Made by a program: the position numbers and the translations under genes. The notes under the pieces are model-generated. The model was not told the DNA's origin and searched no databases. It saw nothing but the letters and a program-made list of their open reading frames with translations. Shown one piece after another: positions 1 through 64,000 of a DNA stretch of 64,000 bases. The stretch spans positions 3,224,001-3,288,000 of the forward strand of contig NZ_CP139781.1 in the NCBI RefSeq assembly GCF_019679435.2, in the 5' to 3' direction. The first letter of the stretch is position 1; every line of letters starts with the position of its first letter. This stretch comes from Actomonas aquatica (GTDB taxonomy: Bacteria > Verrucomicrobiota > Verrucomicrobiia > Opitutales > Opitutaceae).

Positions 1-12
1 CGCCGGTGACGG

Positions 13-1062
13 CTACTCCACCCGCACCGGCTGCCCCGTCTCACCCGACTGATACAGCGCGGTGATCAGCGCCACGGCCTTGCGCGACTCGGGTCCATCG
101 ATGTGCAGCGGCCGCTGCTCGCGGATCGCGTCCACCAAATCTTCGATCTGGCGTTTGTGACCTTCGATCGAAATGCCCGCCGGGTTCGACGCGCCGGAGC
201 CCAGCTCCGCCGAACCCGCCTCCCGGATCTTGGCGTCGCCCGGTTCCTCATCCCGAAATTTCCATTCGGTGATCACACCGTCCTCCAGCCGCACCGAGCC
301 GTTTTCGCCACACAACTCGATCCGCAGCGACCAACCGGGCCACGCCGCCGTCGTCGCTTCGATCGTGCCCAGCGCCCCGCTCGGAAAACGCAGCACCGCC
401 ACCGCTGTATCCTCTGCCTCAATACCGGTGTGCACGCGCCGCGTTTTGAACGCACTCACTTCCTCCGGCAGCCCCGCAAACCACTGCAGCAGGTCCACAC
501 CGTGGATGGCTTGGTTCATCACCGCACCACCACCGTCGAGCTTGAGCGTCCCCTTCCACGGTGAGCCTTTGTAATATTCCTCCGTGCGGAACCACTTCAC
601 GTAACAGCCCGCCGTCGCCAGTCGCCCAAAGCGTCCCGCATCGAGCGCGGCTTTGATCGTGCGCGCGCCGTCGCTGAAGCGTTGCTGGAAAATCGGCGCC
701 AGCTTCACGCCCGCCATGCGCGCTTCGCTGATGAGTTTGTCCGCCCGCGCCGTGGTCGCCTCGATCGGTTTCTCCACCACCACGTGTTTGCCCGCGCGAA
801 TCGCCACCAGCGCCGGTTCCAAATGCGCGCCACTCGGCGTCGTAATGCAGACCGCATCCACATCGGGCCGCGCCACCATCTCTTCGACGGTCGAGGTCAG
901 CGCCACCGCGCCATGCTTCGCCGCGAAGGCCGGCCCCTTTTCCGGCGACCGGCTCACCACCCCGACCAGGCGGGCACCGTCGACAGCGTTGATGGCTTGG
1001 GCATGCACACCGGCAATCATGCCGGTGCCGACGATGGCGAATCCGAGGGGGTGATCAGACAT
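13..1062 (-). CDS. Gfo/Idh/MocA family oxidoreductase
   Basis: A 349-residue NAD(P)-dependent dehydrogenase of the Gfo/Idh/MocA family, cytoplasmic, probably acting on a sugar or polyol; the substrate cannot be read from sequence. The N-terminus has the Rossmann glycine motif (VGTGMIAGVHA, residues 11-21) and the family signature EKP follows GKHVVV at about residue 98. The C-terminal half has the usual alpha/beta substrate domain with a GGGAVMNQAIHGVD segment, where the His and Asp match the catalytic region. The length is normal for the family. It ends 12 bases from the window edge, so downstream partners are not visible. It is divergent from the PEP-CTERM gene. Family assignment is secure. 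Confidence 0.93.
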   Translation of the reverse strand: MSDHPLGFAIVGTGMIAGVHAQAINAVDGARLVGVVSRSPEKGPAFAAKHGAVALTSTVEEMVARPDVDAVCITTPSGAHLEPALVAIRAGKHVVVEKPIEATTARADKLISEARMAGVKLAPIFQQRFSDGARTIKAALDAGRFGRLATAGCYVKWFRTEEYYKGSPWKGTLKLDGGGAVMNQAIHGVDLLQWFAGLPEEVSAFKTRRVHTGIEAEDTAVAVLRFPSGALGTIEATTAAWPGWSLRIELCGENGSVRLEDGVITEWKFRDEEPGDAKIREAGSAELGSGASNPAGISIEGHKRQIEDLVDAIREQRPLHIDGPESRKAVALITALYQSGETGQPVRVE

Positions 1063-1240
1063 GCCGCCATCAAAGCCCGTCCGTCACCCCCGCGTCGAGC
1101 GGAAGTCTTGAGCAACCGTTTCGTCGGCAGCGGTGAAGATTTTCCACCGTCGCTGCAACAGACCGAACCGACTTCGCGAACAAAGACCTAGAACCCGCTT
1201 GGCCGCGCTCTCCCGCGACCCTGTCCCAAACGCTGTCCTC

Positions 1241-2620
1241 ATGAAAAAACGCTCTGCTCCCGCCGCTTTTACCATGGCGTGCCTCCTTCCGGTCTTGGCT
1301 TCCCTGGCTCAGGCCCAGTTCACCACGGCTTCCGGCACAGGCCTGACCCTGATCGCCGACAGTTCCAACATGCCTGATTTCTATAATTTCACGCCCGAGT
1401 TCGGCAGCGTGTCCGTGTCGAACGGCCAGGTGGCCTTTGCGGTCGACGGCTGGAACAAGGGCGTGCTGCTCACCAGCACCAGCGGCGGCGGCGCCTTCAC
1501 CGTCATCGCGTCGGATGCCACCGACGTTCCCGGCGCGACGACCGGCACCAAATTTTCCAGCTTCAACGGCGTCACGCTGCACAACGGCACCGTCACCTTC
1601 AGCGGCAGCGGCGCCTCCTTCAGCAGCCAGGGCGTGTTTTCCGGCAACGGCGGCGCCCTGACCACCCGGCTGTATTATGGCGATACCCCCACCAACGCCT
1701 CCGGCAGCCTGAACGGCATCTCCACCAGCTCGCCCGGCATCGGCGCCAACGGCACAATCCTGACCACCGCCTCCACCTCCGGCGCTCAGAACCTCGTCAC
1801 CATCACCAGCGGCGGCGCCCAAACCGTCGTGCTCGCCCCTGGCGACACGATCCCCGACGGCAATGGCTACGCCGGCGGCACCGCGTCGACTTCCGGCCTC
1901 AGCAATGCCCGGATCGTCACCACCGGCGATCTCGCCCTGCACACCTTCGCCTCCAGCGGCACTCAAAACGGTTCCTCCTTCACCAACCGCAGCGGCCTCA
2001 TGTTCACTGACCTGCAATCCGGCGACCAATCCGTTTTCTTCGCCAATGAGATGCCCCGCCCCGGTGCGTCCGGTTACCCGCAGATCAACCTGACCTCCTT
2101 CGACATGACCAGCGCCGGCATCGCCTTCACCGTGCGCAGCGCCGACTTCCAGTCGGATCTCTATTTCAGCACCGACAACGTGTTCGGCGCCTCGGATTTT
2201 CTGCTCAGTAGCGACTCCTCGCTCGATCCCGATGCGCCCATCGACTTCAGCTCGATCGGCTCGGTGGCCATTCTCGGCACGGGGGAAATCGCCTTTGAGG
2301 GGGTGACCGCCGGCGGCGAAGGACTCTACGCGATCGACCCCGTCACCGGCACGCTGCGCACCCTGCTCGAGACCGGCGAAAGCATCAACGGCGACGTTGT
2401 ATCCGGCATTACGTTCACGGGCGCCTCCGCCGACAGCAGCGATTTCCTCGTCGTGCTCGAATTCGCGGCCTCCGACCCGGGACTCTACGCGCTCTCCGGC
2501 GTGGGACTTTCCGCCGTGCCCGAACCCTCCACCTACGCAGCCCTCTTTGGCGCCGGCGCGCTCGGTTTTGCCTGGTGGCGTCGCCGTCGCGCCGGCGCGG
2601 CCAGCGCCTCCGCGAGCTGA
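1241..2620 (+). CDS. PEP-CTERM sorting domain protein
   Basis: Exported protein of about 459 residues. The frame is open further upstream, but I choose the ATG at 1241 because it gives a clean signal peptide: MKKR, a hydrophobic stretch, then AQAQ near residue 27. The body is low-complexity and rich in Gly, Ser and Thr with many short beta-type repeats, consistent with a secreted surface or matrix protein. The C-terminus has a textbook PEP-CTERM signal: VPEPST, a hydrophobic helix (AALFGAGALGFAWW) and RRRRAG. By established knowledge this is recognised by an exosortase-type sorting enzyme; none is encoded in the window. The function of the mature protein is unknown. A strong hairpin terminator follows. 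Confidence 0.88.
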   Translation: MKKRSAPAAFTMACLLPVLASLAQAQFTTASGTGLTLIADSSNMPDFYNFTPEFGSVSVSNGQVAFAVDGWNKGVLLTSTSGGGAFTVIASDATDVPGATTGTKFSSFNGVTLHNGTVTFSGSGASFSSQGVFSGNGGALTTRLYYGDTPTNASGSLNGISTSSPGIGANGTILTTASTSGAQNLVTITSGGAQTVVLAPGDTIPDGNGYAGGTASTSGLSNARIVTTGDLALHTFASSGTQNGSSFTNRSGLMFTDLQSGDQSVFFANEMPRPGASGYPQINLTSFDMTSAGIAFTVRSADFQSDLYFSTDNVFGASDFLLSSDSSLDPDAPIDFSSIGSVAILGTGEIAFEGVTAGGEGLYAIDPVTGTLRTLLETGESINGDVVSGITFTGASADSSDFLVVLEFAASDPGLYALSGVGLSAVPEPSTYAALFGAGALGFAWWRRRRAGAASASAS

Positions 2621-2649
2621 TTTTCGCTCTCATCCGCAGTTCCTATATC

Positions 2650-2690
2650 ACGTCCACCGAGCAGGGGTTACCCCGCTCGGCGGACGTTTC
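2650..2690 (+). terminator. Rho-independent-type terminator
   Basis: A long hairpin lies 30 bases after the PEP-CTERM stop. ACGTCC and CCGAGC on the left pair with GCTCGG and GGACGT on the right, and an inner GGGG/CCCC closes on a TTA loop. One mismatch and one bulge interrupt it. It is followed by TTTCGTTT. Confidence 0.75.
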
Positions 2691-2766
2691 GTTTACCGTT
2701 TCCCGGTCATTTTTGAAGTCCTGACATTGACCCACCCATACGGGCGGGTTTGCTGGCGCCCATCTC

Positions 2767-5430
2767 ATGGTGTCGTCATTCCCGCAACGGCCTGAGCGAA
2801 CACCGTTTCGCCTCGGGCGCTCGGCTATAACCCTGCTGGTTTTACTGGCCGCCGCGAGCCCCTCCGTCGCCGCGCCCACCGAACTCGACGCGCTCTTCGC
2901 CGCCCGTGATTGGCCGGCCTACGAAGCCGCGCTTGCCACCTCGCTCGAAGCTCCCACGTCTTCAGCACTCGACCGCGCCATCGCCACCGTCCGGCTCGCG
3001 TCATTCCGCCATGCGATTCGCCAACAGGGTTTCGCCGAATCCGTCGAGTCACTCCCGCCGGCCATCGCCACGCTCGAAACCGCCGCGCCCTCCAGCCCTT
3101 GGCTCGCCGAAGGTCACGCCCAACTCGCCACCGCCTTCTACCGTCTGCAACGCATCCCCGACGCCGTGGCCCCCGCCACCGCCGGCGCCGATCTCGCCCG
3201 CCGTCTGCTCGCCACCGCCGACCTCGACGAGACCACCCGTATCCGCCTCTACACCGCCTTCAACGTCCGCGCCTCCATCCACATGCTCTCCGGCGAAGAG
3301 GCCGCCGCCAGCGCGCTCTTCGACGAGACCATCACCGCCCTCGAAACCCTCGCGCCCAACCACCCGCAGCTCGGCTCCGCCTACGTCAACCACGGCCTCA
3401 TTCTCTACAACTTCGGCCGCTTCCGCGAACTCGCCGACGCCATGACCAAGGCCGGGCGCATCTTCGCCGACGGCGCCAACCCCGTCGCCCTTGCCGCCAC
3501 CCGCACCAACCACGGCCTCGCGCTCAACCAACTCGGCCGCTACGCCGAAGCTGAACCGCTGCTCGCCGATGGCGTCGCCCGCTTCGAAGCCATCGGCGCC
3601 TCCCGCGCTCCCATCTACGCCAACGCCATTCAAAACTGGGGCATCGCCGCCGGTTACCTCGGCCAAACCGACGCCGCTCTCGCCCGCATCAACACCGCCC
3701 TCGAACTCCGCACCGCCCTCTATGGCGAAGACCACTTCGAGGTCGCCGTCACCCTCGCCCACCGCGCCCGCGTTCACCTCCAGGCCGGCGACTTCACCGC
3801 CGCCGTGGCCGACTCCACCCCCGCCGCCGACCTCACCGCCGCGCTCGCCGATCCCACTGCCCACCTCGACCTCGAGTTAACCGTCCTCGACGTCCACCTG
3901 CGCTGCCTCGCCGCCGCCGGTCGTATCGACGATCTCCACGCCATCTACCCGCGCTACGTCGACCGCCTCGAACGCTTCACCCGCCATCAGCTCGCTTACG
4001 GCCACGAAGGCGAACGCCTCGGTTTTCTCGATCGCCACGATCCGGTGTCCGCTGCCCTCGCGACCGGCGACGCCTCTCTCGTCGGTGAAGCCCTGCTGCA
4101 CTATCGCGGACTCGTTTCCGCCGCCTTCATCGAAGACGTGCAACTCGCCGCCCAAGCCGACGCCGCCGACCTCGCCGCCTGGCGTGCTGCCCTGCGCTCA
4201 CCCGAGACCGACACCTCCACCCTCGCCGCCCTCGAAGCCCGCCTCGCCACCAGCGCCACCGAACTCGGCGCCCCCCGCCGCGCGCTCGACCTCCACCTCG
4301 CCGACCTCACCCCGCAGCTCCAACCCGGCGACACCGTCCTCGTTTTCTTCCTCCATCAACCGTGGGCCGACGGCCCGACCGCGCCGACGCACTACGGCGC
4401 GTGGACACTCAGCCCCGGCCAAACCGCGCCCACCCTCCACGACCTCGGTCCCCGCGCCAAGCTCGACGCCGGCATCGCCGCGTTCCTGACCAGCTTCGAT
4501 CCCAACGCCCCCGCCGTGCAAAGCCTCGCCGCCCGCCTGCACGCGCTCCTGCCCGCCACCACGCGCCGCGCCCTCATCGTGCCCGAAGCCTCGCTGCACC
4601 AACTGCCCTTCGCCGCGCTGCCCTACGACGCCGATTCCTTTTGGGCTGAGCACCTCAGCGTCCTGCATCTCACCTCGCCGCGAGACCTGATCCCAACTAC
4701 TATCGCGATTGCCTCACCGGACACGCCTCACTTCGCCGCCATCGGCGCGCCCGATTTCGGTTCCTCCACTTGGGCACCGCTGCCCGCCGCCGCCCTCGAA
4801 GTCGACCAACTCACCACCGCCGCCACTGCCGCCGGTTGGACGACTCACCCCGCGACCGCGGCCGACGCCACCGAAACCCAACTCCGCGCCCTCTCAGCCG
4901 ACACCACTCACCTTCACCTCGCCACCCACGGCTTCGCCCTCGCCGACCGCGCCGACACCGAGCCTTCCGAACGCCTCGCCGCCAGCGGCCTCATCCTCGC
5001 CCAACCCCGCTTCGACGCTTGGACCGACGGCCGCACCGAGTTGCCCCTCGACCCGACCGACGGCGTTTTGACCGCGCTCGAAATCATGCCCCTCGACCTG
5101 CGCGGCGTGCAGCTCGTCACCCTCGCCGCCTGCACCTCCGCCAACGGCAGCATCGCGCCCAACGAGGGCCTCTACGGTCTGCCCCAAGCCTTCCGCCGCG
5201 CCGGCGCCGGCTCCGTGGTCGCCGCCCTCTGGCCAATCGACGACGACGCCGCCCGCGACTGGATGATCGCCTTCTACGAGCAACTCTTTGCTGGCGCCTC
5301 GATCGACGCCGCCTTCGCCGCCACCCAAGCCGCCCAACTCCGCGCCATTGCCGCCGACCAGGGCCCGGCCGCCGCCATCCGCCGCGCCGGCGCGTGGATG
5401 CTCAGTTATCGCGCTCCGCATGCCGACTGA
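2767..5430 (+). CDS. Exported TPR-CHAT (caspase-like) protein
   Basis: An 887-residue protein with an N-terminal signal-like segment (basic start, then ITLLVLLAAASPSVAA), a long alpha-helical TPR-like region (about residues 60-420, with AYVNHG and ATRTNHG repeats), and a C-terminal CHAT domain (about 540-880). CHAT domains belong to the caspase/separase-type clan CD peptidases. The expected His is in LATHG (His721) and the expected Cys in LAACTSANG (Cys789), so the catalytic pair looks intact. The export signal suggests the domain acts in the periplasm, which is less usual for CHAT effectors. The stop codon overlaps the start of the next gene by 11 bases, and a sigma factor and a membrane protein follow in the same operon. 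Its substrate is unknown. Confidence 0.87.
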   Translation: MVSSFPQRPERTPFRLGRSAITLLVLLAAASPSVAAPTELDALFAARDWPAYEAALATSLEAPTSSALDRAIATVRLASFRHAIRQQGFAESVESLPPAIATLETAAPSSPWLAEGHAQLATAFYRLQRIPDAVAPATAGADLARRLLATADLDETTRIRLYTAFNVRASIHMLSGEEAAASALFDETITALETLAPNHPQLGSAYVNHGLILYNFGRFRELADAMTKAGRIFADGANPVALAATRTNHGLALNQLGRYAEAEPLLADGVARFEAIGASRAPIYANAIQNWGIAAGYLGQTDAALARINTALELRTALYGEDHFEVAVTLAHRARVHLQAGDFTAAVADSTPAADLTAALADPTAHLDLELTVLDVHLRCLAAAGRIDDLHAIYPRYVDRLERFTRHQLAYGHEGERLGFLDRHDPVSAALATGDASLVGEALLHYRGLVSAAFIEDVQLAAQADAADLAAWRAALRSPETDTSTLAALEARLATSATELGAPRRALDLHLADLTPQLQPGDTVLVFFLHQPWADGPTAPTHYGAWTLSPGQTAPTLHDLGPRAKLDAGIAAFLTSFDPNAPAVQSLAARLHALLPATTRRALIVPEASLHQLPFAALPYDADSFWAEHLSVLHLTSPRDLIPTTIAIASPDTPHFAAIGAPDFGSSTWAPLPAAALEVDQLTTAATAAGWTTHPATAADATETQLRALSADTTHLHLATHGFALADRADTEPSERLAASGLILAQPRFDAWTDGRTELPLDPTDGVLTALEIMPLDLRGVQLVTLAACTSANGSIAPNEGLYGLPQAFRRAGAGSVVAALWPIDDDAARDWMIAFYEQLFAGASIDAAFAATQAAQLRAIAADQGPAAAIRRAGAWMLSYRAPHAD

Positions 5431-6010
5431 GTCCCCCGCCTCCTTGGCCGCACTCCGTCGCGGCGACCCCGCCGCCTGGCGCACGGTCTACCACGCGCAG
5501 TGGCCGCGCGCGTGGAGCGCCGCCGCCAAATACCTGCGCGACCCCCGCGACCGCGAGGACGTCGCCAGCCACGCCCTGCAACAGCTCTCCACCCAGATCG
5601 CGAATCTTAAGAGTATGGCCCACCTCGACGCCATGGTCATCGTGCTCACCCAACGCCGCGCCATCTCGCTGCTGCGTGAGTTGACCGCGCAAAAACGCGC
5701 CGACGTCGCCCCCGCCAGCCTCGATGCCCTCGAGGGTGGCATCGACACCAACCGCCTCGAGGACACCCATCCCCTGCTCCCGCCCGATCACGGCACCCCG
5801 GCCGAAGCCGCCACCCGCCGCCTCGACCTGCAACACTGCCTCGCCGACCTGCCCGCCGCCGACCGCGACCTGCTCCACGCCTACTTCGTCGACGACCGCA
5901 GCTCCGCCGAAATCGCCGCCGCCACCGGCGCCAACCCCAACACGCTCCGCAGCCGGGTCTTGCGCCTGCTCGGCCACCTGCGCGACCGTTTCGAGTCCAC
6001 CTCCCCATGA
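5420..6010 (+). CDS. ECF-type RNA polymerase sigma factor
   Basis: A 196-residue sigma-70 family regulator. The frame is open to 5288, but the ATG at 5420, overlapping the CHAT stop, gives the correct family length. Region 2 is seen around residues 15-85 (YLRDPRDREDVASHALQQL), a variable linker follows, and region 4 (DRDLLHAYF ... SAEIAAATG ... NTLRSRVLRLL) forms the C-terminal helix-turn-helix. Region 2 is somewhat divergent. It is translationally coupled on both sides: its start lies within the CHAT gene and its stop overlaps the next ATG (ATGA). The next gene encodes a single-pass membrane protein, which fits a sigma/anti-sigma pair. Its target promoters are unknown, but autoregulation of the operon would be typical. 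Confidence 0.85.
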   Translation: MPTESPASLAALRRGDPAAWRTVYHAQWPRAWSAAAKYLRDPRDREDVASHALQQLSTQIANLKSMAHLDAMVIVLTQRRAISLLRELTAQKRADVAPASLDALEGGIDTNRLEDTHPLLPPDHGTPAEAATRRLDLQHCLADLPAADRDLLHAYFVDDRSSAEIAAATGANPNTLRSRVLRLLGHLRDRFESTSP

Positions 6011-7023
6011 GCGCCGAACGCGACCAGTTTGAACAACTCGTCATCGCGTGCCTCGAAGCACCCGACGATACGACCGCGCGCGCCCAACTCGACGCTCTGC
6101 TCACCGCCCACCCCGAATGGATCGCCGACCGCACCGAGATCGAAACCCTCTGGCACGCCGCCCACCTCACCGCGCCCACCCTCGGCGAAACCCCCGTGCC
6201 CAACGCGCCCGCCCTGCCCCCGGAAATCGAAGCCCGCCTGATGGAGGCGCACTCCAACACCGCCAAAGTCGTCCGGGTCTCGTTTCGCACCAGCTGGTGG
6301 ATGGCTGCCGCCGCTGCCATCGCTGTGCTGCTCACCCTCTTCCTTTGGCCCCGCGGCGGCGGCGGCTGGACGCTTGACGCCCAAGGCCAACTCACCACCC
6401 GCGACGCCGCCGACGCCCTGCTCGCCTACGCCGACGGCCAATGGACCCAGGTCGGCGCATGGGACACCACCATCGATCCCGCGCAACGCGCCACCCTCGA
6501 ATATCTCACCGGCCAAGCTACCAACGCCAAGCCCAGCCGCCCGCGTTCGGCCAATGCCGTGGAAGTCTGGTCACCCCTGCGTATTCACTCCGGCGATACC
6601 GAGTTTCTGCTCTACTCGCCCATCGACCGCACGGTGCAGCTCGAAGTGCGCGCCTTCGAATCCTCCGCACCGTTGTGGTCGACCAGCGTCACCCTGACCG
6701 CCGGTCAACCGCAGTCCGTGCCCGCCCCGTCCCTGCCGCCTGCGGTGGCTTACGACCTCTTCCTCACCCCTGCCGACTCCCCCCTCGCTCAGCAGCACCT
6801 GCGCTTTGGTCAAACGATCGCCACGCCCAGCGCCGACACCCCCGTGCCGCTTTGGGCCGCGCAAAACCTCCTGCAAAACAACCCGCCCGTCGGCGAACTC
6901 ATCGTCCGCCTCCTCCCCGCCGCAAAGGACTCAGCGGGCGCCCGCCAACTCCTCCGCGCCATCGCCGCCGGTTACGATCTCCCCAACCTCGCCGCCTACG
7001 TGGGCAAGCTACACTCCGAATAA
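6007..7023 (+). CDS. Single-pass membrane protein, likely anti-sigma factor
   Basis: A 338-residue protein: a cytoplasmic N-terminal part of about 95 residues, one transmembrane helix (about 97-114, WWMAAAAAIAVLLTLFLW), and an extracytoplasmic part of about 220 residues. The N-terminal part (ARAQLDALLTAHPEW) resembles the short helical region of FecR-type and related anti-sigma proteins, where a sigma-binding segment precedes the membrane helix. There is no HxxxCxxC zinc motif. The start overlaps the sigma factor stop (ATGA), so the two are probably made in fixed ratio. The role as anti-sigma factor is inferred from position and topology, not from a recognised domain. The extracytoplasmic part has no motif I can name. 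Confidence 0.6.
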   Translation: MSAERDQFEQLVIACLEAPDDTTARAQLDALLTAHPEWIADRTEIETLWHAAHLTAPTLGETPVPNAPALPPEIEARLMEAHSNTAKVVRVSFRTSWWMAAAAAIAVLLTLFLWPRGGGGWTLDAQGQLTTRDAADALLAYADGQWTQVGAWDTTIDPAQRATLEYLTGQATNAKPSRPRSANAVEVWSPLRIHSGDTEFLLYSPIDRTVQLEVRAFESSAPLWSTSVTLTAGQPQSVPAPSLPPAVAYDLFLTPADSPLAQQHLRFGQTIATPSADTPVPLWAAQNLLQNNPPVGELIVRLLPAAKDSAGARQLLRAIAAGYDLPNLAAYVGKLHSE

Positions 7024-7055
7024 CCCACCCCCGCCCGCGCTCCCCCTGCTCCTCG

Positions 7056-7112
<57 letters not shown>

Positions 7113-7114
7113 CC

Positions 7115-7615
7115 TCACAACCCCTTCGTCAGAAAGATCGCCTCCCCGGCGCCGTCCTGCAGCGCATAGCGCTTGAAGCCTGCCGCCAAATACGTGCGCA
7201 GCGCTCGATGGTTTTGATCGAGCACCTCCAGCGTCAGTTTACAGCAGCCTTCTGCTCGGGCCTGCTCTTCCGCCCCCGCCAACAGCGCCCGGCCCACGCC
7301 GCGCCCACGATGTGACGGCGCCACACACACGTCGTGCAGGTTGAGCAAAGGTTTCGCCGCAAAGGTCGAGAACCCCAGAAAACACACCGCGACACCCACC
7401 GCTTGCGAACCGTCGTAGGCCAGAAATACCCGCGTCGTCGGAAACGCCCGCAACCCCTCCACCAGGCGCTCCCGCACCTCCGCCCGCAGCGGCGCCCCGT
7501 CGCCCATCGCGTCCTGCGAATAGGTGTCGACCATCGCCAAAACCTCGGCGGCCTGCCCCGCATCGTTCAGATCCGCCAACACCACCCGCACGGTCGATTC
7601 ATCACTGCTGCTCAT
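7115..7615 (-). CDS. GNAT family N-acetyltransferase
   Basis: A 166-residue acetyl-CoA-dependent acetyltransferase. I use the ATG at 7615 (MSSSDEST) rather than the slightly longer frame. The acetyl-CoA binding loop is clear: HRGRGVGRALL (motif A, Q/R-x-x-G-x-G/A), preceded by LNLHDVCVAPSHR. It is followed by a beta-strand (KLTLEVL) and the DQNHRALRTYLAAGF segment typical of motif B. Many proteins of this shape modify amino groups of small molecules or protein N-termini; the substrate is not predictable. It is convergent with the membrane protein gene and divergent from the hybrid kinase. Confidence 0.88.
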   Translation of the reverse strand: MSSSDESTVRVVLADLNDAGQAAEVLAMVDTYSQDAMGDGAPLRAEVRERLVEGLRAFPTTRVFLAYDGSQAVGVAVCFLGFSTFAAKPLLNLHDVCVAPSHRGRGVGRALLAGAEEQARAEGCCKLTLEVLDQNHRALRTYLAAGFKRYALQDGAGEAIFLTKGL

Positions 7616-7786
7616 CGTTCCAACAACGACCACCAGCCAAGCTGCGTCCAGTCCGCATTTTCGGGCGCGTTCCTGCTCCGCCGGAAACGCAACCGATTGA
7701 CCTCTTTCACTTGTTTCATTTGCCTCCGTGTTGGTTCAGCCCACTTCTCCCGCTTCGCTTCTCTCTCCCGCTTTGCCTTTCGTCGC

Positions 7787-9817
<2,031 letters not shown>

Positions 9818-9911
9818 GTTTTTCCCCAAAAACAGCGAGCGCCCGTCCTCTCCCCGCCGTCCTGTTCGTGTAGAAGGTTGAACCCATCACCTTCAACCAC
9901 ACTTCTGCATC

Positions 9912-10283
9912 ATGTCTTCCGCCGACGCCTCCGACGCCCTCCCTCAGTTCCTCCTCCTCTTCCGCGAACCTAAAACCGATGCCCTGCCCCCCTCCCCGGA
10001 GGAGCTGCAGGCCCTCCTCGCCGAGTGGACCGCCTGGGCCGACCACGTCGGCGCCGAGGGCAAATACCACAGCGGCAACCCCCTCGAGGAAAGCGGCGCC
10101 GTCCTGCGCGGTCCCGCCGGCGAACACGTGACCGATGGCCCCTTCATCGAAGCCAAGGAATTCCTCGGCGGCTACTTCCTGATCAGCGCCGCCGACCTCA
10201 ACGACGCGATCACCATCGCCCGCGGCTGTCCCGGTCTGCGTGACGGCATGTCCGTCGAGGTGCGCCCCATCCTCGCCCATTGA
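9912..10283 (+). CDS. YCII-related (DGPF) protein
   Basis: A 123-residue protein of the YCII/DGPF family. The diagnostic stretch is VTDGPFIEAKEFLGGYFLI (about residues 75-93), close to the DGPF consensus. The family is widespread and its chemistry is unclear. It is well known to sit next to ECF42-type sigma factors, as here: the stop codon overlaps the TTG start of the sigma gene. Expression of the pair is therefore probably coupled. The length is typical and the gene looks intact, unlike its partner. Confidence 0.9.
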   Translation: MSSADASDALPQFLLLFREPKTDALPPSPEELQALLAEWTAWADHVGAEGKYHSGNPLEESGAVLRGPAGEHVTDGPFIEAKEFLGGYFLISAADLNDAITIARGCPGLRDGMSVEVRPILAH

Positions 10284-11543
10284 GCGACGACGCCCCTCCC
10301 GCGGTCTCGCGCAGCCAGCGCCTGCTGGCCCACCTCTTTCGGCACGAATACGGCCGCTTGGTGGCGGTGCTCACCCGCCACCTCGGCCCCGCTCAGCTCG
10401 CCCTGGCCGAAGACGTTGTTTCCGACGCCCTCCTGCGCGCCGCCCAATCCTGGCCCTATCACGGCATCCCGCCCTCGCCCATCGCCTGGCTGCTCACCAC
10501 CGCCCGGCACCGCGCGACCGACCTCTGCCGCCGCGACCAACGCTGGCAGCGCAACGAAGCCGCCATCATCACTCACCTCGAACAACTGTGCGCCCAGGTC
10601 CAACTGGCACCGACTGCCGTATTCGAAGAGGAACTACAGGATGCCACCCTGCGCATGATGTTTGTCTGCTGTGATCCGGGCCTCTCCCCCGCGGCGTCCG
10701 TCGCCCTCATCCTCAAGACGCTGGCCGGCTTCAGCGAAGCCGAGATCGCCGCGGCCTACCTGCAACCCCGCGACACCATCGCCAAACGCCTCGTGCGCGC
10801 CCGCCGCCAACTACGGGAGCATCCGCCCGCCTTCGAGCTACCGCCCCCGGCCGAACTTACGACCCGCACCGGCGCCGTGCTGCACGCGCTCTACCTCCTG
10901 TTCAGCGAAGGCTACTGCGCCTCCACCGGCGACCAAACCATTCGCGCCGACCTCTGCGCCGAGGCCCGCCGCCTGCTCGCCGCCCTTCGGCAGGCGCCCT
11001 GTGGCCAGACCCCCGCCGCCGCCGCGTTGGCCGCATTGTTCTGTTTTCACTCCGCCCGCCTCACCGCCCGCACCGACCTCGACGGCACCCCGCTGCTGCT
11101 CGCCGATCAGGACCGTCGCCTATGGGACCAGACACTCATTCACGAAGGCAGGCGACACCCTCACCCGCTATCACTGCGAAGCCGGCATCGCCGCCTGCCA
11201 CTGCCTCGCGCTGACCTTTGCGCAGACCGACTGGCCGCAGATCATTCGTCTCTACCGTCAGTTTGCTACCATCGCGCCGTCGCCTCTGGTCACCCTCAAT
11301 CACGCCGTCGCCCTCACCGCCGGCGGCCAGGCCGCCACCGCCCGCCAACTGCTGGACGAAGGCATCGACCGCCAAGCCCTCGCGGCGCACCACCGCTACC
11401 ACGCCGCCCGCGCCTACGCCTGGCACGACCACGATCCCGCCATCGCCCGCGCCGCCTACCAACGCGCCGTCGCCCTCGCGCCGTTGCCCGCCGAGCGCGA
11501 GGCCCTCCTCCGCCGACTGGATTCGCTGCCGCAAACCCCGTAG
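10280..11543 (+). pseudogene. Frameshifted ECF42-type sigma factor (DUF6596)
   Basis: An ECF42-type sigma factor broken by one frameshift. It starts at a TTG overlapping the YCII stop. Frame one gives region 2 (LAEDVVSDALLRAAQSWP), region 4 (LKTLAGFSEAEIAAAYL ... AKRLVRARRQL) and most of the C-terminal extension, up to WDQTLIHEG. The family continues in a different frame from about 11148 (AGDTLTRYHCEAGIA) through the helical tail (PLVTLNHAVAL ... ALAPLPAEREALLRRLDSLP) to a TAG at 11541. Family members normally have about nine residues between these two segments, so a loss of 3n+2 bases, about 26-29, is the simplest explanation. Known ECF42 proteins need this extension for activity. Without correction, translation would run on for several hundred residues antisense to the next gene. 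Recent inactivation or a sequencing error are both possible. Confidence 0.82.
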
Positions 11544-11599
11544 CTGCGTTTGAGCAAAGCGAAAACGTGGCCCACCCTGCCCCCCCCGCCTCGGCCCGC

Positions 11600-12898
11600 T
11601 CAGTCGATCGCGTCCTGGCTCTCCGGTTCGTGCGGGAACGGCGCAAACCACGCCAGCAGCACCGGCGGTATCGACGCCAACAATACAAAACCAAAGAAGG
11701 TCGAGTAGGTCTGGTCACACAGCGAATAGACCCAACCGCTCACCGACCCGGTCGACCAGCGCGTCATCGCCATCACCCCGGTCGCAAACGCATAGTGCGT
11801 CATCTTGAACGGCCCCGGCGCCACCTGCTGCATCATGTAAAGCATGTGCCCCACCGACCCCATGCCGAAGCCGAACTTTTCCAACGCCACCACCGCGCCA
11901 ATCAAGACCACGTTGTCCGGCAGCGCCTGGCTCAGGTAGTAGTAGGTCACGTTCGGCACGTTCAGCACGAGCACCAGCAACACGAGCGAGCGTTTCAGCG
12001 TCATGCGCGCCACCAGAAACCCGCCCACAAACGCCCCCACGATGAAGGCGATCGTGCCCACCGTGCCGTTGATGTGACCCAACGCCGCGTTGTCCAAACC
12101 GAGCCCGCCCAGCGCTCGATCATCGAGCATGAACAGGGGTCCAAACTTCTCGATGAACCCTTCGCCAAAGCGGTAGAAAAACACCACCGCCAGCATCATC
12201 CAGATGTGCGGCTTCTGGAAAAAACTCGCCCACGACTCCGTCAACGCCGGCCACGCTGCCTTCATGCCCTGTCCCTGCAAAGGCGAGATCTGCCCCGTTG
12301 GCAGCGTGCGCAAATGCCACAGGCCAAACGCGCCCATCACCAGCCCCGTGCCGCCCATCACCAGAATCCAGCAATGCACCCACGACAACTGCAGGTCGTT
12401 GTGCAACCAGCCCGTGAGCGACACCAACAGACCCGACGCGATCACCGCGCCGAGATTCCAACACATGCCCTGCAAGCCCGCGTAACGCGCCTGATCCCGC
12501 ACCGGCATCGTCGTCATGAACACGCCGTCCGCCACGATGTCCTGCGTCGCCGACGCAAACCCCACGATCCAGAAGAACGCCAGCGACGCCCGGAAGAAGC
12601 CTTCCAGCGGCAAACAGAACGCCACCGCGCCCAGGCCGAGCATCATGGTGAACTCCATCGAGATCACCCACCACCGCTTCGTTTTGAACGGCTCCAGAAA
12701 CGGCGACCACAGCGGCTTGAGCACCCACGGCAGATACATCTGCGAGGTGTAGAGCGCGATCTCCTCATTCGAGACGCCGAGGTTCTTGTAGATGATGGCG
12801 GCGACCACACCGACCGTCACATTGGGCAAACCCATCGCCAAATACAGCGAGGGCACCCACGTAAGCGGGTGGCGGGGGGAACGAGCAGATTCAGACAT
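11600..12898 (-). CDS. MFS transporter, AmpG/SLC33-like
   Basis: A 432-residue integral membrane carrier with about 12 hydrophobic segments. It opens with LTWVPSLYLAMGLPNVTVGVVAAIIYKNLGVS, a pattern seen in the AmpG (muropeptide permease)/acetyl-CoA transporter branch of the major facilitator superfamily, and has the SATQDIVADG stretch in TM4 that is characteristic of that branch. The substrate could be muropeptides or another glycoconjugate; a specific call is not justified. No cell-wall recycling genes lie nearby. It is convergent with the frameshifted sigma gene, with only 56 bases between, and divergent from the first M64 peptidase gene. Confidence 0.82.
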   Translation of the reverse strand: MSESARSPRHPLTWVPSLYLAMGLPNVTVGVVAAIIYKNLGVSNEEIALYTSQMYLPWVLKPLWSPFLEPFKTKRWWVISMEFTMMLGLGAVAFCLPLEGFFRASLAFFWIVGFASATQDIVADGVFMTTMPVRDQARYAGLQGMCWNLGAVIASGLLVSLTGWLHNDLQLSWVHCWILVMGGTGLVMGAFGLWHLRTLPTGQISPLQGQGMKAAWPALTESWASFFQKPHIWMMLAVVFFYRFGEGFIEKFGPLFMLDDRALGGLGLDNAALGHINGTVGTIAFIVGAFVGGFLVARMTLKRSLVLLVLVLNVPNVTYYYLSQALPDNVVLIGAVVALEKFGFGMGSVGHMLYMMQQVAPGPFKMTHYAFATGVMAMTRWSTGSVSGWVYSLCDQTYSTFFGFVLLASIPPVLLAWFAPFPHEPESQDAID

Positions 12899-13083
12899 GC
12901 GCGGGGGTTTTGATTTAACCCAAAACCTGCACGTAAATCCGCCCCCACCGCCAGCTCCAAGTCAGCTCCAACCTTAGGATGGCTCACCCCGTCCTCACCC
13001 GAACCCTCGCAAACACAGTCGACACGCCACCGCTCCTCTGAACGAATCTCCGCCTCAGGCTGGCCACCCGATTCGCGTTTCGC

Positions 13084-15102
13084 ATGTCCGCATCACTTCC
13101 CCCGCCCTCCCGCCTCCGCCACCACTGGCTGTCCCGGCTGCTGCTTACCGGCCTCCTCGCCAGCCTGGTCTCCGCCCAGACCATCACCGTCCGCAACCTG
13201 CGCGACACCGGTCCCTCCGCCAACCGTCTGAACGTCGTCATCCTCGGCGACGGTTTCACCGGGGCCCAGGAGACCGCGTTCTTCAACGAGGCCACGTGGG
13301 CGCTCAGCGCCATCGTCAATGATCCCGCACTGCAGCCGTTCTACGAATATATCAACGCGACCGCCATCTTCACCGAGAGCGCCGAAGCCGGCACCCGCAT
13401 CCCCGCCGAGAACCTGACCCCCGACACCTACTTCGGCGCCTCCTTCACCGACGGCGACGATTCCCGGTTGGTGTATATCCAAAACAGCGCCGGCCAATCC
13501 AAAGTCTACGACCTGCTGCTGCAGCACGTGCCGGACTACGACTACGTGGTGCTCTTGATCAACAGCACCCGCTACGGCGGCGCCGGAGGGTTTCCCATGA
13601 CGGCCACCCTGCATTCGAGTTCCGCCGAAATCCTGCTCCACGAGAGCGGTCACAGCTTCGCGGGACTGACCGACGAATATGTCGACGAGGCCAACGCCGA
13701 CTACTACCCGATTGCCGAATTCGCCAACAGCACTTCGAACCCCACCCGTGAATCGTTGCCGTGGCGCAAGTTCGTCGATGACGGCACCCCGATTCCCACC
13801 ACCTCTTCGTTCAGCACCGCCATCACCAGCATCGGCGCGTATGAAGGCAGCCACTACCGCAGCACCGGCCAGTTCCGTCCCGTCTACGACTCCAAGATGC
13901 GCTCCCTCAACCGCCCGTGGGGCGCCGTCAACCTGCGCGCCTTCAGCGAGAGTGTTCACGCCCTCAACCTCGAACAGGCCACCGAACTCCCCGACATCAT
14001 CAGCGAACCCGACCCGAGTCTCTACACCCCCGGAAGCCTCCTCTCCTTCTACGTCAACGCCTCCAGCCCCGGCCCACTCTCTTACCAATGGATCAAGGAC
14101 GGCCGCTACCTGCCCGAAGCTCAGTCGCTCAGCCTCGATCTCGGCGTCGTCTCCGCCCTCGAATACGGCGTCTACACCGTGGAGATCACCAACGCCGTCG
14201 GCACCACCACCTCGCGAGCCATCGCACTGGACGCCAACGGTGCGCGCTTCCTCGAGGACGATCCGGCTCCCTCGGATCCCAATGGACGCCTCACCAACCT
14301 CTCGGTCCTCTCCATCGCCGGCTCCGGCGAGCAAACGCTCACCCTCGGCTTCGCCGTCGACAACGCCTTGGACGGCGCGACCAAACAACTGCTCGTCCGC
14401 GCCATCGGCCCTGGTCTCAGCCGCTTCGAGGTGCCCAACACCATTGGCGACCCGTTCCTCACCGTGGCCCCCCTCGGCTCCAGCACCAGCGAGACCAACG
14501 ACAATTGGGGCGGCAGTTCCGAATTCGCCAACATCTTTGCCATGGTTGGCGCCTTCGCCCTCGAGGATGCCGCCAGCACCGACTCCGTTCTGCGCGTCAC
14601 CGCACCCAAGCTGCCACACACCGCCCAAGTCAGCAACCGCCTCCTCAGCACGGGCCGCGCTCTGATTGAGGTTTACGATCTCGACGGTCTTTCCTCCCCG
14701 CGACTCGTCAACCTCTCCGCCCGCAGCGCGCTCAGCCCTGGTGCCCCCTCGCTCGTCGGCGGTTTTGTCTACGAGGGTTCGGCCCCCAAGCGTTTCTTGA
14801 TTCGCGCCGTGGGACCGAGCTTGAGCCAGTTCAATATCGGCAACCCGCTGCCCGATCCCACGCTCACAATTCACTCCGCGTTGACCGGATCCGTCGTCGC
14901 GACCAACGACGACTGGAATGGCGACGACGCGCTGGCGGCGGCGTTCGATTCCGTGGGCGCGTTTGGCTTCAGCGACACCACCTCCGCCGACTCCGCCCTT
15001 ATCATCGAATTGGCCAACGGCCCCTACACCGCGACGATTTCCCCCGCTCCCGGCAGCGACACGTCCGGCACGGTGTTGATCGAGGTTTACGAATTGCCCT
15101 GA
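13084..15102 (+). CDS. Exported M64-family metallopeptidase, copy 1
   Basis: A 672-residue secreted protein. The signal peptide (RLLLTGLLASLVSAQ) ends near residue 30. Residues about 35-300 match the peptidase M64 (IgA peptidase) family: NVVILGDGF near the start, and the zinc site HESGHSFAGLTDEY with His186, Glu187, His190 and a following Asp. An Ig-like domain follows (about 325-380, SYQWIKDG ... YGVYTVEITNAVG). Two copies of a roughly 120-residue module come next, each with LVRAIGPGLSRF or LIRAVGPSLSQF, a DP motif and a TNDNW or TNDDW motif. The protein ends EVYELP. It is closely similar along its whole length to the gene at 16363, so the two are duplicates. The substrate is unknown. Confidence 0.9.
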   Translation: MSASLPPPSRLRHHWLSRLLLTGLLASLVSAQTITVRNLRDTGPSANRLNVVILGDGFTGAQETAFFNEATWALSAIVNDPALQPFYEYINATAIFTESAEAGTRIPAENLTPDTYFGASFTDGDDSRLVYIQNSAGQSKVYDLLLQHVPDYDYVVLLINSTRYGGAGGFPMTATLHSSSAEILLHESGHSFAGLTDEYVDEANADYYPIAEFANSTSNPTRESLPWRKFVDDGTPIPTTSSFSTAITSIGAYEGSHYRSTGQFRPVYDSKMRSLNRPWGAVNLRAFSESVHALNLEQATELPDIISEPDPSLYTPGSLLSFYVNASSPGPLSYQWIKDGRYLPEAQSLSLDLGVVSALEYGVYTVEITNAVGTTTSRAIALDANGARFLEDDPAPSDPNGRLTNLSVLSIAGSGEQTLTLGFAVDNALDGATKQLLVRAIGPGLSRFEVPNTIGDPFLTVAPLGSSTSETNDNWGGSSEFANIFAMVGAFALEDAASTDSVLRVTAPKLPHTAQVSNRLLSTGRALIEVYDLDGLSSPRLVNLSARSALSPGAPSLVGGFVYEGSAPKRFLIRAVGPSLSQFNIGNPLPDPTLTIHSALTGSVVATNDDWNGDDALAAAFDSVGAFGFSDTTSADSALIIELANGPYTATISPAPGSDTSGTVLIEVYELP

Positions 15103-15166
15103 GCGGCCTCCGCGCACTCCGCAAAAAACCGCCCGGTTTCACCGCGCGGTCGGGTCAAGCTGGCGT

Positions 15167-15202
15167 GCTCCTGCCGTCCTGTTCGCAGGACGGTTGAGGA
15201 GC
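15167..15202 (+). terminator. Hairpin with TTCG loop after M64 gene
   Basis: CCGTCCTG and CAGGACGG form a perfect 8-bp stem closed by TTCG. An outer GCTCCT/AGGAGC stem extends it. It lies about 65 bases after the M64 stop. There is no T-run, so it may be an RNA-stabilising or Rho-assisted structure rather than a simple terminator. Confidence 0.5.
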
Positions 15203-15243
15203 CGCGCAGCTGGTGCATCACATCGACTCGGAGCAGCAACCGC

Positions 15244-15468
15244 TCAATCGATGCGCAGGTATTTTTCCGCCGGAATCTTGAAACGGTGCCCTGAGTCCAG
15301 ATCCGTGAAAATGTGCCAGTGCGGATCGTCTGTCTTGTGCACCGCGACCTCTAGTTTTTGGCCCGGTTCGTAGTGGTATTCCGACGCGACCAAGACGTGG
15401 TCTTCATGTTCGATCGCTTCACCCAACTCGCCGCTGTGCGGCTCCTTAATTTCAATATGCCAGTGCAT
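15244..15468 (-). CDS. Small conserved-looking protein, unknown function
   Basis: A 74-residue protein starting MHWHIEIKEP, using the ATG at 15468 rather than a 12-residue-longer frame. The sequence is mixed alpha/beta and polar (VASEYHYEPGQKLEVAVHK, HWHIFTDLDSGHRFKI), with no signal peptide or membrane helix and two HWH triplets. It has the composition of a real small folded protein, unlike the Arg/Pro-rich shadow frames around it. I do not recognise the family. It sits between two M64 genes on the opposite strand, and 223 bases without a gene separate it from the next reading frame. Confidence 0.6.
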   Translation of the reverse strand: MHWHIEIKEPHSGELGEAIEHEDHVLVASEYHYEPGQKLEVAVHKTDDPHWHIFTDLDSGHRFKIPAEKYLRID

Positions 15469-15691
15469 GGGAGGTATGGGGTTATGCCTTCCACTGGCTC
15501 TCACACGAAGGGCGGGGAGCCAGCTTCGGCGTTACGGGGGATGCCGCTGACCATGACCGCCCCCTGCGCCCACGTCGATTCCCCTCATCGCGCAGTTTCT
15601 GCCAAACAAAGCGCACCCCCTGCATCCTCCGGGAACCTCCCTCCCTCAAGGGAGTCGACTCCTCCCTTCGCCCACCTAATCCTCCCACCTC

Positions 15692-16366
15692 TTGCCGAGC
15701 TTCCCCCCGCCATCCGCTTCTTCTTCAACCCGCCGACGCCTCGTCGGACTGGTCGTGCTGCTGCTGCTCTTGGTCGGCGCGGGCTTCATGCTACTTCGCC
15801 CGCCGCCGCGTCCGGCCACGGCGTCCACTCCGGCCACCGACACCCCATCCGCCGACATCACCTCGGATCGTCCGGCCACGGGTGCCTCAGCACCCTCGCC
15901 CGCTCCGCTCGACTCGCCAGACGCATCCACCACCACGGTCGATCTCGCCACCGAATTGACGACCAACCTCCAACCCGGACGGATTGCCTTTCTCACGCTG
16001 TCCATCGATCCCACCGCCGGCACCGCCCAACTCACCGCCGCCCGCGGCTCCGCCGGACGCGCCAAAGCACTGCCCGTCCGGCCGCGGCCCGGTTACCTGC
16101 GCGTCGACGCGTTCGACGCGTCGGGTGCACTCACTTTTTCCGCCTCCGTGCCGGACCCAACCAATCGCCATCTCGAGCACCCCAGCGCCGAGGACCCCCA
16201 CCAACTCACCACCACCGTAATCCGCGATCCGGACGCACCGCTGCACCTGCGCCTGCCCGGGGAATCCCAAGCCACCCGCCTCATTCTCTATCGCCTCTCC
16301 CCCGATGCGCCCTCCGCCACCGCGCCGTGGGCTCCTTTTGCCACCGTGACGCTTCCTCGCTCATGA
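15692..16366 (+). CDS. Membrane-anchored protein coupled to M64 copy 2
   Basis: A 224-residue protein with a short Ser/Pro-rich cytoplasmic tail, RRR, then one strong transmembrane helix (about 17-35, LVGLVVLLLLLVGAGFMLL). A Pro/Thr/Ser-rich linker and a beta-rich extracytoplasmic domain (about 85-224) follow. It ends in an ATGA overlap with the second M64 gene, so the two are translationally coupled. No counterpart precedes M64 copy 1. It could be an anchor or partner for the peptidase, but I recognise no family. Confidence 0.6.
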   Translation: MPSFPPPSASSSTRRRLVGLVVLLLLLVGAGFMLLRPPPRPATASTPATDTPSADITSDRPATGASAPSPAPLDSPDASTTTVDLATELTTNLQPGRIAFLTLSIDPTAGTAQLTAARGSAGRAKALPVRPRPGYLRVDAFDASGALTFSASVPDPTNRHLEHPSAEDPHQLTTTVIRDPDAPLHLRLPGESQATRLILYRLSPDAPSATAPWAPFATVTLPRS

Positions 16367-18351
16367 TCTCTCGTATTCCCGACGCCCTTCGCCTGCTGTT
16401 CCTCATTGGCCTGACCACCGCGTTCGCCTCCGCCCAGACCGCCACCGTGCGCAGCCTGCGTGACACCGGTCCCTCCGCCCAGCGCATCAATTTCGTCATC
16501 CTCGGCGATGGCTTCACCGCCGCTCAGGAAAACAGCTTCTTCACCGCCGCCGAAAACGCCGTAACCACCCTGCTCACCGACGAGGCCTTCGCCCCCTTCG
16601 CCGACCTCATCAACGCCACCGCCATCTTCACCGCCAGTGCCGAAGCCGGCACCACCATCCCGGCCGAGAACCTTGCCCCGGACACCTACTTCCGCAGCAC
16701 CTTTTCCGAGGGTGAGTTCTCCCGCCTCGTTTACATCGACGACCCCACCGGCCGCGCCCGCGTCAACGACCTGCTCTTCACCCACACGCCCGACTACGAC
16801 CACGTCGTGATGCTCGTAAATACCCCGCGCTACGGCGGCGGCGGCGGGTTCCCCCTCTGCGTCACCTTGCACGAAAGCACCGCTGGCGTGCTCCTCCACG
16901 AGAGCGGACACAGCTTCGCCGGTCTCGCCGACGAATACGTCGATGAGGAAATCGCCGACGACTACCCGCCCAACGAATACCCCAACAGCACCGCCGAAAA
17001 CACCCGTGAACGCCTGCCCTGGCGCCGCTTCGTGAGCGACACCACGCCCGTCCCCACCACCGAAAGCTTCAGCACCGACATCTCCATCATCGGCGCCTTC
17101 GAAGGCAGCTACTACCGCAGCACCGGATATTACCGCCCCGTCTTCGCCTCCAAGATGCGCGACCACACGCAACCGTGGGGCGCCGTCAACCTCCGCGCCT
17201 TCGCCAACGCCGTGCACCAACTCGACCTCAACCAGGCCGAGCTGCCGCCCTTCGTGGCCAACCTCTCCGTGCCCGACAACTACACCCCCGGCTCCCCCCT
17301 CGTTCTCTCCGCCACCGCCCAGGGCGTCGGCCCCTTCACCTACCAGTGGACGAAGGACAACCGCTTCATCATCGGCCAAACCGACGCCGCCCTCAACCTC
17401 GGCAACGGCAGCCCGTCCACCTACGGCACCTACACCCTCGAGATCACCAACGCCGCCGGCACCACCCGCTCCCGCACGGTCATCGTCGACGCCTCCGGCG
17501 CACGTATCGAGGAACAGGATACAAGCGGCGTCGGCCGCCTTACCAACCTCTCGGTCCGCACCCTCGCCGGTCCGGCTTCCTCGCCCCTCACCCTCGGCTT
17601 CACCATCGACCAAGGCTCCGCCGGCGCGACCAAGGAGCTGCTCGTGCGCGCCGTCGGCCCCGGTCTCGCCATCTTCGAAGTGGCCAACTACCTCGGCGAC
17701 CCGCAGCTCTCCATCGGTGCCCTCGGCAGCAGTGACCCGCGCGTGCGGAACGACAACTGGGGCGGAGACGCCGCACTCAGCGACGCCTTCACGCGCGTCG
17801 GCGCCTTCCCCCTCGACGACCCCGACAGCGGCGACGCCGCCGTGCTGCTCTCCGCCCTGCAACGCCCGCACACCGCCCAAGTCACCAGCACCCTCGAAGG
17901 CATCTCCGGTATCACTTTGGTGGAAGTCTACGACACCGAAGACCAAGCCTCCCCGCGCTTGGTCAACCTCTCCGCGCGGGCCGCCATCGATCCCATCAAC
18001 CCGATCCTCGTCGCCGGCTTCGTCTACGCGGGCGACGCGCCGAAACGTTTCCTCATCCGCGCCATCGGCCCAGGACTCGCGACCTACCACGTGCCCGACT
18101 TGCTCGAGGATCCGCAGCTGGTGGTTCGCTCTCTCACCACCGGCCAGATCGTCGCCGCCAACGACAACTGGGCCGGCTCCGACGAACTCGCCGCCGCCTT
18201 CGCCGCCGTCGGCGCCTTCCCGCTGACCGATCCCGATTCGACCGATGCCGCCCTCATCATCGAACTCGAGAGCGGCCCCTACACCGCCACCGTTTCGCCC
18301 ACCGCCTTCGGCTTCGGCACCGTGCTCGTCGAAGTTTACGAACTGCCCTGA
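16363..18351 (+). CDS. Exported M64-family metallopeptidase, copy 2
   Basis: A 662-residue paralogue of the gene at 13084. I take the ATG at 16363 (ATGA overlap with the preceding gene). The open frame extends about 1 kb upstream but is Arg/His-rich noise there. The signal peptide (LLFLIGLTTAFASAQ) ends near residue 25. The zinc site is HESGHSFAGLADEY with His179, Glu180, His183. An Ig-like domain (TYQWTKDNRFI) and two copies of the LVRAVGPGL/NDNW module follow, ending EVYELP. The domain order is the same as in copy 1 and similarity runs the full length. The last 16 bases overlap the convergent MFS gene. Confidence 0.9.
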   Translation: MISRIPDALRLLFLIGLTTAFASAQTATVRSLRDTGPSAQRINFVILGDGFTAAQENSFFTAAENAVTTLLTDEAFAPFADLINATAIFTASAEAGTTIPAENLAPDTYFRSTFSEGEFSRLVYIDDPTGRARVNDLLFTHTPDYDHVVMLVNTPRYGGGGGFPLCVTLHESTAGVLLHESGHSFAGLADEYVDEEIADDYPPNEYPNSTAENTRERLPWRRFVSDTTPVPTTESFSTDISIIGAFEGSYYRSTGYYRPVFASKMRDHTQPWGAVNLRAFANAVHQLDLNQAELPPFVANLSVPDNYTPGSPLVLSATAQGVGPFTYQWTKDNRFIIGQTDAALNLGNGSPSTYGTYTLEITNAAGTTRSRTVIVDASGARIEEQDTSGVGRLTNLSVRTLAGPASSPLTLGFTIDQGSAGATKELLVRAVGPGLAIFEVANYLGDPQLSIGALGSSDPRVRNDNWGGDAALSDAFTRVGAFPLDDPDSGDAAVLLSALQRPHTAQVTSTLEGISGITLVEVYDTEDQASPRLVNLSARAAIDPINPILVAGFVYAGDAPKRFLIRAIGPGLATYHVPDLLEDPQLVVRSLTTGQIVAANDNWAGSDELAAAFAAVGAFPLTDPDSTDAALIIELESGPYTATVSPTAFGFGTVLVEVYELP

Positions 18352-19532
18352 GTCGGCGCCGGCGTGAGCCGGTTGAGCCAGCGCACCAAACCTGCCTGCA
18401 ACACCGCGCCCACCGCCACCACGAGCATCACCAGCCACGGGCCGCTCACCTGCACCACCCAACCCATCGCGGCCGGCACCACCGCGCCGCCCACGTAAGC
18501 CGCGCCGATCTGCCGCCCGATCACCGGCTGCACCGCGTCCGGCGCAAACCGCCGCGGCACTTCGTGCATCATCGTCGGATACACCGGCGCAAAGCCCAGC
18601 CCCAGGATCAACACCGCCACCATCAGCCCCCCCGTGCCCACCGGCAGACACAAGCCCACGCCCCCCGCGATCGCCAACAGCGTGCCCGCCACCAACACCC
18701 GCCGGTTGCCCAGTCGATCCACCACAAAACCCACCGCAATCCGCCCCCCCGTGATCGCGCCAAAATACAACGACACCGCCAACCCCGCCGTGCCCACGCT
18801 CACCTCGCGCGCCACCACCAGGTAGGTCGCCACCCACAGGCCCGCGCTCATTTCGATCGCCACATACAGCGCAAAAATCACCGCACTCAGCCACCCCGCC
18901 ACCGAGTTGGCCGGCATCGTCGGCACCGCCCTGCCGCCCGCCGTCGCCGCCTCTTCCGCCGAGCGCGTCGGCACCGCCTTCCACCAACTCAACGTTGCCA
19001 AAAACACCGCCGCCAAAACCAACTGCGCACTGCCGATCAGCGTGTAGCCGAGTCGCCATCCGCCGTCGCGCTCCACCACCTGCGCCATCGCCAGCGGTCC
19101 CACCGTCGCGCCGATTCCCCAACACGCGTGCAACCAGTTCATGTGTCGCCCGCTGTAGTGCCGCGCCACATACCCGTTGAGCCCGGCATCCACCGCGCCC
19201 GCGCCCAACCCCAGCGGCACCGCCACCACCAGAAGCCATACCACGTGCGGCGCGTGCGCGATGCCCAACAACGCCCCGCCCGTCATGATGCCACTGACCA
19301 GCACGACCGGCCCCTCGCCCAGCCGTTTGATCACCGCCCCGCTGCCAAAGCTCGACCCGGCCGAAAACAAGGTCAGCCACAACATCAACGGCCCCGCCAA
19401 GCCCAGCGCCAGCCCCAGGTCACCATGCATCCGCGGCCACGCCACGCCCAGCGTGCCATCCGGCAACCCCAGACTCACAAAGCCCAGATAAATCACCGGC
19501 AAAAGCCAACGTGCTGCCCGTTTTGCATCCAT
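18336..19532 (-). CDS. MFS transporter, FucP/YbjJ-like
   Basis: A 398-residue membrane carrier of about 12 helices. I take the ATG at 19532 (MDAKRAARWLLPVIYLGFVSLGLPDGTLGVAWP); the frame is open 22 residues further up, but that part is not membrane-like. GLPDGTLGVAWP in TM1 and GLGAGAVDAGLNGY at TM5 are typical of the sugar/unknown-substrate MFS branch related to FucP and YbjJ. The DRLGNRR loop 8-9 motif is present. The substrate is unknown. It is convergent with M64 copy 2 (16-bp overlap) and its start is close to the divergent VWA operon. Confidence 0.82.
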   Translation of the reverse strand: MDAKRAARWLLPVIYLGFVSLGLPDGTLGVAWPRMHGDLGLALGLAGPLMLWLTLFSAGSSFGSGAVIKRLGEGPVVLVSGIMTGGALLGIAHAPHVVWLLVVAVPLGLGAGAVDAGLNGYVARHYSGRHMNWLHACWGIGATVGPLAMAQVVERDGGWRLGYTLIGSAQLVLAAVFLATLSWWKAVPTRSAEEAATAGGRAVPTMPANSVAGWLSAVIFALYVAIEMSAGLWVATYLVVAREVSVGTAGLAVSLYFGAITGGRIAVGFVVDRLGNRRVLVAGTLLAIAGGVGLCLPVGTGGLMVAVLILGLGFAPVYPTMMHEVPRRFAPDAVQPVIGRQIGAAYVGGAVVPAAMGWVVQVSGPWLVMLVVAVGAVLQAGLVRWLNRLTPAPTQGSS

Positions 19533-19570
19533 TCCCCCAGCCTGCCACGTGCACCCCGTTGCTTCCAAGC

Positions 19571-19623
19571 CTGACAATTTCTTACAACTGCCTGACAACT
19601 CCTCCCCGCCCCTCTGCTAGAGT
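19571..19623 (+). promoter_or_regulatory. Direct-repeat operator and promoter of VWA/HK/RR operon
   Basis: Three heptamers, CTGACAA (19571), CTTACAA (19581) and CTGACAA (19592), lie 10 and 11 bases apart on one helix face. A TAGAGT -10-like hexamer begins 26 bases after the start of the last heptamer. OmpR/PhoB-family regulators bind such 11-bp direct repeats, and the operon encodes one. A matching array precedes the gene at 24495. Function is inferred. Confidence 0.6.
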
Positions 19624-19633
19624 CGCCCCCTCC

Positions 19634-21016
19634 ATGCTCGACCGCCCGTTCCGCTTTCTCTGCCGCCTGCTCGCGACCACCGTCGTCGCCAGCACCGTCG
19701 GCCTGCACGGCGCCGAGCTTCAGCTCGAGCTCAGCTCCGAACGCGGATTCTACCCCGAGGCCACCGAATCCGAAATCTTCGTCGCCGCCCGGATCCTCCC
19801 GCCTCCCGCCCCCGCCAACGCCCGCCCCGCCCCGCGCAACCTCGCCCTCGTGCTCGATGTGTCCGGCTCCATGGCCGGTGAACCCATCCAAGCCCTGCGC
19901 ACCGCCACCCTCGCCACCCTCGACCGCCTGCAGGATCACGAAACCCTCGCCGTCGTCGCGTTCGGCTCCGAGGTCTCCACGCCGCTGCCCGCGACCCGCG
20001 TCGACCAAGCGCGCACCCAAACCGACGCCCTCACCCAGCTCGAACCCGCCGGCGGCGCCGCCCTCTACGACGCCCTCAACCAAGGCGCCGCCCAACTCCG
20101 CCGCTTCGCCACCCCCACCACGCGCGATGAACTCATCCTGCTCGTCGATGGTCCACCCACCCGCGGCCCCCGCGAGGCCGACGACTTTCTGCGCCTCGCC
20201 AGCGCCCTCGCCCGCGAGGGCATCCGCCTCACCACCATCGGTCTCGGCGCCGACTTCGATGAAGACCTGCTCGCCGCCCTCGCCCGCACCGGCGGTGGCC
20301 GCTTCCTCTACGCGCCCACCCCCGCCGACCTCCAGTCCACGCTCGCCCAGGCCGTCACCACCTCGACCGCCACCGCGCCCGTCGCCCGCGACCTCACGCT
20401 CACCCTCACCTTCAAACCCTACTTCAATACCCTCAACCCCCACGGTCGCATTCCCGCCGAGTCCACTCCCACGCAACTCACCTACTCCCTGCCCGACCTC
20501 GCCCCCGGCCAGCCCGTTGCCTTGCTCGCATCCGCCACCATCTGGAACGCCTACGCCGCCGTCGGCCACCAACCCGCCGCCGTCACCGCCCAACTCACCT
20601 GGCGCGATCTCAACGCCCCGGCCGACGCTCCCGCCCGCACCACCTCCGCCGACCTTGACCTCCGATTCAGCGCCGACGCCCGCACCGTAAAGGAATCGAC
20701 CCACGACGAAACCTTCCGCCTCGCCGTCGACACGCTCATCACCGACGGCCTGCAGGACGCCATCGGCCACATCGACGACGGCGATTTCAACCGCGCCCAA
20801 CGCACCCTGCGCCGCACCCGCACTCGCGTGCACGACCTCGCCGTCACCCGCGAAGACGACGCCATCGCCGCCCGCCTCGTCGCCCTCGACACCTACCTCG
20901 CCGAAGTCGCCGCCCGCGGCCTCAACCAACTCGATCGCAAAATCCTGCGCTCCGGTCTCTCCAACGCCTTCGCCCCGCCCGCCGCGGACGACGACAACGA
21001 GGACGCTCCCCGCTGA
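19634..21016 (+). CDS. Exported VWA-domain protein
   Basis: A 460-residue exported protein. I take the ATG at 19634, which gives a signal peptide (FRFLCRLLATTVVASTVGLHGAE); the frame extends upstream through the promoter. A von Willebrand factor A domain spans about residues 55-240, with the metal-binding MIDAS motif DVSGSMAG and a later LLVDGPPTRG strand. The MIDAS Asp and both Ser are intact, so divalent metal and ligand binding is plausible. The C-terminal 200 residues form a beta-rich region and a helical tail (RAQRTLRRTRTRV). It is the first gene of an operon with a histidine kinase (2-base gap) and a response regulator, so it may be part of the sensory machinery or a target of it. Confidence 0.85.
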   Translation: MLDRPFRFLCRLLATTVVASTVGLHGAELQLELSSERGFYPEATESEIFVAARILPPPAPANARPAPRNLALVLDVSGSMAGEPIQALRTATLATLDRLQDHETLAVVAFGSEVSTPLPATRVDQARTQTDALTQLEPAGGAALYDALNQGAAQLRRFATPTTRDELILLVDGPPTRGPREADDFLRLASALAREGIRLTTIGLGADFDEDLLAALARTGGGRFLYAPTPADLQSTLAQAVTTSTATAPVARDLTLTLTFKPYFNTLNPHGRIPAESTPTQLTYSLPDLAPGQPVALLASATIWNAYAAVGHQPAAVTAQLTWRDLNAPADAPARTTSADLDLRFSADARTVKESTHDETFRLAVDTLITDGLQDAIGHIDDGDFNRAQRTLRRTRTRVHDLAVTREDDAIAARLVALDTYLAEVAARGLNQLDRKILRSGLSNAFAPPAADDDNEDAPR

Positions 21017-21018
21017 CC

Positions 21019-22524
21019 ATGCCCCCCTCGCGCACGCGCTTCCGGCAGGTTCTACCGTGGCTGATCCTCAGCCTCCTCGCCGTTGGCGCCGTCATCGCGC
21101 TGGCCCTGCTCCACTTCACCACCACCAGAACGCTGCACGACGAAGGTAACCGCGCCCGCGACAGCGCTGCTGCCGAGTTCGAACAACGCGCCACTCAATA
21201 CCTGCGCACCACCCGCCTCGCCGTCTTGGCCGAGTTGATCGCCTTCCACGAGGAAGGCCTCGCCTACGCCTTGGAGCGCTGGAACGAATCCAACGAAGTC
21301 GTCGTGGACACCTTCCTTCTCCCCCCCGGCGAACGCGTTCCCGCGCACATCGATGCCCACTCGCACGAGATTGAAGTCAAACCCCTGACCGCTCTTCCCG
21401 ACCTGCCGAGCGACCTCGGCTACCAGGACGAGAACCTCGAAAACATCCGCTACGCGGGCCGCACCGCCCACCCCATCGCCGGCTTCGCCGCGTCCCGCGA
21501 GGACCCGGATGCCCCTTGGGTCATCTGGTATCGCGCCGGCCCCAGCGAACCGATCCGTGGTGCCATGGTGGATACAACCCCGATCATGGCCGAGCTGCAG
21601 ACGCTGTTGCCCGACCCCACCGTCGCCCACGTCGACTCCCTCTACCACCGCCTCGAACCCAACCTAAAACTGCCGGGGTTCCCCGCCCGCAACTTCGGGT
21701 TCTCGCTGGGCACCCTGGCGCAGAACCGACTGGAAACGGCCAACCACATCGGCCTCGTCGCCGGCCTCCTCCTCGCCGGCCTCATCACCGGCGTCGCCCT
21801 GCTCGTGCGCCAAAGCCAACGCAACACCCGCGACGCCCTGCGTAAAACCACCTTCGTCTCACTCGTCTCCCACGAGCTGCGCACCCCCATCACCTCCATC
21901 CGCATGTTCGCCGACATGCTGGCCGACCCCGCCCTCCCCGCCGCCAAACGCGAAAAATTCACCGCCACCATCCAACGCGAATCCACCCGCCTCGGTCACC
22001 TCATCGAACGCCTGCTCGCCTTCAACGCCCTCGAAAAAGGTCTGCCCCCGCCGCCCCGGCACCCCGTCGAACTCACCGCCCTCATCCGCGAAACCATCGA
22101 CACCGCCACCCCGCCCCTCACCGCCGCCGGCCTCACCCCTGAGCTCACCCTGCCCACCACCCCCGTCACCCTCGCCACCGACGCCGAGACCGTGCGCCAG
22201 GCCCTGCTCAACCTGCTCGACAACGCCGCCAAATACGCCCCGTCGTCCGGCCCCCTGCGTATCCAACTTTCCACGACCGACGTCCACGCCACCCTCACTG
22301 TCACTGACCAGGGGCCCGGTGTCCCCTTCTCCCAGCGCGAGCGCATCTTCGAAGCCTTTGTCCAGGGTCACGACCGCCTCACCGACAAACAACCCGGCCT
22401 CGGTCTCGGCCTCGCGCTCTCCCGCGCCGCTCTGCGCACCATCGGCGGCGACCTCACCGTTGCCCCCAATTTTCCCGCCGATCTCCCCGGAGCCACCTTC
22501 ACCATCCGGCTGCCCCTCGCATGA
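21019..22524 (+). CDS. Membrane sensor histidine kinase (PhoR/BaeS type)
   Basis: A 501-residue kinase: TM1 (about 11-31, LPWLILSLLAVGAVIALALL), an extracytoplasmic sensor of about 210 residues, TM2 (about 243-262, GLVAGLLLAGLITGVALLV), then the catalytic part. HisKA has FVSLVSHELRTPITSIRMF with the acceptor at His285. The HATPase has the N box (LLDNAAKYAP), G1 (DQGPGVP) and G2 (GLGLGLAL). No HAMP domain is obvious. It lies 2 bases after the VWA gene and overlaps the response regulator start (ATGA), so all three are co-expressed. What it senses is unknown; the operator in front of the operon hints at a PhoR-like role. Confidence 0.92.
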   Translation: MPPSRTRFRQVLPWLILSLLAVGAVIALALLHFTTTRTLHDEGNRARDSAAAEFEQRATQYLRTTRLAVLAELIAFHEEGLAYALERWNESNEVVVDTFLLPPGERVPAHIDAHSHEIEVKPLTALPDLPSDLGYQDENLENIRYAGRTAHPIAGFAASREDPDAPWVIWYRAGPSEPIRGAMVDTTPIMAELQTLLPDPTVAHVDSLYHRLEPNLKLPGFPARNFGFSLGTLAQNRLETANHIGLVAGLLLAGLITGVALLVRQSQRNTRDALRKTTFVSLVSHELRTPITSIRMFADMLADPALPAAKREKFTATIQRESTRLGHLIERLLAFNALEKGLPPPPRHPVELTALIRETIDTATPPLTAAGLTPELTLPTTPVTLATDAETVRQALLNLLDNAAKYAPSSGPLRIQLSTTDVHATLTVTDQGPGVPFSQRERIFEAFVQGHDRLTDKQPGLGLGLALSRAALRTIGGDLTVAPNFPADLPGATFTIRLPLA

Positions 22525-23264
22525 CCCCGCCTCCCACCCGCCACGTCCTCATCGTCGAAGACGACGAAGCCATTCGCGAAGCCCTCACCGCCGCGCTCGA
22601 ACTCGACGGCCACCGCACCAGCGCCGCCGCCACCGGACCGGCCGGCGTGGAACTCGCCACCACCCAGCGCTTCGACCTCATCCTGCTCGATCTTATGCTG
22701 CCCGGTCTCAGCGGCTACGACGTCTGCCGCCGCATCCGCGAACACGACCGCGACGTGCCCATCCTCATGGTCACCGCCAAAGCCGACGAAATCGACAAAG
22801 TGCTCGGCCTCGAACTCGGCGCCGACGACTACATCACCAAACCCTTCGGCACCCGCGAACTCCTCGCCCGCGTCCACGTCGCCCTGCGCCGCAGCGACCG
22901 CCGCGCCGAGCTCGTCGCGTCTCCGCCCGATCCCAGCCAGACGCCCCAGCCGACGTCCACGACCGACACCTTCGCCTTCGCCCACGCCACCATCGACCGC
23001 AAACGCTTCACCGCCCGCCGCGACGACGGTTCCAGCACGGAACTCTCGGCCAAGGAACTGCACCTCATCGAGTGCTTCCAAGCGCACCGCGGCGAAGTCC
23101 TCTCGCGCGAAGCGCTGCTCAACACGGTCTGGGGCGTCGACTACCTCGGCACCACCCGCACCCTCGACCAGCACCTCGCTCAAGTGCGCAAAAAAGTCGA
23201 AGACCCCGATCGTCCCAAGACCCTCAAAACGATCCACGGCATCGGCTACCAATACCTCGCATGA
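22521..23264 (+). CDS. OmpR/PhoB-family response regulator
   Basis: A 247-residue DNA-binding regulator. The receiver (1-120) has the acidic pair (VEDDE), acceptor Asp57 in LLDLMLPG, Thr in MVTAK and Lys107 in ITKPFG. A Pro/Thr linker (about 130-145) leads to a winged-helix domain (about 150-247) with LSAKELHLIECFQAHRGEVLSREALLNTVWG and the recognition helix region TRTLDQHLAQVRKKVE, all typical of the OmpR/PhoB group. It is the cognate partner of the upstream kinase by coupling (ATGA). Members of this group bind direct repeats spaced 11 bp apart, matching the arrays upstream of this operon and of the gene at 24495. Confidence 0.94.
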   Translation: MTPPPTRHVLIVEDDEAIREALTAALELDGHRTSAAATGPAGVELATTQRFDLILLDLMLPGLSGYDVCRRIREHDRDVPILMVTAKADEIDKVLGLELGADDYITKPFGTRELLARVHVALRRSDRRAELVASPPDPSQTPQPTSTTDTFAFAHATIDRKRFTARRDDGSSTELSAKELHLIECFQAHRGEVLSREALLNTVWGVDYLGTTRTLDQHLAQVRKKVEDPDRPKTLKTIHGIGYQYLA

Positions 23265-23281
23265 GCCCCAACGGGGCTCCC

Positions 23282-23405
23282 CCTCTTTCTCTTTCGTCTT
23301 TATCTTTCTCTTTATCCCCACCGGCCGAACCCCGCTCGCCTACCGAACGCGGCGACACTCCGTGTCGTCAGAGAAAGATAAAGATAAAGACGAAAGAGAA
23401 AGAGG
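23282..23405. repeat. 26-bp perfect inverted repeat
   Basis: Arms at 23282-23307 and 23380-23405 are perfect reverse complements (pyrimidine-rich CCTCTTTCTC start), about 72 bases apart. A second small hairpin (CGACAC/GTGTCG) lies at 23353-23367 inside. It begins just after the response regulator stop and could fold into a long terminal RNA hairpin. Confidence 0.8.
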
Positions 23406-23422
23406 CTCAGCCGCCCTTCCAG

Positions 23423-23460
23423 GTGTAGCAGCGGCCGTCTCGGCCGCTCCCCCCTGCCCC
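23423..23460. repeat. REP-like palindromic repeat, copy 1
   Basis: A 38-bp unit, GTGTAGC then the palindrome GCGGCCG-tct-CGGCCGC and a C-rich tail, is repeated with one mismatch at 23594. Three other small palindromes lie between the copies: 23474-23487 (GCGAGC/GCTCGC), 23496-23509 (GTTCG/CGAAC) and 23556-23574 (CGCGGGCG/CGCCCGCG). This is typical of REP-type intergenic clusters. Confidence 0.75.
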
Positions 23461-23593
23461 TCCGGCCGCTAGCGCGAGCAAGCTCGCAGCCTACAGTTCG
23501 TATTCGAACCCTCCTCGGAAGCCGCGCCCTCAGACCCGCTTCCCCCTCCACCGAACGCGGGCGACACGCCCGCGGCTACATTCCCCCATCCAA

Positions 23594-23631
23594 GTGTAGC
23601 CGCGGCCGTCTCGGCCGCTCCCCCCTGCCCC
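23594..23631. repeat. REP-like palindromic repeat, copy 2
   Basis: Same 38-bp unit as at 23423, differing at one base (GTGTAGCC in place of GTGTAGCA), in the same orientation. Confidence 0.75.
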
Positions 23632-23656
23632 ACCGCCCCACCACAACCCAACCCCT

Positions 23657-23744
23657 CACCACATGTTCGTAATACGAACATTCACCGTAACACTCTATGA
23701 ATAAGTTACTTATCATCCATTGTTCGTATTACGAACATGTGGTG
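23657..23744. repeat. 88-bp nested palindrome with 24-bp perfect arms
   Basis: Arms at 23657-23680 and 23721-23744 are perfect reverse complements. Each arm contains a smaller palindrome, TGTTCGT-AAT-ACGAACA or its complement. The 40-base centre is AT-rich compared with the surroundings and has no reading frame worth naming. It may be a small inverted-repeat element (MITE-like), a recombination site or a paired operator. From 23745 to 23895 I see nothing further. Confidence 0.7.
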
Positions 23745-23895
23745 GGCGCGTTTTGGGGCGGCTTGCGAGGGTGCGAGGGAGGAAGGGCGGGGAGGCCGGT
23801 TGCGCTCTGCTGCCGGGGTGGGCCGCGGGAACGCGGGTTAGGGCCTGCCAGGGAAAGCCCCAGGCTTTTGTCGAGTTGCGCGGATCCAGGCGCGC

Positions 23896-24306
23896 TTAGC
23901 CCATGGGACTGCAGATCTCGATGAGGTGACCGTCGGGGTCACGCACGTAGGCCACCATTTGTCCCCACGGTTTGGATACGGGGGCCGTAAACGCCTCCGC
24001 TCCGCTGGCCACGGCATGGGCAAAGGCCGCCTCCACTTCCGTCGTGACGAAACCGATTTCCACGCCCTGCGGTGCTGCGCCGCGCGCCGGCATCGCGGGC
24101 GCTTGGCCCAGCACGTCCTCCGCCTGCGCCTGACTCACCAGACCCAACTTGGTCGAGCCGGTATCGAGCTCGCCGTAAGCCTTGTCTCCCTCCACGTGCA
24201 ACATCGTGCGCGTGAGCCCAAACGCCGTTTCGTAGAACGCCATCGAGGCGGCGGCATCACGCACATAGAGAAGAATGTATCCGAGGGAGAGAGAAGGAGC
24301 ACTCAT
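23896..24306 (-). CDS. VOC (glyoxalase-fold) family protein
   Basis: A 136-residue protein of the vicinal oxygen chelate superfamily. I take the ATG at 24306 (MSAPSLSLGYILLYVRD). The family pattern is clear: YVRDAAASMAFYETAFGL at the start, a YGELDTGSTKLGLV strand, and VAYVRDPDGHLIEICSP at the end, where the Glu of IEIC is a usual metal ligand. A full-length single-domain VOC protein of this type can be a glyoxalase-like lyase, a dioxygenase or an antibiotic resistance protein; no specific activity can be assigned. It is divergent from the second VWA gene, so the direct-repeat array lies in their shared upstream region. Confidence 0.87.
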   Translation of the reverse strand: MSAPSLSLGYILLYVRDAAASMAFYETAFGLTRTMLHVEGDKAYGELDTGSTKLGLVSQAQAEDVLGQAPAMPARGAAPQGVEIGFVTTEVEAAFAHAVASGAEAFTAPVSKPWGQMVAYVRDPDGHLIEICSPMG

Positions 24307-24361
24307 GGTGCCTCGAACGCTGCCGCACGGCCCCCATTCGGTCCACTCCCATTCCCGCTTT

Positions 24362-24435
24362 CTGACAATCCACTGACACCTTTGCACAAACTCTTACCTC
24401 CCTCTGACAACGACCACGCGGAGTCCCGGTAGAGT
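24362..24435 (+). promoter_or_regulatory. Direct-repeat operator and promoter of second VWA gene
   Basis: Heptamers CTGACAA (24362), CTGACAC (24373), TGCACAA (24383), CTTACCT (24393) and CTGACAA (24404) are spaced 10-11 bases apart. TAGAGT at 24430 begins exactly 26 bases after the start of the last heptamer, the same spacing as in front of the gene at 19634. CTTAC-N6-CTGACAAC is shared by both. A common PhoB-type regulator is inferred. Confidence 0.62.
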
Positions 24436-24494
24436 GGGGGCGTAGTCGAGGTCCTCCTGACCTCACCCCTTCTCCCCTCAACTCCCGCATTCCT

Positions 24495-26171
24495 ATGAAG
24501 CTCCCCTTCCTCCGCCAAGTCACTGCCACGACGCTCGCTGCTTTATTGACCTGTCCTGCTCCCGCCCTCCTCGCGCAAACCGCTTCGCCGCCTCCGGCAG
24601 ACGAAGAGGACGAGGAGCTCATCATTCTATCGCCTTTCATGGTATCGGCCGGCAGCGGGGGTAGCTACGCCGCCACATCAACGCTCGCAGGTTCCAGCAT
24701 GGGTGCCACCGCCGGTGGCGCGCAGGACATCAACTACTTCCGCTCCGGCGCCGGTCGCGGAGAGGTGCCGCACCCGGATACCATCACCGCCGAAGGGCTC
24801 TTCTCCGAATACGATCTGCCGCTCGACCTCGGACACACCTCGCCCGAACTTTTTGTCGTGCAAGCCGCCGCCGCGCCCGCGCGCTTTGAGGTCCTGCCCG
24901 AGGTCACCCACCTGGCCCAACTCGGCTTCAGCTCCGGCCTCGCCGCCGCCACGTGGGAACGGGCCCCGCTCAACCTCGTCGCCGTGATCGATAAGTCCGG
25001 CTCGATGGCCGGCCACCCGTTGGACCTCGTGCGCCAGAGCCTGCAACAGGTGCTGCGGCAACTCGGTCCCGGCGACCAATTGAGCATCGTGCTCTACGGC
25101 GACCGCGCTCACGTCCACCAACCCGTTACGCGCGTCGCGGCCCACACGCGCCATCTGCTTGAACGCGCGATCCGCTCCATCCGCTCGAACGGCTCGACCA
25201 ACATGGAGGAGGGACTGCAGGTCGGCTATCAGGTGGCGCGGGAGTCCGCCCGCGATTTCGCCGGCACCACTCGCGTGATGCTCTTCACCGACGAGCGCCC
25301 GAACGTCGGCGACACCTCGCCGGAAAGTTTTATGGGTATGGCGCGCGCCGCTTCGACCGACGGCATCGGCCTCACCACCATCGGCGTGGGCGTGCACTTT
25401 GGCACCGCGCTGGCCGAGCAACTCTCCAGCGTGCGCGGCGGCAACTTGTTCTTCTTCCCCGACGAAGCGGAAATGCTGACCACCTTCACCGAGGACTTCG
25501 ACACCATGGTCACGGAGCTCGCTCACGACTTCTCCGTGCGCATCCGCCCGGCGCGCGGCTTCCGCATCGCCGGCGTGTTTGGACTGCCCGCCGACCTGCT
25601 CCGCTGGGAAGGCAACGACCTCGTGTTTACGGTGAACACGATCTTCCTCAGCAAGCGCAAGGGCGGCATCTACTTCGCCCTCAGCCACGAGGGCGAAAAG
25701 GCGCGCGGTTACTTGCCGGCTAGCCCTGCCCGCCCCGGCGACCGCGTGGCCCAGATCGACTTCAGCTACTCCGAAACCGAAGCCGGGCGCACCGTGCGCG
25801 CCCAGTCTGACGTGCGCCTACAGCACCCTCGCGATCTGCAGGCCGGACTCACCCGCGGTCGCGCGCTCGTCGACGAATTTCTCACCCTGCGCCGTGCGGC
25901 CTCCGCGCACCTCTTCGACAACGACCAGGAAACCGCCTTCCAACTCACCGCCGACCTCGTGCGCCGCCTCGAACGCATCGACGACCCAGCGCTCGACCCC
26001 GAACGCACCCTCGCCGCCAACGTGCACCAGACCTTCGCCGAGCTCTCCGGCAATACTGTCGAACTGATTTGCGGTCTGTCGATTGAGGTCATCGACGAGG
26101 TCGACGATGACGGCATGCCCCACCGCGAGGTGCCGGTCGACAACCTCACCGGACTGCCTTCCCGCCGCTGA
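24495..26171 (+). CDS. Exported VWA-domain protein with TonB-receptor-like N-terminus
   Basis: A 558-residue exported protein. A signal peptide ends at about residue 28 (LLAQ). Residues about 40-75 read EELIILSPFMVSAG, then YAATSTLAGSSMG, which resembles the segment before the plug of Verrucomicrobia TonB-dependent receptors. GGAQDINYFR and the HPDTITAEGLFSEYDLPL block lead into a VWA domain (about 155-345) with MIDAS motif DKSGSMAG and a LFTDERPNVGD strand. The C-terminal region is like that of YfbK-type VWA proteins (LTRGRALVDEFLTLRRAA). It has a PhoB-type array in front, identical in layout to that of the VWA/kinase operon. Its ligand is unknown. Confidence 0.86.
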   Translation: MKLPFLRQVTATTLAALLTCPAPALLAQTASPPPADEEDEELIILSPFMVSAGSGGSYAATSTLAGSSMGATAGGAQDINYFRSGAGRGEVPHPDTITAEGLFSEYDLPLDLGHTSPELFVVQAAAAPARFEVLPEVTHLAQLGFSSGLAAATWERAPLNLVAVIDKSGSMAGHPLDLVRQSLQQVLRQLGPGDQLSIVLYGDRAHVHQPVTRVAAHTRHLLERAIRSIRSNGSTNMEEGLQVGYQVARESARDFAGTTRVMLFTDERPNVGDTSPESFMGMARAASTDGIGLTTIGVGVHFGTALAEQLSSVRGGNLFFFPDEAEMLTTFTEDFDTMVTELAHDFSVRIRPARGFRIAGVFGLPADLLRWEGNDLVFTVNTIFLSKRKGGIYFALSHEGEKARGYLPASPARPGDRVAQIDFSYSETEAGRTVRAQSDVRLQHPRDLQAGLTRGRALVDEFLTLRRAASAHLFDNDQETAFQLTADLVRRLERIDDPALDPERTLAANVHQTFAELSGNTVELICGLSIEVIDEVDDDGMPHREVPVDNLTGLPSRR

Positions 26172-26173
26172 GA

Positions 26174-28081
26174 TCAGACGGGCGCCGGCCGCCGTCGCTG
26201 GGGCGACCGGGCCGGCGCTTTGCGTCTGACCGAACCGGATGCCGCTGGGGTAGTCTGCGGCACCACGTGCACTCCGATCAAAAGTGTCTCCAAAGAATCG
26301 ATACGACTGCGAACTTCGCGCGCGTGACCTTCCATCCGGTGCGCCGCGCTGGCCGACTCCTCTGACGCCGCCGCGTTGCGCTGGGTCACCAGGTCGATCG
26401 TCGAAATGGCCTTGGTCGCCTGATCGATCGCCGCACGTTCCTCGGTCGCGATTTTCTCGACGGACCGCATCGACTCCCGTAGCCCCGTGGCGTGGTCGAC
26501 GATGTGAGCCAGTTGATCATCGACCTGCCGGGTGATCGCCGTGCCCTCCGCCACGCTGCGATGCGCATTGTCGATCTTCGCCCGGGTGGAGTTGGCCGAG
26601 GCCACACTCTTTTGCGCGAGCGTGCGCACTTCCTCTGCCACGATCGCAAACCCGGCTCCGGCTTCGCCTGCCCGCGCGGCTTCCACCGCGGCGTTGAGCG
26701 CCAACAGGTTGGTCTGGAACGCGATCTCCTCGATCTCCTTCACGATTTTGCCGATGTCGGAACTGGAAGCTTCGATGCCCTCCATCGCCCGACGCATCTG
26801 CGACATCGATTGCGCTCCGGCCGCGGCGGCTTGATGCGTTTGCTGCGAAAGGGTCTGCACTTGGTCGACGTGGCCCACGCTGTCGTTGGCCATGCCGCGG
26901 ATCTGCTCCAAGGTGGCGTGCAGCTGTTCCACGCTGGCAGCCTGTTCGGAACAGCCGTCAGCCAGTTCGGTGCTCGCCCGCGCCACGAAGTCGGAGATCT
27001 CCTGCCCTTCGTTTGAGCTGCGTTCGAGGTCGCGGGACGCCTCCCGGATCGAACGATCGATGCGCCGCACGATCAAAAAGCCGCCGACCGCGAAACCACA
27101 CACGGCCAACAACACCAATCCGATCTCGCGTATCATGCCGTTGCGGGTGGCGGCTCGTTTGGCCGCGGTGAAAGAGGCAACGTCCTGCAGGATAAAATCG
27201 CGATACTGCGGAAACGCCTCGTTGAAAGCGACCACCTCGGCCGCCACGTCCCGCACCAATTTGGGCGCGAAGGTCTTCTTCTCACCGTTGGCACTGAAGC
27301 CACCGGCGCGCACCTGCTCAGTCGCAGCCACGATCGTGGCCAAGTGAGCATTGTCGACCAAGTCGCGCAGCTCATCGAGCCCGTCTTCTTCCGCCATCAT
27401 GGCGATGCGGTCGATCATCGGGCGGCTGTCGTTGAGGAAGATTTCAAACCGCGTCGTCACCATCTCGGTGACCGCGCCGGACTCCAGGGCGTAGTTCAGC
27501 AACCCCGAGTGCCTATCCATCATCAGCTGCATTTGCATGACCAGATCGGCCACCGTGATCTTGCGCACCAACTCCGCGTCCTGGGTCTCCGTCGCGAGCT
27601 GCGGAATCATGCTGAGCAGGCGCTTGATCTCGTCGTTGTAGAGCAAGGTGGTGGGCCAGGGGTCGGCGTCCTCCACGAGGGACCGATGGCGGATGGGTTC
27701 GAGCCGCTCCGCAAAATTGAGCTCCGTCGTCATCAGCTTACGAAACCGCGCGGTGTGCTCCTGCAACTGCATCGAATCGACCAGCGCGTGGGTCTCCGCG
27801 ATAACGGCTTCGGTCTGCGCAATGAGTTCCCGGTAGCGCGCCCGACCTTCCTCCAACTTGCCCTTCTCGCCGTGCATGGTGGAAGCCGCCCACACCCCGC
27901 CACTCTCCTGCGTGAGGGTATCGCCGAGCCGGATCATCTGCGCGAGAAACGCCCCCACCCGATCGAAGTTGGCCAGACTGCGCTGCTCCTGCGCCCGCTC
28001 AAACACCAACACCCCGCCGAGCACCAGACAGACGGCGATGGCGAAAACGTTCAGGGCAACGATCTTGGCCTTGATGGACAT
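26174..28081 (-). CDS. Methyl-accepting chemotaxis protein
   Basis: A 635-residue transmembrane chemoreceptor: TM1 (about 5-27), a helical sensory region of about 290 residues ([12 protein letters not shown] ... [14 protein letters not shown]), TM2 (about 318-340, [20 protein letters not shown]), then a cytoplasmic signalling domain. The conserved hairpin tip is seen as [22 protein letters not shown] and [14 protein letters not shown]. The sensory region is of the four-helix type, and the ligand is unknown. The C-terminus ends with a basic tail and no CheR pentapeptide. It is convergent with the second VWA gene, 2 bases apart. No che genes are nearby, so it feeds an array encoded elsewhere. 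Confidence 0.93.
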
Positions 28082-28250
28082 GACGGGAGACGGGGTCGAG
28101 GGTCGAAAGCGAGGCGGAGCTCCACCGTGGCGGCGGCACGCGCTCCACCTGGCTTATCGGCTCACTGCCTCGCCGACCTAAGTAATTCCCCCTGTTTGCA
28201 ACGCGGTTGCACCCCCACGTGGACCTACCCATGCTCCCGGTCGCCTCGCC

Positions 28251-29102
28251 ATGCCTGACGATACACCCATCGACGACCTCGGAGCCGCCGCCACTCCGCC
28301 CGCCGGTCAAACCAGCGCCCGCCGCCCGAAAGGGGTGCTCGACGCCGCCCGGTTACAAGTCGCTCCCACCCTCCTCGGCACCCGCCTCGCCAAACCCTGG
28401 CAACGGGCCGCGGCCATGGCGATCGACCTCGTGGTCATCGCGTGCCTCTCGCTCCTGTCCCACCCCGTGCTCGGTCTGCTCACCGGCGCGACCTTTGCGG
28501 TGCTGGGCACCCGCCGCGAGAGCGACGCCAAGACTTGGGCCATCCTGCGCTGGGGACTCATCGCGCTCGGGGCCATCGTGATCGTGCTCTCCGGCGCCCT
28601 GCTCGCCGGCAAACCACTGGTGCGCTCCGGCGCCTTCAACCTCGCCGCCGAAAGAGAAGCACCCGATCTGTCGCCGGTTTATTTGCCCGCCGCTCCCTCG
28701 TCCGCCGACCTGCGCGATGCGGTGCGACGACTCGATGCGCAGGTCGACTACCTGAAGCAGGAAAACGCCGCGCTGCGCGACGAGATCCGCGGCAACTCGT
28801 GGCTGCGTCTCGCCGCCGACACCTCCCGCACCATGGGCTTCACCTTCGGCTGGGCCGGCGTCTATTTCACCCTCACCACCCTGCTGCTGCGTGGCCGCAC
28901 GGTCGGAAAGCTGATCCTGCGCACCCGCGTAGTGCGCCTCGATGGCCAGCGCCTCACCGGCATGGACGCCTTCATCCGCAATGGTGGTTACGCCGCCGGC
29001 CTCGCCACCGGCCTCATCGGTTTTGCCCGCCTGCTCTGGGATCCCAATCGCCAAGCCATCCAGGACCGCATCGCCGGCACTGTGGTCATCCGCCCGGAGT
29101 GA
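28251..29102 (+). CDS. RDD family membrane protein
   Basis: A 283-residue membrane protein of the RDD family. After a Pro/Ala-rich N-terminal tail, WQRAAAMAIDLVVIACLSLL (about residues 45-64) carries the R...D signature, and further helices follow near 75-120 and 195-215. It ends with GRTVGKLILRTRVVRLDGQRLTGMDAFIRNGGY and QDRIAGTVVI, both typical of the family. An inserted coiled-coil segment (about 154-180, VRRLDAQVDYLKQENAALRDEI) between helices is unusual. The family has been linked to ion or solute transport but is not well defined. It stands alone between an MCP and a fasciclin gene. Confidence 0.85.
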   Translation: MPDDTPIDDLGAAATPPAGQTSARRPKGVLDAARLQVAPTLLGTRLAKPWQRAAAMAIDLVVIACLSLLSHPVLGLLTGATFAVLGTRRESDAKTWAILRWGLIALGAIVIVLSGALLAGKPLVRSGAFNLAAEREAPDLSPVYLPAAPSSADLRDAVRRLDAQVDYLKQENAALRDEIRGNSWLRLAADTSRTMGFTFGWAGVYFTLTTLLLRGRTVGKLILRTRVVRLDGQRLTGMDAFIRNGGYAAGLATGLIGFARLLWDPNRQAIQDRIAGTVVIRPE

Positions 29103-29118
29103 TCGCCCAAAACAAAAA

Positions 29119-29145
29119 CCGCCGCCGGGCGAAACCCGACGGCGG
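29119..29145 (-). terminator. Hairpin terminator, probably for fasciclin gene
   Basis: CCGCCGCCGGG pairs with CCCGACGGCGG (one mismatch) around a short loop. On the minus strand the stem is followed by TTTTTGTTTT, as expected of a terminator for the gene ending at 29228. It also lies just behind the RDD gene and may work both ways. Confidence 0.65.
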
Positions 29146-29227
29146 CGATGGCTACGGTCTACATTACCTATGAAGCAAAAGCTCGGGAGGTGAGGCGCGC
29201 GCTACGCGGTGCGGCGCGCACGCGACC

Positions 29228-30508
29228 TCACATCGGCGGCAGAATCACAGTGTCGATGATGTGGATGACACCATTGGAGCTCTGCCAATCGACGCCGGTG
29301 ACGTTGGCGGTTTCGATCATCACGCCGCCGTCGGTGCTGAGCGTGGCATCGTCACCGTTGGCCATGCTCACCTCGCCCGCGGCGACGGCGGAGGATTCGA
29401 CCTTGGTGCCACTGATCACGTGGTAGAGCAGGATGTCGCGCAGGGTCGGAATGTTCTCTTCCTGCAGCAGACTCTCGACTGTGCCTTCCGGCAGCTTGGC
29501 AAAGGCTGCATCGGTGGGCGCAAAGAGCGTAAACGGACCCGCGCCATTCAACGTGTCGACCAGATCCGCGGCGGTCACCGCGGCCACGAGGGTCTCGAAG
29601 TTGCCCTGAGCGACGAGGTTCTCGACGATGGTCTGACCTGACGGCGCTTCACCCGGGAGGATGACCTCATCGATCACGTGAATCGTGCCGTTGGTGCCCA
29701 TCCAATCGACCTCGATGATGTTGGCGTTGTCGATCATCGCGCCGTTCTCGGTGGAGAGACTGGCGGGCACGCCGTTGGCCATCATGAGCGGACCGGTGGC
29801 GACCGCCGACGCCGGAATTTCCTGACCGGAAACGACGTGATAGAGCAGAATGTTGGTGAGCGCCGGGATGTCGTTGAGCAGGCCTTCCACGGTGCCGGCC
29901 GGCAGCTTGGCAAACGCCTCATCCGTCGGCGCAAAGAGCGTGAACGGACCCGCGCCGGAGAGCACGGTGTCGAGACCCGCCGCCTGCACGGCGGCCACGA
30001 GCGTGGTGAACTCACCAGCCGCCACGAGGTTGGCCGGAATGTTTTTCTCTTCGATGAAGAAGGTTTCGAGCAAGCCGTTGGCCGGCGTGTCATGACCGTG
30101 CAGGTGCACCGTGTAAGCGCCGGGCACCATCATGGCCAACATGGCGCTTTCGTTTTCATCGGTGGGCGCGTAACCGGAGGCGCGAATCGCGTAAGACTGG
30201 CCGCCCGTCATCCAGTTGTCGTTTTCGCCCATGAGGGTGGCGCCAGCGTAAACGCTGATCGCCGGGTCCGTGACCACATTGGTCAGGCCGAAGTCGGCCA
30301 GCGTCGGACCGAGACCGCGGAAGAGCACCGGCACGTAATCATCGGCCGGACCTTCCACCACGACGCCGGAGATCATCGTGTTTTCGCCGGTGCCTGCGAG
30401 GCCGCGGGTGGAGACGTTGGTGGCTTCGACGGAGGAAGCATGGTTATCAGCGAGGAGGGGGGAGGCCGAAAGCAGCACTCCGGTGAGGAGGGTAGTTGTG
30501 AATTTCAT
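29228..30508 (-). CDS. Exported protein with two fasciclin (FAS1) domains
   Basis: A 426-residue secreted protein. The signal peptide ([16 protein letters not shown]) ends near 20. Residues about 25-150 are a module with [16 protein letters not shown] and ENDNW motifs, the same module seen twice in each M64 protein in this window. Two FAS1 domains follow (about 155-290 and 295-426), each with [18 protein letters not shown] or [13 protein letters not shown], and ILLYHVVSG or [12 protein letters not shown]1 domains mediate adhesion and protein-protein contacts outside the cell. It is divergent from a CarH-like regulator, and 11-bp repeats overlap its likely promoter (TATCTT on the minus strand), so repression by that regulator is plausible. 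Confidence 0.9.
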
Positions 30509-30564
30509 GGTTTGGGTGGTTCAAGGGTAAACAAAACCTTCACAAAAGATAGCGCCTGGCGCAT

Positions 30565-30586
30565 TTTTGTTTAGCTTTTGTTGAGC
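30565..30586 (+). promoter_or_regulatory. Tandem 11-bp operator repeats (CarH-type)
   Basis: TTTTGTTTAGC is followed directly by TTTTGTTGAGC, an exact 11-bp tandem with two differences. On the minus strand it overlaps the -35 region of the likely fasciclin promoter. CarH-type regulators are known to bind 11-bp direct repeats overlapping a -35 box. The link to this regulator is inferred from position. Confidence 0.6.
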
Positions 30587-30677
30587 CTAACCGGACCAGC
30601 CCACCGCCGATGGGTTCCTCTTTTCACTCTAAAAGCCCGATTTTCCGCTCCGCACACGAAATCGCGCTGGCCCCCCT

Positions 30678-30704
30678 CCTTGTTGAGCTTTTGTTAGCTT
30701 TTAC
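30678..30704 (+). promoter_or_regulatory. Second copy of the operator repeats
   Basis: CCTTGTTGAGC, TTTTGTTAGC and a decayed TTTTAC follow one another at 10-11 base spacing, the same family as the site at 30565. It sits just before the preferred GTG start of the regulator gene, suggesting autoregulation. If the upstream ATG at 30610 is used instead, it would lie inside the gene. Confidence 0.5.
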
Positions 30705-30705
30705 T

Positions 30706-31611
30706 GTGACGTCCGACCTTCACGTTCCGATCCGTATTGCCGCCGAACGCAGCGGCCTCACTCCCCAGCGCATTCGCATGTGGGAGAAGCGGCACGGCAT
30801 TCTGGCGACCCACCGCAGTGCGACCAACCGGCGCCAGTTTACGGAGGCAGAGGTCGAGTATCTGGCGCTCCTGCAGCAGGCCACCACCGCTGGCCATCGC
30901 ATCGGCGATCTCGCTGCCCTGTCCATGGAGGAAATCCGCCACCTCCTGGCCAGCCCCTCCACCCCTGCGCCGACCTTTGCGGGCGCCACCAACCACGTCG
31001 ATGAAGCTATCGAAGCGGTGCGGGCGCTCAATGAAACCGAGCTGCTTCGGATCGTCGATGAGGTGCACCGGGAGGAAGGCCACCAAGCATTGCTGCAACA
31101 CTTTGCTGCGCCGCTGCTCGAGCGCATCGGACACGAATGGGTGGCCGGCTCGCTGCGCACCCTGCACGAACACTTCGCCACCGCCGCGCTGCGCAACGTG
31201 CTGCTGCAAGGCGTCCGTCCCTACGCTCCCGGGGTCGACGATCCCGGACTGCTGTGCGCCACGCCGGTCGGCCAACTACACGAAATGGGCGCGGTCCTGA
31301 CCGCCGCCGCCGCCGGCAACCAAGGATGGCGGGTGTTATATCTTGGGGCCAATCTGCCAGCGCTGGAGATCGCAGCCGCCGCACGGCAAACCTCGGCCCG
31401 GGCGGTGGCGCTAAGCATCGTGCACCCCGCCGATGATCCGCGCCTGCCCGGCGAGCTACTGGCCCTGCGCGAAGCCCTGCCGCTGCCCACGGCCATCATC
31501 GTCGGCGGTCGCAGCGCCTCATACTATCGCGCCACGCTGGACCGCATCGCGGCCTTCACGCCCTCCGGGTTGCCGGACCTCATCACTCAGCTGCAAAAGC
31601 TGCGCGGGTAA
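30706..31611 (+). CDS. CarH/LitR-like MerR regulator with B12-binding domain
   Basis: A light- or cobalamin-responsive repressor type. The MerR helix-turn-helix is VPIRIAAERSGLTPQRIRMWEKRHG. A helical domain holds the AdoCbl-capping signature W-x9-EH (Trp145, Glu155, His156, counted from the GTG). A Rossmann B12 domain follows with GQLHEMG, where His192 is placed as the lower cobalt ligand, and GWRVLYLGANLPA. By family knowledge, such proteins bind DNA in the dark with AdoCbl and release it in light. I prefer the GTG at 30706 because MTSDLHVPIRIAAE is the normal family start; an ATG at 30610 adds 32 unrelated residues encoded across operator-like repeats. It is divergent from the fasciclin gene. 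Confidence 0.85.
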   Translation: MTSDLHVPIRIAAERSGLTPQRIRMWEKRHGILATHRSATNRRQFTEAEVEYLALLQQATTAGHRIGDLAALSMEEIRHLLASPSTPAPTFAGATNHVDEAIEAVRALNETELLRIVDEVHREEGHQALLQHFAAPLLERIGHEWVAGSLRTLHEHFATAALRNVLLQGVRPYAPGVDDPGLLCATPVGQLHEMGAVLTAAAAGNQGWRVLYLGANLPALEIAAAARQTSARAVALSIVHPADDPRLPGELLALREALPLPTAIIVGGRSASYYRATLDRIAAFTPSGLPDLITQLQKLRG

Positions 31612-31667
31612 CCAAACGGCAGACCCGCGACTTGCGAGCCGACGACCGCCCCCTTGGACTTCTGGCC

Positions 31668-32354
31668 GTGCGCCGTATCGCCCCATTTCTTTGTCTTCAC
31701 CTCGTCCTCGCGTGGTGGAGTCCCGTGCCCGCGCAGGAGGTGCAGCGCCACGGCGTCGTGTTTGAAGCGTGGATACGCGACACGTTCTTCGATGGCTACG
31801 AGCCGGAAAGCTACACGCAGAAATGGGACATTCCGGCGACCGCCAACCTCCGTCACGGCGGCCTGCCGGTTAATCCCAAGGCAACCAAATATCGCACCGC
31901 CGTTGGGCTCGGTGATGCGCTGCGCCAATACGACATCGACCAACCCTTCATCCTACTGGTCGGCTTCTGGGAACAGGACGGCGACGTGAAGCGATTCGTG
32001 AACATCACGCCGGTGACCATCCACCCGGAGACCTGGCGCATGATGTGGGGACCGGTGACGCGGTCCGACCTCGAGGAACTTGATGCGCTGATCAAAAACC
32101 GCGACCTCGACTATCGCGAAGTCCGGGAGCGGGCGCAGGCGATGAAGCGGGCCCCGCCCTTCAGTGAGTCGCTCATCGTGCTCAACCCCAAGATCGGCTC
32201 GGGGCCGCGCGGCCAACGGCGCCTGCAATGCAGCCTGCGTTTCGACCACCTCTTCGATCTGCTCGCCAGCCACGCCGATCGCACCCCCAGCGACCACCCC
32301 ACCCTCTGGGGCAAGCCCTTTCCCGGCCCCGTCCGCTCGGCTCCCCGATCCTAA
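31668..32354 (+). CDS. Exported protein, unknown function, possible nuclease-like core
   Basis: A protein of about 228 residues. I choose the GTG at 31668, which gives a signal peptide (RRIAPFLCLHLVLAWWSPVPAQE); a TTG at 31632 is possible. The mature part has a well-formed mixed fold: HGVVFEAWIRDTFF, WDIPATANLRHGGLPVNPKATKY, LGDALRQYD, FILLVGFWEQ. The spacing of acidic and lysine residues (E...D...K) is reminiscent of PD-(D/E)XK nucleases, but this is only a visual impression. It lies 56 bases after the CarH-like gene on the same strand and could be co-transcribed. No family is recognised. Confidence 0.55.
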   Translation: MRRIAPFLCLHLVLAWWSPVPAQEVQRHGVVFEAWIRDTFFDGYEPESYTQKWDIPATANLRHGGLPVNPKATKYRTAVGLGDALRQYDIDQPFILLVGFWEQDGDVKRFVNITPVTIHPETWRMMWGPVTRSDLEELDALIKNRDLDYREVRERAQAMKRAPPFSESLIVLNPKIGSGPRGQRRLQCSLRFDHLFDLLASHADRTPSDHPTLWGKPFPGPVRSAPRS

Positions 32355-32389
32355 GGGGTCAATCTTATAATCTTGAATCGCCGCCCCAC

Positions 32390-33517
32390 CTACAGTGCAA
32401 CCGCCTGGCCGGACGCCGAAGCCCGGTAAATCGCATCGATGAGCACCATGTCGCGCCGGCCCATCGCCGCCGGCACGATGTCTTCGCCGTCGGTGAGAAT
32501 CGCCGCCGCAAACGCATCCATTTGGTGCGCCTGTTGGTTGAAGCCATCCATCGACGCCAGGGTCTCGCCGTCGAGCTCCATCCGCAGACGGTCGTAGGAG
32601 AACGCGGGTTGGAGTCGCAGCGCTTGATTGGCCGCGGTGGCGGCAAAATGGTTGGAGCCCTCGACGCCGCTCGACGTGCCTTCGAGCTTCGAACCGTCCG
32701 CCCACTCGAAGGTCCAGTTGATCGTCTCTTCGACCTCGCTGAAGTATTCAGGCCGGGTCTTGGGCGGCTCACTCGCCGTGACCGCCATGGGCATCTCCCC
32801 GCCCTTGGCCATGAGCGCGGATTGGATGACATAGATGCCGGTGTTGGGCAGCTGCCCACCACCCGCCAGCGCCTTGTTCACCCGCCAATCGTAACCCGTC
32901 CCCATGCGGTAGCCAAACCCGCCCTGCATCGCGATCGGACCGCCCCAGGCCGCCTCCGCCGCGAGCGCTTTGACGCGTTGGTGATAGGGATGGAAATGCA
33001 GCCGGTAACCCATCGACAGCCGCACACCCGCCTCCTCGCACGCCGCGATCATGCGGTCGCATTCCGCGACCGACGTAGCCATGGGTTTTTCGCAGATCAC
33101 GTGTTTGCCCGACGCAGCCCCGGCCAGCACATCCCGCTCGTGCAGCCCCGGCGGGGTCACGCTGTAAACGATGTCGATATCAGGGTTATCCGCGATGCGG
33201 TGCATCGTATCATAATCGTAGATACTCGACTCGGGAAACCCATAGTCCCGCGCCCAACGACGTCCCTTGCCGTGCGGGTCACCCGTCACCACGCCGCGCA
33301 GTTCGCAAAAGCGCGTCTCTCGCAGGGCCGGCCCCAGTTGCCCGGTGGAATAGCCGCCCAACCCGATGAGCGCGACGCCTAGTTTACGCCGACCAGCCAA
33401 GACGTCCTGCGCATACAGTCTCCTGCTCAGTCCGAGCCCCAAACCCACCCCTCCGATCAGACTCTGAGCAAGAAAACGACGACGCGAAGACAGGGGAGGA
33501 GCGGGGTAAGCGTTCAT
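32390..33517 (-). CDS. Gfo/Idh/MocA family oxidoreductase with Tat signal
   Basis: A 375-residue periplasmic oxidoreductase. The N-terminus has a twin-arginine signal (SSRRRFLAQSLIGGVGLGLGLSRRLYAQ), so it is probably folded with its cofactor and then exported. The Rossmann motif ALIGLGGYSTG is near residue 50, GKHVICEKPMATS is the family signature, and MGYRLHFHPYHQR fits the substrate domain. Glucose-fructose oxidoreductase is a known exported relative; the actual sugar here is unknown. It stands alone, convergent with the exported unknown (35 bases), and upstream lie 218 bases without a gene. Confidence 0.92.
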   Translation of the reverse strand: MNAYPAPPLSSRRRFLAQSLIGGVGLGLGLSRRLYAQDVLAGRRKLGVALIGLGGYSTGQLGPALRETRFCELRGVVTGDPHGKGRRWARDYGFPESSIYDYDTMHRIADNPDIDIVYSVTPPGLHERDVLAGAASGKHVICEKPMATSVAECDRMIAACEEAGVRLSMGYRLHFHPYHQRVKALAAEAAWGGPIAMQGGFGYRMGTGYDWRVNKALAGGGQLPNTGIYVIQSALMAKGGEMPMAVTASEPPKTRPEYFSEVEETINWTFEWADGSKLEGTSSGVEGSNHFAATAANQALRLQPAFSYDRLRMELDGETLASMDGFNQQAHQMDAFAAAILTDGEDIVPAAMGRRDMVLIDAIYRASASGQAVAL

Positions 33518-33735
33518 GGTGACTCACGATGCCCAAAGCTCGCCGGAGCGCAAATCCACCACCCAGCTCCGCGTCGTGAGCCCAAACTGCGTAATAGACC
33601 CCAGCCATTTGCGTAATTTCTCCACTTACTAAATGCCCCACGACTCATATAGGGTCTTCACCGTGGTTCGGATCACTGGCCTGGTGCCGTTGCGACGGCG
33701 CCGATCCGGCACCACTCCCCCCTCTTTTACTTGTA

Positions 33736-37293
<3,558 letters not shown>

Positions 37294-37370
37294 GATGCGC
37301 TCCGCCACCGGGCGACCAACCGCCACGCGCTTTGTGTCGCCGCCTCGCACTCGCCGTGCAAGCTGGCGCG

Positions 37371-38438
37371 ATGATGCGCGCGACTCGACTGCACGGCCCC
37401 CAAGACCTCCGCCACGATTCGGTGCCCGCCGCAGGCGAGCCCAGCCCCGCCACCGTGCGACTGCGCATCGATGCCGTCGGCGTTTGCGGGTCCGACCTGC
37501 ACCTGTATGAGACTGGCAGCATCGGCGGCCGCGTCGCCGACGAACCCTTCATCCTCGGTCACGAATTTGCCGGCACCATCGATGCCGTGGGAGCCGATCC
37601 GCGCACCGCTGACGGTCAAACCCTCTCCATCGGGCAACGGGTCGCCGTCGATCCCGCCGTGCCCTGCGGTCAGTGTGAGTGTTGTCGTGAGGGTAACCCC
37701 AACCTTTGCCCGCATCACCACTTCTTCGGCGTGCCGCCCGACGCCGGCGCCCTCCGCGAATTTGCGGTGGTCCCCGCCCGCAACTGCTGGGTGCTGCCCG
37801 ACGCCACCTCGGCCGCTGTCGGCGCGCTGCTCGAACCGCTCGGTGTGGCCATGCACGCCACCGATCTCGCCAAACTACGCATCGGACAAAGTGTGGCGAT
37901 CTTCGGTGCCGGGCCGATCGGGCTGCTCATTCTGAGTCTCGCCCGCCGCAGCGGCGCGGATCCCATCTGCGTTTTCGAGCCGGTCCCTGAACGCCGCGCC
38001 AAAGCCCGCGAACTCGGCGCCACCCATGCGTGGGACGTGCCGACCGACGCCACCGACGCCGCGGTGCTGCAACCCCTGCGCGAAGCCACCGCGGGCCGCG
38101 GAGTCGACGTCGCCATCGAAGCCGCCGACGCCCACCGTTCCGTCGACCTCAGTTTTGGCGCCGCAAGACCCGGAGGCCGCGCCGTTCTGGTCGGAATTCC
38201 GGCCGACGATCGCACTCATTTCAGCCACGCCGTGCCGCGCCGCAAAGGCCTCACGGTGCGTTTCGCCCGGCGCATGAAACACACCTACCCGCGCGCCCTC
38301 GCCCTGGCTCAGGACCCTGACTTCGCCGCGATGCTGGAGGGCCTGATCACCCACCGTTTCCCCCTCGCCGAAACCGCCGCCGCCTACGACCTCGTGCACC
38401 GCCAAGCCGACGGCGTCATCAAAGCGATCATCGAATAA
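37371..38438 (+). CDS. Zinc-dependent medium-chain dehydrogenase (polyol type)
   Basis: A 355-residue NAD(P)-dependent alcohol or polyol dehydrogenase of the MDR superfamily. I take the ATG at 37371 (MMRATRL). Catalytic zinc site: Cys in VGVCGSDLH and His-Glu in LGHEFAG. Structural zinc: CGQCECCREGNPNLC. Cofactor motif: FGAGPIGLLIL. This is the pattern of sorbitol/xylitol and threonine dehydrogenase relatives; the substrate cannot be fixed. It follows the large hybrid kinase on the same strand, 77 bases downstream. Confidence 0.9.
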   Translation: MMRATRLHGPQDLRHDSVPAAGEPSPATVRLRIDAVGVCGSDLHLYETGSIGGRVADEPFILGHEFAGTIDAVGADPRTADGQTLSIGQRVAVDPAVPCGQCECCREGNPNLCPHHHFFGVPPDAGALREFAVVPARNCWVLPDATSAAVGALLEPLGVAMHATDLAKLRIGQSVAIFGAGPIGLLILSLARRSGADPICVFEPVPERRAKARELGATHAWDVPTDATDAAVLQPLREATAGRGVDVAIEAADAHRSVDLSFGAARPGGRAVLVGIPADDRTHFSHAVPRRKGLTVRFARRMKHTYPRALALAQDPDFAAMLEGLITHRFPLAETAAAYDLVHRQADGVIKAIIE

Positions 38439-38502
38439 CGGCCGGAGAGAGAACTCCCACCGCCACGAGCAACGGCACCATCAATATCATGAATTTGCCG
38501 CC

Positions 38503-40236
38503 TCACGCCTCCAACCGATCGCGCACGGCTTGGAGCACGGTTTCGCGGCGCACGGGTTTGGGCAGGAAGAGGTTCATGCCGGCCTGCGTCGCCCGCTCCC
38601 GCGTCTCTTTAAACACGTTGGCGCTCAAGCCGATCACCCACGGTTGCGTCGGGGTGCCCTCCACCCGCTGACGCAACCAGCGCGTCACTTCGATGCCGTC
38701 GCGACCAGGCATCTCCACGTCCATGAAGATCACGTCGTAGCGATTGCGCTCCAACAGTTCGCAGGCTTCGTCGCCGTCGCACGCAAAGGCGATCTGTTGG
38801 TAGCCGCCCATTTCCAGCATGAGCCCCACAACACGGCGATTGGTCGGGTTGTCATCGACGACCAGGATGCTGGCCGGGTCACTCGGTTCCGCTTCAGGCT
38901 CGGCTTCGGCAGCGTCGTGGACCCCATCCATCGGATCCACCGCCTCCGGCGCGGTGAGACAAAACTCAAACGTCGACCCTTGCCCTTCCACACTCTGCAC
39001 TTCGATGCCTCCACCCAAAGCTTCGCAAAGTCGCCGGCAAATCGCGAGGCCCAGGCCGGTGCCACCGTAGTTGCGGGTGGTGGAGGAGTCGACCTGACTG
39101 AAGGGCTTAAACAGGCGATCCAAGCTGTCTGCTGCGATGCCGATCCCCGTATCGATCACGCGCCCGATGAGGCGATCGGGTGACTGGTAATCGAGCTCGA
39201 CCTGCACGCTGCCCTTGGCGGTGAACTTGACCGCGTTGCCCACCAGATTGAGCAGGATTTGCCGCAGGCGGGCGCGGTCGCAGCGCACAAAGGGCGGCAG
39301 GGGGCCGACCACCTCCACCTTGAGCGCGAGGTCTTTGCCTTCGAGCCGCGAGCGCATCATGTCGACGACGTCGGCCGCGACCATGCGAGGGTCCACCGGC
39401 TCGACGGAAAGCTCCAGTCGGCCCGCCTCGATTTTCGAAATGTCGAGCACGTCGTTGATCACTTCGAGCAGGCCTTCACCGGAGCTTTCAATCATGCGCA
39501 CGTAGCGCTCCTGCGCGCCATCGAGCTCCGTCTCCCGCAACAGGCTGGTGAAGCCGATCACCGCATTCATGGGCGTGCGGATTTCGTGACTCATGACCGC
39601 GAGAAAATCGCTCTTCGCGCGGTCGGCACTCTCCGCTGTTTCCTTGGCCTGCCGCAGCTCGGCTTCGGAGTGTTTAAACTCGGTGATTTCCACCGCCGAT
39701 ACGATCACTTCGGTCACGGCTCCCTCCGAGTATCGCGGCTGCAGTTGAGCCACATACCAAAGTTCATTGGCCGCATCAAAACCCTCGTAGGTTGCGGCCT
39801 GCCCCGACCACGCTTGCTCATAGGCTGCGCGCACGACCGTCACTTGATCCGCCGGCAGGAAGTCCTCGAGGGCCTTGCCTTCCACCGCCTCAGCACTCCA
39901 ACCCAGACGCAGCGCCAGCGCGCCGCGACAAAGCGTATGCACAAAGCGACCCTGCTCCCGCCGGAAACACAGGATCATGCCCTGCTGCAGTTCCAAGGTC
40001 TGCTCGTAGTAGCGGGTGAGATCCTGCAGGCGGCTCTCCGCGTCATGCCGGATCTTTTCGTTCGCGGCCGTAAGCTCCTCGGACACCACCTCCAGCGTGC
40101 GCTCCACAAATTCCCGCTCCTGATCGGCCTGCACATACGCCGCATCCACGGCTTCCAGAAAGTCCGCCAACGGACCGGAGGTGACATCCAGGCCGACGAG
40201 TTTTTTGCGGATCTGGCGAGCGAGCAAGGGGTGCAT
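38503..40236 (-). CDS. Hybrid histidine kinase, FIST-gene partner
   Basis: A soluble 577-residue hybrid kinase. I take the ATG at 40236 ([13 protein letters not shown]); the frame runs 82 residues further but is noise. Order: helical N-terminus and coiled coil (about 30-75), a PAS-like domain (about 85-190, [31 protein letters not shown]), HisKA ([19 protein letters not shown]; His217), HATPase ([19 protein letters not shown]), and a receiver (LVVDDN; Asp506 in [12 protein letters not shown]). It is downstream of the FIST gene on the same strand with a 52-base gap, a known FIST/kinase arrangement. The FIST protein is therefore the probable sensor input. Confidence 0.92.
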
Positions 40237-40288
40237 GACTGAGCGGACGAGAGAGGTTTTGAAAAAGTGGGACAGCGACCTGAAGCCT

Positions 40289-41431
40289 TCAGTCCGTCCG
40301 TTCTCCCAACAGGGTGTAGGTGAGGGTTTGATTATGGAGGTGGCAATCGCGCGTAAAGCCGCGCGGACCCAACTCACCATACGAATAAAAACCGGTCGCC
40401 GCACGGACTCCTCCGACGGCCTGCAGCATCGCTTCCAATTCCTCCTCCGTGCGCTGGTCGAGCAACAAACGACGCCCCACACAGCTCACGATGAAAGCCA
40501 ACTCCGCCTGCTGGGGCGATGGATGTCTGGCTTCCCCCTCGCCCGCCTGTTCCGCCGCCCGAATCAGTCGCTCCACCGTAAGTTTCGTCAGTTGCACCGA
40601 CGCGCCCTGCGGCACCCGTCCGGCAAAGGTCACCGATTGCTCGACTTCATCCACGGCCAAAATTGTGCGCACCACACTGGGGGCGTTGCCATCCTCGGAG
40701 AGCAACTCGAGCGGAAACAGCAGGCCGGTCGCCGGCAGCCCGCTGGCCCGGTCACCGAGGTAGGTTTTGTAGAGGCTCAGTGCCGGCTTCCCATCGAGTT
40801 CGTATAACACATTGCCCCGCGAGCGCGTGACCCGCCGACGTGGACCAAATTGACTCCAGCCCGCCCCCGAGCCCCAACTCACCTCCAGATCGGCGCCATA
40901 CAGGCCGATCGCAACGACCTTGTCGGCCGCCACCGCCGTGCCCGAGACGACCAAGGTTTCCGCAAACCGAGTGCCGTCCCCCGCCAGGCCGCCCGTCGCG
41001 GTCACGCCCTCCGGCAAGCCCTCGCGCAAACCGTCACTCAAGGCAGCCCCATCCACGTGCAGCCCCTCGCTCACGACCAGGACATGCCGCAATTCCGGCC
41101 CCGCCAACGTCTCGGCCAACCGACGCCCAATCCCCGCGCTTTCATGTGAGTCCGCGACGGTTTCCACCGCCACCTGCACGCGAGTGGTGGCAAATTCGAT
41201 CACCGTCGCCACCGCCACCTCATCGCTGATGGTGGCACCCGCGATCTGTCCGGCCGTGCTGCAGCCCACAATTTCCGCCGCCGGAGCTCGCGCCTGCAGC
41301 TCGCTCAACAAGCCCGCGTCTTCCCGCAAAGCCTGCCCGCTGGCGAAAACCAAAACCAATTGCGCGCGCGCGAGCTCGGGCCCCGCCGGCGTCCATACGC
41401 CGTCTCGGCGCAACAAGGTCGTGGTCTTCAT
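40289..41431 (-). CDS. FIST domain sensory protein
   Basis: A 380-residue cytoplasmic protein with FIST N and FIST C domains. N part: [23 protein letters not shown] then [26 protein letters not shown]. Middle: [16 protein letters not shown] part: [34 protein letters not shown], and [19 protein letters not shown] with [10 protein letters not shown] at the end. FIST is described as a small-ligand sensor domain, possibly for amino acids, found with kinases and chemotaxis proteins. The gene comes first in a pair with the hybrid kinase. Length and motif order are normal. Confidence 0.93.
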
Positions 41432-41449
41432 GAACAGTCACTCATCGGC

Positions 41450-42658
41450 CTAAGCAGGGCTGGCTGAAGTCCCAAAGCCCATCGCCGCCTTCAGCCAGCT
41501 CCAGGCTTTGTTGATGCCGATCGGCTGCACGCCGCGACTCAGTTCATACGTCGCGGCCAGCTCCTCCTCATGCGTGCGGTAGCGCGGCGGCAGCACCAGG
41601 ATCTCGCCGCGCGCATCGGTCACATTGGAGAAAAAGGCACCGCGCCCCACTGCCAGCGTGGCGGGATTCGGCACCGGCGTGCGCCGCTCCGGGAAGACCA
41701 GCCACGGCCGGTAAACAAACTCCAACGAACCCGTCTCCTTCTTCATCAAACGACCGTAGGTGCGCTGCGGCGCGCCGCCCAACCCCGTGCCGGCAAACAC
41801 CTTGTTGGCATCCGGCGCGATACGGAAACGCCCCTTGCGCCCCGTGAAATAGTCCCAGCAGAAGATGCTGCTGAACACCGACAGGCGGAAGGACCAGCCC
41901 GCCACAAAATACGCGATCACGATCACCACCAGCGAGAGCCCCGCCCCGATCCACGGATCCATCTGCCCGGCAAACACCAGCAAACCGAGCAAGGCCGTGC
42001 GACCGGCCTTGAGCGCCGCGTCGATCGCGCCCCACGGGCTCAGCAGGATCAGGCCGTTGATAGCGTGGGAGCCCATGAACACCACCAGGTAGATGGCCAG
42101 TCCCGCCGGCACCGTGATGATGTTGAGGAACCACGACCAATCGATCGCCGCCAAATGCAGCATGCCCACGCCACCCAGATCCACCGTGTGCGCCACCGCG
42201 GAAGCGTCCCCGCCGTTGATGATCATCTTTGAAAGCATCGACATCGTGAAGGGCACCACCGCGCCCGCCGCGACCAAACCCGTAGCCTTGTTCTCAATCG
42301 TCTCGAGCACGTCGAACGGCTTCTTCCAGCCCGGCGGCAGCGCCGCACCGGCCGCATCCTTGAGCGCGACCGCGCCCACCAAACCGAGCGCCGGCAGCCA
42401 AAAACTCATCTGCGCAAACCACGGCAGGTCGGCCCGACCCGCCTCGCCCGCCTGAAACCACAGATAAGCCCCATACGCCCCCGTGCCCAGCAGGGGCGAA
42501 ATCGCGATGCCCGTCACTGCCGTGATCGCCGCCGCGACATGGCCGGCCGGAGAGTGATCCGAACCAACGACCGTCTCGGCCTCCGTCGCTCCCCACAACG
42601 GGAGCACGATGACAGACAACAGGAACAATAGGGCGACAACCGGAGCGAAGCGTTTCAT
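41450..42658 (-). CDS. Multi-pass membrane protein, unknown family
   Basis: A 402-residue protein from the ATG at 42658 (MKRFAPVVALLFLLSVIVLPLWG, probable signal or first helix). About six more hydrophobic segments follow (AITAVTGIAISPLLGTGAYGAYLWF, MSFWLPALGLVGAVAL, AAGAVVPFTMSML, NIITVPAGLAIYLVVFMGSHAINGLILL, LGLLVFAGQMDPWIGAGLSLVVIVIAYFVAGW). A soluble C-terminal tail of about 130 residues (FCWDYFTGRKGRF ... VLPPRYRTHEEEL) ends the protein. A GW-KKPFDVLE loop separates helices. I do not recognise the family. It is on the same strand as, and 112 bases before, the oxidoreductase region and next to the FIST operon, 18 bases from the FIST start. Confidence 0.7.
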   Translation of the reverse strand: MKRFAPVVALLFLLSVIVLPLWGATEAETVVGSDHSPAGHVAAAITAVTGIAISPLLGTGAYGAYLWFQAGEAGRADLPWFAQMSFWLPALGLVGAVALKDAAGAALPPGWKKPFDVLETIENKATGLVAAGAVVPFTMSMLSKMIINGGDASAVAHTVDLGGVGMLHLAAIDWSWFLNIITVPAGLAIYLVVFMGSHAINGLILLSPWGAIDAALKAGRTALLGLLVFAGQMDPWIGAGLSLVVIVIAYFVAGWSFRLSVFSSIFCWDYFTGRKGRFRIAPDANKVFAGTGLGGAPQRTYGRLMKKETGSLEFVYRPWLVFPERRTPVPNPATLAVGRGAFFSNVTDARGEILVLPPRYRTHEEELAATYELSRGVQPIGINKAWSWLKAAMGFGTSASPA

Positions 42659-42770
42659 GGCGGTAAACAGGAGCAGCGAAGTTGCGCCAAGGCATAGGCC
42701 CGTCCCCGGACTTTGCAGCCGAAAACTTGCATTTGGGTGCATCCACTTACGGAGGCCGCCACCGCCCTGC

Positions 42771-43817
42771 TCAGCCGTAACGCACCCCTAGCTGAGCACA
42801 CCAGTCGAGCATCGCCGCCAGGTTGCCCCGGGTGTCGGCCCAGGGGCAGGCCGGCACTTCGCGTTGCCCAGCCCGCACGGCGGCGGCAAACGCATCCGCC
42901 TCGTAGGCATAAAGATCCCGATCCGGCGTGACGGTGATGTGCTCGGGCGCGCCCGCACCATCCGCCCACACCTCCAGCACCGTCGGCTCCGGTTCATGGT
43001 GCACCACAAAAGGCGACGGCACCACGATACGGCCCTTACTGCCGTAGACGCGCACCACGTTTTCCTGCGTCACATCCGTGCCGCAGGACAACTCCGCCGT
43101 CATCCCGCCGGCAAACTGCGCCACCGCGCTCGACCGCACGTCGGTCCCCGTTTCCGGATGCACGACCCCCACCGCATGCAGCGCCACCGGCTCGGCAAAG
43201 GCCGTGCCCTGCGCCACTCCCGCCAGCAGCCGCGCGTAGGACAGCGGGTATCCGCCCACGTCGAGAATTCCACCGCCGCCGAGGGCCTTGTTCCACAAGC
43301 GACCCGCCGCATCAAAAGGTGCATTAAAACTGAACGCCGACTGCACGTGGCGCAGCTCGCCGATCGTGCCCGCGCGCACCAGCTCGACCAGGCGGGCCGT
43401 CTGCGGGTGGCAGCGATACATCCATGCTTCCATCAGGGTGCGGTCATGCGTCGCCGCCGCGGCCTGCATGCGCTCGACCTCGGCCAGACTCATGCCTATC
43501 GGCTTCTCGCAGAGCACGTGTTTGCCCGCGGCCAGCGCCGCGACCACGGCATCCTCGTGAAACGGGTGCGGCGTCGCCACATACACCGCTTCCACCGCGG
43601 CATCCGCCAGCAGGGCCTCCCGACTGCCGTGGGCGTGCGCGGGATCGATCCCGTGCTCCGCCGCGAAGCGTTGCGCGGCGGCCTCGTCCCGACTGCCCAC
43701 GGCCACGAGTTGGCCGGTCTGGGCAGAGCGTAGTCCACGAGCAAATACACCGGCAATGTGCCCGGTGGCGAGAATGCCCCAACGCAGGGGTGGAAGTGTA
43801 GCAGCGGAATCGGTCAT
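42771..43817 (-). CDS. Gfo/Idh/MocA family oxidoreductase
   Basis: A 348-residue cytoplasmic dehydrogenase. The Rossmann start is RWGILATGHIAGVFARGL. The family EKP signature is in GKHVLCEKPIGMSLAEVERM, and the substrate domain has MEAWMYRCHPQ and GGGILDVGGYPLSYARLL, where the Tyr/His pattern resembles trans-1,2-dihydrobenzene-1,2-diol dehydrogenase-like and related sugar dehydrogenases. The exact substrate is unknown. There is no signal peptide, unlike the gene at 32390. It is divergent from the glycosyltransferase gene; the 160 bases between show no clear promoter. Confidence 0.92.
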   Translation of the reverse strand: MTDSAATLPPLRWGILATGHIAGVFARGLRSAQTGQLVAVGSRDEAAAQRFAAEHGIDPAHAHGSREALLADAAVEAVYVATPHPFHEDAVVAALAAGKHVLCEKPIGMSLAEVERMQAAAATHDRTLMEAWMYRCHPQTARLVELVRAGTIGELRHVQSAFSFNAPFDAAGRLWNKALGGGGILDVGGYPLSYARLLAGVAQGTAFAEPVALHAVGVVHPETGTDVRSSAVAQFAGGMTAELSCGTDVTQENVVRVYGSKGRIVVPSPFVVHHEPEPTVLEVWADGAGAPEHITVTPDRDLYAYEADAFAAAVRAGQREVPACPWADTRGNLAAMLDWCAQLGVRYG

Positions 43818-43977
43818 CGGTCGAATGGGTAAAACAAGCTTTCGCCTCCGGGTCCCGTAAAATCCCGGGCCTCAGCTCCAACCGCCGACTCGCCAAAAAA
43901 CGAGTTCACAAGTGCGGCCCCGGTGCTAAGCGTTTTTGCCAACGACCCTCGTTACCGCCTGTCGCGCTGTTGTTTAA

Positions 43978-46182
43978 ATGAAGGACCTGTTCCACTGGCT
44001 CGATCTCCACCCCGTGTTCTACACCACCGCGGGAGGCTGCGCATTGGCCGCGATGCTGGTGGTTTGGGCGGCGGTGGGTTTACGGACACCGGACGCGGCG
44101 GGCGAGCCACGTCGCTGGCGACGCTCCGGCTTGGCCTGGCTCGGCTGGGCCGGTGGTTTTACCCTCCTGCTCTTCGCCTGGCGATGGCCCCTGCTGCTGG
44201 ACTCATTCCCACTGAATCCCGATGAGGCCGGCTTTGTCGCCAGCGCTATGAAGGTGCTGCACGACCCGGTGTTCTTCCGTTCGATCGACAACACCACCTC
44301 CGGTCCACTTGCCTCCCTGCCGCTCGCGCTGGCTTTCGCGCTCGGGCTCCCGGCCGATTACTTCACCGCGCGCTTCGTGGCGATTCTGCTGGTGGCGGGA
44401 GCATTGGCGTTCAGCACCCAAGCCATGCGACGCCTGGCGGGACCGCGCGCCACCGTCATCGGCCTACTGCCGGCTTGGCTGCTGTTCACCCTCGGGCAGG
44501 ACTGGGACTTCACTCACTACAGCTCTGAAGTCCTTCCGCTGTTCCTGATGGGCTTGGTGGTCTGGGGTGTGGTGCGCGCAGCCGACCGCGGCTTTGGCGG
44601 GATGATTTGGGGCGTTGCCGGGTTCAGCCTGGGTTGCCTGCCCTGGGCCAAATTGCAATCGGCCCCCATCGCCCTCACGCTCGGCCTGTGGGCCACCGGA
44701 TGGACCTTGTTTCGCCCCGATCGCTCCTGGACCCAACGCGGCCGCAGCGTCGGCCTTCTGGCTCTCGCCACGATCGCCCCGACCGCCCTGCTGCTCGCCG
44801 GTTATGCGCTCTCGGGCGAGCTGAACAACTGGTGGCAGGCCTACGTGCTCAACAACATCATCTACGCCGGCGGCATCCCGGGCGACACCGGGGTGGAGAA
44901 CATCCTCAAGAGCGCATCCTACACCTATAACCTGCATAGCTTTCTCTTCGTCAGCGTCGCCTTGGTTTCCATCGGACTGAGCTGGACCCGCCATCCCCAT
45001 CGCCAACCCGGCTTCTGGCTGGGCGCGCTCACCACGGTCTCTTCGGCCTATGCCATCATGGTGCCCGGTCGCGGATTTCAGCACTACGCGCTGTTTTTTA
45101 TCCTGCCCACCGCCTGGTTGAGCTGCGCCCTGCTCGGCCATTGGCTGGACCGCTCCACGGCACCGCGCCGCAACGCCCTCGCCCTGCTCAGCTTGGTCTG
45201 CGTCGTGGCCGCCCTGCCCATTATCACCCGCGCCTCCCACCTGTATCCGCCCGAGTTGGGCCAGGCGTTGAACAACTGGCGCTTCCCCCACACGCAAATC
45301 GCGGAGGTCCTCCGCCACCTGCGCCAACCCCAGGACACGCTCTCGGTCTGGGGCTGGGATCCCAACCTCTACGTGCAATCCGGCCTGCCGCCCGCCACGC
45401 GTGACGTGCACACGGAGAGGCACATCAACAAGCACCCCATGCGCGAGGGCTTCTACTTGGCGCTCTACCTGCAGGAACTGCAGCGCTACCAACCGGCCTT
45501 CTTTGTCGACGCGGTCGGGGCCAACGCCTTCCAGTTCAGCAACCGGCGCGAAGAGGGGCATGAGACCGTGCCCATCGTGCGCGACTACATCGCGGCAAAC
45601 TACACCTATGTCGGCGATTTTTCACCCTGGCGCCTCTACCTGCGCAAGGACCGCGCCGCCGATCGCAGCGCCGTGCTGGATGCCCTGGCCTACTCGGTGC
45701 GGCGTCTCCCGCCCCTAGCCGATCAGCCCCGACCCGAGGTGCAGATCGGCCTCCTCCCGAACGTCCCGCGCCGCAACGTCGAGGGCAAGGAGGTGAGCAT
45801 CATGGAACCGCCTCTCTCCATCGACCTGTTCCTGCAAGGCAACGAACAGAGTGTAATCTTCGAATACGGCTACGACCCGCGGGCCTACGAACGCGACGAC
45901 CAGGGTGATGGCTCCACCTTCGTGCTCTCGATCCGCTACCCCGACGGTTTCGTCCGGGAATTCTGGCGACACCACCTGGACCCCTCCCACCTGCCGCGCC
46001 ATCGGGGACGGCAGGAATCGGAGGTGCCATTGCCGCTGATTCCCTCCGGTTGCCATCTGGTTGTGCAAACCACCCGCGGCCCCTACGGCGACGGGGCGTG
46101 GGACTGGCCTTGGGTGGCCAATTTCCGCTTCCGGCGCGGGCCACTGATCAGCGCCGAGTTTATCGATTTTTCCCAGCGCTGA
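43978..46182 (+). CDS. GT-C type membrane glycosyltransferase
   Basis: A 734-residue membrane protein with about 11-12 predicted helices in the first 400 residues (TTAGGCALAAMLVVWAAVGL, LGWAGGFTLLLFAWRWPLLL, FVAILLVAGALAF, LFTLGQDWDF and others) and a soluble C-terminal part of about 300 residues. The acidic loop after TM2, LDSFPLNPDEAGF, carries the D/E pair expected in the first external loop of GT-C enzymes such as PMT/ArnT family mannosyl- or arabinosyltransferases, which use polyprenyl-phosphate sugars. The acceptor is unknown. The C-terminal part has no recognised domain. It stands alone and is followed by a strong terminator. Confidence 0.78.
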   Translation: MKDLFHWLDLHPVFYTTAGGCALAAMLVVWAAVGLRTPDAAGEPRRWRRSGLAWLGWAGGFTLLLFAWRWPLLLDSFPLNPDEAGFVASAMKVLHDPVFFRSIDNTTSGPLASLPLALAFALGLPADYFTARFVAILLVAGALAFSTQAMRRLAGPRATVIGLLPAWLLFTLGQDWDFTHYSSEVLPLFLMGLVVWGVVRAADRGFGGMIWGVAGFSLGCLPWAKLQSAPIALTLGLWATGWTLFRPDRSWTQRGRSVGLLALATIAPTALLLAGYALSGELNNWWQAYVLNNIIYAGGIPGDTGVENILKSASYTYNLHSFLFVSVALVSIGLSWTRHPHRQPGFWLGALTTVSSAYAIMVPGRGFQHYALFFILPTAWLSCALLGHWLDRSTAPRRNALALLSLVCVVAALPIITRASHLYPPELGQALNNWRFPHTQIAEVLRHLRQPQDTLSVWGWDPNLYVQSGLPPATRDVHTERHINKHPMREGFYLALYLQELQRYQPAFFVDAVGANAFQFSNRREEGHETVPIVRDYIAANYTYVGDFSPWRLYLRKDRAADRSAVLDALAYSVRRLPPLADQPRPEVQIGLLPNVPRRNVEGKEVSIMEPPLSIDLFLQGNEQSVIFEYGYDPRAYERDDQGDGSTFVLSIRYPDGFVREFWRHHLDPSHLPRHRGRQESEVPLPLIPSGCHLVVQTTRGPYGDGAWDWPWVANFRFRRGPLISAEFIDFSQR

Positions 46183-46190
46183 CTAAGTAA

Positions 46191-46214
46191 CGGCGACCGC
46201 GAGCGCGGTCGCCG
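46191..46214. terminator. Bidirectional-type hairpin between convergent genes
   Basis: CGGCGACCGC and GCGGTCGCCG form a perfect 10-bp stem with loop GAGC. It lies 9 bases after the glycosyltransferase stop and 11 bases from the phytase stop, so it can end transcripts from both sides. Confidence 0.75.
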
Positions 46215-46224
46215 TCCGTTGGAA

Positions 46225-47283
46225 TTACTTCAGACCCGCCGCGGCGGCGATGTCGTCCCAGGCGTAGAACTGGAAGGTCTTGTCCGTCGACATGGCCACA
46301 AACAACCCACCGGGATAACCCGGCAAAGCGACCGCCGTCACGTCACTGCCGTCGCTCTCATCGGTGCTCAAGGTCACCGCCGTGACAAACTGGTGATCAT
46401 ACGGATCGCTCGCCGTGCCTTCGCGGGTGAAGATGCGGAAGGTATTGGCCTGCTGGTCGGACACCAGGATGTAGCCGGTGCCGGGACCGGTCGGATAAAT
46501 CGAGATGCCTTCGTGGTCGCGGGCAAAACCGGTGAGGCCGAACTCCGCGAGCTGGTCCTCCGCGTCCTCCGCCAGCGGATCGGCGGCGTATTGGCGAATC
46601 CCATACGTCTCGTCGGAATAGTAGATGAAGCCCAGCTCGTTATCGACCGCGATGGCCTCCACCTCCTTGCGCCCGCTCCACTCACCGAAGGCCCGGGTGA
46701 AGAGGCCGCGCAGCACGCCGGTTCCGTCGTCGACCAACCGATACTGATGCAGGTAACCGGCCGTCGGCGCGCCAAAGTCCGAGCGACTGACCACCGCAAA
46801 AAGCGCCCCATCGGTCGGGCGGGTGTAGAGCGCGATGCCCATCGGGTCGCGGGCGCGCTCGCCCTCAAACACCGGAATGCCGCCACCGTCGACCGGCGCC
46901 ATGTCAGGCAGTCGATAGACGCGCAGACGGTGCGCCAGGCGTTCGGTCACGACCGCAACGTCGATCTTTTCGCCCCCGACCATCACGCCGTAGGCGATGT
47001 CGACATTGTTGGGCCGGGCGAGCCCGCGCACCGAGAGGTCCTTGCGCTCGACACCGTCGAGGCCGAAGACCAGCAGAGCACCGTCCGCCTTCTTGTCGGT
47101 GCCGACGACGAGGCTTTGCGCCGGATCGGTCGGATGCACCCAGATGGCAGGATCATCAGTGTCGTGTTTGGCAAACGTGGAAACCACGCGCGGCGCCACC
47201 GGCGTCGCAGCTGTAACCAGCGAGGTGATACCGACAAAAACAGCGGCACCAAAGAAGAGAGCATTACGAAGAGATGCAGACAT
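46225..47283 (-). CDS. Exported beta-propeller phytase
   Basis: A 352-residue secreted phosphatase of the beta-propeller phytase (3-phytase) family, hydrolysing myo-inositol hexakisphosphate. I take the ATG at 47283, giving a signal peptide (NALFFGAAVFVGITSLVTAA). Family blocks: DDPAIWVHP (calcium and phosphate site), VVGTDKKADGALLVFGLDG, RPNNVDIAYG, DPMGIALYTRPTDG, YYSDETYGIRQYAADP, DHEGISIYPTG and GYILVSDQQANTFRIF. All blocks are present and length is normal. It is downstream of a TonB-dependent receptor on the same strand (116-base gap with a hairpin), so the pair looks like a phytate-uptake operon. Confidence 0.94.
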   Translation of the reverse strand: MSASLRNALFFGAAVFVGITSLVTAATPVAPRVVSTFAKHDTDDPAIWVHPTDPAQSLVVGTDKKADGALLVFGLDGVERKDLSVRGLARPNNVDIAYGVMVGGEKIDVAVVTERLAHRLRVYRLPDMAPVDGGGIPVFEGERARDPMGIALYTRPTDGALFAVVSRSDFGAPTAGYLHQYRLVDDGTGVLRGLFTRAFGEWSGRKEVEAIAVDNELGFIYYSDETYGIRQYAADPLAEDAEDQLAEFGLTGFARDHEGISIYPTGPGTGYILVSDQQANTFRIFTREGTASDPYDHQFVTAVTLSTDESDGSDVTAVALPGYPGGLFVAMSTDKTFQFYAWDDIAAAAGLK

Positions 47284-47323
47284 AAGAGAAAAGGGGCGGC
47301 GGGTGGGCCACGGACGCAGACAA

Positions 47324-47349
47324 GGGGTGGCACCCTGCGGTGCCGCCCC
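47324..47349 (-). other. Intercistronic hairpin between TonB receptor and phytase genes
   Basis: GGGGTGGCACC and GGTGCCGCCCC form a GC-rich stem with one G-T pair around a CTGC loop. There is no clear T-run. It may stabilise the receptor message or reduce read-through to the phytase gene. Confidence 0.5.
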
Positions 47350-47399
47350 GTCTACGATACACAACTATGGACTAACTACAGACCGAAGCGGTCAAAGGT

Positions 47400-50165
47400 T
47401 CAGAGGCTCCAGCGCACGCCGAAGTTGGCGGTCCAGTCGTATTCTTCCCACTGGCCGAGGCGATCGCCGCCGCCGTTGGGCGACTTGAAGAACACGCGGA
47501 AGGGTTCGTTGGTGATGTTGGCCCACTCGCCAAAGATTTCCCAATTGTGGTTCACGCGGTAACGCACGGTGAGGTCGAGCTGGGTGGCATCGTCAACCCA
47601 GACATCCTCGTAGATGTCGCCGCCGAACTCCTCGTCTTCACGCAGACGCTCGCTGCGGTGATTGAGCGCGAGGCGGGCGAAGAAGCCCTTGCGCTCGTAG
47701 GTCAGCGCCAGGTTGCCGACGAGGTCGGAGTTGCCGATGAAGTCCAGGGTCTCGCCCGGGCGGGTCGGGTAGGTCGCCTCAGAGTCGGCAAAGGTGACGT
47801 TGGCCATCACGCCAAAACCGTCGAACGGCGCCGCCAGCATCGTGAGCTGCTGCTGGTAAGCGAGCTCGAGACCGCGAATCTCGCCGGAGCTACCGTTGGC
47901 AAAGGTGGTGAGTTCGTAGTCCGGCAACGGGGCATAACCGCCGTCGACTTCATACTCGTAGGAGAAGTTTTTGATGTCCTTGTAGAACACGCTGGCCGAC
48001 ATCACGCCGAGCGACGGCAGGTAGTATTCCACCGAGGCATCCCAGTTGGTCGACTCGAGGGCCTCGAGGGCCGGGTTGCCGAGGAACACTTCCTCGTCAT
48101 CGTGATTGATCGCGATGCGAGCCGCGCTGCTGCCAAAGGAAGGACGCGAGAGCGAATTGGAGAAGGAGGCACGCAGCACAATGCTGTCACTCAGATCGTG
48201 GCGGAGGTAAACGCCCGGCAGCCAGTTGGTGTAGCTGCGGGAGAAACGCTCGTTGCCGAGAACGACCTCGTTCTCGAGATCAACCTGCTTGCCGGTCGAG
48301 TCGAACTTCGTGCGCTCCACGCGGACACCGGCCGTATAGGTGGTGCGACCGATCGTGGTGCTGCCCATCACGTAACCCGCGAGCACGTCCTCATTGGACA
48401 CCCAGTCGTCGAGCTCACTGTCTTCAAAAACACGCTCGGCGTCAAAAGAGGACAGGTTGGGGAAGAACGCTTCAGCCGCCGCCGCACGATCAATGCGGGG
48501 GACATCAAAACCAAACGGGTAATCACCGATTTCGCCCGCCAAGTTGGCGAAGCTGAAGGAATCCGGGCCGTCGGAATATTCAAACACCTCGACTTCGGAG
48601 GTCTTCTCTTTGCTGCGGAAAGCGCCACCAAACTTCACGAAAGACGGCGCGTCGCCGCCAAAGTCGTAACGGGCATTGAGCAAGGCATCGAACTCGGTCT
48701 CGTCACCAGCATCGCTGGTGAACTCCACGCGCTGCAGCTCGTAGGAAGCAGGGTTCTCAATCGAGGCGCCGGCGAGCTGGCTGATCCTCAGATCGTAAGC
48801 ATTGCTGAAATCATAGGTGAACACTCCGTCACGGGTGTTGCGGCGGAAACGGTATTGCGTCTCGTCCGGGCTCTCTTCGTGGCCCTTCGAGTAACCAAGT
48901 TTGCCGTCGATCGTCCAAGCGCTGTTGCGAAAATCGAACCCGGCGGAAACCGCCTGCAGGTCCTGATCCTTCACGCGGTCGCGCAGGTCGCGACGGAAGC
49001 GGCGCAGGTCTTCGATCGTGGCGGAATTGGCGTCGAGCGCCACGAGGTCACCCTCGGTGAAATCGATCACCGTGCGATAGCGCTGCTCGGTGTCCTTGAA
49101 ACGGTTGTAGTTGCCGCGCACATACCAATCGAGGTTCTCATTCGGACGCCCCTCGATCGCGGCGGAGACGCCGTAACGCTCACGCTCGATGACGTAGTCG
49201 CGATAGTTCATCGCTTCGAGGAAGTAGTAGTCATTGCCGTCGGTCGGGGACTCCTCTTCGCTCCAGCCATCGTTCTCGTAGTTGTAGGAGCCGAACTTGC
49301 GCACCTGCCAGGTCGGGGCGATGAGCAGGCCGAGTTTGCCGTCTTCCGTGACGGTGGAGAACTTGCCGTTGAACTTGTAGCCGGTCTTGCCGGAGAGCGC
49401 GGAGTAGATGCCCTGCGCCTTGAACGAAGCATGCATGCCGTCGTGATCGAAGGCGCTCTTGGACTTGATGTTCACCGTGCCACCGATGCCTTCACCATCC
49501 ATGTCGGGGGTCGGGACCTTGGTCACCTCGACGCTGTCCATCGCGTCGGCCGGGATGACGTCGAGCGCGATGCCGCGGTCGCCTTCCTCCGGGCTGGCGA
49601 GTTTCACGCCGTCGAGCTGCACGTTGTTGAGCGCGTAGTTGATGCCGCGCACCACGATGTAACGCCCTTCGCCTTGGTCACGGTAGAGCGACAGGCCCGG
49701 CACGCGCTGCAGCGCCTCGGCGGCGTTTTGATCGGGGAAACTGCCGATGGCGTCGGAGGCCACGATGTTGCTCAGCGTATCCGCCGCACGCTGGGCGTTG
49801 ATCGCACGGGCCGTGCCGACCACGGCGCCTTGGATGACCATCGCTTCCATCTCGAGCACCTCGAACGCGGCATCGAGGCGAGTCACGCCCGTGGAGCTCA
49901 CCTCCACGGCGGACTCCATTTCATCATAGCCCACGTAGGAGAAGCGCAGCGTCTGGCTGCCTGCTTCAACGTTGGGCACGGTGTAACGGCCATCCGAGCC
50001 GGTAAAGGTGGTGGCGGCGGTGCCCGCCACTTGGACGCGCACGCCCTCGAGGGCGAGGCCAGTGTTGGCGTCGATCACGCGACCGCTCACGGTGCCCAAG
50101 GCTTGGGCCAGCAGCGTCGCGGCAGAACCGAGAGCAAGAAGAAGGGTGCAGAGAATGCGTTTCAT
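47400..50165 (-). CDS. TonB-dependent outer-membrane receptor
   Basis: A 921-residue outer-membrane transporter. I take the ATG at 50165 (MKRILCTLLLALGSAATLLAQ, signal peptide). Residues about 25-95 form a carboxypeptidase-regulatory-like beta sandwich (GTVSGRVIDANTGLALEGV). The plug (about 120-240) has FPDQNAAEALQRVPG and RDQGEGRYIVVRGI, the pattern of the Xanthomonas/Caulobacter receptor subfamily. A 22-strand barrel follows and ends NFGVRWSL with a C-terminal hydrophobic residue expected for BamA recognition. It is the first gene of an operon with the phytase, so the ligand may be phytate or its products. A direct-repeat-like site lies upstream. Confidence 0.93.
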   Translation of the reverse strand: MKRILCTLLLALGSAATLLAQALGTVSGRVIDANTGLALEGVRVQVAGTAATTFTGSDGRYTVPNVEAGSQTLRFSYVGYDEMESAVEVSSTGVTRLDAAFEVLEMEAMVIQGAVVGTARAINAQRAADTLSNIVASDAIGSFPDQNAAEALQRVPGLSLYRDQGEGRYIVVRGINYALNNVQLDGVKLASPEEGDRGIALDVIPADAMDSVEVTKVPTPDMDGEGIGGTVNIKSKSAFDHDGMHASFKAQGIYSALSGKTGYKFNGKFSTVTEDGKLGLLIAPTWQVRKFGSYNYENDGWSEEESPTDGNDYYFLEAMNYRDYVIERERYGVSAAIEGRPNENLDWYVRGNYNRFKDTEQRYRTVIDFTEGDLVALDANSATIEDLRRFRRDLRDRVKDQDLQAVSAGFDFRNSAWTIDGKLGYSKGHEESPDETQYRFRRNTRDGVFTYDFSNAYDLRISQLAGASIENPASYELQRVEFTSDAGDETEFDALLNARYDFGGDAPSFVKFGGAFRSKEKTSEVEVFEYSDGPDSFSFANLAGEIGDYPFGFDVPRIDRAAAAEAFFPNLSSFDAERVFEDSELDDWVSNEDVLAGYVMGSTTIGRTTYTAGVRVERTKFDSTGKQVDLENEVVLGNERFSRSYTNWLPGVYLRHDLSDSIVLRASFSNSLSRPSFGSSAARIAINHDDEEVFLGNPALEALESTNWDASVEYYLPSLGVMSASVFYKDIKNFSYEYEVDGGYAPLPDYELTTFANGSSGEIRGLELAYQQQLTMLAAPFDGFGVMANVTFADSEATYPTRPGETLDFIGNSDLVGNLALTYERKGFFARLALNHRSERLREDEEFGGDIYEDVWVDDATQLDLTVRYRVNHNWEIFGEWANITNEPFRVFFKSPNGGGDRLGQWEEYDWTANFGVRWSL

Positions 50166-50269
50166 AGGGCGCAGGTGTAAGGTGGCCTCTCGGTTCACCT
50201 CCCTGCCCGCTCCGGTCAATCGACCACACCGCCCGTCACCAGAACTTCACCCTCCCGCCAGCCTGCCGT

Positions 50270-50311
50270 AACCTACGTGTCGACCAGGTGACGGCGTCAC
50301 CCGTTTGTCAC
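50270..50311 (-). promoter_or_regulatory. Possible direct-repeat or palindromic operator of TonB receptor operon
   Basis: On the minus strand GTGACAA and GTGACGC lie exactly 11 bases apart (50305-50311, 50294-50300), followed by TAGGTT (50270-50275) about 25 bases on, like the arrays at the VWA genes. Part of it is also a perfect palindrome, GGTGACG-G-CGTCACC (50287-50301), so a dimeric repressor is an alternative. Confidence 0.4.
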
Positions 50312-50775
50312 CGTTCCGCAACGACGACCGTGACCTGCGTCTTCACCGAATTCGCGATAAAACAGGCCTCGTGCGCCCGGTGGTGCAGCTCGCGCTCGAC
50401 CTCCACGCTCGGACTTTCTCCCTCGTAACTGACTTCCGGATACAGCGTGACCGTCTCGACCCAATACCGCCCCTGCGTATCCCGCGCCATCACGCCCACC
50501 GCCCGATCACGATAAGCGGTCACCTCGAGCCCGGCCTTGGCCGCCAGCGCCAACCACCAGAGCATGTGACAACTGGAGATCGACGCCACAAACGCTTCCT
50601 CGGGATCGACGTGCGCCGGATTGCTCCACGGCGCCGGCACCACCGACGGGGCCGGCGAGGCCGGCACGGTCAGGCCGCCGTCAAACGTCCAGGTGTGCTC
50701 CCGCGAATAACGCCCCTGGGAAAACGCGGCCCCGTCCGGCCGCTGCCATGCAATGATCGCGAGGTGTTCTGCCAT
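50308..50775 (-). CDS. OsmC family peroxide-related protein
   Basis: A 155-residue protein from the ATG at 50775 (MAEHLAIIAWQRPDG). The frame is open further upstream into the TrmH gene on the other strand. It has the OsmC/Ohr architecture: WSNPAHVDPEEAFVASISSCHMLWWLALAAKAGLEV with the conserved Cys in SSCHML, and HHRAHEACFIANSVKTQV with the second Cys in EACFIANS. These two Cys are the peroxidatic and resolving residues of the family, which reduces organic hydroperoxides. The stop codon lies inside the possible TonB receptor operator. It is divergent from the TrmH operon. Confidence 0.9.
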   Translation of the reverse strand: MAEHLAIIAWQRPDGAAFSQGRYSREHTWTFDGGLTVPASPAPSVVPAPWSNPAHVDPEEAFVASISSCHMLWWLALAAKAGLEVTAYRDRAVGVMARDTQGRYWVETVTLYPEVSYEGESPSVEVERELHHRAHEACFIANSVKTQVTVVVAER

Positions 50776-50865
50776 GTTGCAGGGGCTAACGGCCGCCACC
50801 GCCGTTGCGCAAGCTCGCGCGAGCATGACGTTGCCTTGGCGCCGCCCATGCGCCGTGCTCCTCCC

Positions 50866-51594
50866 ATGCCGCTCACCAAGGCCCAGATCCAACGCTTGCG
50901 CAGCCTGCGTCAGAAAAAGACCCGCGAAGAAACGGGTCTGTATGTCGTCGAAGGTCCCAAGGTCGTGACTGAGCTGCTCGCCGCCGGGCATCCCTTTGCC
51001 GAGGTCTATGCCACACCCGATTGGACCCAACCCGCAGGAGCCGCCGTCGAGATCGTGACCGCCAGTGAGATGGAGCGCATGAGTCACTACCCCACCCCGT
51101 CGCCCGTGCTCGCCGTCGGTCGCATCGCCCGCGCCGAACTCGCCGCCGGCGAACTGACCCACGGTCTCACCCTCGCCCTCGATGGCATTCAGGATCCGGG
51201 CAACGTCGGCACCCTGCTGCGCATCGCCGACTGGTTTGGTTTCGAACGCGTCCTGCTCTCACCCGACTGCGCCGACCTCTTTTCCCAGAAGGTCATCAAC
51301 GCCTCCATGGGCTCCTTTGCGCACATGCGCGTCATCACGACCGACCTCGCCCCCGCGCTCGCCGCGGCCGCGCCCACCGTGCCGGTCTACGGCTGCGATC
51401 TCGACGGCACGCCCCTCAGCCAACTCCAACCGCCCGTCGCCGCCGTCGTCGTGATCGGCAGCGAAGGCCGCGGACTCTCCGCCGCTGTCGCCTCCACCCT
51501 GTCCGAGCGCATCACCATTCCACGTCACGGTGGCGCCGAGTCGCTCAACGCCGCCGTCGCCGCTGGCATCGTCTGCGCCCACCTGCGGCCATGA
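50866..51594 (+). CDS. TrmH/SpoU family RNA methyltransferase
   Basis: A 242-residue SAM-dependent RNA 2'-O-methyltransferase. The likely start is the ATG at 50866 (MPLTKAQIQRL); an in-frame ATG at 50848 is possible. N-terminal substrate-binding domain: LRQKKTREETGLYVVEGPKVVTELL. The SPOUT trefoil knot is in the C-terminal half: LDGIQDPGNVGTLLRIADWFG, INASMGS, VVIGSEGRGLS and the end motif IPRHGGAESLNAAVAAGIV. rRNA or tRNA target is unknown. The stop overlaps the kynU start (ATGA), an unexpected pairing with catabolic genes. Confidence 0.92.
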   Translation: MPLTKAQIQRLRSLRQKKTREETGLYVVEGPKVVTELLAAGHPFAEVYATPDWTQPAGAAVEIVTASEMERMSHYPTPSPVLAVGRIARAELAAGELTHGLTLALDGIQDPGNVGTLLRIADWFGFERVLLSPDCADLFSQKVINASMGSFAHMRVITTDLAPALAAAAPTVPVYGCDLDGTPLSQLQPPVAAVVVIGSEGRGLSAAVASTLSERITIPRHGGAESLNAAVAAGIVCAHLRP

Positions 51595-52847
51595 CCACGC
51601 CGATCGCCACCGACGACGCCACGTGGGCGCCGTTTCGCGCGGAGTTCCACCTGCCGCCCGACCAAATCTACCTCGACGGCAATTCGCTCGGCCTGCTCAG
51701 CCGCCGCGCCGAAGCCGCCGTGCAAACCGTGCTGCGCGACTGGGCCACCCACGGCATCGGCGGTTGGTCCGAGGGGGGCTGGATCGATCTCGCCGAGCGC
51801 ACTGCCGCCGATCTCGTCCCCCTGCTCGGCGCGTCGCCTCAGGCCATCGCGCTCACCGCGCAGACCACGCTCAATCTCCACCAACTGCTCGCCACCCTCT
51901 TCGATCCGGCCCACCCCACCCGCCGCGTCATCCTGGCCGATCCGATCAACTTCGCGTCCGATGCGCACGCCATCGAAAGCCATCTCCGCCTCCGCGGACT
52001 CGATCCCGCCTCCCACCTGCGTTGGATCCGCTCCACCGATGGGCGCACGCTGGAGACCGCCGATATCGTGGCCGCCTTCACGCCCGATGTGCAGCTCGCG
52101 ATCCTGCCGGGCGTGCTCTACGTGAGCGGCCAACTGCTCGACCTGCCCGCCATCAACGCCGCTGCCCGCGAGCGCGGCGTGCTCATCGGCTGGGACCTCT
52201 CCCACAGCATCGGCGCCGTGCCCCACCACCTCGAAACCGAGGGCGCCGACTTCGCCTTCTGGTGCACTTACAAATACCTCAACGCCGGCCCCGGTGCCAT
52301 CGGCGGGCTCTTCCTGCACCCTCGTCATCACGAACGCCCGCCCGGCCTCGCCGGCTGGTGGGGCGTCGATCCAGTCCATCGCTTCACCCTCGATCTTGCT
52401 CATCGCCCAGCCCCCGGAGCAAGCCGGCTGCATGTGGGCACGCCGCCCATCCTCAGCCTCGCGCCGCTTGCCGGGTCGCTGGAACTCTTCCCGCTCGTCG
52501 GCGGCATCGCCGCTCTGCGCGCTCGTTCCCTTGCGCTTACCACCCATCTGCTGGCCCGCTGTGATGACACCCTCGCCGCTCTCGGCGTCACCATCGCCAC
52601 GCCCCGCGACCCCGCCGCCCGCGGCGGACAAGTCGCCCTCGTCCACCCCGCCGCCGGCCGGCTTTGCCCCGCCCTGCGTGCCGCCGGTGTCGTGCCCGAC
52701 TATCGCCATCCCGACGTGCTGCGCCTCGCGCCCAGCCCGTTTTACAACACCTTCGCCGACGTCGATGCCGCCATCGACCGCCTCGCCGAAATTTTGCGCT
52801 CCCAATCCTACCTCGATTGGCCCGATCCCACCACCGCCGCGCCATGA
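51591..52847 (+). CDS. kynU: Kynureninase
   Basis: A 418-residue PLP enzyme cleaving kynurenine to anthranilate and alanine (3-hydroxy forms also). Diagnostic parts: IYLDGNSLGLLS near the N-terminus, HGIGGWSEGGWIDL, the Asp-rich LIGWDLSHSIGAVPHHL, and the PLP lysine in FWCTYKYLNAGPGAIGG. The C-terminal domain has LHVGTPPILSLAPL and YRHPDVLRLAPSPFYNTF. Length and motif order are those of the family. It is coupled to TrmH at its start and overlaps the kynB start by ATGA at its end. Tryptophan dioxygenase (kynA) is not in the window, so the pathway's first step must be elsewhere or kynurenine is imported. Confidence 0.94.
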   Translation: MTTPIATDDATWAPFRAEFHLPPDQIYLDGNSLGLLSRRAEAAVQTVLRDWATHGIGGWSEGGWIDLAERTAADLVPLLGASPQAIALTAQTTLNLHQLLATLFDPAHPTRRVILADPINFASDAHAIESHLRLRGLDPASHLRWIRSTDGRTLETADIVAAFTPDVQLAILPGVLYVSGQLLDLPAINAAARERGVLIGWDLSHSIGAVPHHLETEGADFAFWCTYKYLNAGPGAIGGLFLHPRHHERPPGLAGWWGVDPVHRFTLDLAHRPAPGASRLHVGTPPILSLAPLAGSLELFPLVGGIAALRARSLALTTHLLARCDDTLAALGVTIATPRDPAARGGQVALVHPAAGRLCPALRAAGVVPDYRHPDVLRLAPSPFYNTFADVDAAIDRLAEILRSQSYLDWPDPTTAAP

Positions 52848-53467
52848 GCTTCATCGACATCACCCGACCGCTCCGCTCCGACACCCCGCCCTGGCCAGGC
52901 GACCATCCGGTGGTGTTCACCGCCGCCGCCCGCATTGCCGAGGGCAGTGCCGTCAACCTCGGCAACCTCTCCCTCAGCGTGCACAACGGCACCCACGCCG
53001 ACGCCCCCTACCACTACAACGAAAACGGCACGACCATCGACCAGGTGCCGCTCGACGCCTACGTCGGTCCCGCCCAGGTCGTCGACGTCCGTGGCCACGC
53101 CACGATCTCTGTGGCCCTGCTCGAATCCCTTGGCGCCCCCACCGCCCCGCGTTTGTTGCTTCACACCGGCGCGTGGTCCGCGCCCGATCAATTTCCGGAG
53201 ACGTGGCCCCTGCTCGACCTCGACGTGCCGGCCTGGTTGGCTGAACGCGGCGTGCGCGTCATCGGCCTCGACGCGCCTTCGGTCGACGCGCTCACCAGCA
53301 AGGACCTGCCGCGCCATCACGCCTGCGACCACGCCGACGTGCTCATCCTGGAAAACCTCCTGCTCGATGCGGCATCGCCCGGCCTCTACGAACTCATCGC
53401 GCTGCCGCTGAGGATCGCCGGGGCGGACGGCTCCCCCATTCGCGCCGTCCTGCGCCCCCTCGCCTGA
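52844..53467 (+). CDS. kynB: Kynurenine formamidase (cyclase family)
   Basis: A 207-residue metal-dependent hydrolase that converts N-formylkynurenine to kynurenine. It starts in an ATGA overlap with kynU (ATG at 52844). The signature is HNGTHADAPYHY (metal-binding H-x-x-x-D-x-P), with ITRPLRSDTPPWPGDHP at the start, LLLHTGAW, GLDAPSVDAL and HHACDHADVLILENLLL as the other conserved blocks. These match KynB, and the position right after kynU supports it. Because kynB acts before kynU in the pathway, tight coupling makes sense. Two hairpins follow in the convergent gap. Confidence 0.93.
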   Translation: MSFIDITRPLRSDTPPWPGDHPVVFTAAARIAEGSAVNLGNLSLSVHNGTHADAPYHYNENGTTIDQVPLDAYVGPAQVVDVRGHATISVALLESLGAPTAPRLLLHTGAWSAPDQFPETWPLLDLDVPAWLAERGVRVIGLDAPSVDALTSKDLPRHHACDHADVLILENLLLDAASPGLYELIALPLRIAGADGSPIRAVLRPLA

Positions 53468-53497
53468 ACCCAGGCCCGCCGCTGGAAAATTTTGGGA

Positions 53498-53574
53498 CCG
53501 CCAGCACACTGGCCTTCGCGCTGGCGGCCCCGTTCCCGAGGAGTCGGTGACTCGACTCTTTAAACGACTCCTCG
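53498..53574. terminator. Double hairpin between convergent genes
   Basis: Two stems lie between the kynB stop and the convergent unknown gene: CCGCCAGC/GCTGGCGG (53498-53527) and the perfect 10-bp CGAGGAGTCG/CGACTCCTCG (53537-53574). A short TTT run is weak, but the position fits a two-way terminator. Confidence 0.6.
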
Positions 53575-53591
53575 AAATTCGTTGATGCTCC

Positions 53592-53978
53592 TCATGGTCT
53601 CAACCGCTTGAAGACCAGAAAAACGCTCCCGTCATGATCGAACCGGGAAGACAGCTTGAGACCTGCCTTGGCCTGAGCTTGGCAAGCCAGATCAATCTTC
53701 GACTGCAGCTGCTGGTTCGATGCATCCATCGACACACAGACAATCTTGACCCGCTTTCCCGGTAGTCCCGGTAGCACGTCCGCCGGCTTGGGGGCCGCAG
53801 CAGTCGTCGCTGGCGGAGACCAACGGCCCTTCACCGAGATGGGCGAGTCAGCCGATCCTCCGGAAAACGACACGCGATCCCACCATCCACTCAGAACCTT
53901 CGCGACCCCACGCAACCGCGGCGAAGCAGACAGCTCCGGGGCATGAGACTTAGAAAAAGGGGAGGAGGTAGGCGACAT
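53592..53978 (-). CDS. Small protein of unknown function
   Basis: A 128-residue protein from the ATG at 53978 (MSPTSSPFSKSHAPE). The first 80 residues are Ser/Pro/Ala-rich and probably disordered. The C-terminal 50 form a folded-looking unit: KRVKIVCVSMDASNQQLQSKIDLACQAQAKAGLKLSSRFDHDGSVFLVFKRL, an alpha/beta pattern with no motif I know. There is no signal peptide. It is divergent from the sigma factor at 54197, with 218 AT-richer bases between that may hold both promoters. Confidence 0.55.
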   Translation of the reverse strand: MSPTSSPFSKSHAPELSASPRLRGVAKVLSGWWDRVSFSGGSADSPISVKGRWSPPATTAAAPKPADVLPGLPGKRVKIVCVSMDASNQQLQSKIDLACQAQAKAGLKLSSRFDHDGSVFLVFKRLRP

Positions 53979-54196
53979 CGGTGGGACCAAAGCGTTCTTT
54001 ACCCAGTGAAACGGGTCAAAATCCCCTATCCTTTCAAAAACTTTCAGATTTCTTGAAAATAGTTTCTCCGAGCCAGGCGCCCTTTCTTGTCACGATAGGT
54101 GCGTCTCGCGCGCTTTCCCCTCGTCGCGCCTCCCCAAATGCGAAAAAATTTCAATTAGCAGAAAGATTCGCCGCTTTCGGCCCGTTTCAGGTGCAA

Positions 54197-54832
54197 ATGC
54201 CGATGCCAACCTTGTCCCAACCTTCTCTTCTCACCCGCCCAAGTCTGCTCCACCGACTGCGCGACTGGCGCGACAACTCCAGCTGGGAAGAGTTTCACCG
54301 CCTCTACCGCCGCTTCATTCACGGCCTCGCCACCCGCGCCGGCTTGAGCAGCAGCGAAGCCGACGAAGTCGTCCAAGAGGTCCTCCAAAATGTCGCTCAA
54401 CGTATCTCTGACTACGAGATTCGCGACCGCCGTGGCGCCTTTCGTCGCTGGCTGATGAACCAGACCCGCTGGCGCATCGCCGACAAATTTCGCCAGCGCG
54501 ATCAAGCCAGCCTGCCCGACGGCACTCACGTGGTTTCTCCGCTCAATGACCACTGCGACCCCATGGAGGACGTCCCGGTCGAAAACGACATCGTCGATTT
54601 TTGGGAAGTGGAGTGGCAGCAGCACATTCTCAACACCGCCATGGAGTGCCTCGCGCGTCAGGTGCCGGCCAAACACTTTCAGGCCTTCGAACTCTACAGC
54701 CGTCAGGGCTGGCCCGTGCGCCGCATCGCTCACGACCTCGAGATGAACGCCGCCACCGTCTACCTCATCGCCCACCGCCTCACCAAGCGCCTGCGCAACG
54801 AGGTGGATCGCCTGCGTGACCGCCACGGCTAA
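54197..54832 (+). CDS. ECF-like sigma factor upstream of Ser/Thr kinase
   Basis: A 211-residue sigma-70 family factor. The frame is open upstream, but the ATG at 54197 (MPMPTLSQPSLLTR) fits. Region 2: SWEEFHRLYRRFIHGLATRAGLSSSEADEVVQEVLQNVAQRI, then RRGAFRRWLMNQTRWRIADKFRQR. Region 4: LARQVPAKHFQAFELYSRQGWPVRRIAHDLEMNAATVYLIAHRLTKRLRNEVDRL. This is the type found next to Ser/Thr kinases in Planctomycetes and Verrucomicrobia, where the kinase may control the factor. The kinase gene starts 160 bases downstream behind a strong terminator. There is no anti-sigma gene. Confidence 0.88.
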   Translation: MPMPTLSQPSLLTRPSLLHRLRDWRDNSSWEEFHRLYRRFIHGLATRAGLSSSEADEVVQEVLQNVAQRISDYEIRDRRGAFRRWLMNQTRWRIADKFRQRDQASLPDGTHVVSPLNDHCDPMEDVPVENDIVDFWEVEWQQHILNTAMECLARQVPAKHFQAFELYSRQGWPVRRIAHDLEMNAATVYLIAHRLTKRLRNEVDRLRDRHG

Positions 54833-54889
54833 GCCTCCGCGGCCACCGCGTTTCCCCCTTTCGCTTCCGGTTCCTAATCACCGTAGCTC

Positions 54890-54926
54890 GCGCCGTGCGC
54901 CCCCTCCGGGGCCGCGGCGCTTTTTT
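54890..54926 (+). terminator. Rho-independent terminator after sigma gene
   Basis: A GC-rich hairpin (GCGCCG... pairing with ...CGGCGC, inner CCCC/GGGG, loop TC) is followed by TTTTTT. It separates the sigma gene from the kinase gene, which therefore needs its own promoter or read-through. Confidence 0.8.
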
Positions 54927-54992
54927 ATACCCACGTTTGAGCAAACCTGAAACAGGTCGACGCTCTGTCATCCCTTTGCCTCAATCGCCTCC

Positions 54993-57900
54993 GTGCCGCC
55001 GGAGGAAGCCAACCCTACCACGCCCCCACCACCACTGATTCCCGACTACGAATTGCTACGGCGGGTGGGAAGGGGCAGCTATGGCGATGTATGGCTGGCG
55101 CGAAGCCAAACCGGACTCTTTCGCGCCGTAAAAATCGTTTGGCGCTCCCGCTTCACCGACCTCGCCCCCTACGAGCGCGAGTTCAACGGCCTGCGTGAAT
55201 TCGCCCGCATCACCGCTGGCGAATCCCGCCAACTTTCCCTCCTCCACGTCGGCCGCAACGAAACCGAAGGCTTTTTCTACTACGTCATGGAGCTGGCCGA
55301 CGATGTCGTCACCGGCCGCGAGATCGACCCCGGTTGCTACGAGCCGCTCACCTTCCGCCATTTCCGGACACACGACATCTCGCCCCCCATCGACGAGGTC
55401 ATCGCTCACGCCATCGAACTCGCCGGTTGCCTAGCGGAGCTCCACTCCACCGGCCACATCCACCGCGACGTCAAACCGTCCAACATCATCGTCGTCCACG
55501 GCCACGCCAAACTCGCCGACATCGGTCTGGTGACCCACACCTCCGACGCCCTCACCTACGTCGGCACCGAGGGTTTTGTCCCGCCCGAAGGTCCCGGCAC
55601 CATCGCCGCCGACATTTTCTCATTCGGCAAAGTCCTCTACGAACTCGCCACCGGCCGCGATCGCAACGACTACCCGCGCCTGCCCGAAAACCTCGGTGAC
55701 CGCCCCGACCGCACCCAGCTGCTCGAGCTCAACGAGATCATCCTCCGCGCCTGCGCCAGCCGCCCCGAAGAACGCTACGCCGATGTGGCGAGTCTGCTCG
55801 CCGACCTCCAGTTGCTCGTCGCCGGACGTTCCGTGCGCCGCCTGCGCCGCGCCGAGGCCGGCCTCTCCCGCGCCCGCCGCTGGATCGCCATCGCCGCCGC
55901 CATTGCCGCCGTCGCCTCGGTCGGCGCCTACCTGGAACGCCAACGCGCCAACGTCGAATCCGCCGGACGCCGCGCCGCCGAGGCCGAACTCGCCGCCCGC
56001 ACCCGCGAGTCCCTCTACTCCGCCAGCATCGCCAACGCCCAACGCGCCCTCAGCGCCGGCGAATACGGCCTCGCCCGCCTCGCCCTCGCCGACGGTGCCC
56101 CCGCGCCCGGCGACCCGGACCTGCGCGGCTTCGAGTGGTTTGCCCTCCACAACGAAGCCGCCGGCGACCCCGCAATCATCCTGCGCGAGTCCGGCCCCCA
56201 GGTGTCCCGCCTAAGCCTCTCCCCCGATCGTCGCCTCGTCGCAGTCGAGGACACCAGCACCACCGTGCAGGTCATCGAGATCGAGACCGGCCACATCGCC
56301 TACCAGCTCGAAGGGCTGCACCGCGTCGCGGGCTTCAGCCCCGACGGCCAACGCCTCGTGGGCAGCACCCCGGACTACGAACTCGAGACGTGGTCCCTCG
56401 CCGATGGCTCCCCCGATCCGCGCCCCAATCAACCCGGCATCTTCCGCCCCCTCTTCGCCGATGCCACCGCCCCCCGCCTGTTCTATTTTAAAGACAGCCG
56501 CGATGAGGCGCCGCATGTCCTCGGTATTCGAAATTACAATACCGACCGGGACGAACTCACCTTCACCGTGCCGCATTGGGAATCGGACCAAAGCGCCTGG
56601 GTCTTCCGCGAAGCGCAGGCCAATGCCGACCTTTCCCAGCTCGCTCTGGTCATGCAGCGAGGCCTCAGCCCCCACACCGACTTTCGCCTCTGGTTTTGGC
56701 ACATCGTGGACGGTGCCGCCGTGCTCCAGTTCACCCGGGACTCCAGCGACTTCCCGGTGTTGTTTGATATCTCCGCCGACGGCTCAACCTTTGCCTACTG
56801 CATCGACCAAGCCGAAAACCACTTCTGGGCCCATGGCTTGCCGCAAGCGCCTTGGTCCGGCCCCGCAATCGGCTGGGAAGCCCTCTCCAGCGCCATCTCG
56901 CCCGACGGCTCCAAAATCGTCATCGGCGATCGCGAGCGCAAAATGTTGGTCTACGATTCGCTCACCGGCGCGCAGTTGGGACTGCACCGCGGTCACGTCG
57001 GGATCCCCAACGCCAGTGTTTGGGTCGATGCTTCCCGCGTGATCAGTGCTTCCATGCAGGGCGACGTGCGCGCGTGGACGATCACCGCTTCGAGTGGCGA
57101 AAAGCTTCATGAGTTTAGCCTGCCTCCCACCACCGTCGCGACCTACAATACTCGCGCGGTCTTCGAAATAGACGGTGGCCGCGTGTTCCTACCCTCCCAA
57201 ATCGGTCAGAGTATGTTCTTCGACTTGGCGACGGGGCGCAGCCAAACCGTCCCGGCCGAGCTGCGATCGGTCCTGCATTTTGAGCGCGGGGAATACCTCT
57301 GGGTCGATGACCAAGGTCGCTGCTGGCAGAGCAACACCGATACCCCCTCCGCACCGCACCGCGCCATTGCCTTGCTCGACCCGGACGAGGCTTTCAACCA
57401 CGCCTCCATCTCGCCGGATGGCCATTGGATTCTCGCCACCAGCCAACGCGGCCAGATCGTTCTCTGGGATCGCTTGGCCGAAGAGATCGTCTTCAAGGAT
57501 CGACGCCCCCTGGCTCCCGCCTACCCGGCGATCAACAACCACGGTCATATCACCTACCTGTCGCCCGATCAGATCCTGCAAACTTGGGACCTGCTTACCA
57601 ACACCCTGCTGGCCGAACGCAAAATCCTCTGGCGCCCCTCGGCCCTGACCGTGTCTCCCGATGGCAAATGGATCGTGGCCCCCGAGGGCGCCCGCGGCTT
57701 CTCCTTCCTCCGCGCGCACGACCTGAGCACTGCCCTGCACGACCCCACCACCTACACCATGGCGATCACGAGTGCCTTTCACCCCGACTGCCGGCTCTTC
57801 GCCACCGCCGGCGCGTTGGGCACCGTGCGACTCTTTGGCCTCGATGACGCCGGCGCGTGGCATGAACGCCCCCCGCTGATTTTCGCCGACCCCGGTTCCG

Positions 57901-58001
57901 AACGAGCCCAGGACTTGGCCAGCCGAATCACATTCAGTCCCGACGGCACCACGCTCATCGCCCACACCCGCACGGGCTACCTCCGCATCTGGCGGCGTTG
58001 A
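54993..58001 (+). CDS. Membrane Ser/Thr protein kinase with propeller-like C-terminus
   Basis: A 1002-residue protein starting with GTG. The kinase domain (about 19-285) has the P-loop GRGSYGDV (residues 26-33), Lys47 in FRAVKIV, and the catalytic loop HRDVKPSN with Asp159. The DFG motif is DIG (Asp176) and APE is replaced by PPEG; both are seen in this kinase group, so it is probably active. A TM helix (about 296-314) follows a basic linker, then a short coiled coil (RRAAEAELAARTRESLYSASIANAQRAL). About 600 residues of WD40-like repeats (FSPDGQRL, ISPDGSKIVIGD, ISPDGHWIL, VSPDGKWIV, FSPDGTTLI) come last. They probably form an extracytoplasmic propeller that senses or binds. It is partnered with the sigma factor at 54197. 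Confidence 0.9.
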   Translation: MPPEEANPTTPPPPLIPDYELLRRVGRGSYGDVWLARSQTGLFRAVKIVWRSRFTDLAPYEREFNGLREFARITAGESRQLSLLHVGRNETEGFFYYVMELADDVVTGREIDPGCYEPLTFRHFRTHDISPPIDEVIAHAIELAGCLAELHSTGHIHRDVKPSNIIVVHGHAKLADIGLVTHTSDALTYVGTEGFVPPEGPGTIAADIFSFGKVLYELATGRDRNDYPRLPENLGDRPDRTQLLELNEIILRACASRPEERYADVASLLADLQLLVAGRSVRRLRRAEAGLSRARRWIAIAAAIAAVASVGAYLERQRANVESAGRRAAEAELAARTRESLYSASIANAQRALSAGEYGLARLALADGAPAPGDPDLRGFEWFALHNEAAGDPAIILRESGPQVSRLSLSPDRRLVAVEDTSTTVQVIEIETGHIAYQLEGLHRVAGFSPDGQRLVGSTPDYELETWSLADGSPDPRPNQPGIFRPLFADATAPRLFYFKDSRDEAPHVLGIRNYNTDRDELTFTVPHWESDQSAWVFREAQANADLSQLALVMQRGLSPHTDFRLWFWHIVDGAAVLQFTRDSSDFPVLFDISADGSTFAYCIDQAENHFWAHGLPQAPWSGPAIGWEALSSAISPDGSKIVIGDRERKMLVYDSLTGAQLGLHRGHVGIPNASVWVDASRVISASMQGDVRAWTITASSGEKLHEFSLPPTTVATYNTRAVFEIDGGRVFLPSQIGQSMFFDLATGRSQTVPAELRSVLHFERGEYLWVDDQGRCWQSNTDTPSAPHRAIALLDPDEAFNHASISPDGHWILATSQRGQIVLWDRLAEEIVFKDRRPLAPAYPAINNHGHITYLSPDQILQTWDLLTNTLLAERKILWRPSALTVSPDGKWIVAPEGARGFSFLRAHDLSTALHDPTTYTMAITSAFHPDCRLFATAGALGTVRLFGLDDAGAWHERPPLIFADPGSERAQDLASRITFSPDGTTLIAHTRTGYLRIWRR

Positions 58002-58021
58002 TCACCGCGCGGAGTGAGCCC

Positions 58022-58065
58022 AAAAAAAGCGCGGTGCCCGCCCCCATGAGGACGCCACACCGCGC
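58022..58065 (-). terminator. Terminator of the minus-strand gene at 58095
   Basis: GCGCGGTG (58029-58036) and CACCGCGC (58058-58065) form a perfect 8-bp stem. On the minus strand it is followed by TTTTTTT. It ends the gene whose stop is at 58095 and faces the kinase stop. Confidence 0.75.
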
Positions 58066-58094
58066 CTGTCCAACGGACAACCACAGATAAAAAA

Positions 58095-58619
58095 TCAGGG
58101 ATTCTCTTCACCGCCCGGAATCGGCGGCGGCGGGTTGCCACCACCCTCGCCCCCTTCCGGTGAGCCTCCACCGCCTTTCGCTTCCGGCGAACTCCCGTCC
58201 TCGCCCAACATCGCCATAGGCTCCTTACCCGGCACCGGCGTGCGCACCGGCACCACCTGCACCGTGCAGGTCTGACTCGTAAAACTCAGCTCGGCAGCCA
58301 CCGCCGTCCCCTGCGCCGGCACCGTCACTGCCGATCCCACTGGCAGCGCCGCGAAGGCGCCGCCAGCCGGCTTAAATTGCGCGTCACCCGCCAACACCGT
58401 CAGCTGCACCGCATACTGCGTCGCCTGCGCCCCCACCGTGCGCAGGTTGTAAATCGTCACGCCCGCCGGATCCGGACCCGCCGGCAACGTGGCGATATAG
58501 AGCGTCGGCCGGGCATCCGCCGCCGCACTGGCGGGACGGAAGCCTTGCCAAGACACCCTGCGGCCATCGGCCATCAGGGCATCGTAAGTGGTGACAAGAA
58601 TCAGGGGATTTTTGCTCAT
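58095..58619 (-). CDS. Protein of unknown function with Gly/Pro-rich tail
   Basis: A 174-residue protein from the ATG at 58619 (MSKNPLILVTTYDALMADG). The first 120 residues look like a beta-rich globular domain (WQGFRPASAAADARPTLYIATLPAG, VTIYNLRTVGAQATQYAVQLTVLAG, VTVPAQGTAVAAELSFTSQTCTVQVVPVR). The last 40 are a disordered Gly/Pro/Glu tail (KGGGGSPEGGEGGGNPPPPIPGG). There is no signal peptide or membrane helix. I do not recognise it. It stands alone between the kinase and a sigma factor, with its own terminator. The 300 bases upstream to 58922 hold only short frames. Confidence 0.6.
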   Translation of the reverse strand: MSKNPLILVTTYDALMADGRRVSWQGFRPASAAADARPTLYIATLPAGPDPAGVTIYNLRTVGAQATQYAVQLTVLAGDAQFKPAGGAFAALPVGSAVTVPAQGTAVAAELSFTSQTCTVQVVPVRTPVPGKEPMAMLGEDGSSPEAKGGGGSPEGGEGGGNPPPPIPGGEENP

Positions 58620-58921
58620 AAGTATCTGGGAGTCGTGAGTTTTGGGTCGAAGGCGACGAGGCAGACCGGAGCCACACCTCATCTCTAAAACGACGGCGCG
58701 GCCCGGAATCTTTCAAAATAATGTCAAAAGATCACCAATATCGACCACCGAGCCGCCTCATCCCACCACCGGTTCACTGCAAAAGCCTGTAACGCTGCCA
58801 CGGACCCGCGGTTCCCCTCCCCACTAGCCACTCATGACCCGCCCTCGCCGTGCCGTCCTCCTGCTCACAAATCAACTTCGCCTCGCCGTCCGACCGCGCT
58901 ACAACCACGGACAACCCCACC

Positions 58922-59488
58922 ATGGATGAGGCCAGCGACCATGACCTGATGCTTGCCGTGCGCGCCGGCGAACTCGCCCGGCTCGGCGACCTCTTCGAGC
59001 GCCATCACCGCATGCTCCACGGCTTCCTCGCCCGCCTCACCGGCAACCCCGATGTCGCCGAAGACCTCGTGCAGATCGTCTTCCAACGCATCCTCAAATA
59101 CCGCCACACCTACCGCGACGAGGGCAAGTTCACCGCCTGGCTCTACCACCTCGCCCGCCGCGCCGCCGCCGATCACTACCGCCGCGCCAACCGCGCCCCC
59201 ATCCCCACCGATCCGACCGACTTTACCACCGTCGCCGACGACGCCACTCCCACCGCCGACGACCAGGCCACCCGCCGCGACGAGCTCGACCTCATGCAAC
59301 ACGCGCTCTCCCTCCTCCACCAGGACCAGCGCGAGATCCTCGTCCTCCACCGCTTCCAACACCTGCAACACGACGAGATCGGTCGCCTGCTCAACATCTC
59401 CGCCGGTGCCGCCAAAGTCCGCGTCCACCGCGCCCTCTCCGCCCTCCGCGACAAATTCTTCAAACTCCGCCGCACCTCCGCGGCCTGA
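58922..59488 (+). CDS. ECF sigma factor
   Basis: A 188-residue ECF sigma factor. I take the ATG at 58922 (MDEASDHDLMLAVRAGELARL); the frame extends upstream but the family starts here. Region 2: LGDLFERHHRMLHGFLARLTGNPDVAEDLVQIVFQRILKY, EGKFTAWLYHLARRAAADHYRR. Region 4: LDLMQHALSLLHQDQREILVLHRFQHLQHDEIGRLLNISAGAAKVRVHRALSALRDKF. It is a clean, canonical member. The next gene, 22 bases later, encodes a zinc-finger anti-sigma protein, the expected partner. Target genes may include the downstream DUF4097 gene. Confidence 0.93.
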   Translation: MDEASDHDLMLAVRAGELARLGDLFERHHRMLHGFLARLTGNPDVAEDLVQIVFQRILKYRHTYRDEGKFTAWLYHLARRAAADHYRRANRAPIPTDPTDFTTVADDATPTADDQATRRDELDLMQHALSLLHQDQREILVLHRFQHLQHDEIGRLLNISAGAAKVRVHRALSALRDKFFKLRRTSAA

Positions 59489-59510
59489 GCCCTCAGCCCT
59501 CCCTTTTCCC

Positions 59511-60356
59511 ATGAACTGCCAACGCATTCAGGATCACTTCATCGATTACCAGGCCGGCACCCTGCCCACCCACGAGGCCGCCGCCGTCCGTGATCACCTC
59601 AAGACCTGCCTCACCTGCCAACGCGAGTGGGCCGACCTCCAGCAAACCTTGCTCACCCTCGACAAACTGCCCGTCGCCGAGCCCTCCCCCCGCCTGCGCG
59701 CCAACTTCTACGCCATGCTCGACGAAGCCCAGGCCGAAGCCGATGCGCCCAGTCCCTTCGCCCTCGCCCGCTCCCGGATCGATAGCTTCTTCGCCGCGCT
59801 GCTCCCCAGCCGCCCCGCGCTCCAATTCGCCCTCACCGTCGCCGTGCTCATCGGCGGCGTCTGGCTCGGCGCCCGCGTCATGCCCGCTCCCGAACCCGAG
59901 GTGCGCGTCGTCACCCAACCCGATCCCGCCACCCAACAGGAACTCGCCGACCTACGCCAACGCGTCGAATCCATGGACCGCGTCGTGAGCACCCACCTGC
60001 TCACCCAACCCGCCACCCAACGCCTCCAAAGCGTCATCGCCGCCCTTAACGAAAACGACGCCAACGACCGCACCCTCGCCGACCTGCTCAACACCCTCGC
60101 CTTCGACCCCAGCGTCAACCTGCGCCTCACCGCCCTCGAAGCCCTCTACGCTCACGTCGATCGCGCTCCCGTCCGCGCCGGCATCATCAACGCCCTGCCC
60201 CGCGAACCCTCGCCGCTCGTCCAGGTTGCCATGATCGACTTCGTCGTCGCCTCCCGTGACCCCGACGCCGCTCCGGCCCTCAACCGCCTCGCCCAAAACC
60301 CGAGCGCCGACGCCGTCGTGCGCGAAGCCGCCCGCCGTGGTCTCGCCCTGCTCTGA
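59511..60356 (+). CDS. Anti-sigma factor with zinc-finger and HEAT-like repeats
   Basis: A 281-residue protein from the ATG at 59511 (MNCQRIQDHFIDYQAG). The N-terminal ZAS domain has the H-x3-C-x2-C zinc motif in DHLKTCLTCQREW, which binds sigma factors. A TM helix lies near 103-122 (ALQFALTVAVLIGGVWLGARV). A coiled coil (ATQQELADLRQRVESMDRVV) and HEAT-like repeats (LLNTLAFDPSVNLRLTALEALY, LVQVAMIDFVVASRD, AVVREAARRGL) lie outside the membrane. It comes right after the sigma gene with a 22-base gap. The HEAT repeats may bind an inducer protein. The assignment as anti-sigma is strong. Confidence 0.88.
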   Translation: MNCQRIQDHFIDYQAGTLPTHEAAAVRDHLKTCLTCQREWADLQQTLLTLDKLPVAEPSPRLRANFYAMLDEAQAEADAPSPFALARSRIDSFFAALLPSRPALQFALTVAVLIGGVWLGARVMPAPEPEVRVVTQPDPATQQELADLRQRVESMDRVVSTHLLTQPATQRLQSVIAALNENDANDRTLADLLNTLAFDPSVNLRLTALEALYAHVDRAPVRAGIINALPREPSPLVQVAMIDFVVASRDPDAAPALNRLAQNPSADAVVREAARRGLALL

Positions 60357-60414
60357 GCCCCTTTAGTTTTCAACACCTGCAACATCACGTTCACCACCAA
60401 CTTCGTATCCGTTT

Positions 60415-61410
60415 ATGAAATACATCACTCGACTCCTGCTCACGGCCTCCGTCGGTGCCCTCGTCTTCGCCGCCGCCGCCCGGGCCAATGAGACCACCTT
60501 CAAGTTCTCCGATCCGTCCCAACCCGGCCACCTCACCGTGCACATCGCCCACGGCTCCGTGCTGGTGATCGGCACCGACGATGAAGCGGTCACCATCGAA
60601 ACCGACGCCGACGCCGGCGCCGGCGAAGAGCGCCGCCCCGATGGCCTGCGCGTTATCAGCTCCAGCACCACTTATCACTGCGAGGAAGCCGACAATCAGA
60701 TGCTCCTCACCTACGGCCTCGACAACTGGGGCCAACCCGCCGACTTCGTCGTCCGCGTCCCCCGCGAGACCTCCCTCGACCTGCGCACCAACTACGGCGG
60801 CGAAATCGAAGTCCAAGCCGTCGACGGCAATGTCACCGTGCAAAACCTCAACGGTGAGATCGATCTGCGCGACATCGGCGGCGGTGCCATCATCGAATCC
60901 ATGAACGGCGAGATCAGCGCCAGCTTCACCCGTCTCAGCGCCGAGAACCCCGTCTCGATCACCACCATGAACGGCGAGGTGAGTGTGCGCCTCCCGGCCG
61001 ACGCCTCCGCCAACGTGCGCTTCCGCTCCCAAAACGGCTCCATCCTCACCGACTTCGACGAGACCGAACTCGTCACCCAAACCACCTCCGGTCCCGCCTT
61101 CGCGCCCGATATGCACGAAGAGTTTGCCGAAGCCGCTCGCGAGGTCGCGGCCGAGGCCGCCGAGATCGCCCGCGAGGTCGCCGAAGAGGTCCGTGCCGCC
61201 GTCGCCGAGATGCGCGAATCGGAGAAGACGTCGATCAAGGTCAAGGCCCCCCGCGCGCCGCGAGCCCCGCGCGCGCCCCGCGCCCCGAGCATCCCGTCAC
61301 TCTCCGGCGGCAAGGTGATCAGCGGCACGCTCAATGATGCCGGCGACGCCAATGGCGACCTGCAGATCGCCACCATGAACGGCGACATCATCGTGCGCAA
61401 AATCGACTGA
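60415..61410 (+). CDS. Exported DUF4097-like beta-helix protein
   Basis: A 331-residue exported protein. The signal peptide (LLLTASVGALVFAAAARAN) ends near residue 24. The body has the repeated short strands of the DUF4097/adhesin family (LRTNYGGEIEVQAVDGNVTVQNLNGEIDLRDIGGGAIIESMNGEI, VSITTMNGEVSVRL, ATMNGDIIVRK). A helical acidic segment (EEFAEAAREVAAEAAEIAREVAEEVRAAVAEM) and a KAPRAPRAPRAP repeat separate the last strand from the rest. The helical insert and Arg-Pro repeat are unusual. It follows the anti-sigma gene by 58 bases and is probably controlled by that system. Confidence 0.78.
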   Translation: MKYITRLLLTASVGALVFAAAARANETTFKFSDPSQPGHLTVHIAHGSVLVIGTDDEAVTIETDADAGAGEERRPDGLRVISSSTTYHCEEADNQMLLTYGLDNWGQPADFVVRVPRETSLDLRTNYGGEIEVQAVDGNVTVQNLNGEIDLRDIGGGAIIESMNGEISASFTRLSAENPVSITTMNGEVSVRLPADASANVRFRSQNGSILTDFDETELVTQTTSGPAFAPDMHEEFAEAAREVAAEAAEIAREVAEEVRAAVAEMRESEKTSIKVKAPRAPRAPRAPRAPSIPSLSGGKVISGTLNDAGDANGDLQIATMNGDIIVRKID

Positions 61411-61436
61411 GCGCGCCAAGGCGCGCCCCGTCTCGC

Positions 61437-63212
61437 TTACTCGCTCTTCGCCGCGTCCGACGATTCCTCGGGCGCGGCTTTTTTGTCGGCCGAACCTGCG
61501 TCGGAAGCCTTTTCGGTCGCCGCCTTCTTGGTCGTCTTTTTCGTTGTCGAACGCGAGCGGGAACGCTTCGGCTTGGTCTTGGCGTTCAGCCACAGCGAGT
61601 CGTCCTTGGCGTTGCGATTGAGCCAAAGGATCTCGTCGCCGAGCTCGGCAAACTTCGGCTTCTCATCGGCATCATCCGGCACGTTCAGGCCGGCCTTCAC
61701 CAACGCTTCGAGCAACTCGACCGCCGGCTTGTTGAGCTTGCGCGCCAGAGTGTCGATCTCCGCCGCCGCGCCATTGCCGCGGGACTTGGGCTTCAACAAC
61801 AGGCGCAGCGCCGGCAACGCCTTCGCGCCCGGCTCAAATTTCACTTCAACCTCTTCAGTCTCGGTCGTCGTCGCATCATCGGCATCCGCCTCGGCCGCCG
61901 GCTTCACCGGCTCGGCGGGTTTCTCCTCCGCGCTGGACTGATCTTCGTCCGCTGCAGCGTCGGCTGCTTCGGATTCCGCGTCCTTGGGCTTCACCGCATC
62001 CTTGTCCTTGTTTCGCAGCTTGTCCTTGTCGCGGGCATTGATCCACACGCCACCGCGGCCGTCTTTCTTCAGCCAATACACTTCGTCGCCCACCTCCACA
62101 AAGGCCGGCTTCTCGTCGTCCTTTTCCGCCAGCTTCAGACCGATGGACTCAAACGCTTTCAAGAGGTCTTCCTCGCTGTGCTTGAGGGCCTTGGCGAGGA
62201 AGGACAACGAACCCGACTGGCCCGGACCGCGGCGATTGCGGCGCATCTTCGGCTTCACCAGCTCGATCACCGCTTCGCCTTCCGGCAGCGGCTCCGGCGG
62301 CTTGTTGGCCTCGGCCTCCGCCGCAGCCTTGCGGGCGGCTCGCTCGGCCTCGCGCGCTTCGCGTTCGGCCTGCGCCGCGCGCTTCTTTTCCTGCTCGGCC
62401 TCGTGTTCGGCCCGCAGTTCCTCCGACGCCGGATCCTCCGGGTCGAGCTTGCGCATCTGCGTCGGCTTAAACCGCGGCCGCGGCTTCTCGCGCACATTGA
62501 TGAAGGTCTGACCGCGGTTGTTGCGGTTCAGCCAGTAGAGGTCGCCCTCAAACTCAAAATACTCGGGCAGGTCGTCGTCGTTTTCCGGCACGGTCAGACC
62601 GCACTCCTGCAACGCGCCGAGCACATCCTCCGGCTCCTGCTCCCAACGGCGCGCGAGGTAGTCGATCGCCGCAGCCTCGCCCAGACCCTTCTGGTTGCGG
62701 CGCAGGTGCGGTTTGATGGCGTCGAACAAGGTCGGCAGATCGTCATCGAGCGACATCTCATCCCAATCGTCGCCCAATGAAGCGGCCTCAGCCTCTTCGG
62801 CGAGTGCCTCCGGGTCGTCGTCGCGCTCGGTGTCGCGCAGGGTGCGCAAACTCTCGTCACGATGGGATCCCTCTTCGTCGCCCTCGCCCGCGATCGCGGC
62901 AGCGGCGGCCTCGCGAGCCTTCTCGGCGTCACGTTCGGCGGCCTCCTTGGCCGCGCGGGCGGCGGCGAGCTCGGCGCGGTTCTTCTCCTCTTCCGCCTTG
63001 GTCTGCGCCGCTTGGGCCGCCTCAAGCGTCCAATCGCGTTGCGTGCCGCGGCGAGCCAGCCCGTTAAAAGCCAGCGGATTATCGGGCGCGGTGCGGAAAT
63101 CGATGATCTCCCACTCGTCCTTGCCCAGTTGATTCAGAAAATTCTCCAGCAACTGCGGGTTCGCGAACCCACCCTTCCCGCTGCTGATCACTTTGTATTC
63201 CCAGATAGCCAT
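61437..63212 (-). CDS. DUF4177 protein with three copies of an unnamed domain
   Basis: A 591-residue cytoplasmic protein. The first 60 residues match DUF4177 (MAIWEYKVISSGKGG ... LENFLNQLGKDEWEIIDF). A charged helix (about 65-135) follows. Three related units come next, at about 163-245, 320-400 and 475-550. Each has a hydrophobic helix start, an RRN or SRGN motif, LARR/LAKALK, LL.A...GL, P..VE..., then a LYWLNRNNRGQTFINVR-type strand (WLKKDGRGGVWINAR, WLNRNAKDDSLWLNAK). Acidic and Lys-rich linkers separate them, and the tail is basic (KPKRSRSRSTTKKTTKK). It may bind nucleic acid. No known name applies to the repeat. Confidence 0.72.
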   Translation of the reverse strand: MAIWEYKVISSGKGGFANPQLLENFLNQLGKDEWEIIDFRTAPDNPLAFNGLARRGTQRDWTLEAAQAAQTKAEEEKNRAELAAARAAKEAAERDAEKAREAAAAAIAGEGDEEGSHRDESLRTLRDTERDDDPEALAEEAEAASLGDDWDEMSLDDDLPTLFDAIKPHLRRNQKGLGEAAAIDYLARRWEQEPEDVLGALQECGLTVPENDDDLPEYFEFEGDLYWLNRNNRGQTFINVREKPRPRFKPTQMRKLDPEDPASEELRAEHEAEQEKKRAAQAEREAREAERAARKAAAEAEANKPPEPLPEGEAVIELVKPKMRRNRRGPGQSGSLSFLAKALKHSEEDLLKAFESIGLKLAEKDDEKPAFVEVGDEVYWLKKDGRGGVWINARDKDKLRNKDKDAVKPKDAESEAADAAADEDQSSAEEKPAEPVKPAAEADADDATTTETEEVEVKFEPGAKALPALRLLLKPKSRGNGAAAEIDTLARKLNKPAVELLEALVKAGLNVPDDADEKPKFAELGDEILWLNRNAKDDSLWLNAKTKPKRSRSRSTTKKTTKKAATEKASDAGSADKKAAPEESSDAAKSE

Positions 63213-63326
63213 GAATGCTTGGTTTTTATGCGTTTAAGCGACCCACCCCTCCCAGATCGCACGCCCCCAATCGAGAACATTCTCACCCCCGCCCCCGCCA
63301 ACCACCCCTTCCTCCCCCCATCAAAG

Positions 63327-63347
63327 TTGTCACCCATTAGGTGACAA
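63327..63347. promoter_or_regulatory. Inverted repeat upstream of the DUF4177 gene
   Basis: TTGTCACC and GGTGACAA form a perfect 8-bp inverted repeat around CATTA, about 115 bases upstream of the ATG of the gene ending at 61437. It is a possible operator. It shares the GGTGAC half-site with the palindrome at 50287, which may be coincidence. Confidence 0.4.
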
Positions 63348-63400
63348 TTCGCCATTACCCCCTTAACAACAACAAGTTCCGATCCCATAAAAGGACACCT

Positions 63401-63479
63401 CCCCAGCCACCAGTCCCCAGCTACCAGCTACCAGCACCCAGCTACCAGCTACCAGCCCCCAGCTCCCCAGCGACCAGCC
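63401..63479. repeat. Degenerate tandem AGCTACC/AGCACCC repeats
   Basis: About ten imperfect 7-8-base units (AGCTACC, AGCCCCC and variants) lie between the DUF4177 gene promoter and the hydrolase stop. It is of microsatellite type, with no coding function. Confidence 0.8.
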
Positions 63480-63484
63480 TGCCT

Positions 63485-64000
63485 CTACCGCTCCGCACAA
63501 ACCGTCCGCAGGAACTCCCGCACCGCGTAGCGCGTGAGCTGCCCACCTGGGCCGTGCAGGTTGTAGTCGAAGGCATGCACGCCCCACGGAAGCTCCACCA
63601 GCACGTGCGGCACCCCCTCGTCGTCCAGCTTCGCCGCCAGGCGCCGCGAGTGCTCAACCCAACACAGGGTGTCGATCGTGCCGTGCATGAGCAGCGTCGG
63701 CGGCGTCACGCCCTGCCGCACCATCCCCTGCGCGCTGGCCGAATCGTAGCGCTCCCGATTCTCCAGCGTCGGCTCCCCACCCAAAAATTGGTTCATCAAC
63801 TTCACCGAGTTGAGCACGTCGTCCTCCCGCGCCAGCGACCAAACGAAGTTCATGTCGTAGACGCCATACAGCCCGATGAACCCACGCACCGCCTCGTCCG
63901 GCGCGCCGTAGGCCACCGCACTCGCGATCTGCGCTCCGGCCGACCGACCCATCAGCACCAACCGCCCCGCATCGATGCCGAGCTCAGCCGCGTGCGCTTT
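63485..64000 (-). CDS. Alpha/beta hydrolase, 5' end outside window
   Basis: The visible part covers about 171 residues of the C-terminal half of an alpha/beta hydrolase. The gene runs off the right edge, so the true start is not seen. The nucleophile elbow is LVLMGRSAGAQIA, with Ser in GRSAG. PPTLLMHGTIDTLCWVEHSRRLAAKL carries the Asp, and VELPWGVHAFDYNLHGPGG the His, completing the triad. FIGLYGVYDMNF is typical of the BD-FAE/acetyl-esterase and dienelactone-type families. It may be an exported or intracellular esterase; the N-terminus would tell. It lies behind the repeat tract. Confidence 0.82.
   Translation of the reverse strand, partial: KAHAAELGIDAGRLVLMGRSAGAQIASAVAYGAPDEAVRGFIGLYGVYDMNFVWSLAREDDVLNSVKLMNQFLGGEPTLENRERYDSASAQGMVRQGVTPPTLLMHGTIDTLCWVEHSRRLAAKLDDEGVPHVLVELPWGVHAFDYNLHGPGGQLTRYAVREFLRTVCAER

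What the first reader, a model, noticed from the sequence alone, without database searches (positions are those of the whole stretch)
19571..24435. Two VWA promoters share PhoB-type direct repeats with identical spacing
Upstream of the VWA/kinase/regulator operon, heptamers lie at 19571, 19581 and 19592 (CTGACAA, CTTACAA, CTGACAA). Upstream of the separate VWA gene they lie at 24362, 24373, 24383, 24393 and 24404. In both, CTTAC-N6-CTGACAAC is conserved and TAGAGT begins exactly 26 bases after the start of the last heptamer. OmpR/PhoB-family regulators are known to bind 11-bp direct repeats, and E. coli pstS boxes include a CTTACAT variant. The regulator encoded between the sites is of this family. 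This suggests an autoregulated VWA-centred regulon, possibly phosphate-linked. The -10 spacing is longer than in E. coli Pho promoters, so the details differ.
Basis: partly seen in the sequence, partly recalled or inferred. Interest (0 to 1): 0.75.

Follow-up and report, generated by a model that had tools for sequence, protein, structure and literature searches.

The report
Shared regulator sites before VWA genes
Two neighbouring genes for exported proteins carry the same row of repeated DNA signals, and such rows sit in front of similar genes in many related bacteria that also own the neighbouring control gene, so they are most likely that control protein's landing sites for switching on a set of cell-envelope proteins, not a phosphate-starvation switch.

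Summary
They belong to an OmpR/PhoB-type regulon. In 61 family genomes the 4 x 11-bp array occurs in 23, all among the 26 with a close homologue of the encoded regulator, and in 0 of the other 35. In 63 arrays matched without a -10 in the pattern, TWNANT starts 26 bases after the last heptamer in 22, against at most 2 at any other offset. Of 82 distinct sites classified, 48 precede VWA-domain genes, 3 VIT genes, others alpha-2-macroglobulin, DUF4139 or unknown proteins. No classified first gene was recognised as a phosphate gene; the regulator scores 175-180 bits against PhoB (cut-off 296), and a better PhoB/PhoR candidate lies elsewhere. Best reading: the VWA-kinase-regulator operon controls itself and the nearby VWA2 gene through these arrays. 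"VWA-centred, autoregulated" is supported; "phosphate-linked" is not. Binding and signal are inferred.

The parts
19571..19598 (+). Array A: three heptamers (19571, 19581, 19592), spacing 10 and 11
   Evidence: read; only exact match of its kind besides array B in the genome; arrays conserved in relatives
19615..19623 (+). Extended -10-like element TGC-TAGAGT; TAGAGT (19618) starts 26 bases after the last heptamer
   Evidence: offset 26 is the conserved one in relatives; no sigma-70 -35/-10 consensus pair found at the array
19634..21016 (+). VWA1: VWA-domain protein, 460 aa, exported by the look of its N-terminus, first gene of the operon
   Evidence: Pfam VWA_3/VWA; start chosen at ATG 19634, downstream of the promoter elements
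21019..22524 (+). Histidine kinase (HisKA, HATPase_c; two apparent membrane segments around a region of about 200 aa)
   Evidence: Pfam; homologues in the same operon position; membrane segments read by eye
22521..23264 (+). OmpR/PhoB-family response regulator, proposed to bind both arrays
   Evidence: Response_reg and Trans_reg_C; GTTRTLDQH stretch invariant in the 26 sequences aligned
24362..24410 (+). Array B: five heptamers (24362, 24373, 24383, 24393, 24404), spacing 11, 10, 10, 11
   Evidence: chance test; same array type before VWA2-type genes in relatives
24430..24435 (+). -10-like TAGAGT, 26 bases after the start of the last heptamer
24495..26171 (+). VWA2: VWA protein, 558 aa, exported by the look of its N-terminus, with an LSPF motif at residue 45
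   Evidence: Pfam VWA; LSPF

Best explanation
The heptamer arrays are binding sites of the OmpR/PhoB-family response regulator encoded at 22521-23264. Phosphorylated regulator binds head to tail on the 10-11-bp repeats, with the last heptamer in place of a normal -35 element. It recruits RNA polymerase to an extended -10 element that starts 26 bases after the last heptamer. At site A it activates its own operon (VWA1-kinase-regulator); at site B it activates the neighbouring VWA2 gene. The system is a small regulon for exported VWA-type envelope proteins. In relatives the same kind of array also stands before alpha-2-macroglobulin-like, VIT-domain and DUF4139 genes, which suggests an envelope-damage or protease-defence role. 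Shown: the sites, their conservation, fixed promoter geometry, target genes and co-occurrence with the regulator. Inferred: binding, activation rather than repression, the signal and the biological role.
For: Array A lies directly upstream of the regulator's own operon; VWA1 and kinase genes are 2 bp apart, kinase and regulator overlap by 4 bp. The order VWA - kinase - regulator (sometimes with an extra gene) is seen in 14 of the 16 relatives' loci examined; L034 is cut by its contig end and L038 shows no VWA match. In the 14 loci whose upstream DNA was printed, 13 have the array. Co-occurrence: 23 of 23 array genomes have the regulator; 0 of 35 genomes without a regulator match at E <= 1e-60 have the array; Fisher p = 6.9e-14, not corrected for shared ancestry. 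The 3 regulator genomes without that pattern (G000, G008, G029) carry the 10/11-bp variant. The proposed DNA-reading stretch is invariant in 26 aligned homologues. Fixed geometry: TWNANT at offset 26 in 22 of 63 sites against at most 2 at other offsets; G-n-NWNNNT at 26 in 52 of 63 against at most 8 elsewhere. 48 of 82 distinct sites precede VWA-domain genes (Pfam checks of examples), while the whole own genome has only 10 PF00092 matches. A same-genus locus fetched for its VWA similarity also carries the array (L050).
Against: No binding or expression data. In the own genome only two sites exist, and 8 of 10 PF00092 genes lack the array, so here it is a two-promoter local circuit. It is patchy: of 8 genomes of the genus, the window-type array is in 1, the own, and VWA2 matches at E <= 1e-20 in 2, the own and a partial one in G063. 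13 of 82 sites precede other, unknown or unusable genes; in L038 the array stands before a 409-aa protein without a Pfam match. In G008 the VWA1 operon itself has no clear array. In one search at most 45 candidates per genome were scored, so some of the 35 'without' could hold a missed homologue. Spacing in the window is 10/11, whereas M. tuberculosis PhoP needs a strict 4-bp spacer (PMC4832192), so the dimer geometry would have to differ.
Confidence: 0.85

Rival explanations
1. The arrays are PHO boxes: the regulator is the organism's PhoB and the VWA genes are part of a phosphate-starvation regulon. (Shares the binding step with the best explanation.)
For: Same protein family and similar direct repeats; E. 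coli PHO box is CTGTCAT in 11-nt units (PMC4415409, passages; PMC4832192). The closest solved structure by sequence is M. tuberculosis RegX3, itself phosphate-linked as far as I recall.
Against: Window regulator 175-180 bits against PhoB TIGR02154 (cut-off 296.2), only 6th in its genome; best PhoB candidate (254 bits) at G000 3855624-3856292, next to a PhoR/PnpS-like kinase (both also under their cut-offs). No first gene recognised as a phosphate gene among 82 classified sites, and no further array sites in the own genome. Heptamer is CTGACAA, not CTGTCAT.
Confidence: 0.05
2. A different regulator of the same family (a paralogue elsewhere in the genome) binds the arrays, and the local kinase-regulator pair acts on other targets.
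For: The own genome has several other full-length regulators of this type.
Against: Co-occurrence of arrays with this regulator's close homologues, position at its own operon in relatives out to other families of the order, invariant DNA-reading stretch.
Confidence: 0.07
3. The two promoters look alike only because VWA1 and VWA2 arose by duplication with their upstream DNA.
For: Both genes encode VWA proteins a few kb apart.
Against: VWA1 and VWA2 are about 31% identical over 191 aa; the upstream regions share no ungapped match longer than 8 bases; the same kind of array precedes unrelated genes (A2M, DUF4139) in relatives.
Confidence: 0.02
4. The arrays are operators for repression by the same regulator. 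(Shares the binding step with the best explanation.)
For: OmpR-family regulators can repress (general knowledge); direction of control is not visible in the sequence.
Against: The array lies upstream of the -10 without overlapping it, no sigma-70 consensus pair is found there, and the last heptamer takes the -35 place at a fixed distance, the layout of an activated promoter.
Confidence: 0.08

Closest known systems
E. coli PhoB / PHO box promoters
   Same: OmpR/PhoB-family regulator; tandem 11-nt direct repeats with 7 conserved bases (PMC4415409, passages); box in the -35 place (recalled)
   Different: Heptamer CTGACAA not CTGTCAT; -10 starts 26 bases after the last heptamer start (about 17 in E. 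coli pstS/phoA, recalled); recognised targets are VWA and other apparent envelope proteins; PhoB cut-off not met
M. tuberculosis PhoP (tandem dimer on 7-bp repeats with 4-bp spacer)
   Same: Head-to-tail repeats of 7-bp motifs; dimer, trimer and tetramer binding described (PMC4832192, passages and discussion)
   Different: Motif TCACAGC there; window uses mixed 10/11 spacing, most relatives 11
Proteobacterial dedicated sortase system (TIGR03785/03787/03788)
   Same: A VWA protein next to a histidine kinase and a response regulator (composition recalled); weak similarity of VWA1 to TIGR03788
   Different: 66 bits against a cut-off of 552 for the VWA protein, 77 against 612 for the kinase; presence of a sortase not tested
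P. aeruginosa mag operon (A2M MagD), GacA-controlled
   Same: Relatives' array targets include A2M and DUF2135 proteins; MagD protects against certain peptidoglycan-attacking T6SS effectors (PMC12663445, passages)
   Different: Different regulator; own genome has no A2M match; that MagC/YfaP carries DUF2135 is recalled, not checked

Membership tests
OmpR/PhoB-family response regulator with tandem-repeat operators | Receiver plus winged-helix Trans_reg_C | tested here: met
   Response_reg 111.1 bits, Trans_reg_C 74 bits
OmpR/PhoB-family response regulator with tandem-repeat operators | Direct repeats of about 7 bp at 10-11-bp spacing in its presumed target promoters | tested here: met
OmpR/PhoB-family response regulator with tandem-repeat operators | Regulator binds the repeats | not testable with these tools
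   co-occurrence only
PhoB / Pho regulon | Meets PhoB equivalog cut-off | tested here: not met
   TIGR02154 180.5 and 175.2 bits, cut-off 296.2
PhoB / Pho regulon | Boxes at pst, pho or phytase genes | tested here: not met
   own genome has only the two window sites; none recognised among first genes of 82 classified sites
PhoB / Pho regulon | Response to phosphate limitation | not testable with these tools
   -
Proteobacterial dedicated sortase system | VWA target and kinase meet TIGR03788 / TIGR03785 | tested here: not met
   66.3 vs 551.65 and 77.3 vs 612.2 bits
Proteobacterial dedicated sortase system | Sortase gene in the cluster | not tested
   no sortase search was run
A2M (mag/yfa) operon | A2M gene present | tested here: not met
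   PF00207: 0 matches in the own genome; present behind arrays in relatives

The most novel reading that the evidence does not exclude
One two-component system runs an envelope-defence regulon whose exported products (VWA, VIT-VWA, alpha-2-macroglobulin and small proteins) share an LSPF motif that works as a TonB box, so that these non-receptor proteins are plugged into, and powered or signalled through, the TonB-ExbBD machinery. The motif sits near the N-terminus, in the middle or at the very C-terminus of 19 distinct target proteins, window VWA2 included. In two VIT-VWA proteins with a plug domain it stands just before the plug, the TonB-box place: residue 653 before a plug from 681 (L034), and 663 before a plug from 693 (L263). 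One MG2-domain target is followed by ExbB- and ExbD-type genes.
Probability: 0.15. Interest if true: 0.75.

Novelty: new member of a known kind. Interest (0 to 1): 0.52.

Why it matters
It gives a sequence-defined, testable regulon for a group of bacteria for which my paper searches found no mapped circuit of this kind. It ties a VWA-kinase-regulator operon found in many genomes of the family to one operator. It also puts VWA, VIT, alpha-2-macroglobulin and DUF4139 proteins, all of poorly known bacterial function, behind a common promoter type, which points to a shared envelope role. The arrays are rare enough (1-3 sites of the 11-bp type per positive genome, 1-6 of the window type) to predict regulon members directly.

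Tried and rejected
A phosphate regulon: rejected as above. Promoter similarity through gene duplication: rejected. Proteobacterial dedicated sortase system: cut-offs not met. First family array pattern had a 1-bp spacing error and found only window-type sites in G029 and G056; corrected. Arrays listed at G140, G337, G293 and G088 (10 rows) were not fetched as regions; those in hand (L209, L210, L211, L225, L226) show no TWNANT at offset 26 and several are overlapping simple repeats; I take them as spurious, but they are counted in the 63. Reversed control: 0, and 3 in one genome (G292) of 387. Structure prediction was not used. Literature: 0 papers; by title, none on this regulon in the listings (2 papers; 12 of 17 listed; 10 of 124 listed; 1 paper, PMC7159879, passages read: it treats other vWA systems); some searches were background searches. 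Only open-licence PMC papers are covered.

Full report
Check of the observation. All coordinates hold. Site A has heptamers at 19571, 19581 and 19592, site B at 24362, 24373, 24383, 24393 and 24404, and TAGAGT begins 26 bases after the last heptamer start at both (19618, 24430). The composite pattern is found twice in the window, both exact, against 0.09 expected. In the 6,109,182-base genome it is found twice at 0 mismatches and twice more at 2 mismatches. A looser array scan gave the two window sites (0 and 2 mismatches) and 8 hits at 3 mismatches against 4 in the control. So in this genome the recognisable set is two promoters, and the other 8 of 10 PF00092 genes do not have it.

Surroundings. 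Site A precedes VWA1 (19634-21016), a histidine kinase (21019-22524) and an OmpR/PhoB-family response regulator (22521-23264), packed as an operon. Site B precedes VWA2 (24495-26171). A glyoxalase-fold gene on the other strand (23896-24306) lies between. A sigma-70 consensus scan finds no -35/-10 pair at either array.

Related genomes. A close homologue of the regulator (E <= 1e-60, at most 45 candidates scored per genome) is in 26 of 61 family genomes. In the 16 loci fetched, VWA1-, kinase- and regulator-like genes stand in the same order in 14; L034 is cut by its contig end and L038 has no VWA match. G008 has VWA1-kinase-regulator-VWA2 in a row. One search printed the upstream DNA of 14 loci: a 4 x 11-bp array is clear in 13 (in L038 before a non-VWA gene), and not clear at the VWA1 gene of G008. 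L033 and L034, whose VWA1 promoters are off the contig, have a window-type array downstream of the regulator gene. The corrected pattern finds 35 sites in 23 of 61 genomes, none in the reversed control. All 23 have the regulator; the 3 regulator genomes without this pattern are G000, G008 and G029, which carry the 10/11-spaced type seen in the window. That type is in 10 of 250 family genomes, up to 6 sites each, control 0. At phylum level 25 of 387 genomes match. Six loci from other families of the order show VWA, kinase and regulator ORFs in a row behind the array (L281, L282, L284, L285, L287, L288, whose output was partly cut). Two genomes of the phylum outside the class have an array before a VWA gene (G200, G219). 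A same-genus locus fetched only for VWA similarity also has an array before a VWA gene followed by a kinase-like ORF (L050).

Promoter geometry. In 40 aligned sites T at +31 is present in 38 and G at +24 in 38. Some of those sites were noticed because of their -10, so I repeated the test on the 63 sites in hand that match the 11-11-11 pattern, which has no -10, made non-redundant by exact sequence only (near-duplicates and overlapping repeats remain): TWNANT at offset 26 in 22, at most 2 at any other offset; G-n-NWNNNT at 26 in 52, at most 8 elsewhere. The last heptamer thus sits near the -35 position, followed by an extended -10.

Targets. One search lists 84 site entries; two are duplicates of the same contig (L261), leaving 82 distinct sites (recount), of which L259 has no ORF and one L274 site only a 55-aa ORF. 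Not classified: the operon sites of G002, G006 and G051 and the 10 rows of G088, G140, G293 and G337. By BLAST to seeds (E <= 1e-5), motif and Pfam the first genes are: VWA1-type 35 (in L101 and L281 the VWA2 seed scored slightly higher), VWA2-type 6, VIT-type 6 (VWA found by Pfam in L034, L263, L267; VIT without a VWA match in L033, L273, L274), a third VWA type 4, A2M 5, DUF4139 6 (L092 by similarity only), a protein of about 1900 aa without a Pfam match in the one scanned (L083) 3, small LSPF proteins 4, other, unknown or unusable 13. VWA-domain genes are therefore 48 of 82. Several sites come from the same genome, and the regions were chosen because they had arrays, so this describes targets and is not an unbiased sample of genes. 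The own genome has no A2M match.

Not Pho. The regulator scores 180.5 bits and 175.2 against PhoB (cut-off 296.2). Five other regulators of the genome score higher, the best 254 bits, next to a kinase with 339 bits to PnpS and 304 to PhoR, also under their cut-offs. A point for the other side: its best solved-structure match is M. tuberculosis RegX3, which is, from memory, itself phosphate-linked. No first gene was recognised as a phosphate gene. Direct repeats are general to this family according to PMC4832192 (passages and discussion read), so they do not point to phosphate.

Mechanism. Most likely the phosphorylated regulator lines up on the repeats and activates both promoters, giving positive autoregulation of the sensor operon and co-expression of VWA2. 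What the kinase senses is unknown. The VWA proteins and the company they keep in relatives (A2M, DUF2135, VIT, DUF4139) point to envelope damage, foreign proteases or contact attack. The nearest tested precedent I found is the P. aeruginosa mag operon, whose A2M protects against some peptidoglycan-attacking T6SS effectors (PMC12663445, passages read) and is described as co-expressed with T6SS and exopolysaccharide operons (PMC5764988, passages read). This functional step is inference.

Results against. The circuit is patchy in its own genus. L038 has the array before a non-VWA gene. L034 (site 2405), L091, L093 (two sites), L095, L096, L266, L269, L271 and L279 have other first genes, though L266 has an MG2 domain. 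The Fisher test treats related genomes as independent. Binding and expression are untested.

Noticed in passing
window 24495-26171 (aa 45); L033, L034, L260, L262, L263, L264, L265, L267, L268, L272, L273, L274, L275, L276: An LSPF motif resembling the segment before TonB plug domains is shared by VWA, VIT-VWA, A2M and small targets, at varying positions including the extreme C-terminus.
   Followed up: partly
L034:6771-12431; L263:1203-6740: Proteins of 1887 and 1846 aa with VIT, VWA and TonB plug domains in one chain, under array promoters.
   Followed up: partly
L266:1060-2279: MotA/ExbB- and ExbD-type genes directly after a target gene with an MG2 domain.
   Followed up: no
window 23658-23743: A perfect 23-bp inverted repeat (ACCACATGTTCGTAATACGAACA and its complement, 40 bases apart) in the spacer between the regulator gene and the glyoxalase gene.
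   Followed up: no
window 23281-23405: A pyrimidine-rich run and its near-complementary purine-rich run just after the regulator gene, seen by eye; possibly a terminator or repeat element.
   Followed up: no
window 13084-18351: Two similar long ORFs in a row (672 aa and 997 aa, the latter probably starting later) that look alike along much of their length by eye.
   Followed up: no
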